A stretch of 64,000 nucleotides of DNA. Origin: Cordilura impudica (Eukaryota > Arthropoda > Insecta > Diptera > Scathophagidae). Below the pieces are notes generated by a model that saw nothing but the letters and a program-made list of their open reading frames with translations, ran no database searches and had not been told where the DNA came from. The translations under genes and the position numbers were made by a program. Location: NCBI GenBank assembly GCA_963682025.1, contig OY821520.1, positions 132,861,319 to 132,925,318 of the forward strand. The letters are read 5' to 3'. Positions 1 to 64,000 of the stretch are shown here, piece after piece (position 1 is the stretch's first letter; every line of letters starts with the position of its first letter).

Positions 1-501
1 AACATGGTCAGTATACTTGTTGTGAAAAACAAATTAACTTTGCCTAAGTCACTGTGCATAACTAGTCACGGAGAGAGATGTGAGAACTTTAGTAGAAGTA
101 GCTGGATCTGTGATACAGAGTAAGAATCTTAACCATAATTACTAGGAAGAGGCAGTTAATTGTGTCGTATTTACATTAAATAGGACAGGAAAGGGTTCAC
201 AGAATTCCTTTTCAGTTTTGGTTTGGTTTGTTCCACAAAAAAAGTAGAAAATTGGATCCCAAATGCAAGAAAGATGTTTTCGTTGGATATCAGGAAAACT
301 GTAAGGACTGTCGTATTTGGATAAGTACTGCAAAACATTTAGAAATTTCACGAAACGTTGTTATTAGGGAATATCAAAAGCAAACTATATAAAATACAGA
401 TATAAACAAAAATCATGAAGTACAAGGTAATCGATACAATTTGCATTCAAGAAAGCTGAAACCGATTCAGAATTTTATAAATTGTGCATATAATAGCCTA
501 T
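1..501. other. no recognisable gene
   Basis: AT-rich sequence with scattered stops in all frames. The downstream copia scrap may once have extended into this stretch, but I cannot see a convincing motif here. Confidence 0.5.
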
Positions 502-700
502 TACGATGAACCTCAGAGCTGTCAAGAAGCAGTAAACAGTAATCTTAGTGTAGTGGACGTAGGTTATGGACAAAGATTATGAATCTCTTACAGCTAATGA
601 AACTTGGAACTTGATACAATACCTTAAGGTAAAGCAGCACTTTCTAAGAAGTGGATATATAAAATCAAAAGAAACCACGATGTCGATATGAATGATTAAA
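502..700 (+). pseudogene. Ty1/copia reverse-transcriptase fragment
   Basis: This is a remnant of the start of a copia-type reverse transcriptase, the enzyme that copies retrotransposon RNA into DNA. Reading from 502 gives DEPQSCQEAVNS. A second frame from 566 gives MDKDYESLTANETWNL, and a third frame continues with LSKKWIYKIKRN. Together these follow the copia order EP..EA, then W..AM..E..SL..N.TW.L, then KW+YK+K. At least two frameshifts separate the pieces, and no catalytic YVDD block, integrase or LTR is visible nearby. It lies just upstream of the mariner. The assignment rests on motif order recognised by eye and covers only about 65 codons. Confidence 0.6.
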
Positions 701-732
701 AATGCGATTTATTTAATACCATTTTAATAATA

Positions 733-780
733 CAGGGTGGCCCAGAAAGACCGAAATGGTGTGAATTCCTTATAACTTTT
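733..780 (+). repeat. mariner left terminal inverted repeat
   Basis: Begins CAGGGTGGCCCAGAAAGA. It matches the complement of 1982-2029 over 48 bases with two differences that I can count (positions 10 and 24 of the repeat). Confidence 0.9.
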
Positions 781-848
781 TATTTAAGGCATATTTTTTT
801 AATTTTTTGTTTTTTAAATACAGTAAATTTATAGGGAATATTTTTAGA

Positions 849-1915
849 TTAGTTATTAAAAATGATATCCCGCAAATGGTGGCCATTTTCTGCTTCGCAC
901 AAATGTGCTCTTTCCAACACATTTTCCATGACCTTTCGCAAAACTTCCGGTGTTATGTTGTTAATTTCGTCTCGAATATTATTTTTTAAGTCCTCAATAG
1001 TCCTAGGCTTATAAACATAAACTTTCCCTTTTAAATAACCCCAAAGGAAACAGTCTGGAGCGGTTAAATCCGGGGAACGCGAAATTATTCTTTCACCAAA
1101 GAATGTCGCGTAAAAGAGCCATTGTGGCCCTCGCAGTGTGCGCTGTGGCTCCATCCTGTTGGAACCATGTTTGCGGATGGTTTTCCACGGCTGGCCTTAC
1201 AAAATTTTCCAACATGGCCCGATATCGATCACCATTGATGGAAATGGCGACACCTCGTTCATTTTCAAAAAAATATGGGCCAATGATCCTTTCTGAAGAA
1301 ACACCGCACCAAACAGTACACTGTTTGTAATTGGGTGTATACTGGGTGTAATTGTCGTTGATGAAGTACTCTCGGGTTTTCCGGAGCTCATATCCTACAG
1401 TTTTGCTTGTTAACGAACCCATTTAATTGGAAATGGGCTTCGTCACTCATAACTAAGTTATGAATAAAATTAGGATTCTCTTGTGCTTTTTGCTGGAAAT
1501 AAATTGCATAGTCAAGTCGTTGCTGGTAATCTGTCGGTTTCAATTCTTGGAAAAGTTGAATTTTATATGGAAACATTCTAATGGTATGCAAAATTCGCTG
1601 CAGCGACCCTCTTGAAAGGCCAAGTTGTGTCGAACGACTCCTGGTTGATGTTTCTGGATCCTCCCGAATACTCTCCTCTACCACTTGAATATTGTCAAAC
1701 GTGTGGACAGTTCGTAGTCTGCCGGAACCAGGAAGGTTCCTTACTGCTCGTTGTTGTCGAAAATTTGCAACCAGACGGTTTATTGTTGACTGAGAGGGTG
1801 CAACCCGCACATTAAATTGACGACGGTATGCACGCTGAGTCAACACAATGGACCGTTGATTTGAAAAGTAAATTTCAACGATTTGGGCACGTTGTTCAGT
1901 TGTGTATTGCTCCAT
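849..1915 (-). pseudogene. mariner-superfamily transposase, broken
   Basis: DDE/D transposase of the IS630-Tc1-mariner superfamily, which would cut and paste the surrounding element. The start MEQYTTEQRAQIVEIYF opens a helix-turn-helix region, followed by the GSGR linker (about residue 60). The catalytic blocks are MSDEAHF (first D), WFQQDGATAHT (second D, codon 1153-1155) and DLTAPDCFLWG (third D, codon 1053-1055). There is a stop at the W expected after KQNCRI (about 1388), a frameshift just beyond it, and another frameshift between the second and third D. Only 97 nt separate the last two D codons. If the family is the DD41D (rosa-like) group, about nine codons are missing there; that family label is inference. 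Confidence 0.85.
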
Positions 1916-1981
1916 TATAAATTGTCCAAGTCTTCTTTACAAAATACTGAAAAGAAAAGAAAAAAAAAAAAATTATAATAA

Positions 1982-2029
1982 AAAAGTTATAAGGAATTCA
2001 CACCACTTCGGTCTTTCTGAGCCACCCTG
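1982..2029 (-). repeat. mariner right terminal inverted repeat
   Basis: Read on the minus strand it begins CAGGGTGGCTCAGAAAGA, and it is followed on the plus strand by the TA duplication at 2030-2031. Confidence 0.9.
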
Positions 2030-2031
2030 TA

Positions 2032-3151
2032 CTTTTCACATCTGTGAGTGACTGTTTTCCCTTACATCATTTTTATAATAAAGCGAAGTGATGTTGTATG
2101 GGAATTTTTTTTAGTAGGATCTCTTAAATAAATGCAGAAATGCTACATGTGAACATTTTGCCAAATCAGCTTTCATCTTCAGGTTTCTAGCAACTACTGA
2201 GCATTATTACTAAAAGAAATTTTCAAAAAGTTAAAATTTTTAAAATTTACTCTTTTTTAAATTTTTACAGTGAATTTAAACATTGTTTTATCTATGTGAA
2301 ATATTTTTTCGCACATCGCTAACCCCGTTAAATTTAATGACAAAAATGGATTATATAATTGAGAATATTTGCAAACTTTGTCAAATGAAATTGTAAAATG
2401 TGATATTTTTTGCATTAATTGATAATAATTACACAACATAAGATACAATTTAAAAGCGTTTATAATGTAAATTAAATTTTCGAAAAATATTAGGAAAATA
2501 AATTCTTCAACACCTTCAAATAATGCCGGTATTTAAATTTTTTTGCTTTAATCTCTGAATCTAGCATATCATTTAATGTAGAAAAAAAAAATATTTTATA
2601 CTTTGCAATTTTCTTTAAAAAAAACATAAATTTGTTATAATACAAAAATGGTTTAGAAAATTTAATGTTTTTATAATTAATTTATATTTTGGAAATTTTC
2701 GAATTGTTTTTACATCTGTTTGCTTTAGACCGCCTTGGTTTGTATGAGACAAAAAAAAAATGTTATATATGCTCCCCTGCAATTGAAATTATCATAATAA
2801 CAGATGTGAGATGCAAAAAACTCAAAAATCATATTTCTTATGAATAAAAAAAAAATAGTTCAACGCTTTTGAAATTGTTTTATGTTTTTGAAAGATATTT
2901 AACAATGTTTCGATTATGCTTCAAGACAACATCTGATTTTAATGTGATGATTTTTGTGGTGTTGTTACAAATTTTTTGAGGTATTCCCCAAGAAAGTTTA
3001 TAGCCTTCTGTATTCAGGATAGACTGCCGTCGTAGACTCCAACATTCGTATATGGTTTAATACGACATTGCCGATCATGAGGCAAGATTTGAAATTAAAA
3101 GAAAGAAACCGTAGCTATAAACTATAATGTATACTGCACGTTAATTTGAAA
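2032..3151. other. no recognisable gene
   Basis: AT-rich DNA with long A and T runs. I see no coding motif, splice-bounded exon or terminal repeat. Confidence 0.5.
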
Positions 3152-3850
3152 CAAGTAAGAAATTTATATCCCATTTAGACCAACTACGATACTACGATGG
3201 GAGATATTATTAGATTGAAATTTGTTGAGTTGAGTCCGTCTGTTGAGTTTGATATAGAAGATAATAATAAAGCAAGTTTTAGTTGCATTGCAATTAATTT
3301 GAGGCCCTGGAGATATGAAAAAATTCAGCTTCCTATAGGGACTATATAAAAAAAAAGGATAAATTATTACCATATTTAGTTTATTTTGTTCAAACACATA
3401 TAAAGAACTAAATTTTAGAAAGATCTATGCAATATTTGTATATAGACAATTAAATAGATATCAGAAAGGGGCATTATATGGGAACTATGACTAAAAACGG
3501 TTTTACATGGTTTATAAATCTAAATTTGATATATTTATAAGCTAGATCTTACGGAAATTTAAGTCGATCTCATAGCTGTTATTTGTATTGACCCCACTTG
3601 TACCAAATTGAACAGGGATCATCCTATGGCCAAGTACCAAATTTCATCAATATATATATATATATATATATTTTGGATCTGTAGTTCGATTCAAAAGGTT
3701 GCAAGGAGACACAGACGGACAAAGAGATAGACGGACACGCGGACATCGCTCAAACGACTCAGTAAGTAATTATGAGTTTATCGATAAAATAAAAGTAATG
3801 TCCGGGTCAAATATTTTTGGTAGTTACACCACACAGTGGTGATGGGTATA
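3152..3850 (-). mobile_element. HINE-like repeat, old full-length copy
   Basis: Runs from CAAGTAAG to the GTGGTGATGGGTATA end. It keeps the order of conserved blocks (GAGATATGAAAAA, TATGGGAACTATGACTAA, the GGAC microsatellite reduced to ACGGAC units, GGTCAAATATTTTTGG). The palindrome is badly eroded, so this is one of the oldest copies in the window. Confidence 0.7.
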
Positions 3851-4075
3851 AAGATGTTGACATACTTTAAGTTTTTTGTATGTCTCTACGTTCAGACGGA
3901 AAATGAACGTGCTTTAAGGAAAAAACCTGATATATAATGCACAACTGTTTTAAAAATTTAAAAATCCAGAAGTTGTGAGTTAACAAAACTTGACCAGCTT
4001 GAGCCCTTGAAAAAATAAATGTTATTTTTTCTAAATAATTTTTAATATTCTTATGTTCACTAGGACAAAAAGAAA

Positions 4076-4152
4076 AGAAGTAAGAAATTATAGGCGGTCT
4101 AGACCGACTATACCATGGCTTAGAGACCCTACCTCTTCGGTCCAACTAATTC
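4076..4152 (-). mobile_element. HINE-like repeat, 3' end only
   Basis: Carries the 24-bp palindrome at 4089-4112 with a single base change and the following TACCATGGCTTAGAGACC block, then stops abruptly at the start of an unrelated coding remnant. Confidence 0.75.
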
Positions 4153-4388
4153 ACGCAATTGATTTCGGTCATTGTTGGAATATTTGATTTTTGCCAAAAT
4201 TCAAGAGTAGAATGTATTGTAGTTTTTATGTTTGCCTTCACAGGGACTTTTTGCACTCGGGTTTTATAAAAAATTAATTGAAGAACTTGTTTCATATTAG
4301 GCAACTTTGCGCCTTTCAGTTCACTTTCGCATTTTCCCACCAAAAATATATCATTATCGGATCGTAGTTTCTTAGATGAGCTTGCCAT
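4146..4388 (-). pseudogene. N-terminal fragment of unnamed arthropod repeat protein
   Basis: An 80-codon reading frame opening MASSSKKLRSDNDIFLVGK. It continues with GAKLPNMKQVLQLIFY and TLEFWQKSNIPTMTEINCV. From memory, this layout (LxGK..., LPxxxQVLxxxFY, then a W-K-x-x-I-P-T block) begins a widespread multicopy protein of arthropod genomes with no name or function that I know. It is cut off at its C-terminal side by the HINE-like fragment. A C-terminal scrap that may belong to the same family lies at 53450-53640. Function is unknown; a transposon origin is only a guess. It is more protein-like in composition than the AT-rich frames around it. Confidence 0.4.
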
Positions 4389-4740
4389 TATAACTGTTTA
4401 TTGTTTTATTTTATTTAATTTGTCTTTACTTATTATTCGCTGCCCACTTGCTTCTCTTATCACTTTTACTTTAAAACTGCAAAATTTTCACTAATTTAGT
4501 ATACGTTCGTCACTCACAAATTTTTTTTTGCTTTCAATAAAAATTCATATAAATTAGCATATAAAATTTTTTTGGGGAATACCCGAAAAAAAACGAAATT
4601 TTAAAATAACTGCTTAGCGTATCCACAAGCCGCAGCACTCATATCTATCTGACACCTTGCCAGAGACTAAAACATACAAGAAAATTACTTCTTACGAACT
4701 TTCGTGAAATAAAAGCTTAATACATTTTATAATTATGCGA

Positions 4741-4982
4741 CACATATATGTGACATAAGTTTTTATGAGTGGCGAACGTGTTAATGTTTTTTTTTATTCA
4801 CAAAATTTCATTTCAAAAAACATCAAACACCGTTAGGTCACTTTGTCTTGTTGTCGCTATGAAAACTCCCACGTCACATATATGTGACGGTGAGTGGCGA
4901 ACGTGTTAATGTTTTTTTATTCACAAAATTTCATTTCATAAAGCATCAATACACCGTTAGGTCACTTTGTCTTGTTGTCGCT
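4741..4982. repeat. two-unit tandem duplication with palindromic start
   Basis: Two near-identical units of roughly 110-120 bp start at about 4741 and 4874. Each starts with CACATATATGTGAC, contains GAGTGGCGAACGTGTTAATG and ends TTGTCTTGTTGTCGCT. GTCACATATATGTGAC at the second unit is a perfect 16-base palindrome. No coding content. Confidence 0.75.
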
Positions 4983-5182
4983 AATAGCACAAAATTTTTA
5001 GAAAGGGTGATCAATGGGTAATATAATAAAAGTTTGGGCTCAACCCGGAGGTACTCGGAACTAAAAAAAAAAAATTAAATATGCATAATTATTGTTATCC
5101 CTAACCTCATATTTTTCAGTGCGAAAACTTTTGGATTTAACATTTTTTAATTTTTTTATATAACGCTATGGCCAGTCTAATG

Positions 5183-5707
5183 TATATACATTCCAAATTT
5201 GAGAAAAATCTGTTCAATATTTTTGTTTTTCGACAGATGTTAGTGAAGATCGGGAAGCTGCTCTATATGGGGCCTATGACTAAGAATTGTTCCATAGGTA
5301 TTATGTTTGGACTACTGATTAAAGGATATAATAAAAACATAATTTGGATTTTATGACAATTTATGTCGATTTCATAGGGGTCATTTGTATGGGGACTAGG
5401 TCTGAAAATGGACCGAATTTCAGCAATTTCAATACAGTTCATTCCATGGGCGGTATGAGCTCACATGCCAAATTTTATCAAAATATATTTATATTTGTGA
5501 CCTGTAGTTTGATTAAAAATTATACATGGACACACAGACGGACGGACAGACGGTCAGAGGGACGGACGGACATCGCTAAATCGACTGAGAAAGTGACTCT
5601 GAGTTGATCGGAATAATAAAAGATGGGTCGAGGTTAAATATTTTTGGTAGTTAGAAACAGCAGAACAAAGTCATTATACCCAAACCACATGATGGTATAG
5701 GGTATAA
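5183..5707 (-). mobile_element. HINE-like repeat, lacks 3' end
   Basis: Contains the central and 5' blocks, an impure GGAC/AGAC microsatellite near 5535-5570, and a good 5' terminus (CCACATGATGGTATAGGG on the plus strand). The palindrome end is missing. Belongs to the older subgroup reading ATCGCTAAATCGACT after the microsatellite. Confidence 0.8.
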
Positions 5708-7379
5708 TAAAATATCTGATGATGTTGGTAAAGCCTTTAATTCATTGGATTACAATTATTTTTTCGTTCTTTCAAGTTGTTAGCTGACTTGGACGGCATC
5801 ACTTATACATCGTTCACAAGCTGACGGAAATGTTTATAACAAAATTTAGTTTCCAACATAATCTTGTGGTAACATCAAAACCAATATTTTGTTGAGGATT
5901 TAAACATGATTTCTTAAAGTAAAATAAACAACATAAGTATCGTAATGCAGCCTAGCGAATTTGATTTGACATCAAAACGCAGACAGACTACCCCATGGGA
6001 AATTTATCAAAAATATAAAATATAAATAAAAATATAAACTGATCTAATTGAAACATCTGCTAACATAGCTTAAGTACACAAAAGAAAATTTTACAAGAGA
6101 AAGTTTTTTTAATTTTTTTTCTTTAACTTTTGTATGTAAACACTCTTACAATGTGCCTTTAAGATAAAATTACTGTAAAGTCGTAACGATACTTCGGACA
6201 CCTGTGAAATTTCTATAGATATTCGATATTCATAAAAAAAATTTAGAGCAATATCAATTATAAACATTACACTGATGATTTTCGAAAATCACTTTCAACT
6301 CAACCGCACGAAATTTACAATATGAACATTCTTTCATGCCTCCGACTAGATTTAGTATTACATGAAGCAGTTTTAGTACTATTTGTGTAGTCAGTGAAAA
6401 CAACATTTCGTATCCTAATTATAACATCTGCAAAATGTTTAATTAATAAAAATTTGTTTACACCAATTTGTTCATAAATAAAATATTAAAATTAAATAAT
6501 TTTTTTTCTTTTCTTTTAACAGCAACCTTTTCTGTCATCGTCATAACTGCAATCTATTTGCAACTGGGTCTTTCCAATACACATTTATGTCATTATCAAA
6601 TCGTTTTACGTTTTCAATAGATTTTTATCGCGAAATTTTTATCCTACATAAATGTTGTAAATAATGCTCTTTATTTGCTTAACATTGCAGTTGCATTAAA
6701 CTACCAACGAGTTTTGTTATTGTGCTTTTTGTGGCTTGATATCTTTTCAATTCATATTTTATGTCTCAATGAAGTTAAACATGAGTTTACAAGATATTTT
6801 ATGAGTTTTTATACCCTACATTAGTCGCTGCTACAATTTGATTTTAGGGCAAAAAAAAAAAAAATGAAATTATGGCTTAATAAAATAAAATAATACAATA
6901 TGATGGCTTTAAAGAATAAACTACACATAAGTATGTTTTTCTAGAGAGCAAAATATTTAAAAGAATTCATGTTTTATTAAATTTTTAAATTATGTTCTCT
7001 GAACAAATTCAATAATGTCCTGCTGAGGCTATAAACTCACCCCTCGATTTAAATAGTAGATTCGTAGTAGATTCAGAAGAACTGTCTAACTGGATATATA
7101 TTGTGTTTGATGAAACATATTAAATTCAGAAGTATATATAATTTTTGAATAGTAACGCTCACAGGTGAGACAATGCTATGTTGATCAGATAATCTGCTGT
7201 TTCTGTAATCCTGAATAATTAATATTTCTTCATATAATTGACATTTATACGTTTATGGAAATATTTTATGTTTGAAATTTTTCGGCCTTTTTGAAAAACT
7301 TCATCCGAATTGTGCCAGCTATTTGAAAGGTTTCCATATCGAAAAATATAAAATTATGGCGGGACAACAAAAAGCGCTG
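5708..7379. other. no recognisable gene
   Basis: AT-rich DNA. Neither strand shows a coding motif, terminal repeat or array before the GTAC-rich repeats begin near 7380. Confidence 0.5.
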
Positions 7380-7620
7380 ATATATATTTTCTTAACAAAG
7401 TACCTTCTCTTAAAATGGTACATTTTCTTCAGAAGGCCACTTTTTTTAAAAAGTACCTTGACATAGAAAAGTAACTTTCCTTCAAAATGTACCTTTACTT
7501 AAAAGAGTATATTTCTTTTTTTTAACTATCTTTTCTTAAAAAGTAAATTTTCTTAAGAAATAAAAAAAAACATTTCCTGTAAAAAGTACCATCTATAAAA
7601 AAGTACCTTTTATAAAAAAG
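7380..7620. repeat. degenerate GTAC tandem array, left
   Basis: Irregular units of about 17-20 bp on the theme AAAAAGTACCTTTTCTTAA. The unit is nearly its own complement, so the array has no clear direction. Confidence 0.75.
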
Positions 7621-7704
7621 AGGGGCAAAATTGCACTTTACGGGGCGCACCGCCAAAAAAAAAATGGAAAATGACCCCCTCCTGAAATTAATCCGGAGAC
7701 TACG

Positions 7705-7949
7705 AAAATCGATACCAGAAGGGGGGAAAATGCCCCTAGGCGGGCCCAGGAGGCCCCAAAAAGGCACCTAAGGTTGCGAAAAAATCATGTGGGTACTCAA
7801 ACTTCCGGGAATTTTATAGAGATAAAAAACGAAAAAAATTTGGGGCGTGGTTCCAAGAGTCCCCAGGCCCCGCTAACAATGGGGGCCTGATACATTTTAT
7901 AAGTGTGGGTATTCAAATGAAAGGGAAATCGGAGAGCATTAAGAAAATA
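7705..7949 (+). repeat. GC-rich module, direct orientation
   Basis: About 245 bp from AAAATCGATACCAG to GCATTAAGAAAAT, with runs such as GGGCCCAGGAGGCCCC. The complement is found at 9071-9313 and partly at 8930-9071. Confidence 0.8.
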
Positions 7950-8087
7950 CAATAATTTTTGGATACTGTTGTTGTTTTTTTTTGTAATTTTTTCGAAAAT
8001 GAAAAAAAAAATTAAAAAAAAAAAAATTTTATCGATGCAGGTTTGACAGATTATACGAGGGTGTGCTTTAATACCATGTGAGATAAG

Positions 8088-8168
8088 GCCATGATGGCTT
8101 TATCTCTCATTTAAAAGGGAGATAAAGTCATTTTTTTTCATTTGAATGGGAGATAAAGCCATCATGGC
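8088..8168. repeat. 24-bp inverted repeat (hairpin)
   Basis: Arms 8088-8111 and 8145-8168 (GCCATGATGGCTTTATCTC and its complement) pair with a single mismatch around a 33-nt loop. A third partial copy of the motif lies near 8200. Confidence 0.8.
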
Positions 8169-8340
8169 GTTAGCTGACATTAGCAATATTAGAAAATGGC
8201 TTTATCTCTCATTTCACTTTTCTTATTTTTATAATTAAGAGGTAATGGTTTGGCCTTTTAGAAAATGTTTAAATTAGATGTAAACACTCCGTAAAAGGGG
8301 AAAATCAATAGTTTTCTTATTTTTATTATTAAGTATTGAA

Positions 8341-8460
8341 ATCTGGCTTCGCATACTAAAGTTTTCCTGCGTGGCGGCCTGCGGCCGCGCTTAAGGGTTT
8401 TCTCCTCCAGTAGGACGCGGCAGGTGGCTTCGCTGAATAAATTTTTCCTGCGTACGTCAC
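8341..8460. repeat. GC-rich direct duplication
   Basis: Two related units begin TGGCTTCGC and end TTTTCCTGCGT (about 8345 and 8427), separated by GGCGGCCTGCGGCCGCGC. The TGGCTTCGCAT start recurs at about 38872, next to another GTAC array. Confidence 0.6.
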
Positions 8461-8484
8461 AAGAATAAAAAAATGTGTTTTATA

Positions 8485-8757
8485 AACAAGATTTATACCT
8501 AATACCGTTAATAGTTTTCATTTTACTACATTTATACCTATTACCATTAATAGTTTTCATTGTTAATAGAATCGCGCGATTTTTTCGAAATAATTTTTTT
8601 TTTTATCTTTTATTAACATTTTCAAACTGTAATATCCCCTGTCTTTCAAATTTAAAACAAATGGGAGAACTGCACCTAAACAAGATTTATACCTAATACC
8701 GTTAATAATTTTCATTTTACTACATTTATACCTATTACCATTAATAGTTTTCATTTT
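8485..8757. repeat. direct repeat pair, about 78 bp each
   Basis: 8485-8563 and 8679-8757 are nearly identical (ACAAGATTTATACCTAATAC onward). Each contains an internal near-duplication of TTTATACCTA and TTAATAGTTTTCATT. Confidence 0.8.
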
Positions 8758-8929
8758 TAATCGAATTGCTGATGTTTCTCATTCATGATTTGACTGTTGA
8801 CACAACCACATCGCTATGAATTTTATTATACCGTCAGACATAGTAAAGTGGGAGATGGAGAATGAGGGTGGCCTCTCACTTATAAAAAAACTAATGGAAT
8901 TTGGAATACTTCCCAAGGAAGGGAGAATG

Positions 8930-9313
8930 TTTTGGGACCACGCCCCAAATTTTTTCTTCTTTTATCTCCATAAAATTCCCGGAAGTTTGAGTACCCACAT
9001 GATTTTTTTTCGCAATTTTGGGGGCCCCTGGGCCCGCCCAGAGGCATTTTCCCCCTTCTGGTATCGATTTTCTTAATGCTCTCGGATTTCCCTTTCATTT
9101 GAATACCCACACTTATAAAATGAATCAGGCCCCCAATGTTAGGGGGGGCTGGGGACACATGGGACCACGCCCCAATTTATTTTTATTTTTTTCTATCTCC
9201 ATAAAATTTCCGGAAGTTTGAGTACCCACGTGATTTTTTCGCAACCTTGGGTCCCTTTTTGGGGCCTCCTGGGCCCGCCCAGGGGCAATTTCCTCCCTTT
9301 TGGTATCGATTTT
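8930..9313 (-). repeat. GC-rich module, inverted tandem copies
   Basis: A full copy at 9071-9313 and a partial copy at 8930-9071 lie head-to-tail, both on the opposite strand to the 7705-7949 module. The shared GGTATCGATTTTC end marks each unit boundary. Confidence 0.8.
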
Positions 9314-9364
9314 CGTAATCAGTGAGTGATTTTGATTAGGATAGGGTCAAAAACGTACTTTGTG

Positions 9365-10095
9365 CAATTCAACCAAAAGGGGTATATATAGAAAACTACA
9401 TTTTATAAAAGAGCGTCTTTTATAAAAAAGTACCTTTTAAAAAGTACTATTTACGAAAAAGTACCTTCATAAAAGATACTTTAAAAAAGTACCTTTTATT
9501 AAAAATGCCTTTTAGAAGAAAGTACTTTTTATAAAAAAGTACCATTTGTTAAAGAGGAGTATTTTTATTAAAGAGTTCCTTGTTTAAAAAAGTACTTTTT
9601 ATAAAAAAGTACCTTTTATAGGAAATTACACTATAAAATAAACAACTTGTAGAAAGAAGTATCTCTTATAAAAAAGAGCCTTTTCTAGAATAGTGCCTTT
9701 TATTAAAAATTGCTTTTATAAAAAGTAACTTTTATAAAAAAGTTCCTTTTATAAAAAAGTTCCCTTTATAAAAAAGTTCCTTTTATAAAAAAGTACCTTT
9801 TATAGAAAATTACCTTTTATAAAAAAGTACCTTTTTTAAAAAAGTATCTATTACAAAATGTACCTTTTTTAAAAAAAGTACCTTTAATATAAACTTCTTT
9901 TGACAAAAAAAGTACCTTTTCTTACAAAAGTACCTTTATGAAAAAAAAATTGCTTAAAAAATTAGCTTCTCTTCAGAAAGTATATTTTCTGAAAAAGTAA
10001 ATTTTTTGTATAAAGTACCTTTTCTTATAAAAGTCACTTTTCATAAAAATTACCCTTTTTTACAAAAGTGAATTTCTTAAAAAGTAAATTAACTT
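9365..10095. repeat. degenerate GTAC tandem array, right
   Basis: About 730 bp of units such as AAAAAAGTACCTTTTATA, most regular at 9720-9850, then decaying into variants with TTCTT. Composition is nearly all A and T apart from the GTACC core. Confidence 0.8.
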
Positions 10096-10110
10096 TCATT
10101 TAAAAGGCCA

Positions 10111-12573
10111 GTCATTTGAGCACGTCGGCAAAATATTTGGCGATCCGATTATTTTTATACTTTTGTGACCTTGTCATGCTCAAGAACTGTAAGAGAAGTT
10201 AAGTTAAGTTGAGGCAAATCCACGACAAAAAATATGATTTAATGATCAGATACAATTCATGTGGTTTTTCAAGTGTTTTTCCTATAAGAACTATTATTTA
10301 ATAAAATAAATATTTATCGTACAATTTTATACATATATCTGTGTTTATATATATCAGTAATAATTTAATGAACTTAATTCACAACATTATTCACGGTTCT
10401 AGTAGAAATTAATTTTTGATAAATAATTATTTCCTGTATGCTATGATAAATTAAAGAGTTTTTCATTTATCAAATGGCGCCTTAGGTGACTTACAACTAA
10501 TTGGTATATACTATAATAATATATTATTTTATTAAGTTACGTTCCGATACATTAAAATAATTAAAAAATAACTATTTAATAAAAAAAGCAATTTTTTTAT
10601 AATCAATCAATAAATTATACCAAAAAACGAACATACAGTAAGCGCAAATATATATAATAAACGAAAGCGCTTAATTACCTCATACACATTTATAAGAGCT
10701 GGTGTAAGGATGAGGTATACAGTTTTTTTAATACTTATATTATGGGAGACATAAAACCAGAATAATAAATCAAATTTTATGTACTGAGAAAACATGTGTA
10801 GAGAAAAAATTACATCTGATGAAAAGGCACTGTAATCCATAAATATCCACTCAAATAATAGGATTCGACTGTTTAGCATGTATGCTCTTGGAAAAAGACA
10901 AGAAAACTAAAAACTTTTACAAAAATTGCCAAAGAAATACCAAAGAAAACAAACGATATGTTGACAAACCTAAAGAAGAAGCCTCGCAAATTGTACAGAA
11001 ATATAATCATCTTATTGGGAAATATGGAGTCCAATGAATTATGTCAAAAGTATCGAATACTGAATTGCAAAAGTTTGATATTTTCTGACGGTAAAAATTC
11101 AATCTGAATGCACAGATTCGCATCCATTTGCGTAATGGGAAGATTTAAGATACTATGGGAAGCTAAAGTAATGATTTATATCCTCGAAAACGAATGCGGA
11201 GACTTAGGTAGAAATTTTAGATGAGGTATTTGTAAATAAAAAATGACGCGCCAATATCATAACGCACGTATTTATATCTTCAAGGTCACGTAAACATTTC
11301 TTTCATCAACCTCAACCTTTAAATTTAAATTTTTGGAAAATAATTATGGCCCATTATTGGGTGATTGGTATAAGGCAAAATTCTATCTAAATCAGTTTAT
11401 GAGATATTGCACATCACGTTATCAAAAAAATAGTTAATTCAATGGAACGTAATGTTTAAGAAACATATGACTGATTTATCTGTTATTTTCATTGTTAAGG
11501 CGATTTGTTGTGACCGATGAGTTCTTCAACAGTTTTCTACTGACTGAGACCAAACGTATCTTATTTGAAAGGTATTTCTTTTGAGATGTTCAGTAGATTT
11601 ACAGATTTAAACAGTCTGTAATATTTTTGTGGAGTAAAATGCATTTAAAGTTGTTACTAACACATACACAAAGTTATACAATCCTATGTGTGTGTTTATT
11701 AAATTTGTTAATGTGGTTGTGAGTTTTTATCTTCATTCACAATATTAATTGTGTTGAATTGAAAAATAATTTTGATCCTAAACCAATAATTGGACATAAA
11801 CCAATACCGAAAATAATCGATATTTAAAAAGTGTTGAATTGTGAATTGGCTAAAATTGATTAGCATACCTTTAGGGTCTTTATTAAATGAAAAAATAAAA
11901 TTTCCTAGAATTTGCACTCGAATTTCGGGGGCTGGAATCTGCTAGTATTATACTATTATATAAATTTTTATATATGAAAAATACTCTTATAAAATATACT
12001 TCAGATTGACGATTGCGTTCTACGGAAAAATGAAATGAAAATCACAAGTAATCATTTCCCATTTCCTAGGTGATCTAACTAAAAAAAAATATTATATATT
12101 TCATTAAGCTTTCAGTTGATATAGCGAAAGCTTCTACTTGCTGTAGTGCTTCGTTGTACTGGCCAGATTGAACTTAATTTCTTCTATCATATTAATTTTT
12201 AAACAAGTATTTCTTTAGATGGTTATCATTGATCTATGAATTGCTTTATGACTTGTTTTTTTTCAGTTTTTTTTTACCTAAACTTAATGCTTTTATTAAC
12301 TTAAGAGTCAAGTATTTCTTTAAATTTATGATCGTAGTTTACAATTCAATTGTATCTATTGTTTTTAAACTTCAATAATTTTTTGTCGTAACACTTCCTC
12401 TCAAGGTGTGTAAATTATGTTTGTAATATTTTTTTTTGCTGATCATCAGGCACAAAATCAGATAATGCTAAATAATGAAAATAATAGCTTTTAAGAAGTA
12501 AATGCAGCATTAATTATATATATTATTTCTACAAATTTTATCACATTTCAAATATATTATTTTTTAATTTTAG
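10111..12573. other. no recognisable gene; ends at a splice acceptor
   Basis: AT-rich DNA. The last part is probably intron of the gene whose exon begins at 12574. I could not identify an upstream exon. Reading frames near 10600-10880 are AT-biased and look accidental. Confidence 0.5.
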
Positions 12574-13376
12574 TTAAATTTGCTAAAGAGTCGGACACAC
12601 TTACATCAGCTAATGCTTATAAATCTGAAAAATATGATTTACCTATTACAATGAAACCCAGAGGTTTTCATGTGCCAAAAATAAGGCCAGCACAATCAAC
12701 ACAAGATTTCGTTCAGCCGTCAGCCCAAAATTATTACTCAGCTTTATTTCCCAATATACCATCCTTAGGTGGTGCTGAGCCATATTATCCCTTAACGGAA
12801 GAGCCCCTGGTGGCGAAATTGTTAGCTCAACAGTTTCATCAAAGAGCCCAAAAATCTCTTTCCACCTATGATGCTGCCATATTAGGCTCTGGTGATTTTG
12901 GCATTTTAAAAGGTGGCACATTCTATGGCGACGATGAGACACCCTATGAAATTGGCAATGAAGAAGAGAGTAGTGATATTTATTATCAAGAGGCCAGCAA
13001 TGCTCACGGTGGTTCTTCCACAGAAGCCTTCATACAAAAATATACCTATCCCGAAGAACAGTTTGCACAATTCCGAGATTTTGCTGATTTAGGAACGCCC
13101 GCCGATTCGGCCTTTTCACAGTACGTGGTGGTGTATGCAGCTAAGAATAATTCAACACTCGGCCAGATGAAGGATTCAAAACCAAAAAACATATTTGAAC
13201 AATTACAAGAAATTGATAAAGAAAAGGCTTTGGAAGTTAAAAAACTAAAGAAAAATAATACCAGTTTAAGTACAACTAAACTAAAATTGGTTAAAACGAA
13301 ATTAGCGGAAAAGAAGTTGACTAAAAAGCAACAGCTAACCATAACAGATGATGATCCTTTGATGGCTTTAAGTTAA
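12574..13376 (+). CDS. terminal coding exon of an unrecognised host gene
   Basis: A splice acceptor (TTTTTTAATTTTAG at 12560-12573) precedes an open frame of about 267 codons ending in TAA at 13374-13376. The frame is open from 12576, giving KFAKESDTLTSANAYKSEK before the first internal ATG at 12651. The exon therefore seems to start with two bases of a split codon (phase 1 intron). The protein has a YYSALFPNIPSLGGAEPYYP stretch, a Gly- and acidic-rich middle (GDDETPYEIGNEEESSDIYY), then a basic, Lys-rich, probably coiled tail (residues 180-230 counted from 12651) ending TDDDPLMALS. No enzyme motif or membrane segment is visible and I do not recognise the family. Codon use is balanced, unlike the AT-driven frames nearby, and there is no internal stop. 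No clear AATAAA signal follows closely. Confidence 0.75.
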
Positions 13377-13828
13377 GGGTTGAAGATATAAAATTTTGAT
13401 TTAAAATATACTTTATAGCTTTAGCTGTACTATAACTTTAAAGTGGGGTGACTAGAAGAAAACCGATAGTTTCAGGCGAATACAATTTTTCGAGATTTTA
13501 ATGTAATTAAAAGAAAGGCGGTGAAACTTAAATTATATTAATGTATAATTAAGTTATTCACTGTTTCTTGGTTTACTAGTCGGAATCCATAGTGAGCCTT
13601 TTATTGTGTGTCTGTTTCCTCTTTGTTCCGTCTACGAACTGCTGAAAAATTACTCCATAAAAAGTGAGTATAGGTTATGATAGCAATATATCGCTTTAAA
13701 AATATCGTTAAAGAAAATTTGTAGATATGGTGATTTGGGCGATTTTTCGCTAACACCTTATAAATTTTTTTTTTTTGGCGATTATAGGTTTTTGTGATAT
13801 TATTTTTAAACTATTTTTTACATATTTT
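13377..13828. other. 3' flank of the host exon
   Basis: Probably contains the 3' untranslated region. No coding motif. I could not place a convincing polyadenylation signal. Confidence 0.4.
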
Positions 13829-13906
13829 TATACCCTCCACACCACTGCACAGTGGTCAAAAGCGATTAAAAATCTATAACTTTTTTATTTCTTCACCGAA
13901 ACTTTT

Positions 13907-14108
13907 GAAACAGGGTACTCGGGGGGTTTTGGGGTTGCTGAACACGAATCAGATATCACGTTTTTAAAATTCAAAATGGCGGATCCAATAGGGCGGAAAA
14001 TTTTTTTCTTTATGCTCGGGTTAGCTTGAAACTTGGTACTCGGAGGTTTTTGGGGTCGCTGAGCATGAACCTGATATCAGCTTTTAAAAATTAAAAATGA
14101 GTGAATCC
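13907..14108. repeat. two diverged tandem units, period about 121 bp
   Basis: Units start GAAACAGGGTACTCGG (13907) and GAAACTTGGTACTCGG (14028). Both continue with a TTTTGGGGTYGCTGA block and a GATATCA block. The only difference of note is substitution, not length. Confidence 0.65.
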
Positions 14109-14156
14109 TAAAACACTTATCAGATTTTTTTAAAAATAACTAACACAATAAACAAC

Positions 14157-14418
14157 ATATCGAGGGCTTATATTCAAAAAGTGCTATCTGCATTAATAAT
14201 TATTGTAAAGAGAGCGTGTAAAACTAATGTATTAATAAGATCTGAGAGTATTTGTCGATTGAGTTGCCACAATATCTATTAAGAAATAGTCGTACTAATC
14301 GTGAATGATATCAAAATTAATATTATATTTGACAGTTATATCAGAGAACAGTTTGAAATCAAAAGTTAATATTGCTGTCAAATGTAGATAGCACTTTTTG
14401 AATATAAGCCCTCGATAT
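14157..14418. mobile_element. MITE with 38-bp inverted ends
   Basis: Left end ATATCGAGGGCTTATATTC at 14157-14194, complement at 14381-14418 with one clear mismatch. The TA dinucleotides at the edges suggest a Tc1/mariner-type target (element TCGAGGG...CCCTCGA). It is 262 bp with no coding capacity. Confidence 0.8.
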
Positions 14419-15669
14419 TTAAAATAAATTTATTTCATATTTGTATAGATAACAGCTTTTTTTTTAACTACACCAAATTAAACTAATATAAACTAAACAA
14501 CTAATTCTAAGGCCCTGGAAGCAACTCGGTGTTATTTTTCACTTTTTTAATTCTAATACTACTTATTAACGGATCTGAGGATATTAAAAGGTAGTGAAAT
14601 ACGTCTTCATTATTTAATTTTCTTGATACATTTCTGCTATTATTTAAAAATTAAAAATTTTGTTGAACCAATGGCGACTCCCAAATGGTTAATAATATCA
14701 GCTCCATGTATCAACACCTTATGAACTGAGCGGAGCATATAATACCAACCATATAGGCTGACAAAATTTTTGTCCACCGGCGGCTGGATAAGATAACCAT
14801 TTATCATATCATTAAATTTGTATGATAATAACTATATAATTGACTTAAAAATTTGTATACAAAAAATTGTATGCACGTACATGGCACATATATAAATGAA
14901 CTTAAAATTAACCTAACTAAAACGGATCAATAGCCCTTTCAAATACCTTTCATTTGATATACAGTATGTACATATTCATTTAAAAGTTGTTGTGCAAAAA
15001 GTTAAAAAACGAAAAACATCCATTTTCGTATGCATTATATCTCCCAAAAATTGGGGGTTCCGCCCAAGAACCAAAACACTGGTCCGCTTTTTCATGCTCT
15101 ATCACAATTGTGAAGTGCAGGAAGAACTTTTTAACCGTTTGAAAAACTTCCCTATTGAGATCGTATGAATTTTTTTAAAATACACTTATAAATAGGGTAC
15201 CTTGAAAATGCTCTACATTAAAAGTTTCATAATATTGAACTTAGTTGTAGAAACACATTTTGTTTAGGACCCTTAGGTGTATTAAATACCGTTTATAGCT
15301 ACGCGGTTGAGAGCCGCTATTTTTTTTGGCAACTTATGCTTATTTCATTTTTTTTAAACCTATTTTTTTTTGCCACTTAGAAGTTATATGAAATAGTCAC
15401 TCAAATGCCCAAGGAATTACATGATGTGATTAAAAACAAAATACATTTTTTATAACTGTAAAGCTATAAACAGTGCACTGTGCAGAGGGTAGTTATAGTT
15501 ACTCAATCAGTTTAAAATTCAATGAAATAAAATACGCAGACTCTATAAACTATATAATTCTTGATGCTGTAAAAGGAGAAGTCAATCTGAAGATGTCCGT
15601 ATGTCTGTCCGTTTGCTCGTTGAAAATGTTCTTTTATGCACAGTAGGTCGAGTGGATGACACCACTTTG

Positions 15670-16278
15670 GGTTGATGTTCTAGGCATGGGAATTCAATGT
15701 GTTGCTCGTTGGAACCAGCATGTTTTTCAAGTGTCGAAAGAAGCATTCAAGTGACTTAGTTTTCTAAAACGGTGTAAAAATTACTTCACTCCTCCTGCCC
15801 ATATATGGGCAAGAGCTTCAAAGTCTATTTTGGAGCTACTGCACCGTGTGCAAAGGAGGGCGTTGGCGCTCATCAATGAAAATAGGGTATCCAACTCTAT
15901 TGTGGAATGTGGGTTATGTAGCACTCTTCTATAGATATTACCCTGGGAAATGTTCTTCTGAGATTAGCGAACTTATTCCAAGTGCCCGAGATTCGGTTCG
16001 CTCTACCCGCTTCTCTAGTAGATCCCATCCGTTTGTAGTCTATTGTCCAGTTGACCGCACAACGCATTACAGAGAGAATTCGTTTATCAGTCGAACTAGC
16101 CGTATGTGGAATAAACTCCCCGCAGAGGTCTTTCCTGACAGTTATAATCTAATAAAATTTAAGTCAAATATCCACAAACACTACTCCCTCTTTCCTCCTT
16201 CCCACAACATATTTTCTTGAAATCAACACAATGCACTGCATTTGTAGGGGGCATCCCCTGAGTGTTGGTTAAAAAAAA
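15670..16278 (+). pseudogene. LINE reverse-transcriptase C-terminus, 5' truncated
   Basis: This is the 3' end of a non-LTR retrotransposon of the same family as the copy at 39480-41066. The frame from about 15846 gives ISELIPSARDSVRSTRFSSR, then HPFVVYCPVDRTTHYRENSF and SRTSRMWNKLPAEVFPDSYN. The last block, ending LIKFKSNIHKHYS, is the usual C-terminal domain after the palm of Jockey-group polymerases. Upstream, 15700-15845 carries shorter matching pieces (the VFQVSK block and the LELL-RVQR block) with deletions and stops. The 3' end GCATCCCCTGAGTGTTGG plus an A run at 16270-16278 matches the other copy exactly, fixing the terminus. Confidence 0.85.
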
Positions 16279-16429
16279 GTGTTCGCCATAATCTGCAGCA
16301 GTTTGCTATTTTATTTGAAGCCTCTAGACCAACCCGGTGAGGAATGACGTACGAAAATGTGAAGATACTCCAATAAAGTTACATATAAAACTAAATAATA
16401 TTGAAAGATGATTATATATCATAGAACAT

Positions 16430-16519
16430 TTATCATTGATGCATACACATTTTTGTTTTCTTATTGATTTTGATTATATTTTGTACTTTTTAACAAAAAT
16501 GTGTATGCATCGCTGATAA
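16430..16519. repeat. 90-bp palindromic mini-element
   Basis: Arms 16430-16457 and 16492-16519 share GATGCATACACATTTTTGTT and its complement, with 2 mismatches in 28 bases around a 34-nt AT-rich loop. No gene. It could be a minimal MITE. Confidence 0.75.
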
Positions 16520-16763
16520 GTAAAAAAAAAAAAATGTAATGACATTTATTTCCATTTATGCTTATTATATTTCATAATTGCTTTCAATTAAGGAAGCACG
16601 AAAATGCCTAAACTTTTATAAATAGTATTCTTATCATTTTAAAAAATCTAGCTATTATTATTTGAAATCTAGCAAATTTTATCTCCTAATTCTGATAAAC
16701 ATTGTTATATTATTGCGTTTATCAAAGGTATAGTAGAGCCGAATTTAACAATTTTATTTGTTC

Positions 16764-16981
16764 TTTATACCACCATGTGGTCAGGGTATAATGACTTTGT
16801 GCTGATGTTTGCAACTATCAACAATGTTTGCCCTAGACCCATCGTTTGTTATACCAATCGGCTCAGAATCACTTTCTGAGTCGATTTAGCGATGTCCGTC
16901 CGTCCGTCCGTCTGTATATCTATGTAAATTTTTTAATCAAACTACAGGCCGCAACTGTGAACTTATTTTTATGAAATTTCG
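16764..16981 (+). mobile_element. HINE-like repeat, 5' segment of a split copy
   Basis: TATACCACCATGTGGTC 5' end, GTCC microsatellite at about 16900-16911, then GAAATTTC, where a LINE interrupts it. The copy resumes at 18901 and again at 20109. Confidence 0.85.
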
Positions 16982-18900
16982 TCCTAGAAAATAAAAAATG
17001 TTACGATAGTTATCTTTGTAAAATGAATTCAAATATAAAAAAAAAAAAAATTCCAAAAATGTTTTACAACTTTGTAAATTCTAAACGTAAAATTTCATCA
17101 TACCCAACCACTATGAAAATGAATGGTACTGTCCTTTCAAACGATGTTGATATTGCAAATGTTTTTGCTGAATTCTTTGCGTCCACATTTTCCACAATGA
17201 CGTTAAACAACACACGATATCCCTATGATATTCCAAGGCTGACATTAATTAATATTTCATCCTTAGACGTGTTGACTTTACTTAAGAATCTAAGAAGTAT
17301 AAAAAGTTCACCTAATCCCGGTCCAGATGGTATTCCCAGCTGTATCTTAAGAAATTGTGCTGAAATATTGGCTGCCCCGTTAACTCTTATATATAATAAC
17401 TCTCTTAAATTCGGCTTCTTTCCAAAGTGTTGGAAAAATTCATTTATTATTCCGCACTACAAATCTGGTAGCCGCAGTGATGCTACTAATTATAGAGCAA
17501 TTGCAAAGCTTAATGCTATACCTAAACTTTTTGAGAAAATTATAACTGATATATTATCACACGAAATGTCATCAATTCTATCACCAGCTCAACATGGCTT
17601 TTGCAAAGAACGGTCTACGACTACTAATCTAATGGAATTTACTTCCTATATAAACTCTGGATTCTGCAAAAATAAACAAACTGATGTTATATACACGGAC
17701 TTTAGCAAAGCTTTTGATAAGGTTAGCCATGATCTACTGCTAGCGAAACTTGATGCTATTGGATTCTCCGGGAACTTCTTAAAATGGATTCGGTCGTACT
17801 TAAAATATCGTAAGCAATGTGTAATTTTCAATAACTCTAAATCGAAATATATAGATGTTACTTCCGGTGTCGCGCAAGGGAGTCACCTTGGACCTCTCCA
17901 ATTTTTACTGTTTATTAATGATCTACCAAAGTCTATTCAATATAGCAATATTCTTATGTATGCCGACGATGTAAAACCATCATAAACAATGAAGACAGTA
18001 TACGTCTCCAGTCTGACTTAAATAGCTTCTACAAATGGTGCAATGTCAACTTAATGGAATTAAATCTTAAAATATGTCAGTCTATGACCTTCTCTAGATA
18101 TTCGCCATCTTCGAACGACTATGTCATCCATGACAAAAAACTAAACTCAGTTGAATCGTTCATAGATTTGGGAGTTCATTTTGATAAAAGACTAAGTTTT
18201 AATTCTCACGTAACAATGACTGTTAATAAGGCAAATGGTGTTTTATCTTTTATAAAGCGTTGGGCAAAGGAATTTAATGATCCTTATATAACAAAAAATC
18301 TATTCACGTCTTTGGTCAGGCCGATACTTGAATACGCATCAGTAATCTGGGATCCACAGTACAATGTTTTCATCAAAAAACTTGAATCAGTTCAGAAACA
18401 ATTCTTACTATTTTGTCGTCGATATCTTGAGTGGAATGCGGAATTGAGTCTTCCACCGTATCGCAGACATTTGGCTCTAATAAAGCTTCCAACTTTGAAA
18501 AGTAGAAGGATAATTTCTAATGTAATATTCTTCCTCAACCTGGTTCATGGTAAAATTGATTCTGAATGCCATCTTGGAAAAATTTGTATAAATGTCCCTT
18601 ACAGACAACTTCGATCGTATGAGCCGGTTTACCTGAATTTCCACAGATCAAATTTCATTAATTTCGGTCCATTCCGTAGAATTTGCACCGAAGTGAATTG
18701 ATTTATTTAATTGATTTTATTTAATTGATTTGTCAGATGATGTTGATGTTATTAAAAGAAGATTAACGACATATTTGAACTCTAATGATTATGTTTATAA
18801 CTGTATTTAAAGTCGGTATTATTTTTATAAAATATTTTTGTAAATATTGCTCAGCTGTTGCTTTATTGTAGTTGAATTAAATAAATAAATAATTAAAAAA
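16982..18900 (+). mobile_element. Jockey-like LINE inserted in a HINE-like copy
   Basis: The flanking halves of the repeat (ending 16981, resuming 18901) fix both boundaries to within a few bases. The element is 5' truncated (no endonuclease) and ends in an A-rich TAAATAAATAAATAATTAAA tail, as expected of target-primed reverse transcription. Confidence 0.85.
17023..18701 (+). pseudogene. LINE reverse transcriptase, one frameshift
   Basis: Non-LTR reverse transcriptase. The first frame (17023-17985) shows the fingers and palm in order: PGPDGIPSCIL, IIPHYKSGSRSDATNYRAI, PAQHGFCKERSTTTNLMEF, DVIYTDFSKAFDKVSHD (catalytic D), SGVAQGSHLGPLQFLLFIND and the YADD catalytic box at the end. A single-base shift right after YADDVK throws the frame into a stop. 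The thumb and C-terminal region continue from 18054 to 18701 (SFIDLGVHFDKRLSFNSHV, LVRPILEYASVIWDP). Both catalytic regions are intact and only one lesion is obvious, so the copy is fairly young. The Jockey-group label comes from motif style only. Confidence 0.88.
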
Positions 18901-19327
18901 GCTTCTATTGGCCATAGCACGAACGCTATTGAATTTGGTGAAAATCGATTCATGTTCAGACCTAGTCCCCATACAAATGACCCCTATGAGATCGACTTAT
19001 TTTAACATATAGGTTTCGATCAAATTGGGTGTGTGTACATCCATTTATCAGTAGGCAAAGAATAGGCCTTGTATGGCAATCCTTAGTCATAGCCCCAACA
19101 TGAATGTGACTTCCAATCTTCATTTAAATCTATCAAAAGAATTTGTTTTGTATATGTTGTTGCAAAAAAAAAAGTGACTAGCAAATAATGTTAGGATTGG
19201 TCCATTTATCGATCAAGTCCCTATATAAATATAGCATCCGATGAGAACTTTTTTATAGCCGGAGGCAATAAAAAATTAATAACAATGTCACTCATATTTG
19301 TTTTATAAATATTTTTTTATATCTAAT
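18901..19327 (+). mobile_element. HINE-like repeat, middle segment of split copy
   Basis: Continues the copy that began at 16764 (GGCCATAGCACGAACGCTATTG onward in consensus order) up to TATATCTAAT, where an inverted-repeat element interrupts it. Confidence 0.8.
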
Positions 19328-20108
19328 ATCTTTGGTCAGAAACGACAACCGTTTAAGTCGACTTATAAACGATTTGAGTTATGTATGCCTATTAGGGCGG
19401 GTCGATTTAAAAATCGCCCAAGTGACAAGGAAAATCGTATTCTAGGGATCAAAATAAGAAACTTTGGCCCAGGAACCATACCTCTAAATCGAATTCTGAT
19501 GCCCCGACTTTTGACATGTCTGTCTGTCTGTCTCACTTTGACCAATTTAGAGTGCCCCAATCGAGTCCAAATGTATGATCGACCCCCTCTAACTTTGTAG
19601 GGCCGACCCACCCATGCCAGTGGCACACCCCCTGGAATCCCATACAAACATTTAAACAAATCACCATTTTTGTTTAGAAATTATTTAGTAATAAAATTAA
19701 CACTCATACGTATACGTATCTTCTACTCTGCTAATAAATAATAATCATACGCCTTGACTATGTTATGTTATTCAAAAAGATCGATCGGATGAGGGTAAAT
19801 AGCTTTTAGATCACTCCGTGACTATGCGTGACTCTGACAAGACTATGGGCCAAGCTTCAGATCAATTGCATGAGGGGGAATGGGGTTACAACCTTGGCAG
19901 ACAGACAGACAGACAAATCAAAAGTCGGGACATCAGAATTCGTTTTAGAGGTATGGTTCCTTGGGCAAAGTTTCTTATTTTGATCCCTAGAATATGATTT
20001 TCTTTCTCACTTGAGCGATTTTTCTGCCTCTCTAAAAATCGACTCGCCCTAATGCCGATCATATTTTACTAACAACGCTTTATATTTACCTGAAATCCCC
20101 ATTGCTAG
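19328..20108. mobile_element. inverted-repeat (foldback-type) element
   Basis: Arms 19391-19533 and 19896-20053 are closely matching complements (ATTAGGGCG...CTAGGGATCAAAATAAGAAA...), each ending in a GTCT/AGAC microsatellite pointing inward. The right arm has an extra stretch of about 14 nt. It interrupts a HINE-like copy, and TCTAAT occurs on both sides (19322-19327 and 20109-20114) as a possible target duplication. No coding capacity. Confidence 0.65.
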
Positions 20109-20194
20109 TCTAATTAGTTAGACCTAAGAGATAGGGTCTCTAAACTCAAGGTTATCGTGTAGTCGGTCTAGGCCGACTATTATTTTCTTACTTG
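20109..20194 (+). mobile_element. HINE-like repeat, 3' segment of split copy
   Basis: TAATTAGTTAGACCTAAGAG to the palindrome (20157-20180, one change) and the CTTACTTG terminus at 20194. It completes the copy whose other parts are 16764-16981 and 18901-19327. Confidence 0.8.
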
Positions 20195-20530
20195 TTTTTG
20201 CGATTTTTTTGCTTTCTTTCGATAGCAAAAACAAAAAGTTGGGTTTAAAAGTTTAAAAGTACTTAAGAAGAAATAGAAAAAAAAATCGTTGGAGCGATTT
20301 TCGAGTGTGTACTAAAATTCTGTTCAGAAACCAATTACAGTTTGGGCCCGTGGGGTGAATAGGCATCTGAATCTGCACACTCAGATCTCAAGACAAGATC
20401 TCGGTATGCAGAACTGTTGAAAGTGATGTTTGTGGTTGCAGTGCGCTACGTTTTTAATATAATTAAATTTAAAATTTATTCACTATATTTATTTATTATT
20501 AATTTAAATATGTATTGAATTATAAAAAAA

Positions 20531-20785
20531 CAAATAAGAAAAATATATTCGGTCTTGACCGACTATACGATACCCTATACCATGGTTTACAGACCCTAAC
20601 TATTCGGTTCAACTAATTGGATGTAGAAAATAAGCATAAACCAAATTTGAGTGGCATTATTAGTATTTTTTTTGCCTCCAGATATGAAAAAGTTCATATC
20701 GGGTGCTATATATATATATGGGTACTAAGTCGAAAAATGGACCTATCCTGACCATATTTGGTAAAGTCGCTAATATATTGAAAAA
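20531..20785 (-). mobile_element. HINE-like repeat, 3' portion, first of tandem
   Basis: Palindrome (slightly altered, CTTGACC) and about 230 following bases. It is cut off at TATTGAAAAA, directly where the next copy starts in the same orientation. Confidence 0.8.
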
Positions 20786-21561
20786 CAAGTAAGAAAACTA
20801 TAGTCGGTCTAGACCGACTATACGATACCTATACCATGGTTTAGAGACCATATCGCTTCGGTCCAGCTAATTAGATATATAAAATAAGCAAAAACCAAAT
20901 TTGAGGGATTTGTTTTTAATTTTTTTTGGCTGCAGATATGAAAAAGTTCATATCGGTTGCTATATCTATATTGGGATTAGGTCGAAAAATAACCCGATCC
21001 TGACCATATTTGGTAAAGTCACTTCTATTTTGAAAAAATATATACAAACCAAATTTGTGAAAAATCTGTGCAATATTTTTGTTTTTTAATAGATTTCAGT
21101 GAAGATCGGGAAGCAGCTCTATATGGGGCCTATGACTAAATATTGTCCTATAGGGATTATTTTGGACTACTGATTAATGGATATAATGACCACATACAAA
21201 CCCAATTTGACTGAGATCTATATGATAATTTGGACCTTATTGCAATTTATGTCGATTTCATAGGGTTCATTTGTATGGGGACTAGGTCTGAACATGGACC
21301 AAATTTCACGAATTTCAATAGCGTTCATCCTATGGCCGATAGAAGCGTATGCAGCAAATTTCATCACAATATATTGATATTTGCGACCTGTAGTTTGATT
21401 ACAGAGTCTACATGGACACACAGATCGACGGACATCGCTAATCGACTCAGACTCAGTCGATCGGCGTAATGAAAGATGGGTCTAAGTCAAATATTTTTAG
21501 TAGTTACAAACAGCAGCACAAAGTCATTATACCCAAACCACATAGCGGTATATGCTATAAA
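20786..21561 (-). mobile_element. HINE-like repeat, second of tandem
   Basis: Full length. Perfect palindrome at 20799-20822, microsatellite almost lost, 5' end ACATAGCGGTATATGC slightly altered. Older subgroup. Confidence 0.88.
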
Positions 21562-21574
21562 TATTATATATAAA

Positions 21575-22360
21575 CAAGTAAGAAAATTATAGTCGGTCTA
21601 GACCGACGATACGATACCCTATACCATGCGTTTAGAAACCCTATCTCTTAGGCCCAACTAACTGGACATAGAAAATAAGCAAAAACCAAATTTGAGTGGG
21701 ATTTTTATTAATTTTTTGGGCTGCAGATATGAAAAAGTTCATATCGGATGCTATATCAATATGGGGACTAGGTCAAAAATGGACCGATTCTGATCGTGTT
21801 TGGTAAAGTCTCTTGTATTTTGCAAAAATACATACAAACAAAGACTGAGAAGAATCAGTGCAATATTTTTGTTTTTTAATAGATTTAAGTGAAGATCGGG
21901 AAGCAGCTCTATATTGGGCCAAAGGTATCATTTTTGGACTACTCATTAATGGACGTAATGAACGCATACAAAACCCAATTTGAGTAAGATCTATATGACA
22001 ATTTGGATCTTATGGCAATTTATGTCGATTTCATAGGGGAAATTTGTATGGGGGCTAGGTCTGAACATGAACCGATTCTCGCCAATTTCAATAGCGTTCA
22101 TCCAATGGCCGATATAAGCTTATGTACCAAATTTCATCAAAATATATTCATAGTTGCGACCTGCAGTTTGATTACAAAGTTGACATGGACACACAGACGG
22201 ACGGAGGGACGGACGGACGGACGGACATTGTTAAATTAACTCAGAAAGTGATTCTGATTCGATCGGTATAATTAAAGATGGGTCTAGGTCAAATATTTTT
22301 GGTTGTTACAAACACAGCGCAAAGTCATTATACCCAAACCACATAGTGGTATAGGGTATA
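21575..22360 (-). mobile_element. HINE-like repeat, third of tandem
   Basis: Full length with intact 5' terminus and a GGAC microsatellite at 22197-22226. Reads TTGTTAAATTAACTC after the microsatellite, placing it in a different, younger-looking subgroup from its neighbour. Confidence 0.9.
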
Positions 22361-22700
22361 AATAAAACAAAAAGGGATACTATATGCTGAATTTTTTAAA
22401 CCATCCACGTTAGATGTACACTAACATTAATGTATGGCATTATTGCACCATTTATAAGAAATTTAAACAAAATATTTCAAAAAGTAAACAATTTGATAAA
22501 TTTAAAAATAAATTATTACAACAAATGAGCAGCTTTTTCAAAAATTTATAGAGGTTATTCCATATTTTTGTAATATATCGGCACAATAACGCCCAATCTG
22601 CCCCATTAAAAACACCAACCCACCCGAAATTATCACAAACATAAATATCCTTATTATACCCAGGTAAATGGTTTCTTTTGTGAATGAGCGTGATTTCAAC

Positions 22701-22741
22701 AGTCGGACAGACAGACAGACGCACGGACGGAGAGACAGATA
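22701..22741. repeat. AGAC/GGAC microsatellite in an unrelated repeat
   Basis: AGTCGGACAGACAGACAGAC followed by CACGGACGGAGAGACAG. The surrounding 22620-22830 sequence is not the HINE-like consensus but has the same layout (microsatellite, then a CATCGACT block). Confidence 0.6.
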
Positions 22742-24296
22742 CCTCTACATCGACTAGAGTTTTTACAAGACTCTGTTGATAATGGAATGACAGACTTATT
22801 TGAACCCTCTGCATAGGGGGTTTAAAGGGTTAAAAATTGCCTTTACTCGAAAATCGCTCCAATGATTTTTTTCTGTCAACCTTTTTTTTACGAAAAAAAA
22901 AATATCTAAAAAATAATAATAACGTAAAAAAATCCCAAAACATTATATTGTCTTCGCAAAAAATCGCTCAAAATCGCTATGTTTCGAAGATTCCGTTATC
23001 GATATTTGTGGAGTATTTTTGTCCGCAGTTCGTCAATTCCGCCCAGGTGTTAGCCTATTGCTACTAATAGTGAGTAAATTACAAAATCTGTCTGTTCATA
23101 CTGCCCTTCATCAACCGTTATTTAAATTAAAGAATAAAATATGATTTCTTTACCCCACCCCCTCTATAAATTATTTAGAGAAACTCATGTTAAAATTCCA
23201 TTTTTTCAATATATCTTTATTGGTTTAGATATTTATTTTTATTTACAATTACAGTAATTATAATTATAATATTAAAATATAATTATACTTAAAGTATATA
23301 ATATATAATACTTATAAATCTAGCCACTGTATTACCCTAATTAAGAATGTAAATATTTACAGTTTTTATTGATTTATATCGATTTATGTAACGTTGTAGG
23401 AACTATGATTAGATAAAATCATTTAACATAAACATAAAACGCCCACATTTATTCAATAAACATTATTATTAGTTTTTTTAATTACATGAATATGTCGAAT
23501 AAAAACATCATAACATGAGCAATAAATATTCTAGACTGTCATTAGAATAACAGAAAGTAAAAAGTGTCCATAGAAGCAATAAAAATTTCACCTTTTTTTC
23601 ATGACAAAATGATGCAATTAAAATTTTAATTATATAGAAAAAAATTACATGCAAGACACAACTTTTGAATTACAATTAAAATTTATTACACGGTGTTTAC
23701 AAATTCATTTATTAAAATTATTTAATGTTTGTATAAATTAGCAAACAAATTTATATTAATAAAATATTAAACTATCTAAACGTTGTGGCATTTATTTTTT
23801 TGTTCGTTAAAGGTAAAGTATCTCCATTTTCAATAAAAAAATAATGATAATAATAAAATTCGTGATTCAATTTGTTTAGGTTTTTACCAAATAAACTTTG
23901 TTTATGTTAGCTCAAAGTTCAAGAGTTTAATTAAATATTGTGTTCAAGTAAAAACAAAAGACTTAATAAACATTACAAAAAATAATGTTTCAACATGATT
24001 TATACAAGATAAGTTAAATTGTCTAAAAGTACATCTTTATTACAATTATTAAATAAAAAAAAATATTAATAAATAAAAAAATATTAATCTTTAACAGCTG
24101 GAGATTACTTAAAAAAAAAAAAACAGATATATGACTTAATGTGATTTTATGAGTGTATCGATTTGTATAAGAGTTACAGCATATGAAACATTTTGGGATA
24201 ATAGTATAATATAATTAATTAATAAATTATTCATTTTTAATCAGACACTGAGATAATGGGTTAATAGAAAATACAGAAGCACAGAAAATAAATAAA
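22742..24296. other. no recognisable gene
   Basis: AT-rich DNA after the microsatellite. No coding motif or terminal repeat seen. Confidence 0.5.
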
Positions 24297-24733
24297 ACCA
24301 ACCAGTCTAGACGGACTATATGATATGCCTATCATAAGCTTCGAGAAAGTTTCTTAGGTCCAGCTAATTGTATATAAAAAATAAGCATAAACCAAATATG
24401 GGTGGTATTGCTTGGATATTTCATATACACAAAATATTTATTAAAAATTAATTAATAATACTAACAATACTGACTTCTAGTATTAAAATTTTTTTTTCAT
24501 TTTTTTCTTTTCCTTTGAAAAATAGAATAAGATTTTTAAAACTTGTAATTATTAGCTAATACGAGTATTTTTTTTTAATTTTCCATCTGTTTGTTTCATA
24601 TTATTTATTGTAAACATATTTTAACATTGCAAAATCAACTCAGATTTTAATTGATCGGTTTAATAAATAATATTTCGAATAGCTACAAATATCAGCACAA
24701 ACTAAAGATACCAGAATGGTGTAGAGTATTATT
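24297..24733 (-). mobile_element. HINE-like repeat, decayed and internally deleted
   Basis: The 3' block (CAGTCTAGACGGACTATATG) and the 5' block (ATCAGCACAAACTAAAG...GAATGGTGTAGAG) survive at the two edges. The microsatellite region is gone. Confidence 0.6.
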
Positions 24734-26085
24734 ATTTACCCAACTAAGAAAAACTGAATATTTGGCTTTTATAGTTCCCGAAATGTGATGGCATGAAAAA
24801 TTAATAAATCATTAAATTCTAACATAATTTAGATTATCTTTAGAATGGGTATAACTAAAGGGTTAGCTTAAATATTGTCTGCAATGCCACAGGATTGTTT
24901 TCTTTAACAAAATTTTAGAAATATATATGTTATTGCTAATTTCCTTAGTGTTAAATTTCTTTAGTGGTACAGCGTTAGTTTCTTATGTATGAAACTTCAA
25001 TGTCAAGTATATAACATTGAACAATATTTATCTGAAAATAAACAAATAATAGTGTTATATTCAACTGAATCTTTAATACCATCAACTGTGTCTTAGACTT
25101 TATAATGTGGTCATGTGACACACCTACTCATCTGTTTTATTTTTATTTGTTTACTTTATGTACATGCACATGTTTATTTGTTTATTTATATAAATTTGTT
25201 TCAATTTTAGTTACTCATGCATTTCTTTTCACACATTCTATACATACCAGAAAGGGTCATATTTTGAAACAATAAATTATTGGGTCACTTAGTGTAATTG
25301 TATTCCACTTGAATCAAAGTGACAAATTTTTTCAAGATTCAAATTGTGCCAATGAACTTCAACTGAGTTGAAGAATAATCAATAAGAATGTCACTCAATT
25401 TTTGAGGAGAAAACCAAATTTTTGAATGTAAACTGATTGGCTAGTTGAGTCCAATGTTCAAAAATCAATGCAAAAGAAATATGAATTATGGTATGTATGT
25501 GAAGAATGTCATGCATTAAAAAGAGATGACTAATTATTAAATTAAGTAGAAATGATCAAATTGTTAGCATATAATAGACCAACATTTTTGTAAAATAAAT
25601 AAGAATCAACTTGTAACTTTAAAAAGAAAGTTGTTTCACTGGCATAATCTGCCAACGGGTAAAAATACTGGCATTACACTGCCAAAGTACTTTACATTGA
25701 AAAAAAAAAATGCATCTAGCGTGCACGCGTGAACTGCTTTGAGGAAAGCATATGACAAAATTCCTCCTAAGACTGGCCCGGTTCTAACCAGTCTTAGTTG
25801 TCACTCCCACCCTACATAAATACATTAAATGGTGATCCTGCCTACCCTACAATAAATACATTATATGGCGATCCTGCCAATACATAAATACATAAATACA
25901 TTATAATAATATAACCAATATTAATACAGCTTCCGGAAATTAATTTCCGATAAATAAATTCTAGTATCATTTCATTTTAACATTAATAGGTTTTCGCGTT
26001 TTGACAAGTAATTACTATAATTTCTTATTTATTGTTCTTCTATAAAAAAAAAATAAGTTCTATCTAGTGTTTGGAATAGCTTCTA
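24734..26085. other. no recognisable gene; short tandem repeat inside
   Basis: AT-rich. The only structure is a tandem duplication at 25812-25905 with units containing ATACATTAWATGG and GATCCTGCC. Confidence 0.5.
25812..25905. repeat. short tandem repeat
   Basis: Two units of about 40 bp (CCCTAC...AATACATTA...GATCCTGCC), followed by ATACATAA repeats. Confidence 0.65.
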
Positions 26086-26429
26086 TAGTGTGGAATAACC
26101 GGGAAGAATTTGATTAAAATCCCGAGAAAAGGGGAAATATATTTAATTATTCGTGTATAAAAACATCTTCTGTGTTTAAATTGTATGCATCAGTTTTTGC
26201 AGCGGTTTTTGCATTGACTGGCGGTTTTTACTTTAACATTGTAGTAATTACTGACAAAAAAACAAAACAAGACAAAAATCAGCTATTCAAAACGTTTAAT
26301 ACATTTAAGCGCCAGTGAAATTTCTAAAGTTAACGTTTACGAATAAATGTTTGATATTTACTTTAAAAGCAAGCATACATTTTATATTAGTATTGTTTTT
26401 AAATTAATATGTGTATATGGTTTCACTTT

Positions 26430-28358
26430 GAAGAATATGTGTGAAGTCTGAAAATACTTTACTAAATTGGACAATGTAGCTCAGTGCAATATTTGCCCCA
26501 AGAGGCTTTTACACAAGGGAGGTAGTACTAGCGGCCTCATAAGACACATCACAATGGTACACAAGGTAGAATTGAATGGTCAAACTTCTGCTGTCTACGA
26601 AAAAACAATGTCACTAAACAAAATTTGGAAGAGAAAGACAAACCTGGAGAAACTATAAAAAAAATTATTATACGGAAAACATTTGCAGAAGTGGTTTCAG
26701 CTTTAGCTGCTGTAGACGGTATGTCGATAGTCCTTATTACACGAAGCACATTTATACGTGAAAGTTTTTCTTCACGTAACATGACACTCCCAAACAATGA
26801 AACTAATGTAAAAAATATTATTTTAAAGTACTACAACAGTGTTAAGCAAACTATGATAAAAAGAAATATCTACACAAGTTAAAAATAATGAGAGATTTTC
26901 ATTAATATTGGACGAGTGGACCAGTATTTCACAAAAACGATATTTAATATTTGCATAACTGGTAACAGTTCCTATTATAATTTAGTTTTGATTTATATAT
27001 CTGGAAGATGCAACGCAAAGGAAATAAAAACAATTTTGAATGAACGACTTAATGAATTCGAATTGAATTTAGAGCACCATATAGTTGCCACGATCTCTGA
27101 TGGACCCATCGTACTGAAGCGGTTTGTTGCAAAAAGTCCTGTAAAAGATTTTTCTTGTTGGAATCATGCGATACATTTGGCTGTACTTGATGTACTTTAT
27201 ATTAAAACAAATAAAAGTTACATTCAAAGTGAATGTGAAGAAAGTGACGATGAATTTTAATCAGAAACATATGATGTTGTTGGTAGGTTGAATTAAAAAA
27301 TTATAATTTTTTTTAAAATTCATAAATAAATATAATATGTATATGTATGTACTTATATTAAACTCAATACAAATATATATATACAGATGTACAATTTTAC
27401 AAAATTGAGCCTAAATATATACACATTATATTTGAACCGTATAACTAAATAATTTCAACATATATATTTTTTAATAAAACTATAAAGAAGCTATAGAAAA
27501 CTATAAAGAAGCTGTGGAATCTACTAGAAAAATCGTTAAATTTCTAAAAAAGAGTGCGCTCAAAACTGCTGTATTGGAAGCATATGTTAAACAAGAGTTC
27601 GGGAAAGAAGTTCGTTTAGTCCATGATATAAAGACAAGAGTTGATATGATACATTCTTTTTTGAAGATAAAAAAACCATAGAAAAATATGAATAGATTTT
27701 GATTCATCAAACTTATGGTTTGAGAACCATGTACAGCATCCAGAAATCTTAGTAGAAGTATTACAGCCAATTAAAGGTGCAGTAAAAGCTTTGAGTCGAG
27801 GGACTCCAATCTTTTAATAGCAGATGCTATATCAAATACACTGTATGATCAGTTATCATCAATGAATACCTCACTCTCTAAAAGGATGATGGAATCAATA
27901 AGAGATAAAATAAATCAGAGACGTGATGGTAAAATCAGGTCATATATTATCGTGTCATTATTTTAAAACAAATAATTATAATATTGATCCAAACTATTGT
28001 AAGAGCACTCTAACAATTTATGCACAACATATTTTCAATTGCCTTTTCATTCAATGCACAGCAGAAACATTATCCAGTAGTGACGACTACAATCTGCAAT
28101 ATCAAAACACAGAAAGTTTTAAAAACAACTTCGAAAATGCGATTAGTAAAGCTAAGGGAAATCCAAAATTGACTAAATCCAAAAATGTAAATCTTATTAA
28201 ACGAGAACTGTGTTTATATGATGTAAGTAATAATAGAACCAAGAACTTGGATAATCTGTACAACGCTTTACTGACCATAAAGCCGACTTCAGTAGAAAGC
28301 GAAAATGTTTTCTCTCTTGCTGGACATTTCGCAACAAGATATAGAAATAGAATGTAGA
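26430..28358 (+). pseudogene. hAT transposase with BED finger, decayed
   Basis: Remnant of an hAT-superfamily cut-and-paste transposase. A BED zinc finger opens it (KYFTKLDNVAQCNIC, then HITMVHK: two Cys, two His), with a stop where the conserved Trp is expected (about 26449). Next come the hAT-style FSLILDEWTS (about 26895) and CNAKEIKTILNERLNEFELN, then SDGPIVLKRF and CWNHAIHLAVLDVLYI (27150-27210, the usual CxxHxxHLxV-type block). After a stretch with stops, EAVESTRKIVKFLKKS begins the helical insertion domain near 27490. ALLTIKPTSVESENVFSLAG (from 28265) is the C-terminal dimerisation region. There are several stops and frameshifts, so the copy is inactive. A GGGAATCCCGGGAA motif lies at about 28685 beyond the C-terminus, but I could not confirm terminal repeats or an 8-bp duplication. 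Confidence 0.82.
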
Positions 28359-28360
28359 GC

Positions 28361-29708
28361 GAATTACTTAACGCATTAGTTAACTGAGTTTTTAAAGTAA
28401 TTACTTTAAAAACTCATTTTTTAAAACAATAACATTACAGTGTTTGTATTCTCCATTCTATTTAATGTATTTATGTTGAATTTTCATTGATCTCATGTAA
28501 TTTATTTTTATTTATATTTGTATGGTTTTTATGTTTTATTCTTTATTTTTAACAAGCAGAACTTGTAACTTGTTATTTTGTGTTTAATAAATAAAAAAAA
28601 TTAGACATAAAATATTGTATTATTTTACATTCATTAAATTATATTTCGTGATAGACAACATTAAAAAGTTATTAACTAATTTCCCGGGAATCCCGGGAAT
28701 TTTTTTTAAATCTACCTTCGAACTTTGCGGTCAAATGCCGATTTTCAGCATATTGTTTATATGGTTTTTTGGCTATAACTCGTCGATTAATTGATATTTT
28801 TTCAATCTGTAAAAGCCAAATTATTGCTACAGCCCTGTACAACAATTAAAATTTTTTAAAAAATTGATATAGAAAATTTTTGTGGTGCTTATGAAGCAAA
28901 ATGTTGGAAAAATAATTTTTTTTCATGCTTTTTGAAAATATTTTCCACAAAACTACGCCTTTATTGCTTTCTGTTTGATAATATGTTTCTCAGTTTCTTC
29001 AATAAATTTCATTTGAAAAGAAAACAATCATAATACAAAATTTGCGACTAGGATTGGGTCCTTTGATGTTTCATAGGATGTACCTTCACCAGGGTCATAT
29101 TCTGAGAAGAAATCCATGGATGTAGCAGCGGCGGTTGTAGTACTGATATCTGTTTGAAGATCAATACGTCGGTATGTTGGTTCTTTGCTTTCCTTCTCTT
29201 CCAAGTTTTATGGTAGTTATCTAACCACATCATTATTATACCAAAAGGCATAGCCTTCTTCTTTTCACTTTTCCATTGCATAAGAGTTGAATAGCAATTA
29301 AAGCAAACTTTTTTTGGGGCATAGTTTACGTCAGTGATAAACTCTTGCTATAAATACTGTTTATTGGCTTCCAAAAAAAAAAAAAATCATTCGCATTGCC
29401 ACATTTTTCATCGCTTGCTATGAAACGTCCACAAACGTTACAAAAATGGTCAATTTTTCATTTTGGTTCCGATATTTTTTATACAATATATATTATACAA
29501 TGTTTTTTTGTTGTTATTTTTATGAAACCAATGCACTTAACTTAAATCACTCACAAAATGGAATAAGTTTCAAAAAAATAGCGAATATTATCACGACCGC
29601 GCGAAAATTAAAAGACATCAGCTTTGGCTGAGTTTCGAGTCTTAACTCAATCTTCATTTTTGAAATTAGTTCGCTTGTACGAAATAAAAAATCGCTACCT
29701 GTGCGGTG
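28361..29708. other. no recognisable gene
   Basis: AT-rich flank between the hAT remnant and the RAG1-like remnant. Contains the TTCCCGGGAATCCCGGG motif near 28681. Confidence 0.45.
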
Positions 29709-29747
29709 CACAGTGGACCATTTGACGAGAAGGCGGTCAAAAATCTA
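29709..29747 (+). repeat. candidate Transib terminus (RSS-like)
   Basis: CACAGTG (29709-29715), 23 nt, then AAAAATCTA (29739-29747), on the 3' side of the minus-strand Transib remnant and at about the same distance from its stop codon (676 nt) as the terminus is in the complete copy (579 nt). No partner end was found. The same AAAAATCTATAACTTTT block occurs at 13868, so a different repeat family is possible. Confidence 0.35.
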
Positions 29748-30384
29748 TAACTTTTGATTGGATTGGAATTTTGATATGAGTTTTTTTTTGTTTGGTAGGT
29801 GTGACTTTAGCCTTTAAGTTTTGCTATAAAACATAACTCTCAACCGAAAATGAAAAAAGTTACGGAGTGTTTAAAATACATTTTCATTTGTAGTTGAATT
29901 TTAGTACAATAGTGAAGTGTTAAAAGGTAAAAAAAGGTTTTTTTTTTAATATAATGCCTTATTTTTTCAGTTAATTTTACAACTAATACTTTTTAACAAT
30001 TTTTTAAATTAATTTTTTCAGAAAATGCCAAACTTTGACCCCCGTAAACTTTTTAATCCTAATGTGCACCAGGGCCAAAGGTTGTTTTTTTTTTGAAAGA
30101 TCCCGAGTTAAAATATAATTTATTAAGCAGCAACCGTAAAAGCTACCTTATATTGGTTCAAGATAGAGAAGTTTCAATGAAAAACTCGTGTGTTTTTGCT
30201 TTAGTTAAAATTTTTTTTTATTGTTTTTTTAAATATTTCTATGTCAATTTTTATGGTATATTTATGAAATATAACAATTTTTATTGTAAATTTACAAAAT
30301 ATGTCAATTTTTAAATCAAGAAAATTTTTTAACTATATAAAAAAAGTGTAACTTATTGTTAGTGTAATAAAAAAGTAATTTGAT

Positions 30385-31898
30385 TCAACCAATTTTAGTA
30401 AAAATTTCTTCTAAATAGCCTTGATTTTCATCTTCTAGAAGTTGTTTAGCTTCTTCGTCTAAATCAATAGAGGCAGTTTTCCATTTTTGACGAATGTTAG
30501 ACATATATGGATCTGAAGTGCACAACAAAATAGTGATAAGGTTTTCATTAGTACAACATCTGGACATTTTCCTTGTGTTGTGCTCGCGAAAGAATCTGCA
30601 GTCTTTGTTTCTTTTTTCTTGCGAGTCTTCAGATAGATCTCCTATTGGTAGCATATTGTTTTGAATTATTTGTTCCCCATGGTACAAAATTTTATGAACT
30701 GTGGATGGCATATATCTCCAAGAGTATTTTTCATTATAAAGTATAGCTGTTTTATTGGCGTACTCTCCAATTTTTTTTGCATTTATCTTTCTGCTGCATG
30801 CTAGAACTTGTAATATGATTTCGAATCGTCTTATTAATTCATGATCTACACCTGTGATAGATGCTGCAGTTTCCGGATCGGAAAAAAATCTCCTTGCAGT
30901 ATTTCCATCATTTGTGTTTCCTTCCCCTTGTTTTGGTTGGTCGATTTTCAAGTTGAATTTGTTTTTTTTTTTGCTTTCTTTTTTCTTCATTTTCATTGTT
31001 TTTTCTCACTGTTTCGCCTAACGGACCAAATTCCAAATCATAACCCAATTTAAGAATATGCTCCATGAAACGTATTCTAGCATGAAGAGGTGACATTCAA
31101 AATTCGTAGGCTTCCTTAGAACTATCGTCTTCTGGTGGGGGTTGGCATAATTGACTTGATGTTTTTTTGGCATATAATGCAGCTTGACGTTGACTTTGTT
31201 CCAGTTAAAGCTTGTGCAACTTTTCCATCAATCATTGTGAGACACATTTTAAAATGTACTCATATTTAAATATTACTGGTTGAACTTCCTTAATTTGATC
31301 TTTTATTTTTTGAACTTCTTCAGTTATGACATCTTTCCTTTTTGAATGCAAATTTTATTGGTCTGCAATACTTTGTGAAGAAGGAATTTCATTTTTCCAT
31401 ATATCAATTTCTGTCGCTCTACTAGTTGACGGCTCTAAGACGCTATACCTTTTTGTTAAGCGCAATGGAACGAAAGATAGCATAAATAAATTAGCATCTG
31501 ATGAATTTTCGGCATTAAATTGCTTGTATTGTTTCTGACCAGAGGATCCATCACATCCCCATTTAAAAATTAAAGTAATGCTGCCATTACCAATTTTTTT
31601 TTTAAATGATCAGTATAAAGCTTATTTAGCAATCGTTCTGCAGTATGTTCAAGGAGATCTTGCAATTTTATTTCTGCTGATGTTGAAGTGACACTAATAG
31701 CAGATTGTGGAGGTAAGGATTCTTTTTTTTGGCAGAAACTAAATCTCGATACTCTGGTAAAATCCCATGATTCTTTTCATTGGTTCGCTTCCGCAATTTC
31801 TTATATTGATTTTTGGTCAATTTTAACTCCAAAAATAGGGCGAACGCTTCTTCCGGCGTAAATTTCTTATCTTCAGTTGGTGTAGGAATGCTTTTCAA
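30385..31898 (-). pseudogene. Transib (RAG1-like) transposase, decayed
   Basis: Related to the vertebrate V(D)J recombinase RAG1: Transib enzymes cut DNA at heptamer-nonamer ends. In order on the minus strand: FTPEEAFALFLELKLTKNQY (from about 31865); FKWGCDGSSGQ with the first candidate catalytic Asp (codon 31550-31552); LFMLSFVPLRL; TMIDGKVAQALTGTKS with the second Asp (31227-31229), followed by a CIIC zinc pair; SPLHARIRFMEH; then the open frame 30385-30996 with GNTNDGNTARRFF, SITGVDHELIRRFEIIL, TVHKILYHG (His pair) and the candidate Glu in GDLSEDSQEKRNKD (30628-30630). The pieces lie in different frames with stops between them. All three acidic residues survive. No N-terminal part matching the copy at 50-52 kb is seen. 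Confidence 0.85.
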
Positions 31899-32414
31899 AA
31901 TCCTCTTTGTGCGCCTTGGGCTCGCTTCTACTATTTTTTCAATTATTTCAATTTTATTTTTTTTTATTTTGGGTTGGTTGAATTTGGTGCAAAAATGAAT
32001 CCTAATAATCCTTTGAGAATATTCTTCATTGATATTCTCCAGCTTGCAAAATGGGTCAAATTTGATCCGAAGACCCTATGAAGGTTAAGTAATAAGAGTT
32101 TATTATCAATGTTTAATTCAGATTTTCTGTTCGTAAGTGGAAATAAAACTTTGGTAGTTGAGCTGAAGGTGCTAGCCACCGTTGATCCCTTGAGTAACCT
32201 ATAAATTTAATTATATTTTATTTATGAATAAATAAGTAAATAAATAAATAACTTTAATATTTAATTTTTTTTTTGTATTATAAAGTAAATATGTTTATAC
32301 CACATACAGATATTTACCTTTAACTTCCCATGGAACCCTGAAATTAACAAATTATATATTAGATTGAGGAACGAAGCAATCCTTCCTTCTTCTGGTAAAA
32401 AATATTGATTTGAT
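31899..32414. other. unassigned; possibly 5' part of the Transib remnant
   Basis: A minus-strand frame at 31964-32179 (MASTFSSTTKVLFPLT...) has no motif that I recognise and does not match the N-terminus of the complete Transib. No second terminus was found. Confidence 0.3.
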
Positions 32415-32545
32415 GGATTAATCATAAGGAGGTCTTAAATAAAAATGTTGTATAAAATGGGTGACAAACACGAGCCTTGCGGTTGGCCAACAGGGATGTT
32501 ATAAGACTGTGGCGCAATATCTCCAATATGGACCCTAGCTTTAAT
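32415..32545 (-). pseudogene. LINE reverse-transcriptase scrap
   Basis: About 40 codons reading VHIGDIAPQSYNIPVGQPQG then SCLSPILYNIFI and a stop. G-x-P-Q-G-S-x-L-S-P-x-L-Y-N is a hallmark of LINE polymerases just before the catalytic box. Nothing else of the element is recognisable on either side. Confidence 0.7.
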
Positions 32546-33070
32546 TTAATTATAATTGACATAACCATACCTAACATAATAAAATGTGATATACGTTGTA
32601 AAAATTTGTTACCTATCGAGCTACATATATGTATAGTTATTTAATTTTTCTTCGTATTTTGTATTAATTTCGTAATAACAAAAAACAAGTGTGGCAATAT
32701 CGGTCTAAGCTAATATGACGCATGGGGCATAATCATACATGTACATTCTTGAAGCAAATGCTACAAACAGCACGACCACAATAACCACAACAACTACAGC
32801 TGTCACATACAAGATACAAAATTTAGAATAACAACAATAACAAGGACAACATAGATAAATCATATTTTTTTCAAGACTTTTATTATCTCGATACTGTTAA
32901 ACCCATTTCGATGATTTTAAACAATAACCCGCTCAGGATGTTAGTGAAACATGTTCACTAAAAATTAAAAATTCAACTGCTCTATTGAGGGCGTGTTCAT
33001 GATTTTCATATACGGACAGACTGATCGATGGACACCGCTATGTCAATATGGCTTGGGTTACTAATACATA
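32546..33070. other. no recognisable gene
   Basis: AT-rich DNA with a short ACAGACTGATCGATGGACACCGCTA stretch near 33015 that resembles the microsatellite block of other dispersed repeats. Confidence 0.4.
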
Positions 33071-33151
33071 TACAGTAGAAGCTCTCAAATTAGAACCACT
33101 TGGTTTTTGGGGTGGTTCTAATTAACGAATTGTTCTAATTTCTGGACGGTT

Positions 33152-33928
33152 TTTATACCCTATACCACTATGTGGTTTGGGTATGACTTTGTACTGCTGT
33201 TTGTAACAACCAAAAATATTTGACCTAGACCCATCTTTAATTATACCGATCGAATCAGAATCACTTTTTCAGTTGATTTAACAATGTCCGTCCGTCCGTC
33301 CGTCCGTCCGTCTGTGTGTCCATGTAAACCTTGTAATCAAACTGCAGGTCGCAAATATGAATATATTTTGATGAAAATTGGTATATAAGCTTTTCCCGGC
33401 CATGGGATGAACGCTGTTGAAATTGGTGAGAATCGGTCCATGTTCAGACCTAGCCCCCATACATATTATGAAATCGACATAAATTGCCATAAGATCCAAA
33501 TTGTCATATAGATCTTACTCAAATTGCGTTTGTATGCGTTCATTACATCGATTAATGAGTAGCCCAAAAAATGATCCCTTTGGCCCCATATAGAGCTGCT
33601 TCCTGATCTTAACTTAAATCTATTAAAAAACAAAAATATTGCACTGATGCTTCCCAAATTTTGTTTGTATATATTTTTGCAAAATACAAGAGACTTTACC
33701 AAACATGATCAGGATCGGTCCATTTTTGGACCTATTCCCCATATAGATATAGCATCCGATATGAACTTTTTCATATCTGCAGCCAAAAAAATTAATAAAA
33801 ATCCCACTCAAATTTGGTTTTTGCTTATTTTCTATGTCCAGTTAGTTGGGCCTAAGAGATAGGGTTTCTAGTCGCATGGTATAGGGTGTCGTATAGTCGG
33901 TCGAGACCGACTATAATTTTCTTACTTG
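33152..33928 (+). mobile_element. HINE-like repeat inside Tigger 3' region
   Basis: Full length with both termini and palindrome (one change). Reads GATTTAACAATGTCC before the microsatellite, the younger subgroup. It inserted after the Tigger did. Confidence 0.92.
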
Positions 33929-33984
33929 TTTTTATATGTTTTTAAAACAGAAACAAGGTTAAATAAACATAATAGATATAACTT

Positions 33985-35655
33985 TTATTGTTTTTTAATG
34001 TAATCTGTTATATATGACTGTTTTTTTGGTTCCTTAAGAGAATAAATAACGATTTCATTCCTAATGGTTAGAATATTGCTCATGTGCTGAGATACTTCTT
34101 TCTTCTTGCACCACTTAATCAAGTTGTTTGCACTTTCGAAAGCTACGGAATAAGAAATAGCAGGCCCGGTGTCAACGATTTCATCTTGGTCTGCATCCTC
34201 GTCATCGGTGGTGAGTTCGATTTCATCCAGTTCTGCCTCGTTCAAGTCTTGATTCCATTTTTCGATTTCTTCAAGTGGCATTGAATTATTTGGATCAAGC
34301 TTATTTAACAGCGCCTGAGTTTCTTCTAGAAATTGATTGCTCTCCTGATTTAGGTGACCCCATTGAGCCAATGGCAATTCATCTTCGCTGTCGAACTGAT
34401 CAGAATGAACGTTTTCCAACTCGATCCAATTCAATAATTTTGCCCAAGACTTTTTACATATGTGCTGTGGTAATTCATCCCACGCTTGTTTAAGCAACAT
34501 TATTGCATCGCGGATCGAATGGTGCTTTAAAATAATGTTCGAATCACCCCCTTCAGCAATTAAGTTAGAAAGCAGCTGGCGCCTGTAAATCAGCTTAGTT
34601 AGCTTAATTGGATTTTGGTCCATAGGCTGTAAAGCTGCTGTCACATTGGGCGGGGGAAAAAATGCAACTATGTTTCCGTCGTCACTTTGGAGCTGTTCAA
34701 CCATTGCATGAGCGGAGCAGTTGTCAATCAACAGTAGAGCCTTCGGCGGCAAAGAGTTTTCTTGAGAGAAGCGTTTGACCTAGAAGGCAAAAGTGCAGTC
34801 ATAACAACTTGAAAAGATATACATTCACTTGTTAACCTTACCTCTTTAATAAATATCTGATGAAACCACTGATGAAAGATACGTGACGTCATCCAAGCAT
34901 TCTTTGAAAAATCGTAGTGAAGTGGATTATAAAATCCTTTGAAACATCTAGGCTTTCTTGCTTTGCCAATGACCATGGGCTTCAATTTGTGTGAGCCATC
35001 TGCGTTTGTACCCAGTAAAATTGAAAGGCGTTCTTTTTGTATTTTGTACCCAGGAGCAGTTTTTTCACAACCACCTACATATGTTTTGTCTGGGAAACAA
35101 CGAAAGAACAATCCACTTTCATCGGCATTATATATTTGTGCTTCGGTCAGTCCCATTTCAGTAACTTTGTTGCGAAAAGTTTGTATGAACGAAGCAATGG
35201 ACTCGATATTGCTGGAAAGTATTTCGCCACAAATTTTTAAATATCGAATGCCATGGCGACGTTTAAATTTTGCAAACCATCTATCGCTTGCATTAAACGC
35301 ACTTTCATTTTTATCAGGATAAAGTTCGCTGAAAATTTGTTTAGCCTTTTCCCTTAATATTGGTCCAGTCAAAGTGCAATTTTTCTTTCGTTGAATTAAA
35401 AACCATGCATACAGTTTTTTTTTTCCATTTCCGGATATTCAGCAGCATGCAGACCTTTCTTTCTTGCAACTTGATAAGTGCTAGCGACTGCACCCAAAAT
35501 CAATTTTTTCTTGGATTTGATGTAGCTAATTGCAGACTTCGCAACTCCAAAATCCTGAGCTATTCGACTAGCTTGTACACCTTTATCAAGCTTTCCCAAA
35601 ATTTCAACTTTTTATGCCAAAGAAAGAGTGGTTTTTTTACGCTTATGTGACATTT
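33985..35655 (-). pseudogene. Tigger/pogo transposase, nearly intact
   Basis: DDE transposase of the pogo/Tigger group (CENP-B-like). The start MSHKRKKTTLSLA (35655) leads into a Psq-type helix-turn-helix (KVEILGKLDKGVQASRIAQD). A TAA replaces one codon within it (about 35614-35616), and a one-base shift lies in an A run near 35424. The CENP-B-type DNA-binding half follows (FNASDRWFAKFKRRHGIRYL). The DDE domain shows IYNADESGLFFR (D, 35121-35123), ALLLIDNCSAHA (D, 34723-34725) and ALQPMDQN (D, 34618-34620), with 34 residues between the last two. The long acidic tail runs to the stop at 33985. A predicted 62-nt intron (34780-34841) joins the two large frames exactly in phase. Only two lesions are visible. 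Confidence 0.9.
34780..34841 (-). other. predicted intron in Tigger transposase
   Basis: Minus strand: GAG then GTAAGGTT as donor, TTGCCTTCTAG as acceptor, 62 nt. Splicing joins FHQIFIKE to VKRFSQENSLPPKALLLID in frame. Without it the frame runs into junk (CISFQVVMTALL...) and stops. The size is typical of fly introns. Confidence 0.8.
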
Positions 35656-35943
35656 TTTAAAATAACCTTCACTTTATGACTGCAAACATGTGTATGAGTC
35701 AAGATGAGCTTTATTCAGGGAAAAACCATATATGCATTTATCTCTTCTTATTTTCAAGGCTCATTCACAAAGAAAGAGAAAACGAAATTGAAATACTTTT
35801 GTATGCATATGGAAAACTTCAATTCGTTCAATAATTAGAATTAAAATTTCTAATTTTAGAACGTTCAATGCTTTAAAATGTTTGGTTCTAATTTCTGGAT
35901 GATTCTAATTTTTGAGAGTTCTAATTTGTGAGCTTCTACTGTA

Positions 35944-36838
35944 TTGACAAACTTATACCCTCTGCTCAGTGGCATCGAGGGTATAAACATGAGGTCTCCT
36001 TGTAAGTGGGAATAAGTTCTATAGTCTGCAGCTTCACTGGAAAGTTTATACTTTAACTATTGTAAAGGATATATAAACCTAAAAACAACAGTTGCCAGAA
36101 ACTATAAACATTTTAATAGATCATAGTACTTGGAAAAGGTCTACGTTGCAGACCAGGCTTTTTTTATCGACTATAAAATAATAAAAACAAGCAGTCGCTC
36201 CATTCATATTTGGTGTATTGTGAAAGCGATTTTTAAAATGTTATTTTGAGAAAAACTATTTATTATTTTATTTATTTTTCTTCTAAAAACGGGTAAATAC
36301 TGTTAAACTAAAGTACAGCTCAAAACTAGTACTACTTATTCAATATAAGTACTAAACGTTTGAAATGAATTGGTAAAGTACTCGTATTTGATTTTCACTC
36401 TTGTTTTGGCTCAATTAAGAATTATAATTCAAATAAATACACAAAGCTTATTTCTCAATTAGAAAAAAAGTTATAGAAATCAACAAAGTCAATGAAGATA
36501 TATGCCGAACGAAAGATAAATCTGTGTACATTTACAGTCTTTGGAAAAGTTTCATAATTTTGGGTTTCAAAGAATTAAACCAGGCATACAAAAAATGGAT
36601 TCCGAGAATTGGATTGTCATTAACCATAATAACTGACATATTTTTTGTTGGTAGTTTGATTAATATTAGTGATATAATAGAAGTACGTGCTAATATTATT
36701 AAATATTTGCAACAAACTCCAACCTGTTCCTACAAAGTCTTGGCAAAGGATCAAAGGTCTACCATCAAACTGTCCCCAATGTTATTAGAAACTATCAAAA
36801 GAATTTGACTATTGATAGGAAACAGGTTCAGGAAAAAA
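35944..36838. other. no recognisable gene
   Basis: A plus-strand frame at 36524-36808 has no motif that I can name. It contains the tryptophan-poor, Ile-rich composition of chance frames in this AT-rich DNA. Confidence 0.4.
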
Positions 36839-37640
36839 CAAGCAAGAAAATTATAGTCGGTCTAGACTGACTATACGATACCTTATACCATGCGTTTAGA
36901 GACCCTATCTCTCAGGCCCAACTAACTGGATATAGAAAATAAGCATAACCAAATTTGAGTGGGATTTTTATTAATTTTTTTGGCTGCAGATATGAAAAAG
37001 TTCATATCGGATGCTTTATCTATATGGGGACTAGGCCTAAAAATGGACCGATCCTGACCATGTTTGGTAAAGTTTCTTGTATTTTGCAAAAATATAAACA
37101 AACAAAATTTGAGAAGAATCGGTGCAATATTTTTGTTTTTTGATAGATTTAAGTGAAGATCGGAAAGCAGCTCTATATGGGGCCTATGACTGAGAGTTGT
37201 CCAATTGGGATCATTTTTGGACAACTGATTAATGGATGTAATAAATACATACAAACCCAATTGGACTAAGATTTATATGATAATTTGGATCTTATGGCAA
37301 TTTATGTTGATTTCATTGGGGTCATTTGTATGGGGGCTAGGTCTGAACATGGACCAATTCTCACCAATTTCAACAACGTTCATCCCGTGGCCGATAAAAG
37401 CTTATATACTAAATTTCATCGAAATACGTTCATATTTGCGACCTGCAGTTTGATTACAAGCTTTACATGGACACACAGATGGACGGACGGACGGACGGAC
37501 GGACATAGTTAAATCGAATCAGATAGTGATTCTGATTCGATCGGTATAGTTAAAGATGGGTCTAGGTCAAATATTTTTGGTTGTTACAAACAGCACCACA
37601 AAGTCATTATACACAAACCACATAGTGGTATAGGGTATAA
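36839..37640 (-). mobile_element. HINE-like repeat, full length
   Basis: A good reference copy: CAAGCAAG end, palindrome with one change, TGCAGATATGAAAAAGTTC, a pure run of six GGAC units (37481-37504), GGTCAAATATTTTTGG, and the CACATAGTGGTATAGGGTAT terminus. Subgroup with TTAAATCGAATCAGATAGTG. Confidence 0.93.
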
Positions 37641-38871
37641 AAATGATGGATACTGGAATGATCTCCCCATATAAAACATATAAAGTTAAAAATACTGCTG
37701 CTGTATAATTGACGACGAAGCATGTGTACTGGCAGATTTTTTTCAGCTTCCAGGTCAAAATTGTTATATTACTAATGTCGAGGATAAGTTTAAGACTCAA
37801 AAGCAAATGATATTTCAAAAATAAAGTTCGTGGTATGGCAAGCAATAAACAGTCCTTTATGACAACGGCCTCTATAAATACCGAAATTTATATTAAGGAG
37901 TGCTTGCAAAGAAACTTTCATAAGCGAAGACATCAAGCCCACATACTTTTGGCCCAATTTTGCATCTTGTAACTATGGTGGAAGGGTTGCCGAAATAGGC
38001 AAGTTGGGCTTAATATTGGTCAAAATTCTGTTGCCTTGACAGTAACTAAACTGCTATTTTAGCTGTTTTACTCTTTATTCATTGTTCTATATATACCAAT
38101 ATAGTTGTTTTATTCATAAAAAGATCTAATATATTTTTTAAATGTTTTGAAATTCTATAATTGTGGAAAACAGCAAAGGCGTTTGCACGAGAGTCAAGTG
38201 TATATTGTTAAATTCATATTCTGACATATAAATTGAGGAATAATGCATAAGGGTACCTGCACAATACAAAACACAGATACCTATAATTAAAGTTTGTATC
38301 CTAAGTCACTTGTTTACTCACCTAGACTTTTCGGTATGCGAACATTAAACTATTTAACGGAAGTAAATAATAAAAAAAAAAGAAAAAATTAATTTTTCGG
38401 CAAACAACGCAATATGCCTCCAAAAATATTCTAAATACTTAACAGTAAACTATTTATCATTAATGATATTTATAGCTAAGCAACTGATGCAGATAATCAT
38501 TCATTAAAACTATATGGGTGGTAACGTTTCAATTAGATTGTTTAAAAAAAATTCTAAAATTAATTAAAGCATGTAGCGGAATGAAAGAGTTTGCTTCAAA
38601 TATCATGGTTTCAAATTGTGAGAATCTTATAATAGTTACTGGTCTTCAAAATGTTTTGGTTTCCTAATATAATCGTACGTACATAATTCATAAATGGCTT
38701 TAAATAACGGAAATTGATTGTTAAAGGTTAATTGTTTGCTTGCATAGACAAGTAAACGTTGTTGCTTAAACCAATTAATATGTGTCGTAGTATATACTTA
38801 CATTCAAGACTGACTTAGTGACTTTGAAACTACGCATGATTTATATATCATTTCTTGATGATATAAAAAAT
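37641..38871. other. no recognisable gene
   Basis: AT-rich; no coding motif, array or inverted ends seen until the TGGCTTCGCAT block that precedes the GTAC array. Confidence 0.5.
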
Positions 38872-39215
38872 GGCTTCGCATAAATTTTACAAGCAAAAAT
38901 TTTCTAAAAGTACCTTCTTTAAAAAAGTGCTTTATATGAAATAATCATCTTTTATTAAAAAATACCTTTCATTAAAAAAGTACCTTTTATATAAGTGAGT
39001 AGGTAGCGTGATCGCCTATCATGCGGGGGTCGTGGGCTCGATTCCCACCAGAGTCTTTGGCCTATCGCTGCAAACCAGCCAAATGGTCTTTGTCACCCGG
39101 CTTATCCCTGGACCCAAATTAGAATACAAACTTACTTTGCATTGTAATTAACATAAATAAATAAATTTAAAAAATACTTTTATTTATTATTATTAGAAAA
39201 AGCACCTTTTATTAA
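38872..39215. repeat. GTAC array, left part, with a SINE inside
   Basis: Units such as AAAAGTACCTTCTTTAAA, interrupted by a tRNA-like SINE at 39000-39175 and ending at TTAA (39212-39215), where the piggyBac begins. The array resumes at 47321 on the far side of the piggyBac. Confidence 0.7.
39000..39175 (+). mobile_element. tRNA-derived SINE candidate
   Basis: The head (GAGTAGGTAGCGTGATCGCC, then GGGCTCGATTCCCACCA) resembles a polymerase III promoter: a TRGY-type A-box region and a GGCTCGATTCC B box inside a foldable T arm (GTGGG...CCCAC). A non-tRNA body of about 110 bp follows and ends in TAAATAAATAAATTT. It is not a functional tRNA: the acceptor and anticodon stems do not close. Confidence 0.55.
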
Positions 39216-39479
39216 CCCTTGTGTTAATACCCAACTTTATAAACATTGTTTAGCACCCGGGGTACCCAGGTACCCATGTACCCAAGTACCATTATATATT
39301 AATAATCAATATTTTCATGAAATAAAATTTAATTTTTAAACTTTTTATGTGAGTATTAAATGATATATGTTAAAATATGATTTTTAACTTCAAATTGCAT
39401 AACGGCCAAAATTTTAAATCTTTTATACAGGACACAGTACTTTTTAGTATCACAGTTGTACATTTTCGGCAATACATGA

Positions 39480-41066
39480 TTTTTTTTTTTATTTTTTTTT
39501 ATTTATTAACCAACACTCAGGGGATGCCCCCTACAAATGCAGTGCAATGTGATGATCTCAGTAAAATAGGTTGTGGGAAGGAGGAAAGAGGGAGTAGTGT
39601 TTGTGGATATTTGATTTAATTTTTATTAGATTATAACTGTCAGGAAAGACCTCTGCGGGGAGTTTATTCCACATGCGACTAGTTCGACTGATAAACGAAT
39701 TCTCTCTGTAATGCGTTGTGCGGTCAACTGGACAATAGACTACAAACGGATGTGATCTACTAGAGAAGCGGGAAGAGCGAACCGAAACTCGGGCACTTGG
39801 AATAAGTTCGCTAATCTCAGAAGAACATTTCCCATGGTAGTATCTATAGAACATGATACACAACCCACATGTCGACGATGTTCCAATGAGTCAATAGAAT
39901 TGGATACCCTACTGTCATTGATGAGCATCAACGCCCACCTTTGCACACGGTCCAGTAGCTCCAAAATACCCTTTGAAGCTCCTGCCCATATATGGGAGTT
40001 ATATCCCATTTTCGATCGGATGCAAGTGATATAGATTTTAAGGAGATCAGAAGGAGTGAAGTAATTTTTGCACCGTTTTAGAAAACCAAGACACTTGAAT
40101 GCATCTTTCGACACTTGAAATACATGCTCGTTCAAACGAACATCACATTGAATTCTCATGCCTAGAACATCAAAAGTATCGGACTCCTCAATACCTATAC
40201 CACCCATACAGACAGATGAAATTGTTGAATCCATGGCCCTATGGGTCAACATACAACATTGCGTCTTCAGCGCATTAAAATCAACCCTATTCGCTTTACC
40301 TCACTCGGAGATTGTTAACAGGTCTTGATTGAGTGTGTCATTCATTGTCCGCCTTTTGCCCCCAACCTCCAAGAGGCTTGGCCTACAATTAAAGGAAAAT
40401 GAATGACAAATGCTGCTGTCACCTGCGAAAGAGTATATAGAATTAAAAGTTTGACCAAGAAAGTCGTTCAGAAAGATAAGGAAAAGAGAAGGAGAAAGAA
40501 CGGAACCTTGGGGTACCCCTGAATTAAGCTGAAACTCATTGGATGAGACCCCATCAATAACAACACGTATTGTTCGATCTCTGAGAAAACTCGATATAAA
40601 TCGAAAGAAGTCATAACGCATATAGATATCAGTGCACCGTGCTACATACGATCGAATGCCTTGGAAATATCTAGAGCAACTACTTTACGTTCGCCAAAAG
40701 TGCGAATGGATCGACTTCAGCGCTCAGAAAGTAGAGCTAACAGGTCTCCCGTGGAACGATTTGTACGGAAGCCATACTGACGATCGTTAATAAGTGAGTT
40801 GGGTTCTAGGTAGTTCACAAGATGGGAATTGGTCATGATCTCCATCACCTTTGAGAGATTGCAGATTGCAATTGGACGGTAATTTGCAGGGTTATTAGCC
40901 GCACCCTTTTTATTGATTGGTTGGATATTAGCGACTTTCCAGCAAGAGAGAAAGATTCCCGCATGGTAGGAAAGGCTGAAAAGGTTAGCCAATGAACTGG
41001 CTAGGATCGAAGAGCACCGTTTCAGCACCAGTGCCGTTATACCATCCGGTCCCCGAGACTTATTAA
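39480..41066 (-). pseudogene. LINE reverse transcriptase, 5' truncated, broken
   Basis: Non-LTR retrotransposon in the piggyBac interior, reading right to left. NKSRGPDGIT and NYRPIAICNLSKVMEIM (fingers) are followed by the YGFRTNRSTGDLLALLSE block. After a frameshift come FRFISSFLRDRTIRVVIDG and SGVPQGSVLSPSLFLIFLND. The catalytic box reads SFAGDSS, where an F-A-D-D is expected, so one metal-binding Asp has become Gly. The thumb and C-terminus (FLKRCKNYFTPSDLLKIYIT, SRTSRMWNKLPAEVFP) match the 15670-16278 copy. It ends in an A-rich tail (T run at 39481-39505 on the plus strand). No endonuclease is present. Confidence 0.88.
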
Positions 41067-41307
41067 TGTTGATATGTAATTAGGATTTCCCTCTATTATA
41101 ATACTAACGCTTTGGAAACTTAAATAAATTAACTGTAGTTTATTGAATTTCTTGAGCAGTTCAAATGTATTTGTGTCCCATGAAGTGAAAACCGAAAATA
41201 AAAGAAAAAATAAAAAAATATGTAACAAATTTCGAGAGCTCAATTTTTAAAGCAAGTGAGCTTTATATTTTAAAATAAATGAAATTACATAAAAGGTAAC
41301 ATTTAGG

Positions 41308-42045
41308 ATGACTTCAGCAGAAATAGGGGCTTATTTGAAAGAAATGTCTAATGGTAGCTGTGATTCAAATTTAAACGAAGTATCTGATTGTGAAGACAAG
41401 AAGTGGGTCCCGCAGTCTATTTCAAAAACTCAGCATCAGATAACGAGGAATATGAAAATTCTGATTATGAAGATAAAATACAATAACAAGAGGCTGAGTT
41501 CGATAGAGAACGCGGAGACAGAAGGTAGTAAAACTTTTTTTGTTATCTATGATCAGAATAAAAAAATAATTTCGTACATGTCTATATAAAATATTGAATG
41601 TATATTTTAATAATTTTTTATATTAAGTGGCAATTGCAAAAGACAATACTGTATGGAAGGAAAAGCCACCGAATGAACATCGAGCTCCCGTTCACAATAT
41701 CTAATGCCAGCGAAGTGGCGTTATCCATAAGTGATACTTTTAAAATTATCTTCAACGAAAATATGGTAGATATTATCGTTCGGCACACAAATAAAAAAGC
41801 ATTTTCTATCTATGCAGCTTATAACGTTAGTCATCCAAATTCTCAGCGTCAATGGAAGCCTGTAACTATTACGAAAATTTATTCGTTTTTTCGTATCTTG
41901 ATTTGTGGTGGTGCTAATAATTCAAATATGGACCATTCTTTAAACAAGCTGGATAACAAGAAGAAAAATGTTATGGGATCTTGTCACGTGTGCTACAAGC
42001 AAATAGAAAAAAAGAAGATGCAAAACTCGGAATAGCTGCGCTGAA
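41308..42045 (+). pseudogene. second piggyBac transposase, internally deleted
   Basis: Opposite in strand to the host piggyBac. It starts MTSAEIGAYLKEMSNGSC with an acidic N-terminus (a shifted frame gives SDNEEYENSDYED). After a frameshift comes a WKEKPPNEHRAPVHNI block (about 41660-41705) typical of piggyBac proteins just before the core. QWKPVTITKIYSFFRILICG (from about 41852) begins the core. The frame then jumps to KKNVMGSCHVCYKQIEKKKM (41960-42025), resembling the cysteine-rich C-terminal domain. The whole DDD catalytic centre is missing, so an internal deletion of roughly 250-300 codons is inferred. It is immediately followed by a HINE-like copy. Confidence 0.6.
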
Positions 42046-42059
42046 TGTGGACTGAACAA

Positions 42060-42820
42060 TCCGACTATATGATACCGTATACCATGCGTTTAGAGACCAT
42101 ATCTCATAGGCCCAACTAACTGGACATAGAAAATAAGCATAAACCAAATTTGAGTGGGATTTTTATTAATTTTTTTGGCTGCGGAAATGAAAAAGTTCAT
42201 ATCGGATGCTATATCTGTATGGGGACTAGGCCCAAAAATGGACCGATCATGACCATGTTTGGTAAAGTCTCTTGTATATTGCAAAAATATATACAAACAA
42301 AATTTGAGAAGAATCAGTGCAATATTTTTGTTTTTTGATAGATTTAAGTGAAGATCGGGAAGCAGCTCTATATGGGGCCTATGACTAAGAGTTGTCCCAT
42401 AGGGATAACTTTTGGACTACACATTAATGGATATAATAAATGCATATAAACCCAATTTGAGTAAGATCCATATGGCAATTTGGATTTTATGACAATTTAT
42501 GTCGATTTCATAAGGGTAATTTGTATGGGGGCTAGGTCTGAACATAGACCAATTCTCACCAATTTCAACAGCTTTCATCCTATGGCCGACAAAAGCTTAT
42601 GCAGCAAATTTCATCAAAATATATTCATATTTGCGACCTGCAGTTTGATTACAAGGTTTACATGGACACACAGACGGACGGACATCGTTAAATCGAATCA
42701 GTTAGTGATTCTGATTCGATCGGTATAATAAAAGATGGGTCTACGTCAAATAGTTTTGGTAGTTACAAACAGCAGCACAAAGTCATTATACCCAAACCAC
42801 ATAGTGGTATATGGTATAAA
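42060..42820 (-). mobile_element. HINE-like repeat, palindrome half lost
   Basis: Begins within the palindrome (CCGACTATATGAT) and is otherwise complete to CACATAGTGGTATATGG. It has only two GGAC units and the private variants TCTACGTC and ATCAGTTAGTG, shared only with the next copy. Confidence 0.88.
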
Positions 42821-42921
42821 AATAATTTTGTAAATAAATAACATTTTAATTATTCACATACTTTTTTTTAATAGTTTTTGATTCATATTTCCCATAAAAA
42901 TTTTAAGCATGTTTTAGCATT

Positions 42922-43690
42922 TTTATACCCTATACCACTTTGTGGTTTGGGTATAATGACTTTGTGCTGCTGTTTGTAACTACCAAAAATATTTGACGTA
43001 GACCCATCTTTTATTATACCGATCGAATCAGAATCACTAACTGATTCGATTTAACGATGTCCGTCCGTCTGTGTGTCCATGTAAACCTTTTAATCAAACT
43101 GCAGGTCGCAAATATGAATATATTTTGATGAAATTTGGTATATAAGCTTTTATCGGCCGTGGGATGAACGCTATTGAAATTGGTGAGAATCGGTCCATGT
43201 TCAGACCTAGCCCCCATACAAAATACCCATATGAAATCGACATAAATTGCCATAAGATCCAAATTGTCATATAGATCTTACTCAAATTGGGTTTGTATTC
43301 GTTCATTACATCTATTAATGAGTAGTCCAAAAATGATCCCTTTGACCCCATATAGAGCTACTTCCCGATTTTCACTTAAATCTATTAAAAAACAAAAATA
43401 TTGCACTGATTCTTCTCAAATTTTGTTTGTATATATTTTTGCAAAATACAAAAGACTTTACCAAACATGATCAGGATCGGTCCATTTTTGGACCTAGTCC
43501 CTTTATAGATATAGCATCCGATATGAACTTTTTCATATCTGCAGCCAAAAAAATTAATAAAAATCCCACTAAAATTTGGTTGTTGCTTATTTTCAATGTC
43601 TAGTTAGTTGGGACTAACAGATAGGGTTTCTAAATGCATGGTATAGGGTATCGTATAGTCGGTCTAGACCGACTATAATTTTCTTACTTG
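42922..43690 (+). mobile_element. HINE-like repeat, inverted neighbour
   Basis: Full length with perfect palindrome and two GTCC units. It shares the private variants of the copy at 42060-42820 and lies in inverted orientation 101 nt away. Confidence 0.92.
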
Positions 43691-44389
43691 TTTTTTTTTA
43701 GTATAAGCGAACAAAAATTAAATCTAGTATCTTAATTCGCTTTCTTCTAAGTGGAATAACGACGACCCAGAAGCTTGTATAAAAATCTTAATTGCTAATA
43801 AATTTTTTTCATGTAAATATACCTGAATTTTTTGGGTGCAGCTATTTGGGGTTTAGGGTAGTTAAATTAGACAATATGGGTTTTAGCTGATCCAATAAAA
43901 TGCTATTAGACTGCAATTGACAGTGCTATGAAACAGGGTTAAAATTTTTGTAATTTCTCGTAAATTAAGTAAGTTTACAAAATTATTTTTAGGCTTCAAA
44001 ATGCATCGGCTCAGCATACAAAAAAGTGATTTTAGCTACATTTACTTCATTTTGTTGTTTTGAAAAGTTACTCAAATTCAACGGGTACGAATATTTTTAA
44101 ATATTACATTTCATTCATGTTAGTTAGTTAGCTAATTGTTCTTAATTTTTTTCAAAATAAGTGCTTTACAAAAATATAAAACTAAACATAAAATTAAATA
44201 TTTCCAGATTTTAATAAGTTTTAGATAATAAATTAAAAAATATTAATAAAATAAGATCTTACGACTTTGACACATTGTCGTCCGTCAGTTATAAGTATTT
44301 AAAATTATAATTCATATAAAAAGAGCATTTTTTTTAAACATATATATAATCGAATTCAATGATTAACTCCTTTCTGCACTCAAGTGCAG
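43691..44389. other. no recognisable gene
   Basis: AT-rich interior of the nested piggyBac region. I could not find the missing piggyBac C-terminal coding sequence here. Confidence 0.45.
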
Positions 44390-44803
44390 CTACAATGTAA
44401 CCAAACAAATCATTCCTATTTAATATCCCAAACAGTGTAATCGAATGTGGCGCAGAATAGGGCAGTAGGCTAAAAAGTGTATAAGGCTTTCTTCCTCTTT
44501 GAGGTTACATAATAAACATATTTTGGATCTCTGTTGCTGGAATCTAGTTGCATTTAGTTCAATAAGATCGCATCTGACTTTAAATATCCAGCTGGCTGTA
44601 TATACATTGGGGATGGTTCAAAGTAAAATTGTGGGTTTCCATAATTTAATCGTTTATAAAAGCGGTTTGTAGCAGAGGCTTGTTGAAGAAACATTCCTTT
44701 TATATTATTTTTTATAGACGCAAGCATTTCTGATCTTAAAAATTCCCAGTCTTCTTTTATTGAGCATTCGCTAATTTGAATTATGTTACAATCTTCACAT
44801 AAT
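44390..44803 (-). pseudogene. LINE C-terminal zinc-knuckle fragment
   Basis: From 44803 downward: ECSIKEDWEFLRSEMLASIK, QQASATNRFYKRLNYGNPQF, then after a frameshift SWIFKVRCDLIELNATRF and ICLLCNLKEEESLIHFLAYC. C-x2-C...H...C after an R-x-D-L...L-N block is the C-terminal zinc knuckle seen after the polymerase in several LINE families. It is a different family from the 39480-41066 LINE, which lacks this motif. It abuts a HINE-like copy, and the piggyBac coding region lies beyond it. Confidence 0.6.
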
Positions 44804-45603
44804 TTTTATACACTATGTGGTTTGGGTATAATGAATTTGTGCTGCTCTTTGTAACAACCAAAAATATTTGACCTAGACCCATCTTTAATTATACCGATCG
44901 AATCAGAATCACTTTCTGAGTTGATTTAACAATGTCCGTCCGTCCGTCCGTCCGTCCGTCCGTCTGTGTGTCCATGTAAAGCTTGTAATCGAACTGCAGG
45001 TCGCAAATATGAATAGATTTTGATGAAATTTGGTATATAAGCTTTTATCGGTCATGGGATGAACACCATTGAAATTGGTGAGAATCGGTCCATGTTCGGA
45101 CCTAGCCCCCATACAAATTACCCATATGAAATCGACATAAATTGCCATAAGATCCAAATTGCCATATGGATCTTACTCAAATTGGGTTTATATGCATTTA
45201 TTACATCCATTAATGTGTAGTCCAAAAGTTATCCCTATGGGACAACTCTTAGTCATAGGCCCCATATAGAGCTGCTTCCCGATCTTCACTTAAATCTATT
45301 AAAAAACAAAAATATTGCACTGATTCTTCTCAAATTTTGTTTGTACATATTTTTGCAAAATACAAGAGACTTTACCAAACATGATCAGGATCGGTCCATT
45401 TTTGGACCTAGTCCCTTTATAGATATAGCATCCGATATGAACTTTTTCTATCTGCAGCCAAAAAAATTAATAAAGATCCCACTCAAATTTGGGTTTTGCT
45501 TATTTTCAATGTCCAGTTAGTTGGGCCTAAGAGATAGGGTTTCCAAACGCATGGTATAGGGTATCGTATAGTCGGTCTAGACCGACTATAATTTTCTTAC
45601 TTG
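44804..45603 (+). mobile_element. HINE-like repeat inside piggyBac coding sequence
   Basis: Full length. It interrupts the piggyBac frame directly after SYVPKK. GTCC microsatellite at about 44936-44963, perfect palindrome, younger subgroup (GATTTAACAATGTCC). Confidence 0.92.
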
Positions 45604-46961
45604 TTTCTTTTTAGGAACGTAGGAGCACAAAGTTGCCTCATTTCTGAAGGCAAAGTTGGTGGAATTTATTTGCCTGAAATAATAATATTTGCTTGTCAAT
45701 TTAATTTTATTTTTGCATAGTCAGTATATCATGCACGCATTTCTTTTTTTGTGTAAAATTAAACTTACCTGTCTTTATGTGGCTGCATATTTGCTGGTAA
45801 AAATCTTTTGTTCTTTCTTACTGTTCCAACTAGAGTTAAATTCCACGAGTTAAGTTTTCAAGCCAGTTGTAAGGATGTAAAAAAGTTATCTGTAGTAACA
45901 TTTCTTCCGGAGTTTTTATATGGGCTAACAAGATCTAAAACTATTCTTTCCCCTATATTTGTTTGACGCTCGCCTTCTGTTGGTTTACCTGTATATAACT
46001 GACCTTGTAAGGGGTAGGAATTAGTTGCGTCACAAGCCCAATATATTTTTATTCCGTACTTCTCAGGCTTAGACGGCATGTACTGTGTGAAGCGCGTTCG
46101 TCCACGATAACCATATAGCTGCTCGTCAACAGTTATACATTCGCCTGGCTTATAATTTCTACGTAAATTGTCATTAAGCATTGCCCAAATATCTCGAATG
46201 GCTGCAGCTTTATCAGTTGCGACACGTGAAGTACGAGTGGCATCGTTGTCAAATCTGATGACATGCAACATCATTCTAAATCTATCAAGAGGCATTGCAG
46301 CTCGAATCAGTGGTAGATGAATAGGTTTCCATAATTCTGACAAATGCTCCTTATTAGATTTGTGCACTCCACAAAAAATTAAAATTCCAAAAAAAGCGTC
46401 TAGTTCTTCTTCTGTAAATGGTTGGAATATTTTTTTTTTTGGCCGGTCGGTCACGTTTGGAAACTTTTGTGTCATGTTAAGATTGTAATAATCAATAATT
46501 GTTTTTCTTTTTCGGTTTGTTTCGCATGAAAATATGTCACACATTTCGGTCGACAAAAAGCTTTTAATTATTTGCTGTGCTGTTAAAATATTGCCGCTAC
46601 GCTGACGTAAAATGTTTCGGTTTATTGGTTGCGATTCAGTAAAATGTTTAAGATCCCAAACAGTGCCATCTTTACCACAGAGTTCATTGTTTGGCTCTTC
46701 TTCCTCACTATCATCTGAATCATATGAATTCTCAGCAGCCTCAATGCATCCCACCTGCTCAGCATCTGAACCTTCCGATGCTGCCTCGTTAGCTGGTGGA
46801 ATGTATTCATCGTCGATATCAGATGGTGAAAATTCGTCTTCATCACTTTCACATTCACACAACATCTCACGAATTTGAGTTGACGAAAATCTATTAGAAC
46901 GTGTTCTTATATTTTGATCCATTTTGCGAAATAAAAAATGCACTTTTAAAAAACTAGGCAC
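45604..46961 (-). pseudogene. piggyBac transposase, truncated
   Basis: The 367-residue frame (46961-45858) begins MPSFLKVHFL; Met-14 (MDQNIRTRSNRFSS) is an equally likely start. It has an acidic N-terminal region (residues 35-95), then the DDE_Tnp_1_7 core: FTEEELDAFFGILIFCGVHK, PLDRFRMMLHVIRFD, ECITVDEQLYGYRGR (D279), KIYWACDATNSYPLQG (D311) and RNVTTDNFFTSLQLA (D358). A TGA at 45858-45860 interrupts an otherwise continuous frame (KLNSWNLTLVGTVRKNKRFL). A predicted 95-nt intron then leads to INSTNFAFRNEATLCSYVPK, where a HINE-like repeat cuts the gene. The GVDxxDQ region with the last catalytic Asp was not found. It is inactive. Confidence 0.92.
45674..45768 (-). other. predicted intron in piggyBac transposase
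   Basis: Minus strand: GACAG then GTAAGTTT as donor, ATTATTTCAG as acceptor, 95 nt. Splicing gives HKDRQINSTNFAFRNEATL, which restores the piggyBac-like TL-SYVPKK block in frame. Reading straight through ends at TAA, four bases into the intron. Confidence 0.8.
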
Positions 46962-47316
46962 CTTTACTTGGTGAAAAATTATTTCGAATGAAACTCTTCA
47001 TGCAAAATCAATGTCAAAATGTCAATAAAAACTGCGGAGATGTGCGTATCTCATATGCGCAACAAAAGAAAATACGTAGTGTTTGCTCATTCATTATGCG
47101 GGGAATCACATAATAAGATTTTTATTTTTTTGCTTCAGATTTAAAAATATATTTAAAAGGGAATCCCATATTGAGTAAAATTCTAATACTATATCATTAA
47201 CCATCGATTTTTTGTACAATACAAGACAAAAAATTACATTTCTCATACAATTTGCATGAAGGTACCCAGGTACCTATCCACCCTATAGAAGGTGTTTTTT
47301 TCCACACACATAAGGG
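46962..47316 (-). other. piggyBac 5' untranslated end
   Basis: Leader between the terminal CCCTTATGT and the start codon. Contains GGTACCCAGGTACC at 47261-47274, mirrored at the other end of the element. A promoter is expected here, but no TATA-like element stands out from the AT background. Confidence 0.6.
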
Positions 47317-47320
47317 TTAA

Positions 47321-47830
47321 AAAGCTACCTTTTCTGAAAAAAGTTAATTTTCTTAAAAAATTACATATTCTTAAAAAATTTAATTTTCTTAAAATAGTAC
47401 ATATCCTAAAAAAAAATTCCCTTCTTCATTAAAGCTCCTTATCTTAAAAAGTCCTTTTCGTAAGAAGGTACCTATTGTAAAAAAGGAAACTTTATTAAAA
47501 AAGTATCTTTTCTAGAGAAATTACAATTTTCTTAAAAAAGTACTCTGTGTTGAAAAAGTGCCTTCTCTTGAAAAATGTATCAAAAAAGGTACCCTGTGTT
47601 AAAAATTACATTTTATTAAAAAATAACAGTTTCTTAAAAGGGTGTATTTATAGAAATAAGATTTTGTTGTAAACGTATACCTTTTCTTAAAAAAGTGCTT
47701 CTTATCAATTAAGAACATATTCTTAAAAAAGTATCTGTTCCTCAAGAAGATCCATATCTTAAAAAGTACATATTCCTAAAAAAAACTATATTTCTTAGAT
47801 AAGAACATTTTCTTAAAAAAATATTTTCTT
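47321..47830. repeat. GTAC array, right part
   Basis: Degenerate units such as TTCTTAAAAAAGTAC and AAAAGGTACC with frequent CTTAAAA spacers. It continues the array cut by the piggyBac at 39216. Confidence 0.7.
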
Positions 47831-49309
47831 CAATTTCTAAGATACGGCAGGGTTAATTGTAAGTATTTTCTGAAAATCCATATCCATGCAACGAATAAAA
47901 ATTTTTTGCCAGGCGGGATTCCTAAGAAAATACCGACATGTCTATAACCAGTATTTTGCACTTTTTGCGAGATGTTACAAATAAGATTTGATTTTGAAAT
48001 TTAACTTTCATATAAGAACGATAATAGAAAATTATACACAACATATAAAAAAGAACGAAATAATAAAGCGTAAACATTTTTCAAATATGATTTCAATATT
48101 AAATTGCCGGTTTCGAATTGTTTTTGAAATATTTTAGGCCTTACATAAACTTGCTGTAAATTCAGAAAAAAACGGAATTTTCGACATTCTTATACACAAT
48201 GCTATTGCGATATTAAACGGTGTGAATATCTCGGATATTTCATAGAGCATAAATCATGCCATTGAATTCTCTGTATTCAGCTGAGCATTGGCCCCTGCTA
48301 ATCAAATTATAAAAATTGTTTTTTTTCGCAAATCTAAAATGTTAATGTTTTTATATTTCATGTTAATTTTTAACAAAAAACCATTTAAATACCAAACTTT
48401 GATATCGAATTAACTGTGAAGAAAATATATTAATTTGAAATAAGACGAACACATTTATAGACTTAAACTAAATTTGGGAGTGCTGTATGATGATTAGTTT
48501 CTTTACTCCAAACATTAATAAACAAAATATCTTACACCTTTATTAGCATTTAAAATTTGCTTGAAAGAAGTGGCATTTAATTCTAATTCACAAAAAGAAA
48601 CTTTACTTAAAAAAAATATTTTCACACAATAAGAGGTGAACATTAAACATGATTTGGCATTTGGGCAGGTTAAGCGAAAAAACAAAACGCAAAAATAACA
48701 AAGAAAAGTTATTTGCTATTTAAAGCTTATTAAATATATAAATACTAACATATAAATATATAAAAATATTTTAAATGCCACATTAAGATTTGAAGTATAA
48801 ACAATTTTATGCTAAATTTAGCATAATTTATAGTAAATTTAATAGTGTTTTTAAGATGATATGCAAACTACAATAAACAAATCAATGTCGAAGTTTAATA
48901 TTGTTGAGATGTAATATACATTAATCATTACAATTTGCTGTATTCAGCCAAAAATTTCTACAAAAAAAAAAAAAATAAAAAAAAAAAATAAAGAAAAATT
49001 TCCACACACCTGGTTCAATATTATATTGTCCAGCAAACATTTACTAAGTCCCCAGAGATCTTGTTTTGCTTATGCAGACCTAACAGGATCCTTCTAAGTG
49101 AAGGTCTCTGAAAACTAAGATACCAGTTACGCTAGAGAATCCTAAGGGGATGTAGCGGTTCCTTCAGCTCAGCAACCTTTTAGTGACGACTCACCCATGA
49201 CTGCAAGCTAGTTGAGGTTTTTGAGGCTCAAGAATAAGCAAAATGGACTACAGCCGTTCAAAATATCTAAGCGGTGGTGACATTTAGAGACCGTAGGGTG
49301 AAGACCCAC
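47831..49309. other. no recognisable gene
   Basis: AT-rich. 49010-49290 is less AT-rich, has stops in all frames and has no motif that I know; it may be part of another dispersed repeat. Confidence 0.45.
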
Positions 49310-49775
49310 ATATACAAACCAAAATTGGGAAAAATCTGTGCAATATTTTGTTATTTGATAGATTTAGTGAAGATCGGTAATCAGCTTCATATAGGGGCAA
49401 TGACAGGGATTATTTTTGGACTACTGATAAATGGATGCAGTAAACTTATACAAACCCAATCTGACTGAGATCTTTATAATATTTTGGTTGTTATGGCAAT
49501 TTAAGTCAATCTCATAGGGGTCATTTGAATGGGAACTAGGTCTGAACATGAAGCAATTTTCACCGATTTCAACAGCAGTCATCTTATGGTCGATTAAGGC
49601 TAATATGCTAAATTTCATCAAAATATATTCATTCTTGCGAAGTGTAGTTTGATTACATGGACACACAGATAGACAGACAGATGGATAGATATCAGTATAT
49701 CGACCCTGAGTCGAATGGTGTAATAAAAGATGGGTCTTGGTCAAATATTTTTGGTAGTTACAAACATCATCAAAT
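49310..49775 (-). mobile_element. HINE-like repeat, both ends missing
   Basis: Central blocks from TATACAAACCAAAATTGGG to TTTTTGGTAGTTACAAAC. The microsatellite has mutated to AGAC/AGAT units. Old copy. Confidence 0.75.
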
Positions 49776-49839
49776 GACCTCCTGAATTCGTATATCATAA
49801 CCATTTTTCCCCATTGCATACCGTTTTCGCGGAACGTCC

Positions 49840-49878
49840 CACAGTGTGAGATTTAGTCAATCTAGCATCTCAAAATTA
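49840..49878 (+). repeat. Transib left terminal repeat, RSS-like
   Basis: Heptamer CACAGTG (49840-49846), 23-nt spacer, then TCAAAATTA (49870-49878) as nonamer-like block. CACAGTG is identical to the consensus RAG recombination-signal heptamer. Confidence 0.85.
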
Positions 49879-50418
49879 ATTTTTATATGAAGTTTTAGAG
49901 ATATCAACTTGAAATTTGGCGCGATCGTTAAGGAGATTATAAGCTTCAATATGGTGAAAGATAACTAGTTCCAACTAGTGTCAAAGGGGACTAGTTCCGA
50001 ACTATCCTCAAAAACACTAGTTGGTGACAATTTTTTTTTTTACACATTTATATTAAAAATTTCTTCTTTTTTTCTCTTCTAACTAAAACCTGTCGATATA
50101 TTGATATAAGTACCCACATACAACCATTTCAAGTTTCGAACTTTAGTTTTCGATGATTCTTTGCAAATGAGAAAAATAAAAAGTTAATGTTGTTTATGTT
50201 AAATTTATTGATATCTAAAACATAATAAAGAGGAAAAACTAAAAAATTCAACGAAAGTTCTTAAAAGAATGGAAAATATTCAAAATAAGATATCAATCAA
50301 AAACCAAAATTAAGAAATTATATACAAATTATACAAAAGTAAAAAGCGAAAAGTAGAAATAAAAAAAAAAGAAATTTATATAAAAATAAAAATTCCAGAG
50401 AGTTGCAAGCAAAGTTTT

Positions 50419-52424
50419 TTATGTTAAATCATCAAATTCATCATTTAGTTGGGTGTCAGACAAAAGTGCAATGACCTCAAAAGATATAGTAGAACGCTTG
50501 GTTTTTGGGGGCAAACGTAAACTTGCAATCAAAGGGTCTGACGTGATAAGCAACCTATGCAATAAATCTATGTTGGTGTCAACTTGGGACGTTTTTCTTG
50601 TGAACAGTTCGCGATACTGTCTCGACTCTTTGTTGCGTGCTTCTTGCGCTTCTTCAGAAAAGTTTCCTATGGGAAGAATGCATGAAGAAAAGATAGCTCC
50701 TCCATGAAACAATATTTTGTGGAGAGTTACTGGCATAATACCAAGGATATGAACTCAAATAAAGCTCTCTTGTTTCTGACGTAAAATTTTGGAACGCATC
50801 TATATTGATAAAATAGCCGATGTTTATGCAAATAAGTATTACTCCAAACCGCTTGATCAGATCGACATTTATGCCTGTGATATCCGATGTCTTTTCTGCT
50901 TCTTTGAAAAATATTCTGGCCGTATTGCCATCATTTGTGTTTCCTGTTTTCTGTTTCGGCATATCCGCAAGACGACCCATTTCGTTCCTAAACCTGTCTT
51001 GTATTTTTTTCTTCCTTCTTGCAACGCTCTCCTTATTTTCATCGCCTGATACGTACCATTTTTCTATTTCCAATCTGTAAGAAATGTACAACAAGCACTC
51101 CATAAAGCTTATGTAGGCATGTAGAGGTGAAAGACCAACAGCAAACATATTTTCATCGATTTCGCGCTGAGATAAGGCATTCATGTCGTTCATAGTTTTT
51201 GGAGTTGAACCACATATATAGCACGCTTGCGATGACGTGTAATTTGAAAGAGCGGTGCACACTTTGCCGTCAATCATACATAGAATTAAATTGGCTTTAA
51301 CCGTGAAGCTCAAAGCTAGTTGGTTTCAAAACAGAAATTTGCTGCCGAATATGCTCCACTTCCGCTTTAATGACATCACGCGTCTCTTTCGTGAAAATAA
51401 ATTTGATCGGTCTACAATATCTTGTCGAAGACGCAGCTGGATTTTGCCAAAAAATATGTTTCCTTCCTTCAGCTCCAGAGTTAAGTTGAAGAGGCACCAT
51501 CGAAAGAGAAAACATGCTTTCGTCTGACATGTTGTCATCCGAAAATTTTTGCTTGTAACGGTTCTGTTCAGCTCCATCGCATCCCCATTTTATTATTATG
51601 CTTAATTCATCCTGAATGGCAGGGAACGACTTAAAAACCTCATATTGTGCATCTATTAATCTTTTCACCGTGTGGTCTATTATGGATTGCAAATTGATTT
51701 CGGCATATGTTTCAGTAACAGTAACAAGGCTTGGGTAGCACAATAATTTTGATTGCTTAACGAGGTCATAGCATGGATACAATTTCGGACTGTATGGTAT
51801 CGTATGCAATCGTATTCCACGGTATTGCTCAGTTGATAAATTTTCGTCTACGATCATGGCCAGTGCTTGATCTGGTGTAAGACTTTTCTTTTCAATAATG
51901 CTTACCCTTGCTCTTTTTATAGCTGTACCTCTCGAAGGGGATGCAGCCGATAACTCTTTGACAATGTTTGCTGAGTCTCTTTTTCCACAGGATCTCAGAT
52001 GCATTGCGGTAGCCATAGTTAATAGTTCCGAAGCTACATTTGATACTAACTCTTTGCATTTCCGTTTTTGTGTACTCGAAGCACTTTCAGCAAACTCTTT
52101 TTCTCGCCTTCCGCGTTGCGGTATTTGTTTTGAAGTTGATGGTGCGTGATCAAGAGCAAAATCAACAGCAGAAATTTTTGAACTTAGCCAAATAGCATTG
52201 TCATGCATAAATCTTGCTTTATCACGGTGAAATTTGCTCAATCGCGATTGAAATAGGAAGCAAAGCTTTTTGATACGATCTTTAATTTTGATATCGTCAA
52301 CATCTGGCCCAAAAATTGATATAACGTGCTTTTCGACCGCTTCTGTTTTTTCGCTTTTCACCCTGCTCAACCAAATCCAAAGTAGCTCCTCTCGCGATAT
52401 TTCACTCATACTAAAAAAAGGCAA
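50419..52424 (-). pseudogene. Transib transposase (RAG1-like), two frameshifts
   Basis: First frame (52424-51297, 375 codons, starting MPFFSMSEIS; Met-6 is an alternative): N-terminal region, SLTPDQALAMIVDENLSTEQ, then KWGCDGAEQNRYKQKF with candidate catalytic D283 (codon 51576-51578), and SMVPLQL. A frameshift near 51300 leads to LILCMIDGKVCTAL (second Asp, 51269-51271) and CYIC (zinc pair). Next come GLSPLHAYISFMECLL, GNTNDGNTARIFF and DITGINVDLIKRFGVIL. A second shift near 50738 leads to PVTLHKILFHGG (His pair spaced as in RAG1 HKxLxH) and GNFSEEAQEARNK with the candidate Glu (50653-50655). The stop is at 50419. The mapping to RAG1 D600, D708, E962 and C727/C730/H937/H942 is a by-eye motif alignment. 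All key residues are present. Confidence 0.92.
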
Positions 52425-52898
52425 AAAATGGGCAGGATTTTATTTTTGAAATTTGTTTTGGGCACATTAACAAAGATTCTGCTGGCATTCCCATCACGAA
52501 ACTCCGTGGGACTTGGAAGTTCTAGTCTATCAAAGATTTGAAAGCTTTAAAATTTATCTTACCTTTTAGCTGGTTATAAAACAATTTTTTCAAAATACTT
52601 GAGTGCAAAAATAATAATTGTATAAAGCAAAAATTTTAAGTTTAAATAATAACCTTTAATACAAAAAATATTTTAGGCCAAAAAAAACCAGTCACAACTT
52701 CGACCTGATCACTCAAACTTTTGTGATCAATGCAAGCTTGCAAATCAATTTTTGCATGCTATGCAATTGCACGTGTTTGATAGCTGTTATCACGCCAATA
52801 ACATTTTTTTATTCTCTTTTGTGTTTGTTTTCGTAACAATTGGGGTCTCTTCTCACGTAGAAAAAAACATGAGCGAGTTACGAAAACATTTTTTTTTT

Positions 52899-52937
52899 GA
52901 ATTTCGAGATGCCAAATTGATTAAATCTCACAGTGTG
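52899..52937 (-). repeat. Transib right terminal repeat, RSS-like
   Basis: On the minus strand: heptamer CACACTG, 23-nt spacer, TCGAAATTC. It differs from the left heptamer by one base; the spacer is the same length as on the left. Confidence 0.85.
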
Positions 52938-52942
52938 CGTCC

Positions 52943-53449
52943 GCCCTACGCCTTTTGTTATCTTATAGTCTTTTGTTTGTCATAACTCAAGAACGACTAT
53001 TCCGATTTATCTGAAATACATATAGAAAAATTAAGAATTACCATTCCGTTCATCTATTTTTATGCCATTTCTCTACATAATCAACAGTTTCGCAGATATA
53101 AATAAATTTATGAAAAAAAAATATTTTTTTGCCTAAAAAATTTCATTTTTTGTTTTTAAAAGTCTTGGAAAATCCAAAAATAGAAAATAATTTCAACGCT
53201 TAAAGCTACATAGTTTATGAACAAAATGAGACATAGCTGATGAAAATCGATGAACGCGTTCGCTTCTATTCACAATTAAGTGAAGGTATCTAATTTTAAC
53301 AAAAATATTGTTTTTTTGTTTTACTGAATTTCGATAATATTTATTATAAATTATTTATTATTAACACGTAAAATTTAAAAATTGTGGTTATTATGTAATA
53401 AATTGTAACAGCAATATATTAGTATATTTAAATATAATAAATGCAGCTT
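52943..53449. other. no recognisable gene
   Basis: AT-rich flank of the Transib; no motif seen. Confidence 0.5.
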
Positions 53450-53640
53450 ATAATAAAGTAGTTTTATCTGGTACTTGCTTTCCTCTTGTACCCTGAATTA
53501 GAAGTTTCTCGTAACAAGGACCAGCAGTAATCTGCGAACATGCTAGCATTGCACTTCTCTGAAAATCTCTACTTGAACATAGCAATGTCTTGATGAAACG
53601 TTCCCCGTGTTCTTCCGAAACTGCTCCTAAATACATTCGT
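53450..53640 (-). pseudogene. C-terminal scrap of unnamed arthropod repeat protein
   Basis: The minus strand reads YLGAVSEEHGERF, then after a one-base shift HQDIAMFK, a stop, RFSEKCNASMFADYCWSLL and ending YKRKASTR. From memory, an SEEHGERFHQDI...MxADYCW layout ends a multicopy arthropod protein of unknown function. The N-terminal fragment at 4146-4388 may belong to the same family. One shift and one stop within 60 codons mark it as dead. Confidence 0.4.
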
Positions 53641-53670
53641 CATATGTATGTCAAATAAAATAAAATTAAA

Positions 53671-54424
53671 CAAGTAGGAAAATTATAGTCGGTCTAGACC
53701 GACTATACTATACCCTATACCATGCGTTTAGAGACACTACCTCTCAGGCCCAACTAACTGGATATAGAAAATAAGCATTAACCAAATTTTACTGGGATTT
53801 TTTATTAATTTTTCCGGCTGCAGATATGAAAAAGTTCATATCGGATGCTATATCTATATGAGGACTAGGCCCAAAAATGGACCGATCCTGACCATGTTTT
53901 GTAAAGTCTCTTGTGTTTTGCAAAAATATATACAAACAAAATTTTAGAGGAATCAGTGCAATATTTTTATTTTTTGATAGATTTAAGTGAAGATCGGGAA
54001 GCAGCTCTATATGGGGCCTATGACTAAGAGTTGTCCAATAGGGATCATTTTTGGACTACTGATTAATGGATGTAATATATATATACAAACCCAATTTGGC
54101 TAAGATTTGCGTGATAATTTGGATCTTATGGCAATATATGTTGATTTCATAGGGGTCATTTGTACAGGGGCTAGGTCTGAACATAGACCGATTCTCACCA
54201 ATTTCAATAGCGTTCATCCCATGGCCGATGAAAGATCAAATACCAAATTTCATCAAAATAGACACACAGACGGACGGACGGACGGACATCGTTAAATCGA
54301 ATCAGATAGTGATTCTGATTCGATCGGTATAATTAAAGATGGGTGTAGGTCAAATATTTTTGGTTGTTACAAACAGCAGCACAAAGTCATTATACCCAAA
54401 CCACATAGTGGTATAGGGTATAAA
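53671..54424 (-). mobile_element. HINE-like repeat, full length
   Basis: Perfect palindrome, TTAAATCGAATCAGATAGTG subgroup, GGAC microsatellite near 54274-54290. The stretch before the microsatellite is shortened (ATAGACACACAG), so about 50 bases are deleted. Confidence 0.92.
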
Positions 54425-54425
54425 A

Positions 54426-54479
54426 ATCCCACTCAAATTTGGTTTATGTTTATTTTCTATGTCGAGTTAGTTGGGCCTA
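54426..54479 (+). mobile_element. HINE-like repeat fragment, left of insertion
   Basis: TCCCACTCAAATTTGG to TTGGGCCTA. Its continuation lies at 57892-57967. The two parts are split by the TA-flanked element 54480-57891. Confidence 0.8.
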
Positions 54480-55173
54480 CACACAGAAAAAGAATTTGTT
54501 GGAAATAGGTTACCATAAAAAATAATTATTTATTTATCCAGATATATTATTGTAATTCAAATATATTTGAAAATAAAATAGATTTTCTTTATAAAATACC
54601 TCTTAACCATAATTCTAATAAAATGAAAATAGATACAACAGCAAAATAAGTTCCTTTCACCAATGAAAGTTTTTATGCAAGTTGTTAAAATAATTCAATT
54701 GGGGCAACTCAACTAAAGCCAGTATAACATGTATTAACTCTAAATATTGGTGATAACAATAAAATATTCCATCATAATGAAATATTTTAAACTAAAAATG
54801 AATTTACAGTCATTGTTACAAATTTTATGTTAATATGATAGAAACAAATTTGTATTTATAACAATTTTTTGGTTACAATAAAGTGGGAAACTAAATTTTA
54901 AACTATTTGGTATTTACAACCGAAAGGAAATCAAATTCAGTTATTAATATCATCAAATATAAAAAAAATGTTAAACCTAACCGAATTTTCGAATTAATAT
55001 GTCATTTTTGAAAAAATAAGACAGCAGATAAAAAAATTTAAATTAAACAAAAATATAAAATAAAATTTTTGTTAATTTTAAATTATGTTTAATCGTGTAC
55101 ATAAGAATGGATTGTAGCATAATAAAGAACATTAATCGATTGGGTAAGTGGTCATTATTTTTTTTTGTTGTGT

Positions 55174-55942
55174 TTTTATACCCTATACCACTATGTGGTT
55201 TGGGTATAATGACTTTGTGCTGCTGTTTGTAACAACCAAAAATATTTGACCTAGACCCATCTTTAATTATACCGATCGAATCAGAATCACTTTCTGAGTT
55301 GATTTAACAATGTCCGTCCGTCCGTCCGTCCGTCCGTCCGTCTGTGTGTCCATGTAAAGCTTGTAATCAAACTGCAGGTCGCAAATATGAATATATTTTG
55401 ATGAAATTTGGTATATAAGCTTTTATCGGCCATGGGATGAACGCTATTGAAATTGGTGAGAATCCGTCCATGTTCAGACCTAGCCCCCATACAAATTACC
55501 CATATGAAATCAACATAAATTGCCATAAGATCCAAATTGTCATATAGATCTTACTCAAATTGGGTTTGTATGCGTTCATTACATCCACTAGTGAGTAGTC
55601 CAAAAATGATCCCTTTGACCCCATATAGAGCTGTTCCCGATCTTCACTTAAATCTATTAAAAAACAAAAATATTGCACTGATTCTTCTCAAATTTTGTTT
55701 GTACATATTTTTGCAAAATACAAGAGACTTTACCAAACATGATCAGGATCGGTCCATTTTTGGACCTAGTCCCTTTATACTTTTTCATATCTGCAGCCAA
55801 AAAAATTAATAAAAATCCCACTCAAATTTGGGTTTTGCTTATTTTCAATGTCCAGTTAGTTGGGCCTAAGAGATAGGGTTTCTAAACGCATGGTATAGGG
55901 TATCGTATAGTCGGTCTAGACCGACTATAATTTTCTTACTTG
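55174..55942 (+). mobile_element. HINE-like repeat, full length
   Basis: Both termini, perfect palindrome and the longest pure microsatellite in the window (seven GTCC units, 55314-55341). Younger subgroup. Confidence 0.93.
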
Positions 55943-56548
55943 TTATTTTTGTAAAAATTATTTTATGCAAAGTTAGTTAAAATTCAAAATAAGCCTTTCC
56001 AAATTTTGTTGCATTCTATTAGAAGTAAGATCGTCAAGGAATAGTTTTCATAAAGCAGCAAGTAAAAACACAACAATAATGGTCGTAAATTTTTCATTCT
56101 ATACGAAATCTTACTATTTTAGGTAAATTTGCGACAATGCATAGATAAACTGCTATTTTTTAACATCAAATTCAAATTGCTTTTACCCAATTTTATTAAA
56201 CTATCTTTGGCCATTAAGTTGGTATTTGGGGGACAACAAAGCAAAATGTTAAATAACCTTGAAAATAAATTTAAAGCCAACAACAAACTGTCTGGCCATA
56301 TTGTTTAGCATTGGCAAATTGATCACAGTTAATGGGAAACGTATGCAACTATCTCTGCAACTACTTCAACTGAATAATGGCGTTTACCTTCATACACACT
56401 CCAAACGATTTTCAAGCAAAATGAAACAGACGAGATAAAAGCCTTTCGGTGACGGGGACAGGATCGTACATTCTAACCGTATTTGTCTACAGTAAAACGG
56501 TCATCTTACTTGGATCCGAACATGGTGTGCGGCCTTATTTTTACTATA

Positions 56549-57331
56549 TTTATACCCTATACCACTATGTGGTTTGGGTATAATGACTTCGTGCTGCTGT
56601 TTGTAACAACCAAAAATATTTGACCTAGACCCATCTTTAATTCTACCGATCGAATCAGAATCACTTTTTGAGTTGATTTAACAATGTCCGTCCGTCCGTC
56701 CGTCCGTCCGTCTGTGTGTCCATGTAAACCTTGTAATCAAACTGCAGGTCGCAAATATGAACATATTTTGATGACATTTGGTATATAAGCTTTTATCGGC
56801 CATGGGATGAACGCTATTGAAATTGGTGAAAAACGGTCCATGTTCAGACCTAGCCGCCATACAAATTACCCCTATGAAATCGACATAAATTGCCTTAAGA
56901 TCCAAATTGTCATATAGATCTTACTCAAATTGGGTTTGTATGCGTTCATTGCATCCATTAATGAGTAGTCCAAAAATGATCCCTTTGGCCCCATATAGAC
57001 TGCTTCCCGATCTTCACTTAAATCTATTAAAATCAAAAATATTGCACTGATTCTTCTCCAATTTTGTTTGTATATATTTTTGCAAAATACAAGAGACTTT
57101 CCCAAACATGATCAGGATTGGTCCATTATTGGACCTAGTCCCCATATAGATATAGCATCCGATATGAACTTTTTCATATCTGCAGCCAAAAAAATTAATA
57201 AAAATCCCACTCAAATTTGGTTTTTGCTTATTTTCTATATCCACTTAGTTGGGCCTAAGAGATGGGGTCTCTAAACGCATGGTATAGGGTATCATATAGT
57301 CGGTCTAGACCGACTATAATCTTCTTACTTG
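56549..57331 (+). mobile_element. HINE-like repeat, full length
   Basis: Both termini and perfect palindrome (about 57296-57319). Younger subgroup (GATTTAACAATGTCC). Inserted in the same element as the 55174 copy. Confidence 0.93.
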
Positions 57332-57891
57332 TTTTATATTGCACAAGTTCTATTTTACTTATAACATTTTTAAGAAATATCAGAAGAATATAATGCGAGG
57401 ATACAACATGCAGCTATAGACAATTATCAAACGGAAAAAAAGTAGTATAAGAGCCTATGTGAAAACGAGAACATTAATGCATTAACTAATACACGTAATA
57501 TCGCTTATTTATTCCGTATTCGTATGTGTTACTAAAATCTTTTTTATCATGTAATATAATCTTGTCTTTTTATTAATTTTAATTTCATATTTAGAAATAA
57601 AGTAATGAAAAAAAATAAGAGCATTAAAAATGCAAGTGTTTTTATATATCAGATGATTAGTGCGCTTTTAAAATAGGCTACCTAATAAATGGTTGTTACA
57701 ACCAATAAATAAAATTTAAATTTCATTTCATCAATCGAATTTATTTCAAAATTCAATTGCCTGAGTACTTAATACGTTAGTTTTTAAAATATAATTCAGT
57801 AATCACAATAGAATAATGTGATAGTACATGATACTATCAAAATTCGGTTGGCAACAAATACGGTTGTCACAACAAATCTGTTCTCTGTGTG

Positions 57892-57967
57892 TATGAGATA
57901 CGGTCTCTAAGCGCATGGTATAGGGTATCATATAGTCGATCTAGACCGTCTATAATTTTCTTACTTG
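57892..57967 (+). mobile_element. HINE-like repeat fragment, right of insertion
   Basis: GAGATACGGTCTCTAAGCGC to the palindrome (two changes) and CTTACTTG. Together with 54426-54479 it forms one 3'-end fragment. Confidence 0.8.
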
Positions 57968-58403
57968 TTTTATAATTGAAAATCATAGCATGCAAAAAAT
58001 TTTCAAATTATTTTAAAAAAAATGGATAATAGAAGGATGTGCAAGAAGTACCCAGTTAAAATGAAAGAAAACTAATACTTATTGCAACTAGTAAGTAATT
58101 ACAGAAAGCAGTTTAAATCGCACACTAAATCATCCTTAAATTCACTAAAATAAATAGAATTAATTTTACATTTCATATTCTTTTGAATAAATGATCTTTT
58201 ATTGATTTTGTGTCACATGTGGGTCCTCTTATTTTATATGAAAAAATATAGATAGTTTTTTTACATAAAATAATTTTATAACAAAATTCGTTAAAAGTTG
58301 TTTTAATTTATATTCGCGAGCAATAACCAGATAATTGTACCAAAGACATATCACAAAGGATTATTTTGATGCCAGGAGCACTGAAGGGTTAAATAAATAA
58401 AAA
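57968..58403. other. no recognisable gene
   Basis: AT-rich spacer between repeat copies. Confidence 0.5.
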
Positions 58404-59078
58404 CAAGTAAGAAATTGAAGTCGGTCTAGACCGACTATACGATACCCTATACCATACTTTAGAGACCCTATCTCTTCGATCCAACTAATTAGATATAGAA
58501 AATGAGCAGAAACCAGTTCAGAAAATGGACCGATCCTGACCATATTTGTTAAGGTCACTTCTATTTTGAAAAAATATACACAAACCAAATTTGAGAAAAA
58601 TCTGTGCAATATTTTTGTTTTTTAGATAGATTTAAGTGAAGATCGGGAAGCAGCTCTATATGGGGCCTATGACTAAGATTTGTGCAATAGTTATTATTTT
58701 TGGACTACTGATTAATGGATACAATAAACACATACAAACCCAATTTTACTGAGATCTATAGATAATTTGGATCTTATGGCAATTTACGTCGATTTCATAG
58801 GGGTCATTTGTATGGGGACAAGGTCTGAACAGAAATCTATTTCCACCAATTTCAATAGCATTCATCCTATGGCCGATAAAAGCTTATGTGACCTGTAGTT
58901 TGATTACAAAGTTTACAAGGACACACAGATGGATGGACGGACATCGCTAAAACGACTCAGAAAGTGATTTAGAGCCGATCGGTATAATAAAAGATGGGTC
59001 TAGGTCAAATATTTTTGGTAGTTACAAACAGCAGCACAAAGTCATTATACCCAAACCACACAATGGTATAGGGTATAA
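58404..59078 (-). mobile_element. HINE-like repeat, internally shortened
   Basis: Both ends present. Two internal deletions (after CAGAAACCAG and after AGCTTATG). Older subgroup (ATCGCTAAAACGACTC). Confidence 0.9.
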
Positions 59079-62000
59079 TTAACCGAATTATTTTTCTTAA
59101 ATTCTAAATAGTAGTTTCATCGAGTTTAATAGAAAAATTCGTTTTCGGTAATTTTTATTTAAAAATATCTTAAAATCCAAAGCTGGCCTTGGCAAATAAT
59201 GGGTTAGCGTTCTCGGATTTATCCCAAATTTTAGGAACACTGGTTATTACATTTTAAGCATCGCATCTTAAAAATTAACAGCACTTACAAAATATTTGAA
59301 TTTTTTTAATAAATTTTCTTTTATTAGCTTGGGGTCATATGTGACCACTATTCCGAAAGGGTTAGTGGGGTCATAATATTTTTTCCGAAATCCCAGGCTA
59401 CTAATATATAATATAACATTTAAAAGTAGACAAGTGATGAATTTATTATATAAAGTACTTAGAAATAGTACAATTACAGAATATTTTACTAAAATCCCAT
59501 TTTTCTCGAAATCCGCAAAAATTAAATCTTTGTCAAAAAAATTCTGGTATAGGGATTTACATAAAAATTCGCACTGTTAGTATCTAGCATACATTTAATA
59601 AAATCTTTAAGAGCTAGATTAATTTCTTTAAATTTTGTTTAAGAAAATTTTTCAAAACTTGAAAAAAGAGTTTTCAAAATTTTATTTAAAAAATTTTCCA
59701 TTTTCGGTCTCAATGCTTAATAGTTTAAATAAAAGAATACTTCATATCTGAGTACTTACAATAGTAGAGACTAAAACAAAATGTTGGCTTTAATTAATTT
59801 CTTAAAGTTGAAAAAAATGCTATAAAATTACAGGACCAATTTTGCACAAAAGTGGTCTGGGGCATTTGCTATTTCTTGGCGAGTTTTTCTCGATTTTGAA
59901 TTATTATAGCTTTTTGAAAAGATAATTTAATACTGATCCCGATTCTTACAACAACTTGTCGGAAAAGTGAAACTATAGATCGAAATTTTCGAAATTCTCA
60001 AAAAAAAAAAGTCATATTTTCCCCATATAAACACACTTGAAATATTCAATCGCGTTGAGCCACCTCTAAATGTTTTTTGATTGGCCCAAAACTTTGCGTT
60101 TCTCATTTTTTTTGCTATTCGCTTATTTCTAGGGGGTGCGACCGTGAGTTTGAACACTTTTTTTTATTAAGGGCCACCCTTGTCTTTACCATATCACGGT
60201 AATATGTGTCATATAACGGAATAATTTGAGACTACATAGGACTACCAAATTCGATTGGCAACATATTCGGTTTCAACAGCGAATCCGTTTTCTGGGTGTA
60301 CCTAAAAAGTTAACACTTAGCTATATTCAGTGTGGTAAACAGATGATTAGCGGCCAGAATTTACTCGATTTACTTACGTCTACAGGTAACAATCATGCAT
60401 TCATACAACGCTGTCAGGTTTACAATTGGTGACAAAAGTTTTCAATGGAGCAGCCGAAAGCCGATTTTGGGTCTGTCTGATATATTCCTGCATTTCGAAA
60501 TGATGAACAATATATTAGTTTGTTTTCAGCCCCGAGTATGGAAAATGATCCTATATACGAAACCAAAGGATTATTGAGCAAAGAGGCTGTCCTCGTGTTT
60601 ACTAAAATCTATGATAATAATTATATGTTCAGCACTTAGAATATCGTTTAATTCCGAGTAGCTATACGTCTTTTAACAGGTGAGGGGAGACGAAGTGACA
60701 TTTCCTAATAGTATATATTGAAAATTCACCGAACTGGAAGGAATATATTCCAGGTGCATTTCTGGAAATTAGAGGGAGCCTTTATCAAAAATGATGATAT
60801 CAGCTTCGCGTTTGTAAGTAATCAATTTTACAATGAACCTGGCGGATGTAGGGCTAACAACTTTTCACTGGATAACTCGAAGTTCACAGAGTTTGCCATT
60901 ACAATCGAATATTACTACTAATGCTCTTCTCCTCATATTGTAAAACAAGGGTACATCAGATCACGTTGCAGTTGCCGATAACGTCTGTTTCCTCAGTTCA
61001 TTACGTAAATTGTGCAATTCTCACATTTCCACAAAAAATGCATTAAAAGTATTATTTGACATGAAAAACTCTTCATCTAAATCCATCTTGAACAAAAAAA
61101 AAAAATATGCATAAAAACGATTAAAAGCACTACAATTCTCTCGCACAATGTAGCTCTCACTGCCATATCTTGTAGAATTGCTATAGCATGAAATCTTATA
61201 ACTTCTAGCATAGCAATAAATGTCTTAAAGGCAAATTCTGTTAACACTGTTAGAAAGCCATATACAGACAAAAAGGAATGAATACTCGGAACGTCATCTG
61301 CTTATTCAAAAAAGTGTTAATAATGAGGCAATTTAAAATCCACTCAAGTAAAGCCAATTCACGGAATCGTTCAAAAAACTCGGACCAGTGCAAGAACTTT
61401 TTATAAAATCCTGACGAAAGCACTATTTGCAATGCTCCAATTCTCGACCGCAATTTAGCTAAAAACACATCAATTAGATTCGCAGCCATCAAAGGATAGG
61501 CATATAAAGTATCCTGGGAATGTGCATATGAATCTGAGTATGGAACAAGGATTGTAGATAGATCCAAATGATCCAAGGGAATCGATAATTCAGTACACAT
61601 ACTTCAGCTTTTGGTTCCAAGATGAATGTACAAGTAGAGTGTGCTATTTTTGTGGGCAATTTTAGTTTTAGATTCAGTTGGCGAGACATTTGAATATAAA
61701 ACTCACATAGTAGTCGCAAAAAAAGTACATAACTATTTCCACGGAATAAATCGTCACACCGCTCAATACTAGTAAGCAGCTATATAACTCACTTCTATCT
61801 CAAGTAGCCGACGATAGCAACATAAAAGTATCACCTTATAGTTGGACATTATTTGCTCGTGGACTAAGATAATAATATGTTTTTTTTTATCAAATAGAAA
61901 AATAAAATAAAAATGTGTGAAATATAAAATAATCCTCCGCTTTCTTTTTCTCAAAATTCATTTTGACATTAAATTGATTCAAAAATTAGGATCACAATTA

Positions 62001-63064
62001 ATAAGCTCCGTAATAAGCTCCACTTTAATAATCTTAGATAATACAATGCTGAACATATCTCGAGGCCACGAATACATTAAAACTTCACTAAACTTTTTTT
62101 TTCCATTTTTGCATCTTGTATTGTCGGCATAAAGCTACTGCAACTTTCTATTTCTCATCTCTAAATCACTTAAAAACCATTTATTAAACTTATTTAAATG
62201 CGGCATTAATTAACATGTAGCTAACAGCTTTTGTTGTGTATAATTTTGTTTTCAAAATTCATTAAATATTTATGTTTGTTTTCGATTTTTTTTTAGATAA
62301 TTAATATTTATATCGGTTATATTTCTTATGTATGTTAATAATAATTTATGAATAATTTGTTATAGAAAAATAAAATATTTATTTTTTTATAATTGTATTT
62401 CATTTAAAATGATTTATTTGATTTAATTTATTATTTAATTGCTATTTTGTATAGTCTTGTCTAAGCATTAGATCATAACAACAAAGTGTTGGAAATGGAT
62501 GCTTATATGGTTTTTTAATAATATTCAATTAATTATTAGTTTTTAATATTAACAATACTCAGTTAGTTAAATCGTATAATAATAAAAGGTTGTCGATTAA
62601 GTTGCATTTCACATACCTGTTCACACATTAGGGTATTGACGTGCTCTTGGATATCTTTGTGATAAGGGTGGCCATAGATTATTTAAATATATCTATATGT
62701 GTTTAATAAAAACAAAAGACTTAAGGAAAGAACTTTATGCAAGTGAATATATATGTGAAATGAGTAAGAAATATTTTTGGCTGTATTCCTTTATTAAAAC
62801 AAATTGAATGCATTTTAAAAATTAAAAAAATAAAACATCTTTTGGTAATAAAATAAACTGATTCTTAGTGCTTGATCTGAAATTCATGAAAAATTGTACT
62901 CTTTAGTTAAGCAAAAAGAAGATTAAACTTATTTGCTTTCAACTTTTTTTCTACTTCCAAAAAAAAAAGAAACTAAGAAGGCAATAATTTTTAATTGATT
63001 TACAATATCACTTTAACTACTAAGTGGAACATCGAATATAAGTAAATAATATGGTTGTAGTCAT
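59079..63064. other. no gene identified; faint coding-like traces
   Basis: The plus strand at 60300-60920 has short frames (such as NEPGGCRANNFSLDNSKF) broken by stops. The minus strand at 61080-61720 has hydrophobic frames (such as NLIDVFLAKLRSRIGALQIV) in shifting phases. Either could be an old transposon or gene relic, but I cannot name a family. The rest is AT-rich without motifs. Confidence 0.35.
60241..60298. repeat. solo end related to the 54480-57891 element
   Basis: AAATTCGATTGGCAACATAT...TTTTCTGGGTG then TA. It follows the same order as 57838-57891 (AAATTCGGTTGGCAACAAAT...TTCTCTGTGTG then TA). No opposite end was found. Confidence 0.45.
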
Positions 63065-63069
63065 CAGCT

Positions 63070-64000
63070 GTCAATAAGTTAGAGACAAATTACAAGCTTT
63101 GCGTTGCAGTTCAGTTGCGGAATTTTTATTTTCACGCCAGTATCTGAATGCTTCCTCTCCGGGTCTGACTGCATCTCTGCAAGTCTGGTTAAGCCATAGT
63201 TTTTGATTAGGTTTAGCCGTAATGTGCGTTGATGGAATGAATAATCGCATACCAAGCGGTATTATTTTTTCCACCATTTTCGCAGCACCATCAACATTTT
63301 TTTTCCAGGAAACAAAGTTTCCAGTTGAAATGCTTGGTTGAGCTTAGCCCAACGAGCCTTTTCGTAAATAAAGACTAAGCAGTTCATATCTGGTGCTGAA
63401 GCACTTTGAAGTTCAGAATACGAAAAGGATGCGGAAATGGTGCAGTGATCCGAATTACCGAGAGGTGCAATATTTTCAATTCATACTTATCAGGGTGTGA
63501 AGTGAGAAAAAGGTCGAGAGTATTTTGTCGTTGCCCTTCATTGCATGGAATGTGCGTTGGTTGATTCACTAGTTGCGCAAGATGGTTATGCGCCGCAAAA
63601 AGCTCAACATAACGGCCTTCGGGAGTTCTTTGACTCGAATGGTGAAGCCAAGTAGAGTTATGGATATTAAAATCGTCGGCAACAACGATTGCGCTATTTG
63701 GTCAACTCTCTAGGATTCTAGAAATGGGTTCAGAAAGGGCGTCGAAGCCACTATAGGTATGCGCCCTTTCTGTATTTCGGCTTTTATATAGAAACCCGAA
63801 GTGCAAAATGTGTGACCTGATTTTGAATTTAACCCAAAATGAGTTAAATTATGCATAATTACTGTTCAGATGTTGCTGATACTGGTACACAACGTTGTTG
63901 GATAGAAGGTGATAGCCAGGTATGTGAAAATCCTGTGGATTAGCATCCCTATTTACCTGGGTCTCACATAGGGCGAAAATATTCGGCCGATGAATGCAAA
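63070..64000 (-). pseudogene. LINE endonuclease fragment, runs off the window
   Basis: Apurinic-type endonuclease domain of a non-LTR retrotransposon, which nicks the target to prime reverse transcription. The minus strand reads NSAIVVADDFNIHNSTWLHH (about 63640-63700; the GDFN-type box here is DDFN), then VNQPTHIPCNEGQRQNTLDL and LFLTSHPDKYELK. A frameshift follows, and GNSDHCTISASF is the SDH active-site box (about 63440-63460). Beyond it WLNQTCRDAVRPGEEAFRYW resembles the linker towards the polymerase. There are several frameshifts and stops. It could be the missing N-terminal part of the same family as the LINE at 39480-41066, but no overlap exists to test this. Confidence 0.8.

Follow-up and report, generated by a model that had tools for sequence, protein, structure and literature searches.

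Transib is a well-known superfamily of transposons whose transposases are related to RAG1. The copy number of autonomous Transibs is typically one or a few at most, and the copies are often damaged, according to the excerpted text of an earlier study (PMC4411706). In Drosophila melanogaster, excerpts on the hopper element report hundreds of de novo insertion sites, showing a Transib to be mobile in flies, and describe the hopper target as GC-rich and palindromic (PMC3276498). As far as the excerpted sources go, Transib ends carry a heptamer and nonamer-like blocks at 20–22 nt, with 12/23 spacers in a few elements (PMC8355894), and most Transib families have symmetric ends, as does HzTransib, in which similarity to the nonamer is little or none (PMC8289069).

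Here we describe T1, a new, broken member of the Transib superfamily, within a 64,000-nucleotide stretch of the genome of the fly Cordilura impudica (hereafter the window). We are almost certain of the following account as a whole: T1 is a structurally complete, non-autonomous Transib with a gene broken twice, probably moved in trans, and it belongs to a family that looks near-dead in a genome where other Transib families look active.

Structure and ends of T1

T1 occupies positions 49840–52937 of the window (3,098 bp), and these coordinates proved exact on recheck. The left terminal inverted repeat (49840–49877, plus strand), which lies on the 3′ side of the gene, consists of the heptamer CACAGTG, 23 nt and then TCAAAATTA, and the right one (52900–52937, minus strand), on the 5′ side of the gene, consists of CACACTG, 23 nt and then TCGAAATTC. 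The two arms form a 38-nt inverted repeat with 87% complementarity, which bears out the inverted ends of the form CACA(G/C)TG proposed in a sequence-only reading of the locus, and both start with CAC and an RSS-like heptamer, as is characteristic of Transib. CGTCC is read on both sides of the element, at 49835–49839 and at 52938–52942, as that reading had also stated, and we regard it as the 5-bp target-site duplication. A 22-nt pattern of the T1 end (≤3 mismatches) matched just the two T1 ends in the window, compared with a mean of 0.00 matches in 100 shuffled windows. The left end sequence recurs across the genome, with letters changed in a few copies.

T1-family copies and their insertion sites

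We searched the genome assembly (1,486,481,460 bases in 855 contigs) for related copies. The search with T1 DNA returned 68 matches from the best 40 of 406 candidates, and the end pattern (≤3 mismatches) found 58 ends, of which 31 are in forward and 27 in reverse orientation, whereas the control pattern found 0. The further loci sharing these termini that the sequence-only reading had proposed to look for are therefore present, and the 58 ends correspond to about 30 insertions. There was no sign in the genome of a swarm of short T1 derivatives at ≤3 mismatches of the end pattern. Thirty T1-family loci were examined, and the pattern recovered both ends in 25 of them, the exceptions being L007, L024, L025, L028 (seen over part of its length) and L035.

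Identical 5-bp duplications flank 20 of these 25 two-ended loci. Removal of L045, the element of which is letter-for-letter that of L032, and of L036, which has no genuine right end, left a set of 23 copies including T1, and in this set 19 copies have identical duplications, all 19 mutually different. The two duplicates of the remaining copies differ by one letter in L006, L029 and L033 and by three letters in L018. L032 and L045 lie ~300 kb apart on one contig and have the same element, duplication and 30-nt flanks; their 400-nt flanks are not letter-identical, and the pair arose either by local duplication or as an artefact of the assembly.

The 19 duplications reveal a target preference that favours GC, as expected of a Transib. 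Their first letter is C in 17 cases, and G occupies the second and the last position in 13 cases each; CG occurs within 16 of the 19, compared with 12% of the 5-mers in the flanks. Their GC content is 68%, compared with 42% in the ±20 nt around them (P = 1.5e-7). The empty site of one sister copy, L004, was recognised in a LINE that runs uninterrupted at 15904–16278 of the window with a single CGTAT, and a second LINE copy (39472–39878) is uninterrupted too, with one letter changed at the L004 target. L022 and L021 were considered as further empty-site cases and set aside, the former having a common repeat at 75–78% only and the latter a stretch at 69% only. The duplications and the L004 empty site support past insertion of the T1 family. 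Going by the known mechanism of Transib and RAG, both ends would be brought together at the CAC heptamers by a dimer of the transposase, the flanking DNA would be nicked and hairpinned to free the element, and the freed element would then be joined to a target with a 5-bp stagger, for which C-G-N-C/T-G is favoured here. The mean pairwise distance among the 23 copies is 2.3% (range 0.6–3.6%, substitutions only), suggesting that the family is fairly young.

The T1 transposase gene and its breaks

The T1 transposase gene is read from the minus strand, starts with an ATG at 52409 and is divided into three open pieces. Piece 1 (51297–52409) comprises the N-terminal region, the first candidate catalytic D (51576–51578, in WGCDGAE) and a conserved E (51384–51386, in KETRDV). 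Piece 2 (50654–51325) holds the second candidate catalytic D (51269–51271, in MIDGKVC), the CxxC zinc pair (51212–51223) and an NTNDGNTAR motif, and piece 3 (50419–50754) holds the HxxxxH motif (H at 50719–50721 and 50704–50706) and the third candidate catalytic E (50641–50643, in EEAQEARNK). NTNDGNTAR was also considered as the site of the third catalytic residue and was dropped, the RAG1 profile alignment favouring the E of EEAQEARNK.

Relative to the majority of the 23 aligned copies, the first frame break (51300–51307) is a 14-nt deletion near 51307 and the second (50734–50736) is a 2-nt deletion near 50734, which agrees with the two frameshifts that the sequence-only reading had placed near 51300 and 50738. 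The 2-nt deletion is private to T1. The 14-nt deletion occupies identical alignment columns in L008 and in none other of the 23 copies; L033 has a longer gap that overlaps it, and L019, L029 and L033 have other gaps near it. Given these two gene-breaking deletions, T1 would be unable to produce its own enzyme. Assembly or sequencing errors in a truly intact T1 might imitate such a pattern, both breaks being small and the 2-nt one private to T1, but the 14-nt deletion recurs at the same columns in an independent insertion, and at least one frame-changing indel is present in 21 of the 23 aligned copies, most of them at their own places, which makes this explanation very improbable.

The T1 family as a whole looks dead or nearly so. 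None of the 23 two-ended copies has an open frame of more than 508 aa. The two copies without a frame-changing indel relative to the majority are L003, which carries a stop, and L034, which is shortened. An open frame of 662 aa is present in L007, which is outside the 23; this frame is short of a few residues present in L034 and T1, and the right end of L007 is missing. A copy without the frameshifts, which had been suggested as a check, was thus found with respect to its frame but not with respect to its two ends. The expectation that active sister copies may exist likewise held in part: likely active relatives are present in other Transib families, whereas the T1 family has no two-ended, full-length open copy among the 23, and an intact one could lie beyond the best 40 of the 406 candidates. 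The dN/dS ratio between L007 and family D, another Transib lineage of this genome, is 0.16 with a dS of 1.39, near saturation, and we count this value in favour of past selection.

The shared 14-nt deletion bears on how T1 came to its present site. L008 has the same deletion columns as T1, four doubleton letters in common with it and the same right-end variant, and its duplication and flanks differ from those of T1. Because the deletion is also present in this independent insertion, the defective form was likely moved by a transposase made elsewhere. The right-end variant is not specific to the pair, since it also occurs in L032 and L045, and L032 is without the 14-nt deletion. The resemblance between T1 and L008 could also have arisen without common descent, through recurrent deletion, given the other gaps nearby in L019, L029 and L033, or through gene conversion. 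Movement of the defective form in trans, by way of a source that already carried the 14-nt deletion, is most likely. That T1 is instead a domesticated RAG1-like host gene would accord with the candidate catalytic and zinc residues that its protein retains, but T1 has inverted ends and target duplications, is one of about 30 copies dispersed over the genome and belongs to a family with broken frames, which leaves this idea practically without credit.

Relationship to HzTransib and RAG1

Each of the three pieces matches HzTransib (PDB 6pqn and related entries), with E-values against 6pqn of 3e-31, 8e-54 and 1e-18 for pieces 1, 2 and 3, and besides HzTransib no PDB sequence matches the pieces below E = 0.04. 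HzTransib derives from Helicoverpa zea, and the PDB table gives it as a DNA-mediated transposase. In Pfam, none of the pieces scored above the cut-off, the RAG1 entry for piece 3 (E = 0.085) falling below it. A profile of 19 Transib proteins recovered 6pqn at 7e-184 and extended to a RAG1L chain at 1e-13 and to RAG1 chains from 5e-12. The profile positions of the D of WGCDGAE, the D of MIDGKVC, the E of EEAQEARNK and the HxxxxH motif align to the D, D, E and HxxxxH of RAG1, the third catalytic E with the E of GNESGNK; the RAG1 counterparts of the catalytic residues are presumably those numbered D600, D708 and E962. The 19 aligned proteins show no variation at either D, at the E of KET or in the CxxC pair. 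All of the catalytic and zinc residues named in the sequence-only reading were therefore located in T1, as candidates, and the profile lines them up with those of HzTransib and RAG1. That reading had called T1 a RAG1-related Transib and had suggested a profile comparison; the PDB matches, the profile and the tree place the protein inside the Transib/RAG1 group.

The nearest outside relatives were compared with T1 as protein only. For piece 1, identity is 73% to P0004, with 57% of the query covered, 61% to P0001 and P0002, with 99% covered, and 55% to LOC118749752 of Rhagoletis pomonella (P0012), with 62% covered. In the tree, T1 and family D group with P0001 and P0002 in a starred clade (99/94), and P0004 is outside the sample of the tree. 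No locus was confirmed when viral contigs were searched with a related protein, and eight 16-mer matches of the T1 end in viral contigs were regarded as chance.

T1 appears to carry a single gene. By the open reading frame listing, its 3,098 bp contain no stop-to-stop frame of ≥60 aa wholly outside the transposase, and the paired RAG1-like and RAG2-like genes of RAGL/ProtoRAG elements are absent from it. If T1 were instead an element of the RAGL/ProtoRAG type, with its RAG2-like partner present or lost, its CAC heptamer, 5-bp duplication and RAG1-related enzyme would fit, since these are shared with that group according to an excerpted source (PMC7204232), but this reading is extremely unlikely, as T1 has no such frame, its single pieces match HzTransib and no RAG1L sequence in the PDB at E ≤ 1, and family B of this genome (3,874 bp) has one long open reading frame among those listed, to 4201 of 4291.

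Other Transib lineages in the window and genome

Two further Transib loci lie in the window, both on the minus strand. T2 (29709–32075), a heavily decayed Transib of another lineage, has its left end, CACAGTGGACCATTTGAC, at 29709 and transposase remnants at ~30430–31925; its right end was not found, and its C-terminal piece (30385–31005) matches 6pqn with E = 2.9e-50. T3 (13848–14765) is a remnant in which fragments of the transposase C-terminus (14513–14765) accompany an end-like CACAGTGG at 13848, and AAAAATCTATAACTTTT is common to CACAGTGG and the T2 end.

The window also contains features unrelated to Transib. Among named sequences, the gene at 12495–13376 best matches those of Lucilia cuprina (61%), Calliphora vicina (61%) and Cochliomyia hominivorax (58%), and on this basis we take the host for a calyptrate fly. 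LINE-like reverse transcriptase copies are located at 16975–18701, where RVT_1 is strong, and at 39558–41079, where it is just below the cut-off. A remnant of a hAT dimerisation domain lies at 27914–28357, a DDE_1 transposase with an HTH_Tnp_Tc5 domain lies in two open pieces at 33985–35438, and a transposase fragment at 45858–46997 matches PF13843 (1.5e-45), which we take to be piggyBac.

A genome search with protein P0006, in which the best 70 of 38,926 loose first-look candidates were scored, gave 45 of 70 rows that are stop-free in the matched stretch; frame breaks split such matches, and a stop-free row does not amount to a proven intact gene. In their span and identity, 35 rows correspond to family B, 29 of them without a stop, and among these 35 the sequence check covered L046 and L047. 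The DNA search with family B scored the best 38 of 2,746 candidates, and 34 of these 38 places (query included) span nearly all 3,739 bases at 97–100%, the other four being in pieces. The family B end pattern (≤2 mismatches) found 193 ends against 0 for the control, corresponding to about 97 insertions; 100 of the 193 were listed, every one exact, and shortened copies exist, as at least five listed end pairs lie ~1.8–2.5 kb apart. L046, a member of family B, is 3,874 bp long with the duplication CGCTA.

In each of families C, E and F, one copy combines intact ends, an open frame between them and a 5-bp duplication. The family C copy (L048) is 3,421 bp long, has the duplication CGACT and encodes 662 aa in a stop-free match, and those of families E (L052, CTGTG) and F (L053, CGATG) have stop-free matches to the query. 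In a tree of T1, L007, B, C, D and T2 (without E, F and G), the label 'this genome' changes five times, at least four of these changes being forced by starred branches; therefore the genome holds several Transib lineages and not one. These other lineages look as if they were active recently or are so still, most of all family B.

Nonamer-like blocks and a possible heptamer polarity

The sequence-only reading had described a nonamer-like block after exactly 23 nt at both T1 ends. The blocks are placed as it said, and TCAAAATTA and TCGAAATTC each score 5/9 against the RSS nonamer; in T1 alone, the match is not beyond chance. Two random stretches both reach 5/9 at a spacer of 23 in 0.8% of draws, and 9% of the 9-mers in the window score as well as the T1 blocks; because the T1 ends repeat each other, about 9% and not 0.8% is the fair chance figure. 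When one copy of each of eight lineages was compared, the summed RSS-nonamer match peaked at a 23-nt spacer with 43, the next best of the 43 offsets scoring 36, and no nonamer peak was seen at a 12-nt spacer. The nonamer claim for T1 was retained because of this eight-lineage peak. (A/C)CAAAA stands at exactly 23 nt at both ends of C, E and F and at the single known end of G, and TCAAAA stands there at one T1 end only. The block at 23 nt is partial at one end of D and absent from B, and the best block of T2 is at 21 nt. Since a heptamer with nonamer-like blocks is already described in the excerpted text of PMC8355894, this layout is known.

The heptamers were compared in L041, L046 with L049, L048, L052, L053, L055, T1 and the T2 end at 29709. 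The gene-3′ ends are CACAGTG in eight of eight lineages. The gene-5′ ends are CACACTG in T1 and E, CACATTG in B and C, CACTGTG in D and CACAGTG in F, so that five of the six lineages with both ends read have a gene-5′ heptamer that departs from CACAGTG at position 4 or 5, F being symmetric. Single copies vary: some D gene-5′ ends read CACTGCG or CACTGAG, and some T1-family ends found by the genome-wide pattern have changed letters. The polarity was first noticed in T1, B and C; D, E and F were then inspected, and D and E fit. Even for independent lineages, a departure on the same side in all five would have a two-sided sign probability of 0.06, and T1 and D are related and hence not independent in this count. 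For these reasons the polarity is a lead and not a result.

No statement on a gene-5′/gene-3′ heptamer polarity was found in the open-licence literature, and polarised Transib ends may be new. We advance only tentatively, and consider rather doubtful, the proposal that Transib ends are functionally polarised, with a canonical CACAGTG at the gene-3′ end and a fixed departure at position 4 or 5 at the gene-5′ end in at least five lineages, most of which also retain a nonamer-like block at 23 nt from the heptamer. If it were true, the inequality of the two heptamers would serve to adjust how the ends pair or in which order they are cleaved, and the asymmetry would come from heptamer sequence and not from 12/23 spacer length.

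Comparison with known systems

T1 itself is ordinary and broken, and the greater interest lies in a genome with several Transib lineages, one of which, family B, stands at about 97 insertions. The Transibs of this fly are natural material for the study of RAG1 relatives, target choice and the role of unequal heptamers. As the mobility of hopper is already known from the excerpted report, the present genome extends that knowledge and is no first.

T1 has a catalytic core related to those of ProtoRAG/RAGL elements and vertebrate RAG1 and has the CAC heptamer and 5-bp duplication in common with this group; it differs in having no room for a RAG2-like gene, and RAG1 is reached by profile only. The T1 transposase is homologous to HzTransib across nearly the whole solved length, with the D-D-E and zinc residues in both, whereas T1 has two frame breaks and two unlike heptamers. 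Like hopper and transib2 of Drosophila melanogaster, T1 is a Transib with 5-bp duplications; the published target motif of hopper and transib2 is CCANTGG, whereas the T1 family favours C-G-N-C/T-G.
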